34,550 bases of DNA from Myxococcota bacterium (GCA_023150845.1 JAKLKD010000040.1:1-34550); one strand, 5' to 3'. Positions 1 to 34,550 are shown, counted from the first letter of the stretch. Notes: generated by a model from the sequence alone, not told the origin. Program-made: numbers and translations.

Positions 1-1
1 C

Positions 2-1165
2 GAGCTCGCCATCGAGGGCGACTTCGTGGCCCAAGGCGGCGCGGTCACCGCGAGCCGGGCGCGCTGCGAGGCCGCGCTCCACGCGACGGCCGGCGCCGCC
101 ACGTCCACCCTCACGGTCACCTTGGACGCCTGGGACGGTGAAGGCGCCGCGTTGGTCACGGTGCAGGACCTCCTCGGCGTCCCGCTGGCGGGCCCCGTGG
201 CGCTTGGCGCCGGGGGCTCGTTCAACGTCGGGCTCCTGCGCTCGGGGGAGGTGCTCCTGCGCGTCGAGCCCGAGGACCCCGACGCGGGCCCCACCACCCA
301 CACGCTCTCCGTGGCCTGCGCCGAGGGCTGTGAGCTCAGCTACACCCGGCACCCCCTCGTGCTGATGCACGGCATGGGCGGCACCGACAGCTTCTTGGGC
401 CTCTTCGACTACTTCATCGACGTGAAGGAGGCCCTGGAGGCCGAGGGGTATGAGGTGCACACCCCCGCCGTAGACGCCTTCATGCCCCCGGAGACCCGCG
501 CGGCGCAGTGGGCCGCCGCCATCGATCAGCTCATGGTGGAGGGCAAGGGGCGGCGCTTCAACCTCATCGCCCACAGCCAAGGCGGCATCGACGCCCGGTA
601 CATGATCAGCGCGCTCGGCTACTCCGACCGTGTGGTGAGCCTCACCACCCTGGCGACGCCCCACCACGGCACCTCGGTCGCCGACGCCGCCGCGGGGGTG
701 CTCGATGTGAGCGCCGTCGCGTCTTGGATCGTCGACGCGGCGATGGCCGGCCTCGCCGCGCTCATCGGCCTGGGGGAGAGCGCCGACTTCTCCGCCCAGC
801 TCGCCGGGCTCACCCACGACGAGATGGCGGCGTTTAACGCCGAGATCCTCGATGTGGAGGGCGTCTGGTATCGCTCCTGGTCGGGGCGCACCTGCGGGGC
901 GCTCGACTTCACCTGCCAAGGCGAGACCGACGGCGAGATCGTCGACGCCCACTTCGCCGCCACCTACACCCTCGTGCAGCTCCTCGACGGCGACAACGAC
1001 GGCCTCGTCCCCGTGGACTCGGCGATCTGGGGCGAGCACCAGGGCACCATGCCCGCCGACCACCTCAACCAGCTCGGCTTCTTCAACAACGCCTTCACGA
1101 GCCCCTTCGACCACCTCAGCTTCTTCTCCGCCGAGGTCGCCACGCTGCGCGACGCGGGGCTCTGA
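2..1165 (+). CDS. Secreted triacylglycerol lipase-like alpha/beta hydrolase (5' end outside window)
   Basis: Probably hydrolyses ester bonds of lipids outside the cytoplasm. The frame is open from base 2, so the true start and any signal peptide lie upstream; the first possible internal start is the GTG at 26, and numbering here is from it. Residues 1-105 look like a beta-rich accessory region. The hydrolase fold begins with the oxyanion-loop motif LVLMHGMGG (111-119), followed by the nucleophile elbow AHSQGG with Ser184. A later DNDGLVP segment supplies the likely catalytic Asp, and ADHLNQLG resembles the His-containing block of Pseudomonas/Burkholderia family I lipases (NDGLV, HLDEVNQ). A Cys pair (CGALDFTC) could form a disulfide. 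Family assignment is by motif and is fairly firm; the natural substrate is unknown. The downstream gene is unrelated and separated by about 95 bases. Confidence 0.82.
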   Translation, partial: ELAIEGDFVAQGGAVTASRARCEAALHATAGAATSTLTVTLDAWDGEGAALVTVQDLLGVPLAGPVALGAGGSFNVGLLRSGEVLLRVEPEDPDAGPTTHTLSVACAEGCELSYTRHPLVLMHGMGGTDSFLGLFDYFIDVKEALEAEGYEVHTPAVDAFMPPETRAAQWAAAIDQLMVEGKGRRFNLIAHSQGGIDARYMISALGYSDRVVSLTTLATPHHGTSVADAAAGVLDVSAVASWIVDAAMAGLAALIGLGESADFSAQLAGLTHDEMAAFNAEILDVEGVWYRSWSGRTCGALDFTCQGETDGEIVDAHFAATYTLVQLLDGDNDGLVPVDSAIWGEHQGTMPADHLNQLGFFNNAFTSPFDHLSFFSAEVATLRDAGL

Positions 1166-1261
1166 GCCAGGAATCCGTCAAGGCCTCGTCAGGCGGAGAA
1201 CCGGCGCGCGTCGCCGTGGTCCTCGGCGTATGCTGGGCGCAGCGCGCCTGAGGAGGCCCCG

Positions 1262-1954
1262 ATGAGGCTCGACCGGATCCGCAAGCTGTTCAACCTCGCC
1301 GCCGACCAGGCCGGCACCCCCGAAGGGGAGGCCGCGGCGCGGATCGCCCGGCGCCTGCTCGTCGAGCGCAGCGTCGGCCTCGCCGAGCTCAGCGAGGAGG
1401 AGCGCGCGGCCAAGGATCCTTTTGAGCGGCGAGAGATCCTGCTCGGCGGCCCCGCGCACTGGCGCTGCGTACTCGTCTGCGCGGTCGCGGCCCACTGCGA
1501 CTGCGCCGCGGGGTACCTGCCCGGTCGTGGCAAGGCCCGGCTCTATGGCCGCCGCGGCGCCGTTGACGTCGCGGAGTACCTCTACGTCGTGCTCAGCCGC
1601 GCGCTCACCCGGGAGCGGGCCTACCACCTCGTCACCGAGGCCCGGGAGCTCGACCCTGCGGCGCAGGAGCGCAGCGCCAACGACTTCTGCCGCTCGGCCA
1701 TCTTCGCCCTTCAGCTCCGTATGCAGGAGATTCGGGAGCAGGAGCGGGGGGAGCGCCCGGAGGTGACCGCCTTGGTGTCCGCGCAGAGCGCCGGGCTCTG
1801 GCGCTGGATGCGGGACCAAGGGGTCAACCAACGAATCGACGCGCCCTTCCCTTGGGCGATGTCCGAGGCGGGCGTACAAGCCGGGTATCGGCTGCCGCTG
1901 GTGCCGTCGGTGGAGGACTCCCTGGAGCGGCCGGGGCGCGGCGCCGGGGGCTGA
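1262..1954 (+). CDS. DUF2786 domain-containing protein
   Basis: A 230-residue protein of unknown function. The N-terminal part, roughly residues 1-45 (RIRKLFNLA then an Ala/Glu-rich helix and ARRLL), matches the DUF2786 pattern, a short helical domain found in many bacterial and phage proteins. The remaining 180 residues resemble the mixed alpha/beta region that often follows DUF2786: two Cys around residues 77-82, then a helical stretch, then a Pro/Gly-rich tail. No signal peptide or membrane segment is visible, so it is probably cytoplasmic. The ATG at 1262 is preceded by an AGGAGG-type ribosome site at about 1250-1255, which supports this start. It stands alone: the upstream lipase ends 96 bases before it and a 184-base gap follows. 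No catalytic role can be assigned. Confidence 0.7.
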   Translation: MRLDRIRKLFNLAADQAGTPEGEAAARIARRLLVERSVGLAELSEEERAAKDPFERREILLGGPAHWRCVLVCAVAAHCDCAAGYLPGRGKARLYGRRGAVDVAEYLYVVLSRALTRERAYHLVTEARELDPAAQERSANDFCRSAIFALQLRMQEIREQERGERPEVTALVSAQSAGLWRWMRDQGVNQRIDAPFPWAMSEAGVQAGYRLPLVPSVEDSLERPGRGAGG

Positions 1955-2023
1955 GGGCTCCACGCGTAGCGCGCTTCGCGTTCGGACCAGGGCGCTGCGT
2001 AAGCCTCTTCGCGGCGTCGGCGG

Positions 2024-2056
2024 GGTTGGTGAGATTGCCGTCATCCCTCGCCAACC
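2024..2056. repeat. Imperfect 10-bp inverted repeat upstream of the lipid operon
   Basis: GGTTGGTGAG (2024-2033) faces CTCGCCAACC (2047-2056) with a single mismatch (a G-U wobble in RNA) and a 13-base loop. It lies in the 184-base gap (1955-2138) between the DUF2786 gene and the first gene of the lipid operon. It may be an operator for the operon or a terminator of the upstream gene; no T-run follows. I could not identify a convincing sigma-70 or sigma-54 promoter in the gap. Confidence 0.4.
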
Positions 2057-2138
2057 GGGCGAAAAGCTGGCCGGGGCAGGGTGGCGGCGGCTGGTCGGGT
2101 CGGGTTAAGTGCCCGCCCCTGTAACCAGGAGCACCCCG

Positions 2139-2834
2139 GTGCGCGCGGCCTACTTCGACGTGGACGGCACCCTCGTCCGGACCAACCTCATCCAGCCGAC
2201 GGTGATGTACTTCGCCAACTCCCAGACCCCCTGGGAGACGTTTAAGCGTGTCGGCGGCGCCTTGCTCGATGGCCCTCGGATGGCTCTGGCGGAGCTACAG
2301 GACCGCCGACTGTTCAACGAGGCGCTGTTCTCCCACTTCAAGGGCATGTCTGAAGACCGCCTCGTCGAGCTGAGCCGTGAGGTCTTCCAGTCCGTCGTGA
2401 AGCCCAACCTGTTCCGGGGCGCGACGGACCTCATCCTCAAGACCCAAGACGCCGGCATGCGGGTGGTGCTCATCACGGGCTCCCTCGACGTGACGATGTT
2501 CCACCTCGCCGACCACCTCAACGTCCCGCGGAAGGACGTCATCGCGAACCGGCTGGAGATGAAGGACGGCTACGCCACGGGCAAGCTCATGCGCCCGGTC
2601 GTCGCCGGGCCCGGCAAGGCCCAGCTCATCGTCGATGACGCCCGCGGTCATGGACATGACCTGGCCTTGTGCCAAGGCTACAGCGACTCCTACTCCGACG
2701 TGCCGATGCTCTCGGTGGTGGGGCACCCCTACTGCGTCCACCCCGACTCCAAGCTGCGCCAGCTCGCCCAAGCCTACAACTGGCCCATCCTCGACATCGA
2801 CACCCCCGCCCGCGGGATGCTCGGTCGTCCCTGA
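2139..2834 (+). CDS. HAD-IB family phosphatase, ElbB-like
   Basis: A 231-residue haloacid dehalogenase hydrolase, subfamily IB (phosphoserine-phosphatase-like), probably removing phosphate from a lipid or glycerol phosphate intermediate. Motif I is FDVDGT with nucleophile Asp7 and Asp9. Motif II is LITGS. Motif III/IV is the acidic YSDSYSDVPML block with Asp183 and Asp187. I start it at GTG 2139 because CAGGAG sits at 2126-2131 with 7-base spacing; a GTG at 2109 in the same frame would add ten residues but has no ribosome site. It is the first gene of a + strand operon with the LarA-like gene (30-base gap) and the megaenzyme. An HAD gene in this position matches the myxobacterial elb ether-lipid cluster as I recall it. 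The phosphatase role is firm by motif; the substrate is inferred. Confidence 0.85.
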   Translation: MRAAYFDVDGTLVRTNLIQPTVMYFANSQTPWETFKRVGGALLDGPRMALAELQDRRLFNEALFSHFKGMSEDRLVELSREVFQSVVKPNLFRGATDLILKTQDAGMRVVLITGSLDVTMFHLADHLNVPRKDVIANRLEMKDGYATGKLMRPVVAGPGKAQLIVDDARGHGHDLALCQGYSDSYSDVPMLSVVGHPYCVHPDSKLRQLAQAYNWPILDIDTPARGMLGRP

Positions 2835-2864
2835 ACCCTGCGGATTCTCGCCCAGAGGCCCTCG

Positions 2865-4502
2865 ATGAGCAGCCACCCCTCCGTCGTCACCATCAGCCAC
2901 CGCTCGAAGCCGCGGGTCATCTTCTCCGGCGACCAGCTCGTCGAGGTTGATCTCCCCATCGGCACCCGGGTCATCTACCCCAAGCCGCCGCTCAAGCCCC
3001 TGAACGACGTCGACGCCGCGATCCGCTACGCGCTCAGCCACCCGCTGAACAGCGAGCCGCTCTACGCGCTCCTGCGCCCGGGTATGAAGGTCACCATCGC
3101 CATCGATGACCTCTCGATGCCCCTGCCGCCGATGAAGTCCCCGGACATCCGCGGGCGCGTCGTCGAGGCCGTGTTGGAGCTCCTCGACCAGTACGCCGTC
3201 ACCGACATCGAGCTCATCATCGCCACGGCGTTCCACCGCCCGATGACGAAGGACGAGATCAAACACGTCGTCGGCCCCAAGACCTTCAAGCGCTTCTGGC
3301 CCAACCGTCTGTACAACCACGACGCTGAGCGCCCCGGCGGCATGACCTACCTCGGCAAGACTGAGGACGGCATCGACGTCGAGATCAACGCCCGGGCCGC
3401 CGAGAGCGACCTCATCATCTACTCGAACCTCACCTTCGTGCCGATGAACGGCGGGCACAAGTCCCTCGGCACGGGGCTCGTGGGCTACAAGACCCTGCGG
3501 CACCACCACAACCCGGCGACGATCCGCGCGTCGGAGACCTACATGGATCCCAAGGTCTCCAACCTCAGCGCGAAGCTGGAGCGGGTGGGCAAGCTCATCA
3601 ACTCCAAGGTCAAGGTGTTCACCATCGAGACGACGGTGAACAACCGGATGTTTGACACGCCGCTCGAGTTCTTGTCCAAGAACGAGGACGAGCTCACGCC
3701 CACCGAGGAGCGCGGCCTCAAGGCCCTGGTGAAGGCCCTGCAGATCCTCCCGCAGCCCGCCCGCCAGGCCATCTTCGAGAAGGTGCCCGCGCCGTATGGT
3801 GTCATCGGCGTGTGGGCCGGTGAGACCGAGGCCGTGCACAAAGAGACGCTCAAGAAGTGCTACGAGCAGCTCCTCGTGCCCGTCGAGGGCCAGTCCGACA
3901 TCGTCATCTTCCCGATCCCCTACATCAGCCCCTACAACGTCGGCGCGTTCTTGAACCCGCTGCTCGTCTCGGTGATGGCCCAGGGCTACCTCTTCAACCT
4001 CTCCAAGGGCGCGCCCCTGGTGAAGAAGGGCGGCACGGTCATCATCACCCATCCCTGCTCCGACAAGTTTGATCGGGAGCAGCACGCGCCCTACGTCGAG
4101 TTCTTCCACAAGATCCTGACACAGACGAAAGACGCGATGGAGCTGCACAAACGCTTCGAGCGCGACTTCGCCCGCAACCCCGGCTACATCCAGATGTACC
4201 GCACGGGCAAGGGCTACCACCCCGCGCACCCGTTCTACATGTGGTACTGGGGCGAGAACGGTCGGCAGCACATCGGCCGGGTGATCGTCGTCGGCGCGGA
4301 CAACGAGTATGTGCCGAAGATCCTCGGCTATGAGACGGCCCCGACGATGAACGAGGCCCTGCGTATGGCGCGTGAGACGGCGCCGCCGAGCCCGTCCATC
4401 ACGCTCTTCCGCATCGCGCCGATGGTCATGACTGAGGTCACGCCGGGCAAGGCCGCCGGGGCCCTGACCGAGACGAGCGGCGAGGAGGATGAGGCTCTAT
4501 GA
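2865..4502 (+). CDS. LarA-like DUF2088 (lactate racemase domain) protein, ElbC-like
   Basis: A 545-residue cytoplasmic protein with the DUF2088/LarA fold signature. Visible motifs are IAIDD (78-82), ATAFHRPMTKDE (120-131, with His124), NHDAE (His152) and GGHKS (196-200, His198/Lys199). These occupy the places where LarA keeps residues that hold its nickel-pincer cofactor, so a hydride-transfer racemase or epimerase chemistry on a 2-hydroxy acid or alcohol is possible. The substrate is unknown. It is longer than LarA (about 425 residues) and has a Tyr/His-rich region around 440-470. It follows the HAD gene closely and its stop overlaps the megaenzyme start (ATGA, 4499-4502), implying translational coupling and a shared pathway. 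No lar maturation genes (larB, larC, larE) are in the window, so cofactor supply would have to come from elsewhere if it is nickel-dependent. Confidence 0.78.
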   Translation: MSSHPSVVTISHRSKPRVIFSGDQLVEVDLPIGTRVIYPKPPLKPLNDVDAAIRYALSHPLNSEPLYALLRPGMKVTIAIDDLSMPLPPMKSPDIRGRVVEAVLELLDQYAVTDIELIIATAFHRPMTKDEIKHVVGPKTFKRFWPNRLYNHDAERPGGMTYLGKTEDGIDVEINARAAESDLIIYSNLTFVPMNGGHKSLGTGLVGYKTLRHHHNPATIRASETYMDPKVSNLSAKLERVGKLINSKVKVFTIETTVNNRMFDTPLEFLSKNEDELTPTEERGLKALVKALQILPQPARQAIFEKVPAPYGVIGVWAGETEAVHKETLKKCYEQLLVPVEGQSDIVIFPIPYISPYNVGAFLNPLLVSVMAQGYLFNLSKGAPLVKKGGTVIITHPCSDKFDREQHAPYVEFFHKILTQTKDAMELHKRFERDFARNPGYIQMYRTGKGYHPAHPFYMWYWGENGRQHIGRVIVVGADNEYVPKILGYETAPTMNEALRMARETAPPSPSITLFRIAPMVMTEVTPGKAAGALTETSGEEDEAL

Positions 4503-7500
4503 GCGAGCTCACCACCACCACCAGCGGGGCCCCGAGCACCCGCCCGCTGATGCTGCGGCAGATCCTCACCGGCCGCCGCCTGCTCGCCGTGGGCGGGACG
4601 GGGTTCTTGGGCAAGGTGTGGCTGTCGCTCTTGCTCCACCGTTACCCTGAGCTCGGCCACGTCTACCTCGTGGTGCGCCCGCGTAAGGGCCAAGACACCC
4701 AGGCGCGCTTCTGGGCCGAGGTCGTCACCTCGCCCACCTTCGACCCCCTGCGCGAGAAGTACGGCCGCACGGGCTTCGAGGAGTTCATCAAGGAGAAGAT
4801 CACGCCGATCCCCGGCGACGTGTCCGACCCCTACGCCGGTGTGCCGGAGTCTGTGCGGGATCAGCTCCGCGGGCGCATCGACGCGATGGTGAACATCGCC
4901 GGTGTGGTCGACTTCAACCCGCCGCTGGACTACGCGCTCAAGTCAAACGCCTTCGGCATGCAGAACCTCGTCGCCTTGGCCAAAGACCTCGGCGGCGTGC
5001 CGTTCATGCACACCTCGACCTGCTATGTCGCTGGGGATCGCACCGGGGAGGTCCACGAGATCGACCCCTTGTCGTACCCCTTCCCCAAGGCCGACAAGCT
5101 AGAGAAGCAGCACTGGGACCCCGCCCGGGAGATCGCCGAGTGTGTGGACCTCGTCGAGAACGTGCGCCATCGCGCCAACGACGCCTTCCGGCAGTCGGCG
5201 TTCTTGGACCAGGCCAAGAAGAACCTCATCGAGCGTGGTGAGCCCGCCCGCGGCAGCGCGCTGGCCGATGAGCTAGAGAAGGTGCGCCGCAAGTTCATCG
5301 AGGACCGGCTCATCAAGGACGGCACCGAGCGCGCGAAGTTCTGGGGCTGGCACAACATCTACACCTACACCAAGAGCATCGGCGAGCAGATCCTCTGCCT
5401 CTCGGGCCTGCCGTTCACCATCGTTCGCCCGGCGGTGATCGAGTCCGCGATCGAGTACCCCGAGGTGGGCTGGTGTGAGGGCGTGAACACCTCGGCGCCG
5501 CTCATCTACCTCTCGATGAAGGGCCCCGGCGGCTTCCCCGCTGAGAAGGAGTCTGTGCTGGATGTTATCCCCGTGGACATGGTCTCCGCGGGCATGATCT
5601 GCTCCTTGGGTGAGCTTCTGGAGGGCAGCCAGCGCGTCGTCTACCAGTACGGCAGCTCCGACAGCGCGCCTTTGCCGATGTACCGGCTCATCGAGCTCGT
5701 GGGCTTGGGCAAACGCCGCCATTACAACGAGAAGGCGGGCGGGAACCCGATCTTCAACTGGATCATGGCCCACAATGAGCCGGGCCACATGACGGCGGAC
5801 GAGTACTACGCCACGGGCCCCACCGCCCAGTCCAACTGGGTCAAGAGCCTCGCCGGGGCCGTTCGGTCCCTCGGCGGGCCCCTCAAGCCGCTCACGGGAC
5901 CCGCCGCCAAGCAGCTAGAGGGCGTCTCGAAGCAGCTCGGCATCCGGGCGCGTATCCTCGATCAGTTCGTGCCGTTCACCGCGACGCACAACTACCGCTT
6001 CTCCTGCGCGAACACCCGCGCGGCCTACGCGCGGCTGCCCGACGGCGAGCGCGCGCTCTTGCCTTGGTGGCCCGAGCGTATCGACTGGCGGTATTACATC
6101 CTCGACGTGCACATCCCGGGCCTTGAGCGCCACGTCATGCCCGAGATCGACGAGCGCATCGCCAAGCCGGCCCAGGCGCTCCGGCGGCATGACACGCTCA
6201 CGGAGCTCATCGACGAGGTGGCCGAGCGGCACCGTCACGCCGCGGCGCTGGCGCAAACCCACACAGACGGCTTCGCGGTCGTCACCTACCAGGGCCTCCG
6301 GGAGCACGCCCTCACCGTCGCCGCGCGCCTGCGCAGCCTCGGGCTCAACCCCGGCGACCGTGTGCTCATCTCCGGCCAGAACCACCCCGACTGGCCCATC
6401 GTCTACTTCGGCGCGCTCTACGCGGGCGGCGTCGTGGTGCCGGTAGACCCCGCGCTCAAGCCGGAGCAGATCACGAACATCGAGTCCGTGGCGCAGCTCC
6501 GCTTCGCGGTGATGGACCAGAAGGCCCGGGACGCCTTCGGCGCCGCGATCCTCTGCCAGCGCCTCGATCTGCATGAGCTCGCCGACTCGGGTGACGCCGC
6601 GGAGCTTGAGGCCGCCCTGGCCGCCGAGCCCCACCGCTGCAAGCCCAACGACGTGGCGAGCATCCTGTTCACCTCGGGCACGACGGGCACGCCGAAGGGC
6701 GTGATGCTCACGCACACGAACTTCTGCTCGCTCTTGGGCAGCCTCGGGAAGATCTTCCCCTTGCGTGAGACGGATCGAATCCTCTCCGTGCTGCCGCTCC
6801 ACCACACCTTCGAGTTCTCCTGCGGCCTGCTCCTGCCGCTGTCTCGTGGCGCGCGCATCATCTACCTCGACGAGATCAACGGGGAGCGCCTCACCTACGG
6901 CCTCCGTGAGGGTCGCGTCACAGGCATGGTCGGCGTGCCCGCGCTCTGGCAGCTCTTGGAGCGCCGGATCCGCGGCCAGGTCAAGGAGAAGGGCGCCTTC
7001 TTTGAGGTGGCCGTCGATCTCGGCCTCGACCTCAACCGTTGGCTCGGCAAGACCGCCGGGCTCGACGTGGGGCGACTGTTCTTCGGGTCTGTGCATGATC
7101 GCCTCGGCGGCAACATCCGCTTCTTGATCAGCGGCGGCGCGGCCTTGCCCCGGGAGACGCACCAGCTCTTCCAGGGCCTCGGCCTGCACCTCGCTGAAGG
7201 CTACGGGCTCACCGAGGCCGCGCCGGTGCTCGCCGTGGCCGAGGGCGGTCCGGGCACCAAGGCGGGCAGCGTCGGGAAGGCCATCCCCGGCGTGACGCTC
7301 AAGATCCTCAACCCCGACAAGGACGGCGTCGGAGAGGTGCTCGCCAAGGGCCCGAACGTCATGGTGGGCTACTTCGGCAACGCCGAGGCCACGGCCCAGG
7401 TGCTCGACAGCGACGGCTGGTTACACACCGGCGACATCGGGCGCATCGACCACAAAGGGCGGCTGTCCCTGCTCGGTCGCTCCAAAGAGGTCGTGGTCAG

Positions 7501-9175
7501 CGCGTCCGGGGAGAACATCTACCTCGACGACGTCGAGTCTACCCTCGGGTCTGTGTCGGGTGTGAAGGAGTACTCCTTGGTGGGGCTCCCGGATCCCCGC
7601 GGCGGGGAGCGCCTCGGGATGCTCGCCGTGCCCGAGGAGGTCGAGGGCCTCGACCGCAGCTCGGCCCACGCCCGGGTGAAAGAGGCGCTTCGTGACGCCA
7701 TCGCCAAGCTGCCCGCCTCCCAGCGGCCCTCTGTGATTCATCTCGTGGACGCGGACCTCCCCCGCACCGGCACCCGAAAGGTGTCCCGCAAAGAGGTCAA
7801 GAAGGTCCTGGAGAAGATCGTCGCGGCCTCCTCGACAAAGCCCAAGCGTGGGGAAGGGGTCGCCGAGCCCGTGGCCCAGGCCATCGCCCAGGTCGCTGGG
7901 GTGGATCCGAGCACGGTCAGCGCCGACACCCGCATGGCGGACGAGCTGCACTTCGACTCCTTGATGTGGGTCGAGCTCGCCAGCGCCTTGGAGAGCCTGG
8001 ATGGCGGCCAGCCCGACGCCGAGGCCTTGGCGCGCTGCGAGACCGTCGCCGACGTCGTGCGCCTCGTGAACGTGCCCAAGCCGACCATCGTGCGTGAAGA
8101 GGACGTGCGTGACCGTGTGCAGATCCCCGGCGTCATCGCCCAGCCGCTCAAGTCGGCCTTGGGCTGGGCGCAGCGGGAGCTGTACGGCACCGGGCTTCGC
8201 ACCGAGGTCATCGGCCAGGGCAACATCCCGCAGAACCGCCCGGTGATCGTGGTGAGTAACCACTGCTCCCACCTCGACATGGGCCTCGTGAAGTACGCGC
8301 TCGGGCCGTATGGCCAGAAGCTCGTCGCTCTGGCGGCGAAGGACTACTTCTTCGAGGGCAACAAGTGGGTGGTGGCGTACTTTGAGCAGCTCACCAACCT
8401 CGAGCCCATCGACCGAAAGCGCGGCTTCCGGGCGAGCTTGGAGCAGGCGAAGTCCGTGATTCAGCGCGGTAACGTCGTGCTCCTGTTCCCCGAGGGCACC
8501 CGGCGCACAGACGGCGTGGTCGGCGAGTTTAAGCCCCTCGTGGGCTGGCTCGCGCTGGACACCGGCTTCGACATCCTGCCGATGCACCTTGAGGGCACCT
8601 TTGACGCCTTGCCCAAGGGCGCCATCGTGCCCCGCAAGCGGGACGTGAAGGTGCGCATCGGCCCGGCGATCACCATCGAGGAGCAGCGTCGGCTCACCGA
8701 GGGCCTCAAGCACGGCGACGCCGCCCGGCGTGTGGCGCGGATGGCCCAGGCCGCCGTGGAGGCGCTGCGAGACGGCGACGTGCTCGACCTCAGCCGCTGT
8801 GTCCCCGACGACTTCGCCGAGGTGGAGGCGCCCAAGGAGCCCGCCGTGGTGACGGCGCTCAAGGGCCTGCCCGCGCGTTTCGCCAAGGATCGCCTGGAGC
8901 GCCCGATCTCCTGGTACTTCTCCTTGGGTGAGAAGGACGGCCCGAAGTGGACGGTGATCTTGAACGAGGAGGGCTGCACGGTCACCGAGGGTCGCCCGCC
9001 TGGCGGCTCCGCGGACTGTGTCGTGAAGACCTCGCCGGAGATCCTCACCCGCATCATCCGTGATGGGTACGTCCCCGATCCCGGCGAGTTCTTCTCCGGG
9101 GCGATCAAGACCAACGACATCCCGCTGCTCATCGAGTTCTCGCGGGTGTTCCAGCTCTCGGAGGTGTCGCTGTGA
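4499..9175 (+). CDS. elbD: ElbD-like megaenzyme: reductase, AMP-ligase, carrier protein, PlsC acyltransferase, SCP2
   Basis: A 1558-residue multidomain lipid enzyme. An N-terminal thioester/fatty-acyl reductase has its NAD(P) loop GGTGFLG at about residues 35-41 and YTYTK with Tyr288 and Lys292. An adenylation domain (about 560-1090) carries FTSGTTGTPKG (724-734), EGYGLTE (near 900), HTGDIG (near 977) and a closing RTGTRKVSRK lysine motif. A carrier protein follows with FDSL, Ser1154 being the phosphopantetheine site. A PlsC acyltransferase has NHCSHLD (His1255, Asp1260) and FPEGTR (1330-1335). The last 90 or so residues resemble an SCP2 lipid-binding domain. The set would activate a fatty acid, hold it as a thioester, reduce it to an alcohol and esterify a glycerol backbone. 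This agrees with ElbD, the multifunctional enzyme of myxobacterial alkyl ether lipid synthesis. All catalytic motifs look intact. It overlaps both neighbours by 4 bases. Confidence 0.88.
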   Translation: MSELTTTTSGAPSTRPLMLRQILTGRRLLAVGGTGFLGKVWLSLLLHRYPELGHVYLVVRPRKGQDTQARFWAEVVTSPTFDPLREKYGRTGFEEFIKEKITPIPGDVSDPYAGVPESVRDQLRGRIDAMVNIAGVVDFNPPLDYALKSNAFGMQNLVALAKDLGGVPFMHTSTCYVAGDRTGEVHEIDPLSYPFPKADKLEKQHWDPAREIAECVDLVENVRHRANDAFRQSAFLDQAKKNLIERGEPARGSALADELEKVRRKFIEDRLIKDGTERAKFWGWHNIYTYTKSIGEQILCLSGLPFTIVRPAVIESAIEYPEVGWCEGVNTSAPLIYLSMKGPGGFPAEKESVLDVIPVDMVSAGMICSLGELLEGSQRVVYQYGSSDSAPLPMYRLIELVGLGKRRHYNEKAGGNPIFNWIMAHNEPGHMTADEYYATGPTAQSNWVKSLAGAVRSLGGPLKPLTGPAAKQLEGVSKQLGIRARILDQFVPFTATHNYRFSCANTRAAYARLPDGERALLPWWPERIDWRYYILDVHIPGLERHVMPEIDERIAKPAQALRRHDTLTELIDEVAERHRHAAALAQTHTDGFAVVTYQGLREHALTVAARLRSLGLNPGDRVLISGQNHPDWPIVYFGALYAGGVVVPVDPALKPEQITNIESVAQLRFAVMDQKARDAFGAAILCQRLDLHELADSGDAAELEAALAAEPHRCKPNDVASILFTSGTTGTPKGVMLTHTNFCSLLGSLGKIFPLRETDRILSVLPLHHTFEFSCGLLLPLSRGARIIYLDEINGERLTYGLREGRVTGMVGVPALWQLLERRIRGQVKEKGAFFEVAVDLGLDLNRWLGKTAGLDVGRLFFGSVHDRLGGNIRFLISGGAALPRETHQLFQGLGLHLAEGYGLTEAAPVLAVAEGGPGTKAGSVGKAIPGVTLKILNPDKDGVGEVLAKGPNVMVGYFGNAEATAQVLDSDGWLHTGDIGRIDHKGRLSLLGRSKEVVVSASGENIYLDDVESTLGSVSGVKEYSLVGLPDPRGGERLGMLAVPEEVEGLDRSSAHARVKEALRDAIAKLPASQRPSVIHLVDADLPRTGTRKVSRKEVKKVLEKIVAASSTKPKRGEGVAEPVAQAIAQVAGVDPSTVSADTRMADELHFDSLMWVELASALESLDGGQPDAEALARCETVADVVRLVNVPKPTIVREEDVRDRVQIPGVIAQPLKSALGWAQRELYGTGLRTEVIGQGNIPQNRPVIVVSNHCSHLDMGLVKYALGPYGQKLVALAAKDYFFEGNKWVVAYFEQLTNLEPIDRKRGFRASLEQAKSVIQRGNVVLLFPEGTRRTDGVVGEFKPLVGWLALDTGFDILPMHLEGTFDALPKGAIVPRKRDVKVRIGPAITIEEQRRLTEGLKHGDAARRVARMAQAAVEALRDGDVLDLSRCVPDDFAEVEAPKEPAVVTALKGLPARFAKDRLERPISWYFSLGEKDGPKWTVILNEEGCTVTEGRPPGGSADCVVKTSPEILTRIIRDGYVPDPGEFFSGAIKTNDIPLLIEFSRVFQLSEVSL

Positions 9176-10167
9176 GGATCTGTGTCACTGGCGGCACGGG
9201 CTTTCTGGGCCGGCACGTCGTCGAGCGCCTCAAACGTAACCACGAGCTCGTCGTCGTCGCTCGGCGTCCCACGCCGATCGAGGGTGTGTCCGTCGCCAAG
9301 GGCGACGTGACCGATCGTGGCAGCCTCGCCGCGGCGATGGACGGCTGCGAGACCCTCATTCACCTCGCGGGCTTCGTCTCCCAGCACCCGGACGACGCCG
9401 AGCGTCTGTATGACGTTCACGTCCGCGGCACGGAGAACGCCCTGGACGAGGCGCGGCGAGCGGGGATCAAGCGGGTGGTGTACCTCTCCACCTCGGGCAC
9501 GGTCGCCGTGTCGAAGGACGAGGAGTTCATCGCCAACGAGTCCTCGGAGACGCCCAAAGAGATCATCTACCGCTGGCCCTACTACCGCTCCAAGCTCATC
9601 GGCGAGGAGGCCGCCTTGGCGCGGAGCGACGCGGGCTTCGGCGTCGTCGCGCTGAACCCCTCGCTCTTGTTGGGGCCCGGCGACACAGACGGGGAGAGCA
9701 CCCGCTCGATCCGGATGTTTTTGGACGGCCAGCTCCCCGTGGCGCCCCCGGGCGGCCTGTCCTTCGTAGACGCCCGCGACGTCGCGACGGCTGTAGAGAC
9801 GGCGCTGTGGCGCGGTCGCCCCGGCAGCCGCTACCTCCTCGGCGCGGTGAACATGACGTTCATGGCTTATTATGAGCGTCTCGCCCGGCTCACGACGCTC
9901 AAGCCCCCGGCGATGAAGGCGCCGCCCTTGATGCGCACGGCGCTCGACTGGCTCCCGGACTGGGGCAAGAACGGCTTCGGCTTCGGCTTCACCGTGGACC
10001 GCGTGAGCATGGAGCAGGCCTGCCACACCTGGTACCTCGACGACACCCGCGCCCGGGCTGAGCTGGGCTGGGCGCCGCGGGATCCCATGGAGACCCTGCG
10101 GGACACGCTCGTGGACATGCTGGAGCGCTCCAAGGGCTACAACGCCGCGTCTCACCTCCGGGCTTGA
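9172..10167 (+). CDS. NAD-dependent epimerase/dehydratase family reductase, ElbE-like
   Basis: A 331-residue extended SDR protein. The cofactor loop TGGTGFLG (6-13) starts almost at the N-terminus. The catalytic elements are the YLSTSGT serine region (104-110) and YYRSK with Tyr137 and Lys141. The overall pattern resembles HpnA-like and dihydroflavonol-reductase/3-beta-HSD-like proteins, including OleD of the olefin pathway, so it probably reduces or oxidises a keto/hydroxy group on a lipid. The GTG start overlaps the megaenzyme stop (GTGA, 9172-9175), so it is the last gene of the lipid operon; a strong hairpin begins 17 bases after its stop. A gene of this type closes the elb cluster in my recollection. 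The reductase family is firm; the exact step is inferred. Confidence 0.85.
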   Translation: MRICVTGGTGFLGRHVVERLKRNHELVVVARRPTPIEGVSVAKGDVTDRGSLAAAMDGCETLIHLAGFVSQHPDDAERLYDVHVRGTENALDEARRAGIKRVVYLSTSGTVAVSKDEEFIANESSETPKEIIYRWPYYRSKLIGEEAALARSDAGFGVVALNPSLLLGPGDTDGESTRSIRMFLDGQLPVAPPGGLSFVDARDVATAVETALWRGRPGSRYLLGAVNMTFMAYYERLARLTTLKPPAMKAPPLMRTALDWLPDWGKNGFGFGFTVDRVSMEQACHTWYLDDTRARAELGWAPRDPMETLRDTLVDMLERSKGYNAASHLRA

Positions 10168-10183
10168 GGCGCGTGGTGGCATA

Positions 10184-10206
10184 GGCCCTCTGCCCGGCGG
10201 GGGGCC
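10184..10206 (+). terminator. GC-rich hairpin after the lipid operon
   Basis: Ten base pairs can form between 10184-10193 and 10197-10206 (GGCCC... with ...GGGCC, two G-U wobbles) around a 3-base loop. It sits 17 bases after the stop at 10167. No T-run follows, so it could be a Rho-assisted or pause-type terminator, or a barrier against 3' decay. It separates the ether-lipid-type operon from the sulfotransferase unit. Confidence 0.5.
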
Positions 10207-10289
10207 GTCGCCTCGACACAGGACGGGCCGCTGGACGCGGTGCCAGGCTCGTCATCATGAGCGATTCATCGAGAGGGAGAACGGGGAAG

Positions 10290-11414
10290 ATGCCAAGAGT
10301 GACACACCTCATCACTGGGGCCACAGGATTCGTGGGGAGCGCCATCCTGCTGGAGCTGCTTCAACGCACAGAGGATCCCATCGTCGCGCTGGTCCGCCCT
10401 ACGGCGAGTCAGACCGCGGAGCAGCGGCTCCACGAGACGCTGGAGGCCGTCGCCACGGGCTTCGCGCTGGATGAGGGCTGGCGGTCAGGGCTCGGCCGGG
10501 TGAGGGCCGTGGCGGGGGACATCTGCGCGCCGGGCTGCGGCGTCGAGGAGACGCTCCCCGCGGCGCGGTGGGTGGTGTGGCACGCCGCGGCCTCGTTGCA
10601 GTTCCAAGATCGCCATCGTGAGCACATCGATCGCACGAACGTCGAGGGCACACGCAACGTCCTCAGCCTCGCGCGCGCGCTCGAGGCGACGGACTTTCAC
10701 CACGTCAGCACGGCGTATGTGGTCGGGCGTCGCGCTGGGCTCATGGCGCCCGAGGTGTGCGACGTAGAGAGCGTGAACAATCATTACGAGCGCAGCAAGG
10801 TCATCGCGGAGCAGCTCGTGCTCACCTCGGGGCTGCGGTCTCGCATCTTTCGGCCAGGCATCGTCATTGGGCATTCCCGCACACAGTACGCCTTAAACTA
10901 CAATGGCATGTACGGCTTCTTGCGGGGCCTCATCAAGTTTCGTGACGTGCTCGACCGCACCCAGCCTGGGCTCTCAACACGGACTCTGGTGCAGATTCGG
11001 TGCGACGAGGAGGGTGATCTCGGCCTGGTGACCGTGGATGAGGTCGCCCGGGAGGCGGTGCTGCTGGCCCTTCGGGACGCCCCGCCGGGGATCTACAACC
11101 TCACGAACCCAACACCCCCCAACGTCGCCGAGACGGTCCGCACGCTGTTTGAGGTGGCGCGGCTCCCGAGCCCGGCCCTGGTGACCGACGAGTCAAACTT
11201 CTCGACGTTTGACCGCAAGCTCTCAGAGCGCCTGGAGTTTTATCGGTCCTACCTCATCAACCCCAAGCGCTTCTGCCGGGCCTCGGTGGAGGCGGTGCTG
11301 GGGGAGGCGAGCTCGCCTGGGGTGCTGCTGCCGCCGCCGCAGATTCACACCTTCAGCCGCGGGTACGCCGCCCAGGTCGAGGCGGAGCGTGTTGATGTGC
11401 CGGTGGCACGTTGA
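10290..11414 (+). CDS. Thioester/fatty-acyl reductase-like extended SDR
   Basis: A 374-residue reductase of the NAD_binding_4 (male-sterility, thioester-reductase) type. It has the cofactor loop TGATGFVG near the N-terminus, HVSTAYVVG, and a HYERSK motif giving the Tyr/Lys pair. Such enzymes reduce an acyl thioester to an aldehyde or alcohol. I choose ATG 10290 because AGGGAGA lies at 10274-10280, 9 bases upstream; an in-frame ATG at 10257 adds 11 residues but has no ribosome site. Its stop overlaps the sulfotransferase start (TTGA), so the alcohol it makes may be the sulfotransferase acceptor. Several codons here (AAT, CAT, TTA, TTT, ATT) are more AT-rich than in the flanking operon, a mild sign of a different origin. 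No carrier or ligase domain is attached, so it would act on a thioester made elsewhere, perhaps by the megaenzyme. Confidence 0.78.
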   Translation: MPRVTHLITGATGFVGSAILLELLQRTEDPIVALVRPTASQTAEQRLHETLEAVATGFALDEGWRSGLGRVRAVAGDICAPGCGVEETLPAARWVVWHAAASLQFQDRHREHIDRTNVEGTRNVLSLARALEATDFHHVSTAYVVGRRAGLMAPEVCDVESVNNHYERSKVIAEQLVLTSGLRSRIFRPGIVIGHSRTQYALNYNGMYGFLRGLIKFRDVLDRTQPGLSTRTLVQIRCDEEGDLGLVTVDEVAREAVLLALRDAPPGIYNLTNPTPPNVAETVRTLFEVARLPSPALVTDESNFSTFDRKLSERLEFYRSYLINPKRFCRASVEAVLGEASSPGVLLPPPQIHTFSRGYAAQVEAERVDVPVAR

Positions 11415-12475
11415 CCGCCCCGCTGCTCGTGCTCGGGACAGGGCGCTGCGGCTCGACGCTGCTCTCTGAGATCTTGCGGGATCACCCGAGCATCCTCAGC
11501 GTCTCGGAGCTGGTGGCCTTCGTCACGGACTTTGGCAGCCGCATCCCCCAGGTGCTCGGCGAGGGGCCCGTAGACGGCGCGACGTTCTGGTCGTGGCTCG
11601 CCGAGCCGCAGCCCCTGCAGAGCCTGCTGCTCCGCCACGGCCTGCGCATGAACGAGGTCATCTACCCCTTCGAGCGCGGGCGGTTCACCCCGGACGCGCT
11701 GCCGCCGATCCTGCAGGCCACCTTGCCGCACCTGGCGCCGGAGGACCCCGACGCGGTCTTCGACGCCTTGGCGGCGGAGGTGCCCACCTGGCCGACCGCC
11801 CCAGCCGCGGATCAGTACCGGCGTCTGTTCGTCTGGCTCGGGGCGCGTCTTGGGCGGCGTCGCTGGGCGGAGCGCTCCGGCGGCGGGCTGCGCGTCACGC
11901 CCCGTCTGCTCGCGGCCTTCCCCGAGGCGCGGGTGCTGCACCTCGTCCGAGACGGCCGAAACACGGCGATCTCGATGGCGTCTCACATCGGGTTTCGGAT
12001 GGCTTTCATCCACGCCCAGCTCGTCGAGATGCTGGGGGTTGATCCCTTCCGAAGCCCGATTCGGCGTGACGAGGAGGACCTCTCCGACGAGCTCGCCGCG
12101 CTCCTCCCCGAGCGCTTCTCCCGGCGCGCGTTTGAGGACTTCGATCTGTCTCCGGTCGTCTGTGGGCATTATTGGTCGGGGGAGATCACCCTCGGCCTCA
12201 AGGCCCTAGAGCGTGTGCCGCCAGAGCGCCTGCTCACGATGCGCTACGAAGATCTGTGCGCCGACCCCGTGAGCGCCTTGACCCGCCTCGGGGAGTTCTT
12301 GGAGGATGAGGTCGATCCGGGCTGGTTGTCGCGGGCCGCGGCGCGGGTAGGGCAGGGGAGCTCCGCCTGGGAGCGCCTGCCCGCGCGTCAGGCCGCGGAG
12401 CTTCACGAGGCCTGTCAGCCAGGCTTCGCCGCCTTGGCGGCCTGGGGTGTCCCGGCCTTTGAGGAGCCGCGTTGA
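11411..12475 (+). CDS. Sulfotransferase family protein
   Basis: A 354-residue cytosolic-type sulfotransferase that would move sulfate from PAPS to a hydroxyl or amine. The 5'-phosphosulfate loop GTGRCGSTLL is at residues 9-18 and the 3'-phosphate motif LVRDGRNTA at about 178-186 (Arg180-Arg183), both in the expected order and spacing. The rest is helical and Arg-rich, as usual for bacterial members. The start is a TTG at 11411 overlapping the reductase stop (TTGA, 11411-11414). No other start exists between it and the PAPS loop, so TTG is effectively forced. Its own stop overlaps the transporter in the same way. The genetic coupling suggests it sulfates the product of the reductase, but the acceptor is not visible in the sequence; glycan or peptide-tyrosine acceptors are alternatives. 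Confidence 0.85.
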   Translation: MTAPLLVLGTGRCGSTLLSEILRDHPSILSVSELVAFVTDFGSRIPQVLGEGPVDGATFWSWLAEPQPLQSLLLRHGLRMNEVIYPFERGRFTPDALPPILQATLPHLAPEDPDAVFDALAAEVPTWPTAPAADQYRRLFVWLGARLGRRRWAERSGGGLRVTPRLLAAFPEARVLHLVRDGRNTAISMASHIGFRMAFIHAQLVEMLGVDPFRSPIRRDEEDLSDELAALLPERFSRRAFEDFDLSPVVCGHYWSGEITLGLKALERVPPERLLTMRYEDLCADPVSALTRLGEFLEDEVDPGWLSRAAARVGQGSSAWERLPARQAAELHEACQPGFAALAAWGVPAFEEPR

Positions 12476-13278
12476 CCACCTTCGCCGTGACCCTGATGGT
12501 CGTGCTGCTCATGCTCAGCCTCGGGCTTGAGCTGCGGCCCCAGGACCTCGCCGAGGGCGCGTCACGGCGCGGCGCCATGGTCGGCGGGCTCCTGCTCAAC
12601 CTCGTCGTGCTCCCGCTCTTGGTGTTTGTGTTGGGTCGGACCGGCGCGGCCAGCGAGGAGCTGCTCGTGGGGCTCCTGGTCGTCGCCGTCGCCCCCGGCG
12701 GGCCCATCGGGGCGGGGATGGCGCGTATGGCGGGCGCCGACCTCGGCTACTCCGTGGCGCTCCTCACCGCCTTGGGGGTGCTGAGCGTCGTGACGGCGCC
12801 GCTCTGTGTGGTGTTGGGGCTCAGCGCCACGGAGCTGCTCGCGCCGATCCTGTTCACCTTGCTCGGCTGCCAGGTCGCGCCGCTGGCCTTGGGCATGGTG
12901 ACGCGGCGCTACTGGCCCGACCGGGCGACGGCGGCGGCGGGGCCCACACGAAAGGCGGCGACGGCGCTCTTGCTCCTGGTCGTCGTCGGCATGGTCTGGC
13001 AGCACATCGGGCGCCTCGTGGCCGCGCCGCTGGGCGTTCACCTCGCGGTGATCCTGCCGCTCGTCGCGCTGCTCGGCCCGGTGCTCGTCGGCGTCAGCCC
13101 CGTCCTTCGGGGCATGCTCATCGTGACGGCGGTGCGAAACATCTCCGTCGCGCTCTTGCTGTCAGACCGCTTCGTCAGCTCCGCGGAGACGCAGAGCGTC
13201 GTGCTCGTCGCCGCGTGGTGGATCCTCGTGCTGCCGATGGTGGCGGCGGCCTTGGCGTCGCGTCGCGCCGCGCGCTGA
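12472..13278 (+). CDS. Bile acid:sodium symporter (BASS/SBF) family transporter
   Basis: A 268-residue inner-membrane protein with about eight to nine hydrophobic segments and short loops. Features of the BASS family are the N-terminal hydrophobic run followed by LGLELRPQDL, and the conserved APGGPIGAGMARMAGADLGYSVALL crossing region, where family members bind sodium. Known BASS proteins carry anionic amphipaths such as taurocholate, steroid sulfates, pantoate and 2-keto acids. It begins at TTG 12472, overlapping the sulfotransferase stop (TTGA), so the three genes are translationally chained. This makes a sulfated or otherwise acidic lipid a plausible cargo (inference). It is slightly shorter than typical members (about 300). 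The gene ends 3 bases before the stop of the convergent permease gene, leaving no room for a conventional terminator. Confidence 0.85.
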   Translation: MTTFAVTLMVVLLMLSLGLELRPQDLAEGASRRGAMVGGLLLNLVVLPLLVFVLGRTGAASEELLVGLLVVAVAPGGPIGAGMARMAGADLGYSVALLTALGVLSVVTAPLCVVLGLSATELLAPILFTLLGCQVAPLALGMVTRRYWPDRATAAAGPTRKAATALLLLVVVGMVWQHIGRLVAAPLGVHLAVILPLVALLGPVLVGVSPVLRGMLIVTAVRNISVALLLSDRFVSSAETQSVVLVAAWWILVLPMVAAALASRRAAR

Positions 13279-13281
13279 GGC

Positions 13282-13770
13282 TCAGGCGCTGATACGCCCC
13301 CGGGCGAGCAGGCCCGCGAGGATCGGCAGCAGCAGGCAGGCGAGGAGTCGGGTGAGGGTGAGCCGCGCGCCGAGCACCCCAGCCTCGAAGGGCAGGCGGG
13401 TGAGGTTTAAGAGCGAGAGGCTCGTGAGGTAGGTCACGAGCACCCCCGGGCCGACCCCGGCGGCGCCTAAGGCCGCGGCGAGGGGCAGGCCGACGATGGG
13501 CCCGCCCGGTGTGACGACCCCAGCGAGCCAGGCGAGGCCGAGGCCACGCAGAGAGTCCGGGCCGTTGAGCCAGGCGCGGAGCGTCTCCGTCGGCAGCGCC
13601 CGCTCAACCAGGGCGACGAGCAGGAGCATCCCGCCGATGGCCGGGGCGAGCCAGAGCGTACGAGCCGCCGCGTCCTTGACGATGGGCGCCAAGGCCCCGG
13701 GCTCCTGGCGCTCGGTCCACGCCGAGAGGCCCAAGAGCAGGGCCGCCACCGCCGCGAGGAGGCCCTTCAC
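13282..13770 (-). CDS. Small permease-like membrane protein (DUF318/YraQ-like half)
   Basis: A 162-residue protein with about four to five hydrophobic segments. The stretch VTPGGPIVGLPLAAAL, followed by a second Leu-rich helix ending in RLPFEAGVLG, resembles the repeat half of DUF318 (YraQ/ArsP-like) permeases, which are usually 300 or more residues; this would be a half-size version, perhaps acting as a dimer. It starts at GTG 13770, overlapping the stop of the dikinase gene (GTGA), so it is the last gene of the TetR-led operon. ArsP-type relatives move organoarsenicals; here the substrate is unknown. The context (drug-type phosphotransferase plus TetR) hints at efflux or detoxification. The family link is moderate. 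Confidence 0.6.
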   Translation of the reverse strand: MKGLLAAVAALLLGLSAWTERQEPGALAPIVKDAAARTLWLAPAIGGMLLLVALVERALPTETLRAWLNGPDSLRGLGLAWLAGVVTPGGPIVGLPLAAALGAAGVGPGVLVTYLTSLSLLNLTRLPFEAGVLGARLTLTRLLACLLLPILAGLLARGRISA

Positions 13771-16433
13771 GCGCTCGCCTGAATCAAGACGTAGCCCTGG
13801 TCACCGTTCACGAGCAGCCGGTCGCCGGTCTTGATTGTGCGGGTTCCGCCATCGACGGAGACCACGGCGGGGATGCCGTACTCCCGGGCGACGACCGAGC
13901 CATGCGTCATGAGCCCGCCGACGTCGATGACCACGGCGGCGGCGTGCACAAACAGCGGCGTCCAGCCGGGGTCGGTGAAGGGCGCCACGAGGATCTCCCC
14001 GTGCTTTAAGGTGTCTGTGTTTGGATCGAGGATGACCCGCGCCACGCCCTCGACGACGCCGCCTGAGGCCGCGACGCCGACCAGAGCCCCCGCGGGGAGG
14101 TGATCCCGGCGGACCGGCGCCATCACCCGCGCGCCGCCGCTCATCATCACCCGGGGCGGATCCATCCTCTGGAAGCGCGCCTGCTCCTCCCGCCGCCGCC
14201 GCACCAAGGCCCGGAGATCCTCGCCGTCGGGGCGCTCAAAGGCGGCGATGAGCTCGGGGAGCTCCAGCATGAAGGCGTCCTCCACTTGGTCGAGGCGACC
14301 GGCCTCGGCCAGCGCCTCCCCGGCCTGCCGCGCCGCGTTGAGCCCGAGATCGAGCACACGGATGAGCGCAAACTTTGGGTGCTCCCGCAGGGCGAAGAGC
14401 TGGCGGTAGACCGTCGCGAGGCGTCGCACGAGGGGCGCCTTAAGCCAACCCCAGGCCCCGCGCCGCGCGGCGCTCACGAGGCGCTCGACGGCGGAGTCAC
14501 CGAGGGCCTTCATGCGGTCGTGGTGGGCGCGGTGGCCGCCCGGCTCTCCGGCGTGCAGCGCCCCGGCGACCACCCGCAGGAGCACGCCGGGATCGTCGCG
14601 GTAGCGGGGCTGGCCGATGTCGATCTCCCCCGGTCCACGCATGCCGAAGCGCGCCAAGAAGCGGTCCAGGGCGGCGAGGAGCTCGGGGCCCCCCGGCAGG
14701 GCCGCCAGCGTCTCCCGGCGCTGCTCCCCGGCGAGGAGCGCGGCCTTGAGGGCCTCATGGGGCCGCGCCACGTCAGCGAGGTCACCCACCTCCAGATCCA
14801 TGAGCGTCGTGATGTTGTCGGCGAGCCCCCGGGTGAGGTCCCGCATGGCCTCGGCGTCTGTGTCAGATCCCAAGACCTTGCCCAAGAGCCGCTCGGAGGC
14901 CACGCCCGCGAAGACCGGCGCCGCGTTCGGGAAGAGCGTCGGGAACAGGTCGCTGATGAGGCGCTCAAAGACCCTGAGCCGCGCCACGGGCGTCGTCTCG
15001 GCCAAGACCGCGACCCGGGCCCCGTGCACCGCGGCGTCGAGGCGCGCCGGGACGGAGCTGTGCAGCGCGTGGGGGTTGTCCCAGAGGAGCGCGCGCACGA
15101 CGGCGAAGAGCACCGGCGCCAAGATCGGCGCCCCGGCTCGGGGCTGCAGGGGGTCGGAGATCGTCTCCGGGCAGCGCTTGAGGGCCTCGGCGAGATCCGC
15201 GGCCACCCGGCTGTCGATGTTCTGAATCGCGGTGAGCACCTTGGGGCCCACGAAGGGGTGCTTGAGCACCGGGGTGACATCGAAGTACACCCGCCCGCCC
15301 GCGTGCCGGGTGAGGCGGCCCGGGCGCAGGTCGTTCAGCTCGCGGCCGATGGGCACGGCCTGGAGCCAGAGCGAGCGCCCCAGGGGGGTCATCGGCGCCG
15401 TCATCACCTGGACGTGGCCGAAGCTCAGCAGCACCCGCTGGCCAAGCTCCGGGCGGCGGGGCTCGGCCAAGGGGAACAGCGTGGTGATCGGCCGGGCCTG
15501 GAGCAGGTAGAGCGCGCCGTCCGCGAAGCACCACTCCAGGTCTTGGGGCTGGCCATAGTGCGCCTCGACCCGGCCCGCGAGGCGGACCAGCTCGCTGAGC
15601 ATCGGGTCGGTCAGGGCGGGGCGCCGGGCCTCCTCGTCGCTGTGGGTCCGGGTGACGGTGCCGCCTTCGGGCAAGGCGTAGATGCCGAGGCGCTTCACGG
15701 CGATCCGGCGCTCGATGACCTCCCCCGTCGAGCGCCGCACCCGGGCGAGGTCGGCGTCGATGAGGCCCGAGACGAGCGCCTCACCGAGCCCAAAGCCCGC
15801 GTCAACGCTCAGCACGTCCCGATCCCCCGAGATGGGATCGGCGGTGAAGAGGATGCCGGAGACCTCGGGCACGATCTGCCGCTGCACGACGACGGAGAGC
15901 CGCACCTGGCGGTGGGAGAAGCCGCCCCGGGCGCGGTACACGCAGGCCCGCTCGGTGAAGAGGGAGGCCTGGCAGCGGCGCACGGCGTGGAGCAAGGCGT
16001 CGGCGCCGCGCACGTTGAGGATCGTGTCCTGCTGACCGGCGAAGGAGGCGTCGGGGAGGTCCTCGGCGGTGGCGCTCGACCGCACGGCCCAGGCGTGCTC
16101 CGGGCCGCCGAGCTCGGTCCAGGCGGCCAACAAGGCGTCGGCGACCTCGACGGGGACCGGCTCGGCCTCGATGAGCTGGCGCAGGGCCTCGCTCTCCCGG
16201 CGGAAGCCCGGCAGGTCGTCGGGGCTCAGCGCCTCCAGCGCCGTCAGCGCGGCGTCGAGGCCGGGGATCGTGCGCATCGCCCGGTCAAAGGCCTCGGTGG
16301 TGACACAGAGCCCCGGCGGCACGGGCAGGCCGGCCTGGGTCATCTCGCCGAGGTTGGCGCCTTTTCCGCCGACCCGGGGCAGGTCCCGGGCGCTGAGCTG
16401 GTGGAAGGGCAGGATGAGGGCTGGGGTGGTCAT
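13767..16433 (-). CDS. PEP synthase/pyruvate phosphate dikinase-like phosphotransferase (rifampicin phosphotransferase architecture)
   Basis: An 888-residue ATP-dependent phosphotransferase. The N-terminal PPDK ATP-grasp domain (about 10-320) has GGKGANLGEM (22-31) and RSSATAEDLPDASFAGQQD (118-136). A long helical middle region (about 330-790) follows. The C-terminal swivelling phosphohistidine domain has GGLMTHGSVVAREYGIPAVV with catalytic His844. The PEP/pyruvate-binding barrel of true PEP synthase and PPDK is absent, so it cannot make PEP in the usual way. The order ATP-grasp, substrate domain, His domain and the length match rifampicin phosphotransferase (Rph), which inactivates rifamycins by moving the beta-phosphate of ATP. 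The middle domain decides the substrate and cannot be judged by eye. It starts at ATG 16433 overlapping the TetR stop (ATGA), implying regulation by that protein. An antibiotic or other hydroxylated small molecule is the likely substrate (inference). Confidence 0.85.
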   Translation of the reverse strand: MTTPALILPFHQLSARDLPRVGGKGANLGEMTQAGLPVPPGLCVTTEAFDRAMRTIPGLDAALTALEALSPDDLPGFRRESEALRQLIEAEPVPVEVADALLAAWTELGGPEHAWAVRSSATAEDLPDASFAGQQDTILNVRGADALLHAVRRCQASLFTERACVYRARGGFSHRQVRLSVVVQRQIVPEVSGILFTADPISGDRDVLSVDAGFGLGEALVSGLIDADLARVRRSTGEVIERRIAVKRLGIYALPEGGTVTRTHSDEEARRPALTDPMLSELVRLAGRVEAHYGQPQDLEWCFADGALYLLQARPITTLFPLAEPRRPELGQRVLLSFGHVQVMTAPMTPLGRSLWLQAVPIGRELNDLRPGRLTRHAGGRVYFDVTPVLKHPFVGPKVLTAIQNIDSRVAADLAEALKRCPETISDPLQPRAGAPILAPVLFAVVRALLWDNPHALHSSVPARLDAAVHGARVAVLAETTPVARLRVFERLISDLFPTLFPNAAPVFAGVASERLLGKVLGSDTDAEAMRDLTRGLADNITTLMDLEVGDLADVARPHEALKAALLAGEQRRETLAALPGGPELLAALDRFLARFGMRGPGEIDIGQPRYRDDPGVLLRVVAGALHAGEPGGHRAHHDRMKALGDSAVERLVSAARRGAWGWLKAPLVRRLATVYRQLFALREHPKFALIRVLDLGLNAARQAGEALAEAGRLDQVEDAFMLELPELIAAFERPDGEDLRALVRRRREEQARFQRMDPPRVMMSGGARVMAPVRRDHLPAGALVGVAASGGVVEGVARVILDPNTDTLKHGEILVAPFTDPGWTPLFVHAAAVVIDVGGLMTHGSVVAREYGIPAVVSVDGGTRTIKTGDRLLVNGDQGYVLIQASA

Positions 16434-17206
16434 GGCGCGCCTCGGGGGAGCGCCCCGCGGAGCAGCAAGGACACGATCTGCTCTGCTAAGGCGCGGGGTT
16501 CAGAGGGCTCGCGGCCCTCCATCATCGGGAAGAGGAGACCTTGGGCGAAGATCGTCGAGACGAGGGCCATCGCCAGGGCGTCGGCGTCACCCTCAGCGAG
16601 CTGGCCCCGGCACATCGCCGCTCGGAGCGCGTCCGCCAAGAAGGCGCGGGTGCCACGCTCCCGCTGTCGCACGGCGATGAACATGTCTCGGATAGCGCTG
16701 TCGGGGCCAAAGGCGAGCTGTAGCATGGCGCGGTTGCGCCAAATCTGCGACAGGGCGAGGGTCGTGAACTCGACGAGCTTGCCCTCCAGGTCGCCGCTGA
16801 GATCGAGCTTCCGGATGGCGCCCCTGGGGGTGCGCTCCTCGGCGAAGGCGCGCATGAGGCCGTCGCGGTCGCCGAAGTGGCGGTAGAGCGTCGCGAGGCT
16901 CACCCCGGCGCGCTCGGCGACCCGCTCCATGGTGGCGCCGCCCGGGCCGTTCTCTAAGAAGCAGGCCATCAGGGCGTCGAGGGCCCGGTCCCGAGCGGAG
17001 AGCTCGTCGGGGGTGCTCAGCCCGCGCTCCTCGGCCAAGGCGGTGAGCAGGGCCTCACGGCTCGGGAAACGCCGGAAGAGGGTGGAGCGGGAGACGGAGG
17101 CCGCGGCGGCGATCTCGTCCATGCTCGGATCGGCGCCGCCGCGGAGCAGTGACTCTGCGGCATCGAGGATCGCGGCGCGGGCTTGGGTGTCTTGAGGTCG
17201 AGGCAT
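16430..17206 (-). CDS. TetR-family regulator with two tandem helix-turn-helix domains
   Basis: A 258-residue transcription regulator. The first TetR-type DNA-binding domain spans about residues 9-60, with recognition segment SVSRSTLFRRFPSRE (37-51). A second complete one spans about 72-124, with GVSLATLYRHFGDRD (101-115). A C-terminal helical ligand-binding domain follows (about 130-250). Ordinary TetR proteins have one such domain in about 200 residues, so this is a fusion or internal duplication; the two halves differ enough to be old. It leads the operon with the dikinase (ATGA overlap). A perfect 14-base inverted repeat with the promoter inside it lies directly upstream, so autorepression is likely. 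There is no ribosome site before ATG 17206, consistent with a leaderless mRNA starting at or next to that codon. The ligand is unknown; a compound phosphorylated by the dikinase is a fair guess. Confidence 0.87.
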   Translation of the reverse strand: MPRPQDTQARAAILDAAESLLRGGADPSMDEIAAAASVSRSTLFRRFPSREALLTALAEERGLSTPDELSARDRALDALMACFLENGPGGATMERVAERAGVSLATLYRHFGDRDGLMRAFAEERTPRGAIRKLDLSGDLEGKLVEFTTLALSQIWRNRAMLQLAFGPDSAIRDMFIAVRQRERGTRAFLADALRAAMCRGQLAEGDADALAMALVSTIFAQGLLFPMMEGREPSEPRALAEQIVSLLLRGALPRGAP

Positions 17207-17211
17207 ACCAA

Positions 17212-17240
17212 TTGATACGACACGAAAGAGATGATGTCAA
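17212..17240 (-). promoter_or_regulatory. Sigma-70-type promoter of the TetR operon
   Basis: On the minus strand TTGACA (17240-17235) is followed after exactly 17 bases by TATCAA (17217-17212). The -35 box lies in the spacer of the inverted repeat and the -10 box is part of the downstream arm, so a protein bound to the repeat would block RNA polymerase. The expected start site (17206-17205) coincides with the TetR ATG, predicting a leaderless transcript. Confidence 0.7.
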
Positions 17241-17255
17241 GTCGTGTCGTATCAA
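17212..17255. promoter_or_regulatory. Perfect 14-bp inverted repeat, probable TetR operator
   Basis: TTGATACGACACGA (17212-17225) and TCGTGTCGTATCAA (17242-17255) are exact reverse complements separated by 16 bases. The repeat fills most of the 54-base gap between the SDR stop (17261) and the TetR start (17206). It is visibly more AT-rich than its surroundings. The arms are too far apart for a single classic 15-bp TetR site, so each arm may be one binding surface, which would fit a regulator with two DNA-binding domains. A terminator for the SDR gene is the alternative, but no T-run follows. Confidence 0.75.
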
Positions 17256-17260
17256 AATGA

Positions 17261-18274
17261 TCAGGGCTGATCCAAGCGGGGGAAACCTTCGGGGAAGGCG
17301 ATCTCCATGGGGCCGTTCTCCCAGCTCTCGTAGGCCCGATCGTCGGCGACGGGGGAGGGGGCGCCGAAGGCCTGCTCAAAGTGGGCGCCCCAGTCCGGGC
17401 GGCGGCCATCGACGTCGGTGAAGCCATAGATCCGGCTCAGGCCCCACGACGACCACACCCGCCCGGCGAAGCGCCGCACGTTGGGATCCCCGGCCAGAGC
17501 CGCCACGGCGCGGCCGACGAAGCGGGGGGTCTCCGAGGCGATGAAGTTGGGATCGACCTTGGCGCCGTCCTGCCAGTTCTCTTCGGTGACGCCGAAGCCC
17601 TCCAGCATCTCCTCCGAGCGTAAGAAGCCCGGCGTGAGCGCCAGCGCCGTGACCCCGCTCGGCCCCAGGCGCTTGTGGGTGATGAACGAGAGGCGGATCA
17701 CCGCCATCTTGGCGAGGTCGTAGAACACCCCGCCGCGGAAGCCGAAGTGGTCACCGTCGGTGATCTCGATGACCACGGCGCCGGGCCGGGCGGTGAGCAG
17801 AGGCGTGGCGTAGCGCAGGGTGATGAGGTGCGTCCAGACCGCGGTGTCAAAGAGCTTGCGGCCATTAGGGATGTTGAGCTCGTCGATGGGCACGCCAAGG
17901 TCTTGCAGGCGCTCGCCGCCCCAGATGTCGTTCACCAGGAGATCGACGCCGCCAAACTCGGCCTGCACCCGGGCGCAGATCGCGGCGACCTGGGCCTCGT
18001 CGAGGTGATCACAAGGCCAGGCGAGGCCGCGCCCCCCGGCGGCGGTCACGAGCTCGGCGGTCTCATCGAGGGTCTCGGGGCGGGCGCTCGGGGAGGGCTG
18101 GCCACGCACGCTGCGCCCGGTGCAGATCACCGTGGCGCCGGCCTCGCCCAAGGCCACGGCGATGCCTCGCCCCGCGCCGCGGGTGGCCCCTGCCACCCAG
18201 GCCACCTTGCCGCTGAGGGGGAGGGGAGCGGCGCTGGAGGCGTCGTGCTGGGCGGGCGGTTGGGTCGTCGTCAT
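17261..18274 (-). CDS. Short-chain dehydrogenase/reductase
   Basis: A 337-residue NAD(P)-dependent SDR, longer than the usual 250. The cofactor motif is GATRGAGRG near residues 29-37, the core D/N region reads DLLVNDIWGG instead of the classic NNAG, and the active site is YDLAKMA (Tyr and Lys). A Pro/Ala-rich N-terminal tail of about 20 residues precedes the fold. About 80 extra residues after the core, including a WSSWGLSRIYGFTDVDGRRPDW segment, are shared with a subgroup of SDRs of unknown substrate. ATG 18274 has a GGAG ribosome site. It is divergent from the WYL regulator, with a short inverted repeat between them, so the WYL protein probably controls it. It may also be read through into the TetR operon, since only 54 bases separate them. 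The substrate is unknown. Confidence 0.82.
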   Translation of the reverse strand: MTTTQPPAQHDASSAAPLPLSGKVAWVAGATRGAGRGIAVALGEAGATVICTGRSVRGQPSPSARPETLDETAELVTAAGGRGLAWPCDHLDEAQVAAICARVQAEFGGVDLLVNDIWGGERLQDLGVPIDELNIPNGRKLFDTAVWTHLITLRYATPLLTARPGAVVIEITDGDHFGFRGGVFYDLAKMAVIRLSFITHKRLGPSGVTALALTPGFLRSEEMLEGFGVTEENWQDGAKVDPNFIASETPRFVGRAVAALAGDPNVRRFAGRVWSSWGLSRIYGFTDVDGRRPDWGAHFEQAFGAPSPVADDRAYESWENGPMEIAFPEGFPRLDQP

Positions 18275-18330
18275 CGTTCACTCCAGGGTTGGGGTTCAGA
18301 GCGGTCGTCCTTCAAGCTCACACGCTATTC

Positions 18331-18347
18331 ATGACATGCTGTGTCAT
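18331..18347. promoter_or_regulatory. Short inverted repeat in the SDR/WYL divergent region
   Basis: ATGACA (18331-18336) and TGTCAT (18342-18347) are exact reverse complements around a 5-base centre, giving a 17-base dyad in the 98-base divergent region (18275-18372). Its AT-rich composition and position suggest an operator for the WYL regulator. No clear -35/-10 pair could be assigned to either gene. Confidence 0.45.
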
Positions 18348-18372
18348 ATTGAGAGTCGCGGAGAAAAAAGTC

Positions 18373-19566
18373 ATGCGCGCCGATCGCCTGCTGCGCCTCA
18401 CCCACATCCTCGCGGACGGCCGACGCCGCACCGCCAGCGCCTTGGCCGCGCGCCTGGAGGTCTCCGAGCGCACGATCCTGCGCGACGTCGAGGCCCTGCA
18501 GGAGGTCGGCGTGCCCATCACGGCGAGCCCCGGGCCTGAGGGCGGGATCTCTTTGCCCCAGGGCTGGGGTCGGCTCATCTCGGGGCTCAGCGCCGGGGAG
18601 GTGCGGGCCCTGGCGGCTCTGGCCACCTCAGAGACCTTAGGGGAGCTCGGGGAGCCCCTGGAGCGCGCCTTGGCGAAGGTCCTCGCGGCCTTGCCCACCC
18701 CCCAGCGCCTCGTGGCGGACGAGGCCCGGCAGCGCCTGCTCGTCGATCCCGCCCCCTGGTGGTCGGGCTCCCCCGAGGCCCCGGCGGCGCTCGACGCCAT
18801 CCGCGAGGCGATCTGGGCCGATCGACAGGTCCGCGTCGTCTACGAGGACGCCCAGGGCCGGGTCACCGAGCGTGAGGTGTCACCGCTCGGCCTCGTGCTC
18901 AAGGGCGGCCGCTGGCACCTGCTCGCCGAGACCGCCGCCGGGCGCCGGGTCTTCCGCGGCGACCGCCTGCGCGGGGCCACCCTGCTCGACACCCCGGCGG
19001 CCCGGCCCGAGGGTTTTGAGCTGCGGGAGGCCTGGCGGGAGGCCACCCAGAGCTTTGTCACATCTCGCCCACGATTTGATGTGACGATGCGACTTACCCC
19101 CGCGGGGCGCCGGGCCCTGGCGGTGACCCGGCCTGAAGAGGAGCGTGAGCGAATCCTCGGCGGGGACGGCCCGCTCACCCTCGACTTTCAGCAGGAGGAG
19201 ATCGCCTGGGCGACGGTCACGCAGCTCGGCGAGGAGCTCGACGTGATCGAGCCCGCCGCCTTGCGGGCGCGGCTCATCCGGCTGGCGCAGCGTTGGCTAG
19301 GGGCCTCAGGCGGCGAGCCCGGCGGCGTAGAGGCTGTCTCCGCGGCGGGCGATGTCCCAGACCAGGGGCAGCCAGGCGCCGTCGCTCAAGGAGAGACGGG
19401 TCTGGGCGGTGGTCTTGCGGGTGGGGTCGTCGTAAGCCTCACGCAAGGCGCGGCGCAGGGCGGCGCGGTCGTCGGGGTGGGCGAGGTCGACGAGGTTCAT
19501 GGCGCGCAGGCGCTCGGTGGGCAGGCCGAGGCGGCGCTCCCAGGCGGCGTTGATCACCCGCAGTGA
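18373..19566 (+). CDS. WYL-domain transcriptional regulator (YafY/DeoR type) with read-through tail
   Basis: A 397-residue regulator. The N-terminal HTH_11 domain (about 2-60) includes ALAARLEVSERTILRDVEAL. A WYL domain follows at about 140-210 (VRVVYEDAQG, GGRWHLLAE, FRGDRL), the tryptophan motif being W-H-L rather than W-Y-L. A WCX-type C-terminal region ends near residue 311 (LIRLAQRWLGAS). I start at ATG 18373, which has GGAG 9 bases upstream; the frame extends further 5' to 18289 but without a ribosome site or homology. WYL regulators bind ligands or nucleic acids and usually control the adjacent divergent gene, here the SDR. The last 86 residues are Gly/Val-rich and are simply the antisense of the convergent GAF-PAS gene; the original stop seems to have been lost. 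Regulator identity is firm. Confidence 0.85.
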   Translation: MRADRLLRLTHILADGRRRTASALAARLEVSERTILRDVEALQEVGVPITASPGPEGGISLPQGWGRLISGLSAGEVRALAALATSETLGELGEPLERALAKVLAALPTPQRLVADEARQRLLVDPAPWWSGSPEAPAALDAIREAIWADRQVRVVYEDAQGRVTEREVSPLGLVLKGGRWHLLAETAAGRRVFRGDRLRGATLLDTPAARPEGFELREAWREATQSFVTSRPRFDVTMRLTPAGRRALAVTRPEEERERILGGDGPLTLDFQQEEIAWATVTQLGEELDVIEPAALRARLIRLAQRWLGASGGEPGGVEAVSAAGDVPDQGQPGAVAQGETGLGGGLAGGVVVSLTQGAAQGGAVVGVGEVDEVHGAQALGGQAEAALPGGVDHPQ

Positions 19567-20151
19567 GCCACGATCGTCCAAGGCGCAGAGCAGGTGGTCG
19601 CTCAGCTCGGCGAGGCGCGCCCCGGTGAGGGCCTGGGCCAAGGCGTGGGTCAGCTCCATGGCGCGGCGGCGCTGCTCCAGGATCTCCACGACCTGGGTGG
19701 CGAGCAGGTTGAGCAGCTCACGCTGGGCGTCGGTGAGGCGCCGGGCCGTCGGCGCGATGGCGCAGAGGGTGCCCAAGACGTGGCCGTCGGGGGTGCGCAG
19801 CGGGGAGCCCGCGTAGAACCGGATCTTGGGGAGGTTCTTGACGAGGGGGTTGTCGGCGAAGCGCTCGTCGGCGTGGGTGTCCGGCACCTCCAGGGGCTGC
19901 CGGGAGGCGACGACGTGGCCGCAGAAGGACCAGGACCGGGGCGTCTCGGAGACGTTGAGGCCGTAACGCGACAAGAACCACTGGCGGTCTCGATCGACGA
20001 GGCTCACGAGGGCGATGGGCACGTCGAGGGCGAGGGCGACCATCCGAGTGATGCGGTCAAAGAGCGCCTCGGGCTGGTTATCGACCACACCGTAGCGGTC
20101 GAGGGCCTCCTGTCGGGCCTGCTCATCGGGGGGAATCTCGGCAGAGATCAT
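19306..20151 (-). CDS. GAF-PAS sensor protein without output domain
   Basis: A 281-residue cytoplasmic sensor. Residues about 25-165 form a GAF domain of the type found at the N-terminus of many histidine kinases (VALALDVPIALVSLVDRDRQWF, SFCGHVV, FYAGSPLRTPDGHVLGTLCAI). After a helical linker, residues about 185-280 form a PAS domain (ALDDRGSLRVINAAWERRLG, AHPDDRAAL, final DSLYAAG). The protein stops right after the PAS fold, with no kinase, GGDEF or other effector, so it must signal through a partner or is a shortened kinase. The CGHVV cysteine and neighbouring residues are common in this GAF group, but no chromophore can be claimed. ATG 20151 has a perfect AGGAGG 4 bases upstream. It is 82 bases downstream of the MopE-like gene and its 3' end overlaps the WYL frame by 261 bases. 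Confidence 0.8.
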   Translation of the reverse strand: MISAEIPPDEQARQEALDRYGVVDNQPEALFDRITRMVALALDVPIALVSLVDRDRQWFLSRYGLNVSETPRSWSFCGHVVASRQPLEVPDTHADERFADNPLVKNLPKIRFYAGSPLRTPDGHVLGTLCAIAPTARRLTDAQRELLNLLATQVVEILEQRRRAMELTHALAQALTGARLAELSDHLLCALDDRGSLRVINAAWERRLGLPTERLRAMNLVDLAHPDDRAALRRALREAYDDPTRKTTAQTRLSLSDGAWLPLVWDIARRGDSLYAAGLAA

Positions 20152-20181
20152 AGAGCCTCCTGCGTATAGAATGCCCCGAGT

Positions 20182-20203
20182 GGAGTCAGGTTGCGATGAC
20201 TCC
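20182..20203. repeat. Perfect 7-bp inverted repeat between the MopE-like and GAF-PAS genes
   Basis: GGAGTCA (20182-20188) and TGACTCC (20197-20203) are exact reverse complements with an 8-base loop, located in the 82-base gap after the MopE-like stop and before the GAF-PAS ribosome site. No T-run follows on the minus strand. It may be a terminator for the envelope operon or an operator for the sensor gene. Confidence 0.45.
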
Positions 20204-20233
20204 GCGCTTACATCTTTTGGAGAGTTTTGGGGC

Positions 20234-22648
20234 TCAGGGGACGGAGGAGGCGCCGGGGTCGGGAGTAGACGCGCCGCTCAGCGCCGAGGTGGCGCCTGCG
20301 CTGCCGTTGCTGAAGCCGTTGCAGGTGGCGCAGTCGAGGCGCACACGCCCGCTGCCGCCGTTGCCGCCGACGCGGATGTTCGACGAGTTCCCCAGGCCAC
20401 CTTGGGCGTCGACGGCGCCCGTCGCGAGGCTGAGATCGGTCGCGGCGAGCCAGATCGTGCCGCCAGATCCACCGCCCGCGCCGTAGGTGTAGGTGCCCTG
20501 CGCGCAGTGGTCTGAGGAGCCGCCGGAGGAGGTGAAGGCCGCCGTGCCCGAGGCCACGATGCTGCCCGCGGTGACGTAGAGGATCCCCGCGCCGTCGCCG
20601 CCAGGGCCGTAGCCCGAGCCGACGCAGCTGTTGTTGCCTTGCCACACACCGCCGCCGCCGGAGCCGAAGAACATCGTGGTGAGGCTCGCGTCGCCGTAGG
20701 TGGCGCCCTTGTACGGCGCCGTGGCGCTGCCGCCGGTCCAAGACGCGCCCGCCGTGGCCCCGCCGCCGTACTCCCCGCCGCCGCCGGTGATGTGTGCGCC
20801 GCCGCCGCCGTAGTTGTTGATCCAGTGGCCGTAGGACTCGTTGTAGGCCGCGCAGGCGCCGTTGCCGTCCCCTTCGCCCTCTCCGGCGAAGCTCTCCCCT
20901 TGGTAGCTGTCGCAGTTGTAGGAGGTGCCCGTCGCGCCGCCGAGGAAGCCCAAGGCCGAGGCGGTCACCGTACCGCCGCTGGCGACGGTGAGGGTGCCTC
21001 GGGCGCGGAAGGCGAGCACGCCGCCGGTCTGCCCGTCCCAAGCCGCGACGCTCAGGGTGGAGCCGGCGCTCACGGTCACGTCCTCGTAGTTCGGCACCCG
21101 CTGGGCGACGATGGTCTGGCCGCTGAGGTCGCTGTTGTCCGCGACGCCGAAGGTCTCGGTGATGGCGCGGGCGAGGGTGATGGTGTCGCCGGAGATCGAG
21201 ACGACGGAGACGAGCTCGTAGGCGCCGACGTTGGTGTAGGCCGCGTCGGAGCCGTGGAGGTTGATGAGGAGCAGCTCATCCCCCTCGGCGAGGCCGGTGA
21301 CCGTGGTGTTGACGGTGACCGTGCTCGGCCCGAGGGCCACGACGGGCCAGGCGATGGCGTCGGGCTCGGTGCGGCCGTTGCTGGCGTCGTCGCTCAGGAG
21401 AACCGTGCCGCTCACGCTGAGGTCGCCGTCGCTGCCGGTGCCGAGGTGCAGGTCCTCGTCGGTGTCGCCGTCGCAGTCGTTGTCTTCGCCGTCGGGGCGC
21501 TCGGCGGCGTCGGGGTTGCTCCAGTCGTTCGTGTCGTCGCAGTCCGAGTCGTCTAAGGACACGCCGCTCGGCACGTCGCAGGACCGGCCCCCGGCGTCGG
21601 GGTCGCCGAAGCCGTCGCCGTCGTCGTCGTTGAACCACTCCGTGGCGTCGATGGCGTCGTCTTCGTCGATGTCGCCGTCGCAGTCGTTGTCGATGTCGTC
21701 GCAGCGCTCATCGGCGTCGGGGTTCACCGCGGCGACGCCGTCGTCGCAGTCCGTCGCGCCCTCGGTGTAGCCCGTCGGCGCCTCACAGGCGGCGGTGGGG
21801 TAGTCGGCGTCGCCGAAGCCGTCGCCGTCGGTGTCAGCGTAGAAGGTCTCGGCGTCGGCGGCGTCGGGCTCATCGACCTGGCTGTCGCAGTCATTGTCGA
21901 TGCTGTCGCATAGCTCGGTCGCGGCGGGGTTGACCGTCGTGTCGCCGTCGTCGCAGTCCATGCTGTCGACGACGTAGCCCGCGGGGGTGTCGCAGGCCCG
22001 GGCGGTGTAGTCCGCGTCGCCGTAGCCGTCGCTGTCGGCGTCTTGATACCAGGTCCCGGCGTCGACGGCGTCGTCTTCATCAACGGCGGTGTCGCAGTCG
22101 TTGTCGCGCTCGTCGCAGATCTCCGCGGCGTCGGGGTTCACCTCGCCGTCGCCGTCGTCACACTCCTCACAGGCCGCGAAGCCGTCGAGGTCGGCGTCGG
22201 TGAAGCCTGAGGAGCCGTCGCAGTTGTAGTCGGCGGGGTCGCCGCAGTCCGTCTCCGGGGCGCCGGGGTAATACGCGGCGTCACCGTCGTCGCAGTCACC
22301 CTCCAAGGCCACCCAGCCCTCACCGGGGGGCTCACAGGCGAGGGTGCTCGTGGCGCTGTCGCCGTAGCCGTCGCCGTCCTTGTCTTCGCTCCAGGCCGTC
22401 GCGTCTGTGGCGTCTTCATCGGCGCTGCCGTCGCAGTCGTTGTCGAGGCCGTCGCAGAGCTCAGCGGCGTCGGGGTAGACCGAGGCGTCGTCGTCGTCGC
22501 AGTCTTCGCCCTCGGTGAAGCCGTCGCCGTCGTCGTCGACCTCCTCGTCCGGCGGGACGAGGGCGGTGTCTTCAGGGGTGGAGCCGTCGTCTTTGCAGGC
22601 GAGGGCGAACAGGCAGAGCACGACGCTCAGGTGAGCAGACAGACGCAT
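20234..22648 (-). CDS. MopE-like lipoprotein with six DCDDGD calcium/metal-binding repeats
   Basis: An 804-residue exported lipoprotein. A signal peptide ends in the lipobox-like FALAC (Cys18), followed by Lys-Asp-Asp. Residues about 38-400 hold six repeats of 50-70 residues, each built from a DxDGDG loop, a Cys, a DCDDxD block, a P-D/G-A turn and CD..DNDCDG. These are the putative metal-binding (MopE/thrombospondin-3-like) repeats abundant in myxobacteria, which probably bind calcium and are stabilised by disulfides. Repeat 6 has lost one Cys (ERPDGEDNDCDG). Residues 400-804 form a beta-rich domain that becomes extremely Gly/Ser-rich (GGGGG, GSGGGG, GAGGGSGG) from about 570, like a repetitive beta-helix or adhesin surface. 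It follows the small lipoprotein gene by 63 bases and is likely the surface component of the same operon. No C-terminal sorting motif is seen. Confidence 0.82.
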   Translation of the reverse strand: MRLSAHLSVVLCLFALACKDDGSTPEDTALVPPDEEVDDDGDGFTEGEDCDDDDASVYPDAAELCDGLDNDCDGSADEDATDATAWSEDKDGDGYGDSATSTLACEPPGEGWVALEGDCDDGDAAYYPGAPETDCGDPADYNCDGSSGFTDADLDGFAACEECDDGDGEVNPDAAEICDERDNDCDTAVDEDDAVDAGTWYQDADSDGYGDADYTARACDTPAGYVVDSMDCDDGDTTVNPAATELCDSIDNDCDSQVDEPDAADAETFYADTDGDGFGDADYPTAACEAPTGYTEGATDCDDGVAAVNPDADERCDDIDNDCDGDIDEDDAIDATEWFNDDDGDGFGDPDAGGRSCDVPSGVSLDDSDCDDTNDWSNPDAAERPDGEDNDCDGDTDEDLHLGTGSDGDLSVSGTVLLSDDASNGRTEPDAIAWPVVALGPSTVTVNTTVTGLAEGDELLLINLHGSDAAYTNVGAYELVSVVSISGDTITLARAITETFGVADNSDLSGQTIVAQRVPNYEDVTVSAGSTLSVAAWDGQTGGVLAFRARGTLTVASGGTVTASALGFLGGATGTSYNCDSYQGESFAGEGEGDGNGACAAYNESYGHWINNYGGGGAHITGGGGEYGGGATAGASWTGGSATAPYKGATYGDASLTTMFFGSGGGGVWQGNNSCVGSGYGPGGDGAGILYVTAGSIVASGTAAFTSSGGSSDHCAQGTYTYGAGGGSGGTIWLAATDLSLATGAVDAQGGLGNSSNIRVGGNGGSGRVRLDCATCNGFSNGSAGATSALSGASTPDPGASSVP

Positions 22649-22651
22649 GGG

Positions 22652-22668
22652 GGCTCCTTCTTGGAGCC
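22652..22668 (-). promoter_or_regulatory. Hairpin overlapping the ribosome site of the MopE-like gene
   Basis: On the minus strand GGCTCC, a 5-base AAGAA loop and GGAGCC form a perfect 6-bp GC-rich stem, and the AAGGAG ribosome-binding sequence of the MopE-like gene (ATG at 22648) lies in the loop and 3' arm. When folded it would hide the site, so translation of this gene may be damped relative to the upstream operon genes. A weak intercistronic terminator is the alternative. Confidence 0.5.
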
Positions 22669-22711
22669 TGAATTGTAGCCGCGACTCGGCGCGCTCGTCG
22701 GCGAAGGCCGC

Positions 22712-23575
22712 TTATTCTGGGAAGAGGAAGGCCAGCTCTCCCTCGACGTTGAAGGTGATGCTGATCTGGGAGCAGTCGCCGTCGCCGTCGAGGTCGAGGT
22801 CTGAAGCCGCGCGCAGCAGGGGCTCCAAGGTGCCGTAGAGGTCGGGATCGACGTTCTCTTCTTGGGCGATGCGGAGCAGGTAGTCCACGTCGAGGCCGCC
22901 GCCGAACAGGCCCTCAAAGTGGCCGTCCGGAGACAAGGTGAGGCCGAAGATGGCGCCGCTCACCTGAATCTCCAGGGGCACGTCAAACACCGTGAAGGGC
23001 AAGACGAGGGTGAGGGGGCCGGCCAGGAGCGCGCCGTCTTGGAGCGACACGGCCTCGACGGTGCTGGGGTTGGCGTTGGGGTCGCGGTCGAAGGTCTGGC
23101 CGGAGACGATCTCCCCGGCGGCGCTCACGAAGGGCTCGCCGACGCCCTGAAGCACGGTGAAGTCTACGCAGACGTCGTTTAAGGGGTCGTCGTAGTCCTC
23201 CAGCTCGATGAGCAGGAGCAGCACGCCGTCGCGGATGGACTGCTGGATGAGGGGCTCGACGGCGGCGGCTTCGGTGGACTCCAAGGCCGGGAGCAGCCGG
23301 GCGAAGGCGTTGTCGATGCCGGGCTCACCGTTGGGGCCGACGAGGTCGGGGATGCCGCAGCCCTCGTCGTCTCCGGCCTCGCTCGTGTGGCCGTCGAGGT
23401 CAAACCCGGCGCTCACGCCGTCCTCGACCCGGGCGAAGCTCAGCGAGGTCACGACACCGACCCGAGTGTCAAGTGTTCCTGTACACTCTTGGAGGTGCAG
23501 CGGCAGGTCGGCGTCGGTGTCGTCCGGGGCGCAGGCCAAGGCGAAGGTGAGGGGGAGGAGCGTCGCGGCGCGCAT
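22712..23575 (-). CDS. Lipoprotein of unknown function in DUF1592/DUF1552 operon
   Basis: A 287-residue exported lipoprotein. The signal peptide ends in FALAC (Cys15), the same box as in the MopE-like neighbour, followed by an acidic stretch (APDDTDAD). The mature part is acidic, mostly beta and alpha mixed, with two Cys pairs (ECTG, GCGIPD, VCVDF, DCSQ) and a DLDLDGDGDC segment near residue 265 that looks like a single calcium-binding loop. I recognise no named family. I start at ATG 23575, which has GGAGG 4 bases upstream and overlaps the DUF1552 stop by one base (TGATG); a GTG three bases earlier has poorer spacing. Operon position suggests it works with the DUF1592 and DUF1552 proteins in the envelope. 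No enzymatic motif is visible. Confidence 0.75.
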   Translation of the reverse strand: MRAATLLPLTFALACAPDDTDADLPLHLQECTGTLDTRVGVVTSLSFARVEDGVSAGFDLDGHTSEAGDDEGCGIPDLVGPNGEPGIDNAFARLLPALESTEAAAVEPLIQQSIRDGVLLLLIELEDYDDPLNDVCVDFTVLQGVGEPFVSAAGEIVSGQTFDRDPNANPSTVEAVSLQDGALLAGPLTLVLPFTVFDVPLEIQVSGAIFGLTLSPDGHFEGLFGGGLDVDYLLRIAQEENVDPDLYGTLEPLLRAASDLDLDGDGDCSQISITFNVEGELAFLFPE

Positions 23576-24933
23576 CACACCTCCAAGGCGCTGAGGCCGT
23601 CTTCAGCGTAGCCGTCGTCCTCACCGAAGCTGACCGCGGGGATGCCCAAGGCGCGCATGACGCTGAGGTGCAGGCGGTTGGTGCTCTCTTGGCCCGTGGG
23701 GCGCAGGTGCAGGTCGGTCTTGAGGGCGCCGCCGCAGCTCCCGGCGAGCACGATGGGCATGTCGTCGAGGCTGTGGGTGCGGCCCAGGCTCACCTCGGAG
23801 CAGGCCAAGACGACGCAGTGGTCGAGGAGCGTGGCGTCCCCCTCGGGCACGGCGCGAAGGGCCTCGATGAGCGCGCCGAGCTCGTCGATGATCTGCACGG
23901 TGATGTTGTGCACCTCGGGCTGGTCGCCGGACTCGTTGTGGGTGAGGTCGTGGTGACCGGCGCTCGCGCCGTCAAAGAGCAGGTCGCTGACGGGATCGCT
24001 GATGGTGTGGCCGAAGACGCGGGTCTGGTCGCAGGCCAAGGCCATCGCCAGCAGGTCGGCCATCACGCGGCTGCGGGCGCTGACCTGGGGGCGGCCGTCC
24101 ACGTCGGGGTAGCTCAGCGCCGGGGTGGCGGGCCGGGCGCAGCTCTCTAAGGACGGAGGATCCTCCTCCAGCCGGGCGAGGCGGGTCTCAAGCTGGCGCA
24201 CGCCGTCGAGGTGCTGCTCCAGGCGCAGCTTGTCTTCGCTGCCCACCCGGGCATTCAGGGCGGCGATGTCGCCCATCACCGCGTCCAGCGCCGAGCGGCG
24301 CAGGCCGAGGGTGGGGTCCACGAGGCCCTCCTCGCCGGGCTCGCGGAAGGTCGCGCCGAAGAGGCGCTCGTAGAGGGTGTAGGGATCGGTGTCGGGGGGG
24401 TTCCGGCTGAACGGCCCGTTGTAGCTCGACCCGCTCACGTTGGACGCGGCGGTGAGTATGGATTGGTAGAGGGTGTCTTGGCCGATCTCCGCGGCGATGA
24501 TCTGGTCGATGCTCGGCCCAGCGAAGGTGTCCTCCCCCGTTGACTGGTCAAGAGGGAGCCCGGAGAGCATCCCGGCGTTGCCCGAGCCGTGGGGCACGAC
24601 GTTCGGCACCTTACAGGAGAGGCCGGTGATCACGGCGACGTCGGGCTTCACGGCGGCGAGGCCGCGGAGCTGGTCGGAGAGGCTCCAGGCGTCACCTTCC
24701 CCCTCGCCCTCAGGCACCCAGCGGTCGGGGAGGTTGCCGTTTCCCCAGGTGAACAGGCCGAAGCGCAGGGGGAAGCCGTCGTCGGCGGCCCGGGCGCGGC
24801 GGCTCGACAAGGAGAGCAGGGGCGGCAAGGCGACGCTCACGGCGAGGCCGCCGAGCAGGCCGCGCAGCACGAGGCGGCGGCTCGGGGTCCAGACCGGGCG
24901 GGCGCCAGGGCTGAGGCGGAGGGCGCGTTTCAT
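23575..24933 (-). CDS. DUF1552 family protein, Tat-exported
   Basis: A 452-residue secreted protein. The N-terminus has a twin-arginine motif SRRLVLRG (18-25) followed by a hydrophobic run and an Ala-X-Ala-type end near RARAAD, so it should be folded in the cytoplasm and exported by Tat. The body has the DUF1552 hallmarks: RFGLFTWGNGNLPDRWVP, ITGLSCKVPN with a His-Gly near residue 114, the NGPFSRNPPDTDPYTLYERLFG block, and a late DHCVVLACSEVSLGRTHSLDDMPIVLAG segment. DUF1552 proteins resemble the alkaline-phosphatase/sulfatase superfamily-like DUF1501 group, but no activity has been established that I know of. They occur beside DUF1592 proteins in Planctomycetes and Myxococcota, exactly as here (ATGA overlap, 24930-24933). 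Function is unknown; a role in oxidising or degrading an extracellular polymer has often been guessed. Confidence 0.87.
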   Translation of the reverse strand: MKRALRLSPGARPVWTPSRRLVLRGLLGGLAVSVALPPLLSLSSRRARAADDGFPLRFGLFTWGNGNLPDRWVPEGEGEGDAWSLSDQLRGLAAVKPDVAVITGLSCKVPNVVPHGSGNAGMLSGLPLDQSTGEDTFAGPSIDQIIAAEIGQDTLYQSILTAASNVSGSSYNGPFSRNPPDTDPYTLYERLFGATFREPGEEGLVDPTLGLRRSALDAVMGDIAALNARVGSEDKLRLEQHLDGVRQLETRLARLEEDPPSLESCARPATPALSYPDVDGRPQVSARSRVMADLLAMALACDQTRVFGHTISDPVSDLLFDGASAGHHDLTHNESGDQPEVHNITVQIIDELGALIEALRAVPEGDATLLDHCVVLACSEVSLGRTHSLDDMPIVLAGSCGGALKTDLHLRPTGQESTNRLHLSVMRALGIPAVSFGEDDGYAEDGLSALEV

Positions 24934-26534
24934 TGCAGCTCCCCGGCGGCGCGGAAGGCCTCGCTCGCGGCGATGTCGCGGAGCAGGGCCAAGAGGCGGT
25001 GCTCAGTCAAGGTGAAGCCCTCCAAGAACCAGTCCACGGTGGGGTCCTCGGCGTCGTCGGGGGCGTGGCCCCAGGCGTAGGTGTAGACCGTCTCGACGAG
25101 GCAAGAGGTCGCGGCGGGGTGGGCGGCCAAGGCGGCGCCGAGGCCCAAGGCGTCGGTGAACGCCGCGCCGTCGAGCTCACCGCTGGGGTCGATGGTCGCG
25201 CCGTTCTCTGCAGTGCGGAAGCGCCCGATGCCGTCAAACTGCTCCAGGCCGAGGCCGATGGGGTCGGTCATGGCGTGGCAGCCCGCGCAGGCCGGGTCGG
25301 TGAGGTGGCGCTCGACCCGCTCCCGCATCGTCGGCGCGTCCTCGGTGGCCTCGGGGATGGACGTGTCGACGTCGGCGGGGGGCTGGGGCATCTCTTGGCA
25401 GAGCAGCACCTCCCGGACAAACAGGCCGCGGCGGGTGACCGAGGTGGAGACGGCGTGGGCGTGCAGGGCGAGGGTCGAGACCTGGCCCAGGAGCCCACGG
25501 CGGGGGCCGTCGGCGGGCAACATCGTCTCGGCGAAGCCCTCTCGGGCCGGGGCGGGCACGCCGTAGATGGCGGCCAAGGTGCGGTCGAGGAAGGTCCGCC
25601 GGGTCGTGAAGAGGTCCCGCATGTCGGCTTGGGCCTCAAAGGTGAGGTACTCCACGCCGAGCAGGGTCTCCTCCCGGGCGCTGGGGCCGACCTGGGCGCT
25701 CATGTGCTCAAAGATGTTCGGGTCTTTGCTGAGGTCGTCGAGCTCGTAGAGGTGGTAGATCTCGGTGAAGAGGTCACGCACCCCCTGGCGGGCGCGGTCA
25801 TCGGCCAACATCCGGTCGATCTGGGCGAGGCGGCCGGCCTCGGTCTCAAGCTCCCCGGCGGCGGCGGCCTCCAGCAGAGCGGCGTCGGGGGCGGTGTTCC
25901 ACAAGAAGAAGCTCAGGCGGCTCGCCAGCTCGTAGCCCATGAAGCGCCGGGCGCCGTCCTCATCCTCCTGGCCGAGCTCCACCCGATACAAAAAATACGG
26001 CGACTGAAGCATCGCCGCGAGGCCGTAGCTCAGGCCCGCGTAGAAGTCGCCCAGGGTGCTCGCGGCCTCGGACGACAGGGACACCAAGACGCTGAGCTCG
26101 GACTCGGTGAGGGGCCGCCGCCAGAGGCGCTCGCCGAGCCCGGAGAGGGCGAGGCCCGCGCAGGCGTCGTCGGCGGTGGCGACGGGCTCACAGGGCACCC
26201 AGGCGTCCCGCAGCGCGCCCTCAGCCATGACCTGATCGGCGACAAAAAACGCGGCCGCCTCGTACTGCTCTACGCCCCGGGGGGAGATGGAGGTCACCGC
26301 GGCGCCGACGCTGCGCAGGCCCGCGGACTCCTCGTCGGGCTCAAGGCTCGTCGGCAAGGCGAGCTCGTCGCCGAAGAGGTCACGCAGGCTGTTGTGGAGC
26401 TGGGTCGAGGTGAGCCGCCTCAAGGTCGGCGCCGGGGCGGCGACGGCCGGGGCGTCCCCACGGACCACCGGGGGGGTCGTGGTCGGCGGCGGCTCCGCGC
26501 AGGAGAGCGACAGCAACGGGATGAGCAGGCGCAT
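24930..26534 (-). CDS. DUF1592/DUF1588 family lipoprotein with a haem-type CxxCH motif
   Basis: A 534-residue exported protein. The signal peptide ends in LSLSC, a lipobox. It then shows the usual multi-DUF order of this family: a DUF1587-like start (LRRLTSTQLHNSLRDLFGD), DUF1592 (YELASRLSFFLWNTAPDAALL near 230-250), DUF1588 with DPACAGCHAMTDPIGLGLEQFD (Cys416, Cys419, His420), and a DUF1585-like end (SCLVETVYTYAWGH). The CAGCH motif can bind c-type haem, and the following Met may be the axial ligand, as in Planctomycete paralogues called cytochrome-like. The gene heads the envelope operon, with ATGA coupling to DUF1552. A GGAG ribosome site precedes ATG 26534. It is shorter than the Planctomycete forms (700-900 residues) because it lacks the N-terminal PSD1-type cytochrome. 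The likely role is electron transfer or oxidation at the cell surface (inference). Confidence 0.87.
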   Translation of the reverse strand: MRLLIPLLSLSCAEPPPTTTPPVVRGDAPAVAAPAPTLRRLTSTQLHNSLRDLFGDELALPTSLEPDEESAGLRSVGAAVTSISPRGVEQYEAAAFFVADQVMAEGALRDAWVPCEPVATADDACAGLALSGLGERLWRRPLTESELSVLVSLSSEAASTLGDFYAGLSYGLAAMLQSPYFLYRVELGQEDEDGARRFMGYELASRLSFFLWNTAPDAALLEAAAAGELETEAGRLAQIDRMLADDRARQGVRDLFTEIYHLYELDDLSKDPNIFEHMSAQVGPSAREETLLGVEYLTFEAQADMRDLFTTRRTFLDRTLAAIYGVPAPAREGFAETMLPADGPRRGLLGQVSTLALHAHAVSTSVTRRGLFVREVLLCQEMPQPPADVDTSIPEATEDAPTMRERVERHLTDPACAGCHAMTDPIGLGLEQFDGIGRFRTAENGATIDPSGELDGAAFTDALGLGAALAAHPAATSCLVETVYTYAWGHAPDDAEDPTVDWFLEGFTLTEHRLLALLRDIAASEAFRAAGELQ

Positions 26535-26604
26535 CGGGGGCTCCGGGGAGGCTCAGCATAGACCCGGCGGGGCCTCGGCTCAAGCGCGTTGGCCTAGGGT
26601 GCGC

Positions 26605-27726
26605 TCAAGGACTGATCAAGGCCGCGTCGCCCAAGGACAACGAGCCGTCGAGGATCCCCTCCAGGTTGGGCTCACCGAGGGTGTGAAGCACAAAGGCCAA
26701 GGTGTAGCCGTTGAGGATCCGCCAGCCCTCCTCGGGCTCGATCAGCTCCCCGGACTCAAGCTGGCCCGAGAAGTCGGTGAAGGCGAGGTGCCCGCCGCCG
26801 ACGAGGCGCAGGCGCCGGGCGTCCCCCGCCTCGACCGCCGACCAGTACCGATCCCCGTCGAGGCCGGGATCCTCCTCGCCGGTCATGATCACGACGGGGC
26901 CTTGGAGCGCGGCGAGGCCCGGCGCCCCGAAGAGGTCAAAGTCGCCCGGGGCCATGATCACCGCGCCGGTCACCCGGGGGTCGGCGAGGCCCGCGGCGAA
27001 GGCCTCGGCGTCGGCCGCATCAAAGCTGGAGCACACCCCGTCCTCAGTGGGCGTGGCGCAGGCGGCCTCCAGCGCCGCGACGTCGTAGACGCCGCCGTAG
27101 AGCGCTGCGAGGGTGTAGCCGCCGAAGCTGTGGCCCGTGGCGAGCACGCGGCCGTCCCAGGCGGCGGAGAGGTTGAGGCCCGGCGCGTCGAGCGTCCCGG
27201 CGCTGAGGCCGTCGAGCACGGCGCTGAGGTCCCGCGGGCGCTGGTGGTAGATCTCCGTGTCGCGGTCGGCGCCGTCAAAGAGCGTGTTCTCGGTGTGGTC
27301 GGGGGCGATGACGAGCAGGCCGTGGGAGGCGAGGTGCTCCATCAAGAAGCTCGAGCTCTCGGCGTAGCCCTGGTGGCCGTGGGAGTAGATCACGAGGGGA
27401 AACTGGCCGTCGGCGAGGCTCGCCTCGTCCCAGGCGCCGTCGGACTCGATGAGGCCCCGGTACTCCACCGGGTCGCCGTCGAGGTCGGCGCTCGGCGCCC
27501 AGACCGTCACCCGTAAGCTGCGCGGCGCCTCGTCGGCGGGATCGTCGTAGCTGAGCTCCAGCACATGAACCCCGACGGCCCAGGGCCCACGGGCCTGCAC
27601 CCGGGCGAGCTGCTCCTCCGGGGTGAGGGGCGGGGTCTCCTTGTCGCATCCTGTCGCAACAAACGCCGCGACAAACGCGACAGATGTGACAATTGGCTTG
27701 GCGCGGCGGTCAGCCCAGCTCGGCAT
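26605..27726 (-). CDS. Lipoprotein alpha/beta hydrolase (PAF-acetylhydrolase/chlorophyllase-like)
   Basis: A 373-residue envelope hydrolase. The signal peptide ends in VATGC (Cys27), a good lipobox. The hydrolase domain has YSHGHQG (114-120) for the oxyanion hole, LVIAPDH (138-144) and the nucleophile elbow GHSFGG (198-203, Ser200). A later VIMTGEEDPGLD supplies an acid, and GGGHLAFTDF the His. This pattern matches PAF-acetylhydrolase/dienelactone-hydrolase-like serine esterases that act on short-chain or oxidised acyl esters. Four Cys (ACATP, VCSSF and others) could form disulfides in the periplasm. ATG 27726 lies inside the 3' end of the SDR gene (17-base overlap) with only a weak GGGGTG ribosome site, so it probably depends on translation of the SDR. 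Substrate unknown. Confidence 0.82.
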   Translation of the reverse strand: MPSWADRRAKPIVTSVAFVAAFVATGCDKETPPLTPEEQLARVQARGPWAVGVHVLELSYDDPADEAPRSLRVTVWAPSADLDGDPVEYRGLIESDGAWDEASLADGQFPLVIYSHGHQGYAESSSFLMEHLASHGLLVIAPDHTENTLFDGADRDTEIYHQRPRDLSAVLDGLSAGTLDAPGLNLSAAWDGRVLATGHSFGGYTLAALYGGVYDVAALEAACATPTEDGVCSSFDAADAEAFAAGLADPRVTGAVIMAPGDFDLFGAPGLAALQGPVVIMTGEEDPGLDGDRYWSAVEAGDARRLRLVGGGHLAFTDFSGQLESGELIEPEEGWRILNGYTLAFVLHTLGEPNLEGILDGSLSLGDAALISP

Positions 27727-28621
27727 ACGACACCCCGGTCAAGGAGACGCTGCGCTCCCAGAGGGCCCGGGCCGTGGCCTCGTCCCGGGCGCGGGCGGCG
27801 CAGGTCGTCGGCCCGGCGGCGCCCCAGAGCTGCAGCGAGGGGCCGTAGAAGGCGCCGTCTTCGACCTCCGCGGCGGCGGCGGCGAGCAAAGAAGGCAAGG
27901 CCCCGCGCTCGGCGGACTGGGCGAAGAGCGCGCCGCCGAGGCCAAAGAAGCCCTCGGCGAGCTTCGAGCCCTCCATCTTGGCCCCGGCGGTCTGGAGGTT
28001 GGTGTCGGCGTAGCCGGGGTGGGAGGCGAGGCTCAAGAGGCGGCCCTGGGCCCGGCGCTTGAGCTCCAAGGTGAAGAGCAGGTTCGCCAGCTTGGACTGG
28101 AAGTAGGCCGGCCAGCGGGCGTAGCCCCGGGTCATCATGAGGTCGTCGAGGCGGATGGTCCCGAAGCGGTGCACGTAGCTCGACACGTTCACCACCCGGG
28201 CGCCGGGGGTGCGCAGGAGCGTCGGCAGGAGGCGGCCGGTCAGGGCGAAGTGCCCGAGGTGGTTGGTGCCGATCTGCGCCTCAAAGCCGTCCTGGGTCAG
28301 GTGGTGCGGCGTGGCCATGATCCCGGCGTTGTTGATGAGGCCGTGCAGCGGGCCGCCCGAGGCGTTGATCGTCTCGGCGAGGCGCTGCACCGAGTCGAGG
28401 CTCGCGAGGTCCAAGGTCACCGTCTCGCAGCCTGTGGCCCCGGCCGCCTTGAGCTGGGCCAAGGCGTCGGCGGCCTTGGAAGGGTTCCGGCAGGCCATGA
28501 TCACCCGCGCGCCCTTCTTGCCGAGGCCCAAGGCGGTGTAGTAGCCGAGGCCCGAGTTGGCCCCGGTGATGAGGTAGGTGCGGCCGGTGAGGTCGGGCAG
28601 AGCGTCGGCGGAGGCCAGCAT
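27710..28621 (-). CDS. Retinol dehydrogenase-like short-chain dehydrogenase
   Basis: A 303-residue classical SDR of the RDH11-14/protochlorophyllide-reductase-like group. The motifs are TGANSGLG (19-26) for the cofactor, RNPSKA after strand 2 (suggesting NADP), NNAGIM, NHLGHF, the catalytic Ser in VNVSS and YFQSK (Tyr, Lys). After the active site comes the ASHPGYADTNLQ segment typical of this group. It probably reduces or oxidises a hydrophobic aldehyde or ketone. ATG 28621 has GAGGAA upstream. It is divergent from the crotonase gene across 84 bases that contain a near-palindrome, and its stop overlaps the start of the hydrolase gene, so the two are co-translated. Membrane-associated relatives act on retinoids; the bacterial substrate is unknown. 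Confidence 0.85.
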   Translation of the reverse strand: MLASADALPDLTGRTYLITGANSGLGYYTALGLGKKGARVIMACRNPSKAADALAQLKAAGATGCETVTLDLASLDSVQRLAETINASGGPLHGLINNAGIMATPHHLTQDGFEAQIGTNHLGHFALTGRLLPTLLRTPGARVVNVSSYVHRFGTIRLDDLMMTRGYARWPAYFQSKLANLLFTLELKRRAQGRLLSLASHPGYADTNLQTAGAKMEGSKLAEGFFGLGGALFAQSAERGALPSLLAAAAAEVEDGAFYGPSLQLWGAAGPTTCAARARDEATARALWERSVSLTGVSYAELG

Positions 28622-28676
28622 GGTGGTTCCTCGGGGGAGGGGACGGCGTGGGCCGCAGAGTATACGCCCCGGCGGC

Positions 28677-28692
28677 GCGCTAAGCTTGGCGC
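28677..28692. promoter_or_regulatory. Near-palindrome between the SDR and crotonase genes
   Basis: GCGC-T-AAGCTT-G-GCGC reads the same on both strands except for one symmetric pair of positions (14 of 16). It sits in the 84-base divergent region, just before the crotonase ribosome site, and could be an operator; nearby GTATAC at 28660-28665 might be part of a promoter. Evidence is position and symmetry only. Confidence 0.3.
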
Positions 28693-28705
28693 TGAGGAGG
28701 TGTGT

Positions 28706-29452
28706 GTGGCGCCAAGCGTGAGAGTGGAGCGAGCGGGCCCGGTCACCACCGTGATCTTGAGCCGCCCGGCGCGGCGAAACGCCGTGGACCGCGCCACGGC
28801 GGAGGCCCTGGCGGACGCCTTTCGCGCCTTTGACGCCGACCCCGACGCCGCCGTGGCCGTGCTCTGGGGCGAAGGCGGGAGCTTCTGCGCAGGCGCGGAT
28901 CTCCAGGAGATCGCCGCCGGGCGCCCCAACCGTGTGGCGCCGGACGGCGACGGCCCGATGGGGCCCACCCGAATGGTGCTCTCCAAGCCGGTGATCGCCG
29001 CGATCTCTGGCTACGCCGTCGCCGGGGGCCTGGAGCTCGCGGTCTGGTGTGACCTGCGGGTCGCTGAAGAGACGGCGATCTTGGGCGTGCTCTGCCGCCG
29101 CGTCGGGGTGCCGCTCATCGACGGCGGCACGGTGCGCCTGCCCCGGCTCATCGGCCAGTCCCGGGCCCTCGACCTCATCCTCACCGGGCGGGAGGTCGGC
29201 GCCGCCGAGGCCCTGGCCATGGGCCTCGTGAACCGGGTCGTGCCCCCTGGCGCCGCTCGCGCCGAGGCCGAGGCCCTCGCCCAGCAGCTCAGCGCGCTCC
29301 CCCAGGCGGCCCTGCGCGGCGACCGGCGCGCGGCCTTGGCCCAGTGGTCCCTCTCGGAGGAGGACGCCTTGGCCTTTGAGCTCACCTGCGGTCAGGCCGC
29401 GCTCGCCGGGGAGACCTTGGCCGGGGCCCAGCGCTTCACCACGCGGCGTTAG
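28706..29452 (+). CDS. Enoyl-CoA hydratase/isomerase (crotonase) family protein
   Basis: A 248-residue crotonase-fold protein that would act on an acyl-CoA. Oxyanion-hole elements are SFCAGADL (59-66) and SGYAVAGGLELAVWCD (101-116), with Glu110 where crotonase has its first catalytic Glu. The second catalytic Glu position is not conserved: the loop reads LCRRVGVPLIDGGTVRLPRLIG, typical of a large actinobacterial and proteobacterial subgroup annotated only as enoyl-CoA hydratase, so hydration itself is uncertain. I start at GTG 28706, which has GAGGAGG five bases upstream; the frame is open for another kilobase upstream, but that is antisense of the SDR. It is divergent from the SDR and its stop overlaps the convergent Dus gene by 4 bases. 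Confidence 0.85.
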   Translation: MAPSVRVERAGPVTTVILSRPARRNAVDRATAEALADAFRAFDADPDAAVAVLWGEGGSFCAGADLQEIAAGRPNRVAPDGDGPMGPTRMVLSKPVIAAISGYAVAGGLELAVWCDLRVAEETAILGVLCRRVGVPLIDGGTVRLPRLIGQSRALDLILTGREVGAAEALAMGLVNRVVPPGAARAEAEALAQQLSALPQAALRGDRRAALAQWSLSEEDALAFELTCGQAALAGETLAGAQRFTTRR

Positions 29453-30525
29453 GCGCCGAGCGCGGCGCTGGCCTCAGCCCGGGGCGGGCGCTCCGGCGGC
29501 AGGTAGTCGAAGAAGGCGGCCTCGTCGCCGCCCTCGTGCTGGTCGAGGCGGTCGAAGTAGGCCGAGGCGTGCTCGTAGAGCGCCTCCACCGTCTCCGCGC
29601 GCAGGAGCCGCGGGCGTAAGGCGTCGCCGTAGGGGAGCTGCTTCGAGAAGTAGCCCGCGAACATCTTCATGCGGCCGATGGCCCCGGCGGGGCGGTTGAA
29701 GCGGCGGATGAGGTCGTCGAAGTAGGCGAACATCACCCGGCGCTGCTCGGCGGCGTTCACGACGGTGATCGGCGCGCCCGCCAGGGCCTCGCTCACCTGG
29801 CGGAGCAGCCAGGGGTTCCGCACGGCGCCGCGGCCGATGAGCACGCCGTCGCAGCCGGTCTCCCGGAACATGCGCAGGGCGCTCTCGACGTCGACGATGT
29901 CGCCGTTGGCGAGCACGGGGATCTTGAGCCGGGACTTGGCCTCGGCGATCTTGTCCACGGCGCGCTCACCGCCGTACTTGTCCTCGCGGGTGCGCCAATG
30001 AATCGCCACGGCGCTCGCGCCCTCAGCTTCGCAGATCTCGGCGATCTCCGGGGCGTTTCGGCTCGTCGCGTCAAAGCCCGAGCGCATCTTCACCGTCACG
30101 GGGATCGACACCGCGCCGACGACGGCCCGGACGATGCGGGCGACGAGGGCGGGATCCTTCAACAAGGCGCTGCCGCCGGAGTGCGCGCAGACCTTCTTCG
30201 AGGGGCAGCCCATGTTGATGTCGCAGATGCTCGCGCCGAGGCCCTCGACGACCCGGGCGCCTTCGGCGAGCAGCGCCGGGTCGCGGCCAAAGAGCTGGAT
30301 GGCGACGGGGCGCTCGTCGGGGTCGAGCTCGACGGTCTGCATGACCTTTCGGTCGCCGTGGGCCAAGGAGCCGCCGGGCACAAACTCGGTCACGGTGAGG
30401 CCGGCCCCGCCGATCTGGCGGATGAGGCGGCGGAACGTGAGGTCGGTCACGCCCTCCATCGGGGAGAGCACGACGTTCGGCGAGATGTGAAGCTCGCGCA
30501 CGGTGTAGGCGGTCGGCAGGCGCAT
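29449..30525 (-). CDS. dus: tRNA-dihydrouridine synthase
   Basis: A 358-residue flavoenzyme that reduces uridine to dihydrouridine in tRNA using FMN and NADPH. Visible motifs are LSPMEGVTDLTFRRL near the N-terminus (FMN-binding start of the TIM barrel), QLFGRDP, the catalytic-Cys block INMGCPSKKV with the loop cysteine, KMRSGFD, IHWRTREDKYGG (Dus usually has HGRT, here HWRT), VLANGDI, and GCDGVLIGRGAVRNPWLL. The length and C-terminal helical region fit the DusB-like group. I start at ATG 30525, giving MRLPTAYTV; GGAGAGG lies 9 bases upstream, and upstream extension to a TTG at 30576 is not supported. It is a housekeeping gene with no functional link to its neighbours, transcribed divergently from the unknown lipoprotein. 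Confidence 0.9.
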   Translation of the reverse strand: MRLPTAYTVRELHISPNVVLSPMEGVTDLTFRRLIRQIGGAGLTVTEFVPGGSLAHGDRKVMQTVELDPDERPVAIQLFGRDPALLAEGARVVEGLGASICDINMGCPSKKVCAHSGGSALLKDPALVARIVRAVVGAVSIPVTVKMRSGFDATSRNAPEIAEICEAEGASAVAIHWRTREDKYGGERAVDKIAEAKSRLKIPVLANGDIVDVESALRMFRETGCDGVLIGRGAVRNPWLLRQVSEALAGAPITVVNAAEQRRVMFAYFDDLIRRFNRPAGAIGRMKMFAGYFSKQLPYGDALRPRLLRAETVEALYEHASAYFDRLDQHEGGDEAAFFDYLPPERPPRAEASAALGA

Positions 30526-30606
30526 CGGGGTTGGCCTCTCCTTGGCCACATGCCCGGCGGGCGGGTGGGGTGTCAAGGGGGGGCGCGGGGGTTAGGGGAC
30601 ACGGCC

Positions 30607-31188
30607 ATGTCCCACGCGCTCCTGCTGCTGCTCCTGAACTGCGCCGCGAAGGCCCCGCCCGACGACGCCACGCCGCTGGGCCTGGGCATCACGCCGCCGC
30701 CGCCGGTGAGCCTGGAGCTCGTCGCCCCGGTGATGCCCGGCGAGGGCCGCCCCTGGCAGGGCCCGCCGATCACCGCCCCCCAGCGGGCCTTTGACGACGC
30801 CGAGCGCCTGCTCGCCCGGCTCTTGGAGGGCCCGGCGAGCTTAGAGGCGGGCTTCGACGTCGCCGAGCTCATCATCGCCCAGCTCAGCGTGGCCTCGGGG
30901 GACCCCGCCCTGCGCGCCCCCGCGGCCTGCCGGGCCGGGGACACCTACCGCCTGCTCGCCCAGGCCGCCTTGACCCAGCGCCTCCCCGGCACGATGGGCG
31001 CCTTGGAGGCGAGCGAGACCCGCGTCGCCCTGCGGGCCTCCGCCGAGGAGGTCGCCGCCTTGTCCCGGGGCGCGTATGAGCTCGTGCTGACCCTCTCCGA
31101 CGCCGACCCCCGCTGGATCGGCCACGCGCGCTGGGGCACGAAGGAGCTCGACCACCTCATGAACCCCAGCTCAGGAGCCTCCCCGTGA
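30607..31188 (+). CDS. Putative lipoprotein of unknown function
   Basis: A 193-residue protein. A very short hydrophobic N-terminus (MSHALLLLLLNC) resembles a lipoprotein signal with Cys12, but the residue before the Cys is Asn rather than Gly/Ala/Ser, so processing is uncertain. A Pro-rich linker follows (TPPPPVSLEL, about residues 27-36). The rest is mostly helical and Ala/Leu-rich with a single Cys (AACRAGD), similar to small TPR-like helical repeats, but I recognise no family. I start at ATG 30607, with AGGGGA about 9 bases upstream; the open frame upstream is antisense of the Dus gene. The stop overlaps the next gene (GTGA, 31185-31188), so the two are co-translated and probably act together. 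Confidence 0.65.
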   Translation: MSHALLLLLLNCAAKAPPDDATPLGLGITPPPPVSLELVAPVMPGEGRPWQGPPITAPQRAFDDAERLLARLLEGPASLEAGFDVAELIIAQLSVASGDPALRAPAACRAGDTYRLLAQAALTQRLPGTMGALEASETRVALRASAEEVAALSRGAYELVLTLSDADPRWIGHARWGTKELDHLMNPSSGASP

Positions 31189-31772
31189 CCGTCCCCGCGC
31201 CCGCCGTCGCCCCCAAGTGTGTCTCCGTGACCGCCGAGGGGGAGCCCGACGGCTTCGAGATCCCCACGGCGTACCGCGGTGAGGTCGCCCCTGACGGCAC
31301 CACACGCCTCGCGATCTCCGTGCCCCCGGAGCGGCTCCCCGAGGTCTTTTACGCCTTGGCCGGGGCGCTCTCGACACCCTGGAGCGTGATGTACCTCCAG
31401 CTCACCGACCGCCGCCGGGGCAAACAGCACGAGGGCAAGCCCCGGCGCTTTCTGTCCGTGGACGTGGCGCCGAAGCAGGGCCTCGACACCTTCAAGCGCT
31501 GCGAGACCTTGCTCTTCCGCGACGGCCGCCACCAGCTCTGGGTGCGCGGCGGCCTCACCGAGCAGCTCGTGCTCGACGAGATGGGCGTGCTCTACGTCTA
31601 CCCCGACGACTTCTCCTTCCGCGACCTGCTCGACGGCCTCGGCGTGGCCGAGATGAAGCGCGGCAAGCTCATGTGTGACCGCGACTACGTGAAGGTGCAG
31701 TTTGAGGCGACGGCGGACGCCCAAGAGGCCCTGCTCCTGGCGAACCTGCGGTTGGCGGAGGTGCCGGCCTAA
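31185..31772 (+). CDS. Conserved-looking cytoplasmic protein of unknown function
   Basis: A 195-residue soluble protein with no signal peptide or membrane segment. It has balanced secondary structure with aromatic motifs (ALSTPWSVMYLQLTDRR, HQLWVRGG, VLYVYPDDFSFRDLLDGLG) and basic patches (RRRGKQHEGKPRRF, KRGKL). I do not recognise the family. The GTG start at 31185 overlaps the upstream lipoprotein stop, indicating coupled translation, and a hairpin immediately follows its stop. The steady alternation of charged and hydrophobic residues and normal codon use argue for a real gene. No active-site motif can be named. Confidence 0.68.
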   Translation: MTVPAPAVAPKCVSVTAEGEPDGFEIPTAYRGEVAPDGTTRLAISVPPERLPEVFYALAGALSTPWSVMYLQLTDRRRGKQHEGKPRRFLSVDVAPKQGLDTFKRCETLLFRDGRHQLWVRGGLTEQLVLDEMGVLYVYPDDFSFRDLLDGLGVAEMKRGKLMCDRDYVKVQFEATADAQEALLLANLRLAEVPA

Positions 31773-31776
31773 GGCT

Positions 31777-31806
31777 CGACGTTGGTTGGTTGACCAATCA
31801 ACATCG
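31777..31806. terminator. Hairpin between convergent genes, likely bidirectional terminator
   Basis: GTTGGTTGG (31781-31789) pairs with CCAATCAAC (31794-31802) around a TTGA loop, with one G-U wobble. After one mismatch, CGA (31777-31779) and TCG (31804-31806) extend the stem. It occupies the 41-base gap between the stops at 31772 (+) and 31814 (-). There is no long T-run in either direction. Confidence 0.58.
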
Positions 31807-31813
31807 GTGCCCC

Positions 31814-33589
31814 TCAGGCCGGGTCGAGGATCTTCGCCTTGGGCAGGCCCAGCGCCCCCAGCACCTCGTTCGCCGCCAGCCTCCCGGTGAAGACGGCCTT
31901 CTCCATGAAGGCGCAGACGCGGTCGGTGGTGACGTGATCCCCGGCGAGGAGCAGGCCGGGGATGGGGGTGACGACGGGCAAGGAGCCCGCGTGCCAGCCG
32001 GGGTGGAAGGAGGTGAAGGTGTTGGAGACGGTGAGGGTGCGCTTGAGCACCTTGGCGTCTTTGAGCTCGAGCCAGGCGGCGCGGAGGTCGGCCTCGATGA
32101 GGTCGAGGGTGGCCTCTCGGGAGAGCGTGGGGTCGAGGTCGCGGTAGGCCTGGAGCTCAATCACGGCGCCGCCGCCCCGGGCCTGGGCCCAGGCGCGGGC
32201 CTGGTCTTGCAGCCGGTGCAGCAAGAAGCCGTTGGAGATGTGGGGCAGGCCGGTGAAGATGACGGCGTGGCCGAGCTCCTCGGCGACGTCGCGGTCGAGC
32301 CAGAAGCGGGCGACGTTCGCGGGCACGGTCTTGAGCGCCTTCACCGCGGGCAAGATGTCCCCGGCGACGGCGCGGAGGCCCGGGGCGTCCAGGGCGAGGA
32401 TCACCCAGTCGGCCAACACGAGCTCCGCCGAGGGCTCCCCCTCAATCGTGACGCCGTCGCCGCCCCAGTCGGCCCAGAGGCGCCGCAGCGGGGTCTCGGG
32501 CGGCCCCGCCGTGGGCTGGCCCTCCTCGTCGAAGCGGCCGCCGTGGCAGGGGCAGGTGAAGCCCTCGCCAGGGGTGAGGGTGAGGGGGCACCCGGCGTGG
32601 GTGCAGCGCCCGGAGAGCGCGGTGAGGCGGTCGTCCTCGTCGCGGCGCACAAAGATGGAGCCCTCGCCGCCCTCCCGGGGCAGCTCCGTCCAGCCGAAGG
32701 GCAGCTCCGCGACGTGGGCGCCGGGGGAGGGTTTGCCCAGGTGAACGCCGACGGCGCGGCCATCGACGACCTCGACCTCGCTCACCCGGGTGTTGAGGCG
32801 GACCTCGCCGCCCAGGGCCTTGAGGCGCGTGATGAGCGGCTCCCAGAGCTCGGTCTGGGGGTTGCCGCGTAACCACTGCACGCTCACGGTGTCTCGGGAC
32901 TCGGCGAAGTAGAAGCGCTCGCCCAAGGCGAACTCGGCGGCGTCGAGCTTCGTGGGGGGCACGAAGTACATCGAGTGGGCGGTCTCGTCGGCGAAGACGC
33001 GCCAGAGGGTGAGGGGCGCGCCCTCTTGGTGCCACTGGGCGACGGAGCGGCCGCCTAAGGTGGCCCGGGCGGCGGCGGGCTCAAGGCTCTGGAGGTACTT
33101 GAGCCCCGCGCGCAGGTCCCGCTGAAAACGTTCGTAGCCGAGGCGTTTGCTCTCCTCGCGAAAGCGCCCGACGAAGGCACGAAACCCCTTGCGGGTGTTC
33201 GCGTTCATCTCGCCGCCGGGCCAGCGGTAGGTGCCTTTGGGATCTCGCTCGTTGAGGCGGTGGTCAAGGTCGTAGCGGCGCAGGAGCTCCTTAAAATGAA
33301 CGTACTGGTGCCACCAGCCGTGAACGCCGTGCTCGACGTCTACGGAGGCGTCCCCGAGGGGCTCGGTCCAGCCCTTGACCTTGCCGCCGACCTGGGCGTC
33401 GGCCTCGATCAAGGTGACGGCGACGCCGCGCTCGGCGAGCTCCAGCGCCGCCGAGATGCCCGCTGGGCCCGCGCCGACGATGATGACACGCGCCGGGGCC
33501 GAGGCGGGCGCAGAGCCTCGCGCGGGCCGGGGCAAGGCGGCGGAGAGCCCCGAGAGGGCGGCGAGCTTGAGCAGGGTGCGGCGCAGCAT
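31814..33589 (-). CDS. Tat-exported flavin amine-oxidase-type oxidoreductase with inserted Rieske [2Fe-2S] domain
   Basis: A 591-residue redox enzyme. An N-terminal MLRRTLLKLA segment plus hydrophobic run looks like a Tat signal, so it should act in the periplasm. FAD binding: VIIVGAGPAGISAALE with GAGPAG 39-44 and Glu62. A HGVHGWWHQY block near residue 88 is typical of carotenoid desaturase/CrtU-like amine oxidases. In the middle, residues about 305-370 form a complete Rieske domain: CTHAGC (Cys329, His331, Cys334) and CPCHGGRF (Cys346, Cys348, His349). The extra Cys pair (334, 348) is characteristic of high-potential, disulfide-stabilised Rieske proteins. The FAD fold then resumes and ends with LLLAGDHVTTDRVCAFMEKAV. 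I start at ATG 33589; 25 upstream codons in frame look non-coding. It may desaturate or modify a carotenoid or similar lipid, passing electrons through the cluster (inference). Confidence 0.83.
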   Translation of the reverse strand: MLRRTLLKLAALSGLSAALPRPARGSAPASAPARVIIVGAGPAGISAALELAERGVAVTLIEADAQVGGKVKGWTEPLGDASVDVEHGVHGWWHQYVHFKELLRRYDLDHRLNERDPKGTYRWPGGEMNANTRKGFRAFVGRFREESKRLGYERFQRDLRAGLKYLQSLEPAAARATLGGRSVAQWHQEGAPLTLWRVFADETAHSMYFVPPTKLDAAEFALGERFYFAESRDTVSVQWLRGNPQTELWEPLITRLKALGGEVRLNTRVSEVEVVDGRAVGVHLGKPSPGAHVAELPFGWTELPREGGEGSIFVRRDEDDRLTALSGRCTHAGCPLTLTPGEGFTCPCHGGRFDEEGQPTAGPPETPLRRLWADWGGDGVTIEGEPSAELVLADWVILALDAPGLRAVAGDILPAVKALKTVPANVARFWLDRDVAEELGHAVIFTGLPHISNGFLLHRLQDQARAWAQARGGGAVIELQAYRDLDPTLSREATLDLIEADLRAAWLELKDAKVLKRTLTVSNTFTSFHPGWHAGSLPVVTPIPGLLLAGDHVTTDRVCAFMEKAVFTGRLAANEVLGALGLPKAKILDPA

Positions 33590-33644
33590 CGGGCGATGGT
33601 TTATCGTGAATGGGCCCGCCGCGCCGCGTTCGTCAGGAGCCCCT

Positions 33645-34550
33645 GTGTCGTCCAGCCTCCGCATCCGCCTTCAGCTCTCACGCCTTGTGCACGGAGAGGA
33701 TCCTTACGCCGCTCGGCTCGGCGCGCAGGTCTACCGCCGGGCGTTTGAGGACGGGCGCGTCGCCGACGCCGGGCTCACCTGGGACGAGGCCTTGCTGCAG
33801 GATCTCGCCGCCTGTCAGCGCCCCCGGCCAGACGCCGAGGCCCAGGGCCGGGTGGGGCAGCGCCTGCGACAGCTCCTCGTTGAGCTGGGCTTCGCCGAGG
33901 ACGAGGCGGTGATCCGCCGCGGGGAGCCCGTCGAGCTGATCCTCGCCTTCGCCGCCGCCGAGCTCTACGCCTTGCCTTGGGAGCTCGTGCGGGTGGAGCC
34001 CAGCGGCCTCTGCCTGGCCGACCTGCCCGGGGTGAGCCTCGTCTGGCGCTGGCCTGGGGTCACCCCCGCGCCGAGGGCGGCGGGCCTGCGCCCCCGGCTC
34101 TTGTTCGCCTGGTCCGCCGCCGGGGGCCGGGTGCCCGTGGAGGAGCAGCGGGCGCTGTGGAGCGCGGGGTACGGCGGCGCCATCGTCGAGCTGCCCGACG
34201 CGGGGCTCAGCGCGCTCTCGGCGCTGCTCGTCGAGGCCGCGGCCCAGGCGCCCTTCACCCACGTCGTGATCTTGGCCCACGGCGGGGCCCAGGCCGGGGT
34301 GCAGGGCCTGCGCCTCGATGACGGCTTCGCCGACGGCGCGGCGCTCCAGCGGGCCTTGGGGCCCCACGCGCCGAGCCTCGACGTCATCGTGCTGCTCTCC
34401 TGCGACGCCGCGGCGGATCCCACCCCCGGCGGCGTGCTGATGAGCCCGGCGATGGCGCTCCACCGCGGCGGCGAGGCGGGCGGGGTGCGGGCGGTGATCG
34501 GCCCCCGGACGCCGCTCTCTGTGCTCGGGGCGCGGGCGCTGAGCGCGGCG
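33645..34550 (+). CDS. CHAT-domain protein (caspase-like protease), cut by window end
   Basis: At least 302 residues, open to the last base. GTG 33645 is chosen because AGGAG lies at 33635-33639 with 5-base spacing. The N-terminal 110 residues include YALPWELV (near 108), the LPWELL-type signature that precedes CHAT domains in many bacteria. The CHAT core shows THVVILAHGGAQ with catalytic His212, then LDVIVLLSCDAA with catalytic Cys253, the 41-residue His-Cys spacing being normal, and then VRAVIGPRTPLSV, where relatives have AVVAMQ...V. CHAT proteins are caspase-like cysteine peptidases used in regulated proteolysis and in anti-phage systems such as the Craspase TPR-CHAT. What follows downstream (TPRs, partner genes) is outside the window, so its role is open. 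It is divergent from the Rieske-flavin gene across 55 bases. Confidence 0.8.
   Translation, partial: MSSSLRIRLQLSRLVHGEDPYAARLGAQVYRRAFEDGRVADAGLTWDEALLQDLAACQRPRPDAEAQGRVGQRLRQLLVELGFAEDEAVIRRGEPVELILAFAAAELYALPWELVRVEPSGLCLADLPGVSLVWRWPGVTPAPRAAGLRPRLLFAWSAAGGRVPVEEQRALWSAGYGGAIVELPDAGLSALSALLVEAAAQAPFTHVVILAHGGAQAGVQGLRLDDGFADGAALQRALGPHAPSLDVIVLLSCDAAADPTPGGVLMSPAMALHRGGEAGGVRAVIGPRTPLSVLGARALSAA

Follow-up and report, generated by a model that had tools for sequence, protein, structure and literature searches.

A conserved reductase-sulfotransferase gene pair, usually accompanied by a BASS-family carrier, as a candidate pathway for sulfated alcohols in Myxococcota and Acidimicrobiales

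The window analysed here, a stretch of 34,550 nucleotides, comes from a 7.1 Mb Myxococcota metagenome-assembled genome that has a same-genus relative (MAG.430, JAKLKE010000219). Within it, three consecutive genes encode a reductase (TR), a sulfotransferase (ST) and a carrier of the BASS superfamily (Table 1), and are chained together by two TTGA overlaps, as had been claimed in the original prediction. At the first junction, the stop codon of TR (TGA, 11412-11414) overlaps the TTG start of ST at 11411, and at the second the stop codon of ST (TGA, 12473-12475) overlaps the TTG start of BASS at 12472. These overlaps are forced and do not reflect a choice of annotation because the ST and BASS frames open just 15 and 9 nt, respectively, before the starts. 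For TR, an alternative start exists at ATG 10257; the ATG at 10290 is preceded by a purine-rich stretch and agrees with the homologues. The gene order and both 4-base overlaps recur in another species of the same genus (L011), and the dN/dS values between this species and the window are 0.22 for TR, 0.18 for ST and 0.34 for BASS. Taken together, these values and the retention of the overlaps imply that all three genes are maintained by purifying selection. A scan of the locus for promoters and terminators found none.

Table 1. Features of the trio and of the adjoining operon, in window coordinates
Feature	Position	Strand	Basis and remarks
TR, stand-alone extended SDR of the thioester-reductase / fatty-acyl-reductase type	10290..11414	+	374 aa; Pfam, motifs, AlphaFold
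ST, PAPS-dependent sulfotransferase of a distinct Sulfotransfer_3 subfamily	11411..12475	+	354 aa; Pfam, motifs, PDB folds
BASS-superfamily carrier with non-canonical sodium sites	12472..13278	+	268 aa; Pfam SBF, ASBT_Nm profile match
TTGA overlap, TR/ST	11411..11414	+	sequence; ATGA at the same site in sister species L011
TTGA overlap, ST/BASS	12472..12475	+	sequence; TTGA also in sister species L011
elbB-elbC-elbD-elbE-like ether-lipid operon	2109..10167	+	domains; 122 bp upstream of the trio; gene order and domains agree with the elb operon

The three families named at the outset are all recovered above the Pfam cut-offs, namely NAD_binding_4 for TR (E 6e-42, 144 bits against a cut-off of 20.1), Sulfotransfer_3 for ST (E 9e-21, 75.6 bits against 27) and SBF for the carrier (E 4e-18, 66.4 bits against 24.3), and the catalytic motifs of both enzymes are intact in 18 orthologues. 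In TR, S140-T141 and Y166-x3-K170 are invariant and the glycine-rich loop TGATGFVG is invariant or nearly so; in ST, the 5'-PAPS loop GTGRCGST (9-16) and the 3' motif R180-D-G-R183...S188 (RDGR....S) are invariant, with E33 as the candidate base. Hydrophobic segments were found in neither TR nor ST, and many are present in BASS.

The closest relatives of TR are reductases that act on acyl thioesters. The terminal R domain of MxaA is the top match both by PDB fold, as searched with an AlphaFold model of TR (pLDDT 91.5), and by profile, and other thioester reductases are also among the leading matches; the MxaA R domain releases its acyl chain as an alcohol. TR falls below the curated cut-off of TIGR01746 (119 against 213 bits), and the Sterile C-terminal domain that is present in fatty acyl-CoA reductases was not matched by Pfam. 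The top NCBIfam model, PRK07201, represents a two-domain reductase, and because the match is limited to the N-terminal part of the model, TR might act on an aldehyde only. We infer that TR reduces an acyl thioester with NADPH, in a reaction that may be either four-electron or aldehyde-only.

For ST (AlphaFold pLDDT 91.1), the sulfotransferases of CurM and of the Synechococcus olefin synthase (Ols), which place sulfate on the beta-hydroxyls of acyl chains, come first by sequence as well as by fold, although the structural match is moderate (TM 0.50/0.62, ~15% identity) and tyrosylprotein and steroid-type sulfotransferases follow just below in the list, which also includes retinol dehydratase. 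Given this moderate match and the closeness of tyrosylprotein and other sulfotransferases, an acyl-derived acceptor for ST is something that we can only infer. The best match is, in any case, no glycan enzyme, in line with the original prediction. Synthesis of PAPS requires APS kinase, which is encoded in all 13 carriers tested but also in 11 of the 14 controls; because this enzyme is common, its presence is a weak test.

The case for a functional module is carried by the linkage between TR and ST. A scan of GTDB contigs yielded 11 relatives of ST with 46-83% identity, and further searches of 379 Myxococcota genomes and of the Acidimicrobiales, Granulosicoccaceae and Plesiocystis orders brought the total to 18 loci, which span Myxococcota, Acidimicrobiales and one Granulosicoccaceae MAG. 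Conserved adjacency across related genomes had been set beforehand as the test of the original prediction, and TR lies directly upstream of ST at all 18 loci of the subfamily, in three phyla, which is far beyond chance. Among the 379 Myxococcota genomes, eight contain an ST match above 500 bits, all of them with TR, and the TR matches above 500 bits come from exactly the same eight genomes; a further 15 genomes have ST matches at 210-237 bits, none with TR. The full trio is present in a cultured organism, Plesiocystis pacifica SIR-1 (L017). The distribution is patchy (8/379 sampled Myxococcota genomes and 4/298 genomes of the Acidimicrobiales order), suggestive of horizontal transfer. Five main groups are recovered in both the TR and the ST trees: the window with L011; six loci of the Acidimicrobiales order with the Granulosicoccaceae locus; L016, L017 and L064; L018, L019 and L020; and L021, L046 and L065. 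The TR-ST pair of the window joins the Acidimicrobiales/Granulosicoccaceae group and not the other Myxococcota (support 99/98 for ST and 94/94 for TR), a sign of horizontal transfer. The sole Pseudomonadota locus (L015) comes from a contig of 4.4 kb, which may have been binned wrongly. Thus, by obligate adjacency and matching clades in 18 of 18 loci, TR-ST is a conserved unit.

The third position is more variable. BASS is encoded directly 3' of ST in nine loci of Myxococcota and of the Acidimicrobiales order (the window, L011, L012, L013, L017, L020, L053, L054 and L055), frequently overlapping ST, and at L046 it is divergent, beside TR. Within Myxococcota, the close BASS subfamily (> 300 bits) occurs in four genomes, in every one of them at a TR-ST locus. 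However, BASS is absent from 7 of the 17 assessable loci (L014, L016, L018, L019, L021, L064 and L065; L015 was left out of the count as its contig ends too soon), and in most genomes with such BASS-less loci no close BASS copy was found elsewhere. BASS is therefore ruled out as an obligate component, and we consider TR-ST to be the core of the module, with BASS as the usual third gene; of the original notion of the trio as one unit, the pairing of the enzymes stands, whereas the carrier turns out not to be essential. At L021 (2341-3384) and L065 (10211-11218), the gene directly after ST encodes, instead of BASS, a membrane protein of the FA_desaturase family (52% mutual identity), L018 and L019 have a different desaturase located upstream, and at L012 an MMPL transporter directly follows BASS. 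The MMPL and FA_desaturase-family neighbours suggest a lipid setting. As proof of a fatty chain, however, the desaturase-like neighbours are weakened by the fact that the best NCBIfam match of the L021 and L065 proteins, itself weak, is an amino-acid hydroxylase model and not a lipid desaturase.

The carrier itself matches the SBF fold family over nearly its full length and ASBT_Nm structures by profile, in an alignment that is gapless in the relevant stretches. At the positions of the sodium ligands of ASBT_Nm, which we take to be Q77, S114, N115, T132, E260 and Q264 (numbering checked on the alignment), the trio protein has N, G, A/P, L, V and R, respectively. Across ten trio-type BASS proteins, V218, R222 and N223 are invariant, with an invariant arginine at the Gln264 site. 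Other BASS copies encoded in the same genomes mostly keep the canonical motifs PGGxxSN and E.G.QN, and many members of the family share conserved sodium-site residues (PMC10645422). Given the replacement of the canonical ligands, the trio BASS is predicted to work without the canonical sodium sites and, judging by its sequence, is probably sodium-independent; the arginine at the Gln264 site may bind an anion. Hence the protein is a BASS family member, as first proposed, yet one that has lost the sodium ligands of the well-studied carriers. The arginine motif is not unique to the trio: more distant BASS proteins within the same broad clade (G754, G368, G015 and G001) have R or related residues. 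One of these genomes, G015, has two tandem non-canonical BASS genes of this clade (L111, 4452-6121), with no TR or ST nearby.

A pathway in which the operon reduces an acyl thioester to an alcohol, sulfates this alcohol and moves the resulting sulfate ester by BASS has, in our estimate, about an even chance of being correct. The genes with their motifs and folds, the linkage of TR to ST and their joint inheritance are demonstrated; substrate, product and direction of transport are predicted. TR would use NADPH to convert acyl-ACP or acyl-CoA to the alcohol, either directly or starting from the aldehyde; ST would transfer sulfate from PAPS to the hydroxyl, yielding the sulfate ester of a primary alcohol; and BASS would bind the anionic amphipath and carry it across the inner membrane, probably outward and probably without sodium coupling at the canonical sites. 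Where a membrane di-iron enzyme occupies the third place, as it does in some lineages, it may tailor the chain. The single most likely product would be a long-chain alkyl sulfate, although a true long-chain alkyl sulfate is a tentative identification, with the chances against it. Comparably speculative is the proposal of a dedicated, transferable route to long-chain alkyl sulfates, the natural counterparts of SDS, in which BASS, with an arginine replacing the sodium sites, would export the sulfated lipid.

Could the same genes serve other ends? The enzymes might tailor a scaffold that is not a fatty acid, such as a terpenoid, a sterol or hopanoid, or a polyketide, with TR acting on a carbonyl, ST sulfating a hydroxyl and BASS carrying a product resembling a steroid sulfate. 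This alternative, which we regard as unlikely, draws on the bile salts and steroid sulfates that relatives of BASS carry in animals, on the weaker matches of TR to Epimerase (65 bits) and 3Beta_HSD (54 bits) in Pfam as well as to HpnA, and on the steroid-type sulfotransferases and retinol dehydratase in the fold list of ST; however, the NAD_binding_4 score of TR is far ahead of those of the other SDR families, MxaA and the thioester reductases come first by sequence and fold, and genes for terpenes, sterols or polyketides are not a recurrent feature of the TR-ST neighbourhood. A general detoxification system, in which TR would reduce a reactive carbonyl, ST would sulfate the alcohol and BASS would export it, with no dedicated lipid product, is highly improbable to our mind. 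Detoxification commonly proceeds by sulfation and subsequent export, and the patchy, transferable spread of the module would fit, but there is no conserved regulator or stress gene nearby, and the strict co-evolution of TR with one ST subfamily indicates a dedicated substrate. That BASS is a fortuitous neighbour unrelated to TR-ST likewise has only a slim chance: the carrier is missing from many loci and has orphan relatives in G754, G368 and G015, but its place directly after ST in nine loci, often with overlap, its divergent position beside TR in a tenth and the confinement of its close subfamily in Myxococcota to TR-ST loci all argue against coincidence.

A further alternative concerns the upstream operon, which encodes a HAD protein (elbB), a LarAH-type protein (elbC), a FAR-AMP ligase-ACP-acyltransferase (elbD) and an NAD epimerase (elbE). 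In M. xanthus, the elb operon has been described as responsible for alkyl ether lipids, for which ElbD is needed (PMC9131029). The trio might then extend the elb pathway, with ST adding sulfate to an alkyl glycerol or ether lipid that ElbD has produced, and TR helping to supply the fatty alcohol; the elb genes are on the same strand and are also found next to the trio in L011, and the FAR domain of ElbD would fit such a connection. Nevertheless, we consider this extension improbable: the elb operon adjoins the module in the window and L011 only (2/18 loci), it is not seen beside the module at the 16 loci from beyond this genus, those of Acidimicrobiales included, and the TR and ST of the window cluster with sequences from actinobacteria, as would be expected of a separate acquisition. 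Because the adjacency is confined to one genus and shared by the sister species only, an ether-lipid acceptor is not favoured and we take the module to be independent of ether-lipid synthesis. A general ether-lipid linkage is rejected, and with it the functional tie to the ether-lipid operon that had originally been drawn. In this genus, elb and the trio could share a fatty-alcohol pool.

To our knowledge, outside mycobacteria and cyanobacteria, bacterial sulfate-ester lipids have rarely been traced to genes. In the open-access papers searched, we found only analogues and no description of a reductase-sulfotransferase-BASS operon, in agreement with the original statement that no such three-gene system was known. 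The CurM and Ols enzymes are the nearest solved folds of ST and likewise sulfate an acyl-derived hydroxyl, but their sulfotransferase is a PKS domain whose substrate is a beta-hydroxyacyl-ACP, and the sulfate serves as the leaving group when the alkene is formed, whereas in the loci examined ST is free-standing, lacks a thioesterase, is paired with a reductase and falls outside their subfamily. Similarly, MxaA of the myxalamid pathway, the nearest relative of TR by sequence and fold, reductively releases an acyl thioester as an alcohol; its reductase, however, is a domain of a PKS-NRPS, whereas TR is free-standing and has its own conserved C-terminal region. With ASBT_Nm, NTCP and PanS of the BASS family, the trio carrier shares the SBF fold but differs in the replaced sodium-coordinating residues and the arginine at Gln264. 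The mycobacterial rv1371-rv1373 operon, which encodes a putative desaturase, Pks18 and a glycolipid sulfotransferase (PMC13141999), is also a small overlapping lipid operon with the sulfotransferase last, and its desaturase recalls the FA_desaturase-family gene beside ST in L021 and L065; it differs in the type III PKS chain and glycolipid acceptor and has neither a thioester reductase nor BASS. The myxobacterial elb operon adjoins the trio in this genus and, as described, includes no sulfotransferase or BASS (PMC9131029). Natural sulfated fatty alcohols made by sulfotransferases do exist in Entamoeba, as fatty alcohol disulfates, for which, according to a review (PMC6801973), no gene for an acyl-CoA reductase is known; that system is eukaryotic, and a TR-ST operon would solve the task differently. 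What is new about the module seems to be the conserved way in which it combines enzyme families that are themselves known, and the detergent-like bacterial lipid pathway seems to be undescribed. A two- or three-gene unit common to myxobacteria and Acidimicrobiales, with the cultured carrier P. pacifica SIR-1, offers a specific product that can be tested, and the BASS variant would test whether this carrier family works without sodium sites.

Several observations concern genes outside the module. The ElbC-like protein of the window scores above the curated cut-off of LarAH14/15/16 (775.9 against 740 bits), which suggests that ElbC, so far of 'unknown function', is an enzyme of the NPN-dependent hydroxyacid isomerase type. 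On the other side of the trio, the minus strand at 13767-16433 encodes a protein resembling PEP-synthase and rifamycin phosphotransferase, whose score of 719.6 bits falls short of the Rph cut-off (999); a TetR-type regulator comes next, at 16430-17206. The weaker ST matches in the 15 Myxococcota genomes (210-237 bits) represent a sister family with ~35% identity to ST; at its Myxococcota loci (L030-L045) no TR neighbour was found, and it adjoins a conserved DUF1214-like protein of ~400 aa in 14 of 16 loci, the DUF1214 match coming from one member. This sister ST and the DUF1214-like gene make up a second undescribed sulfotransferase pair. On Rhodobacterales plasmids of Paracoccus and Ketogulonicigenium (L099 and L101), a sister-type ST and a TetR gene are divergent from an operon related to KASIII, NAD-epimerase, MBL-fold and F390-synthetase, a possible sulfated-lipid or polyketide cluster.
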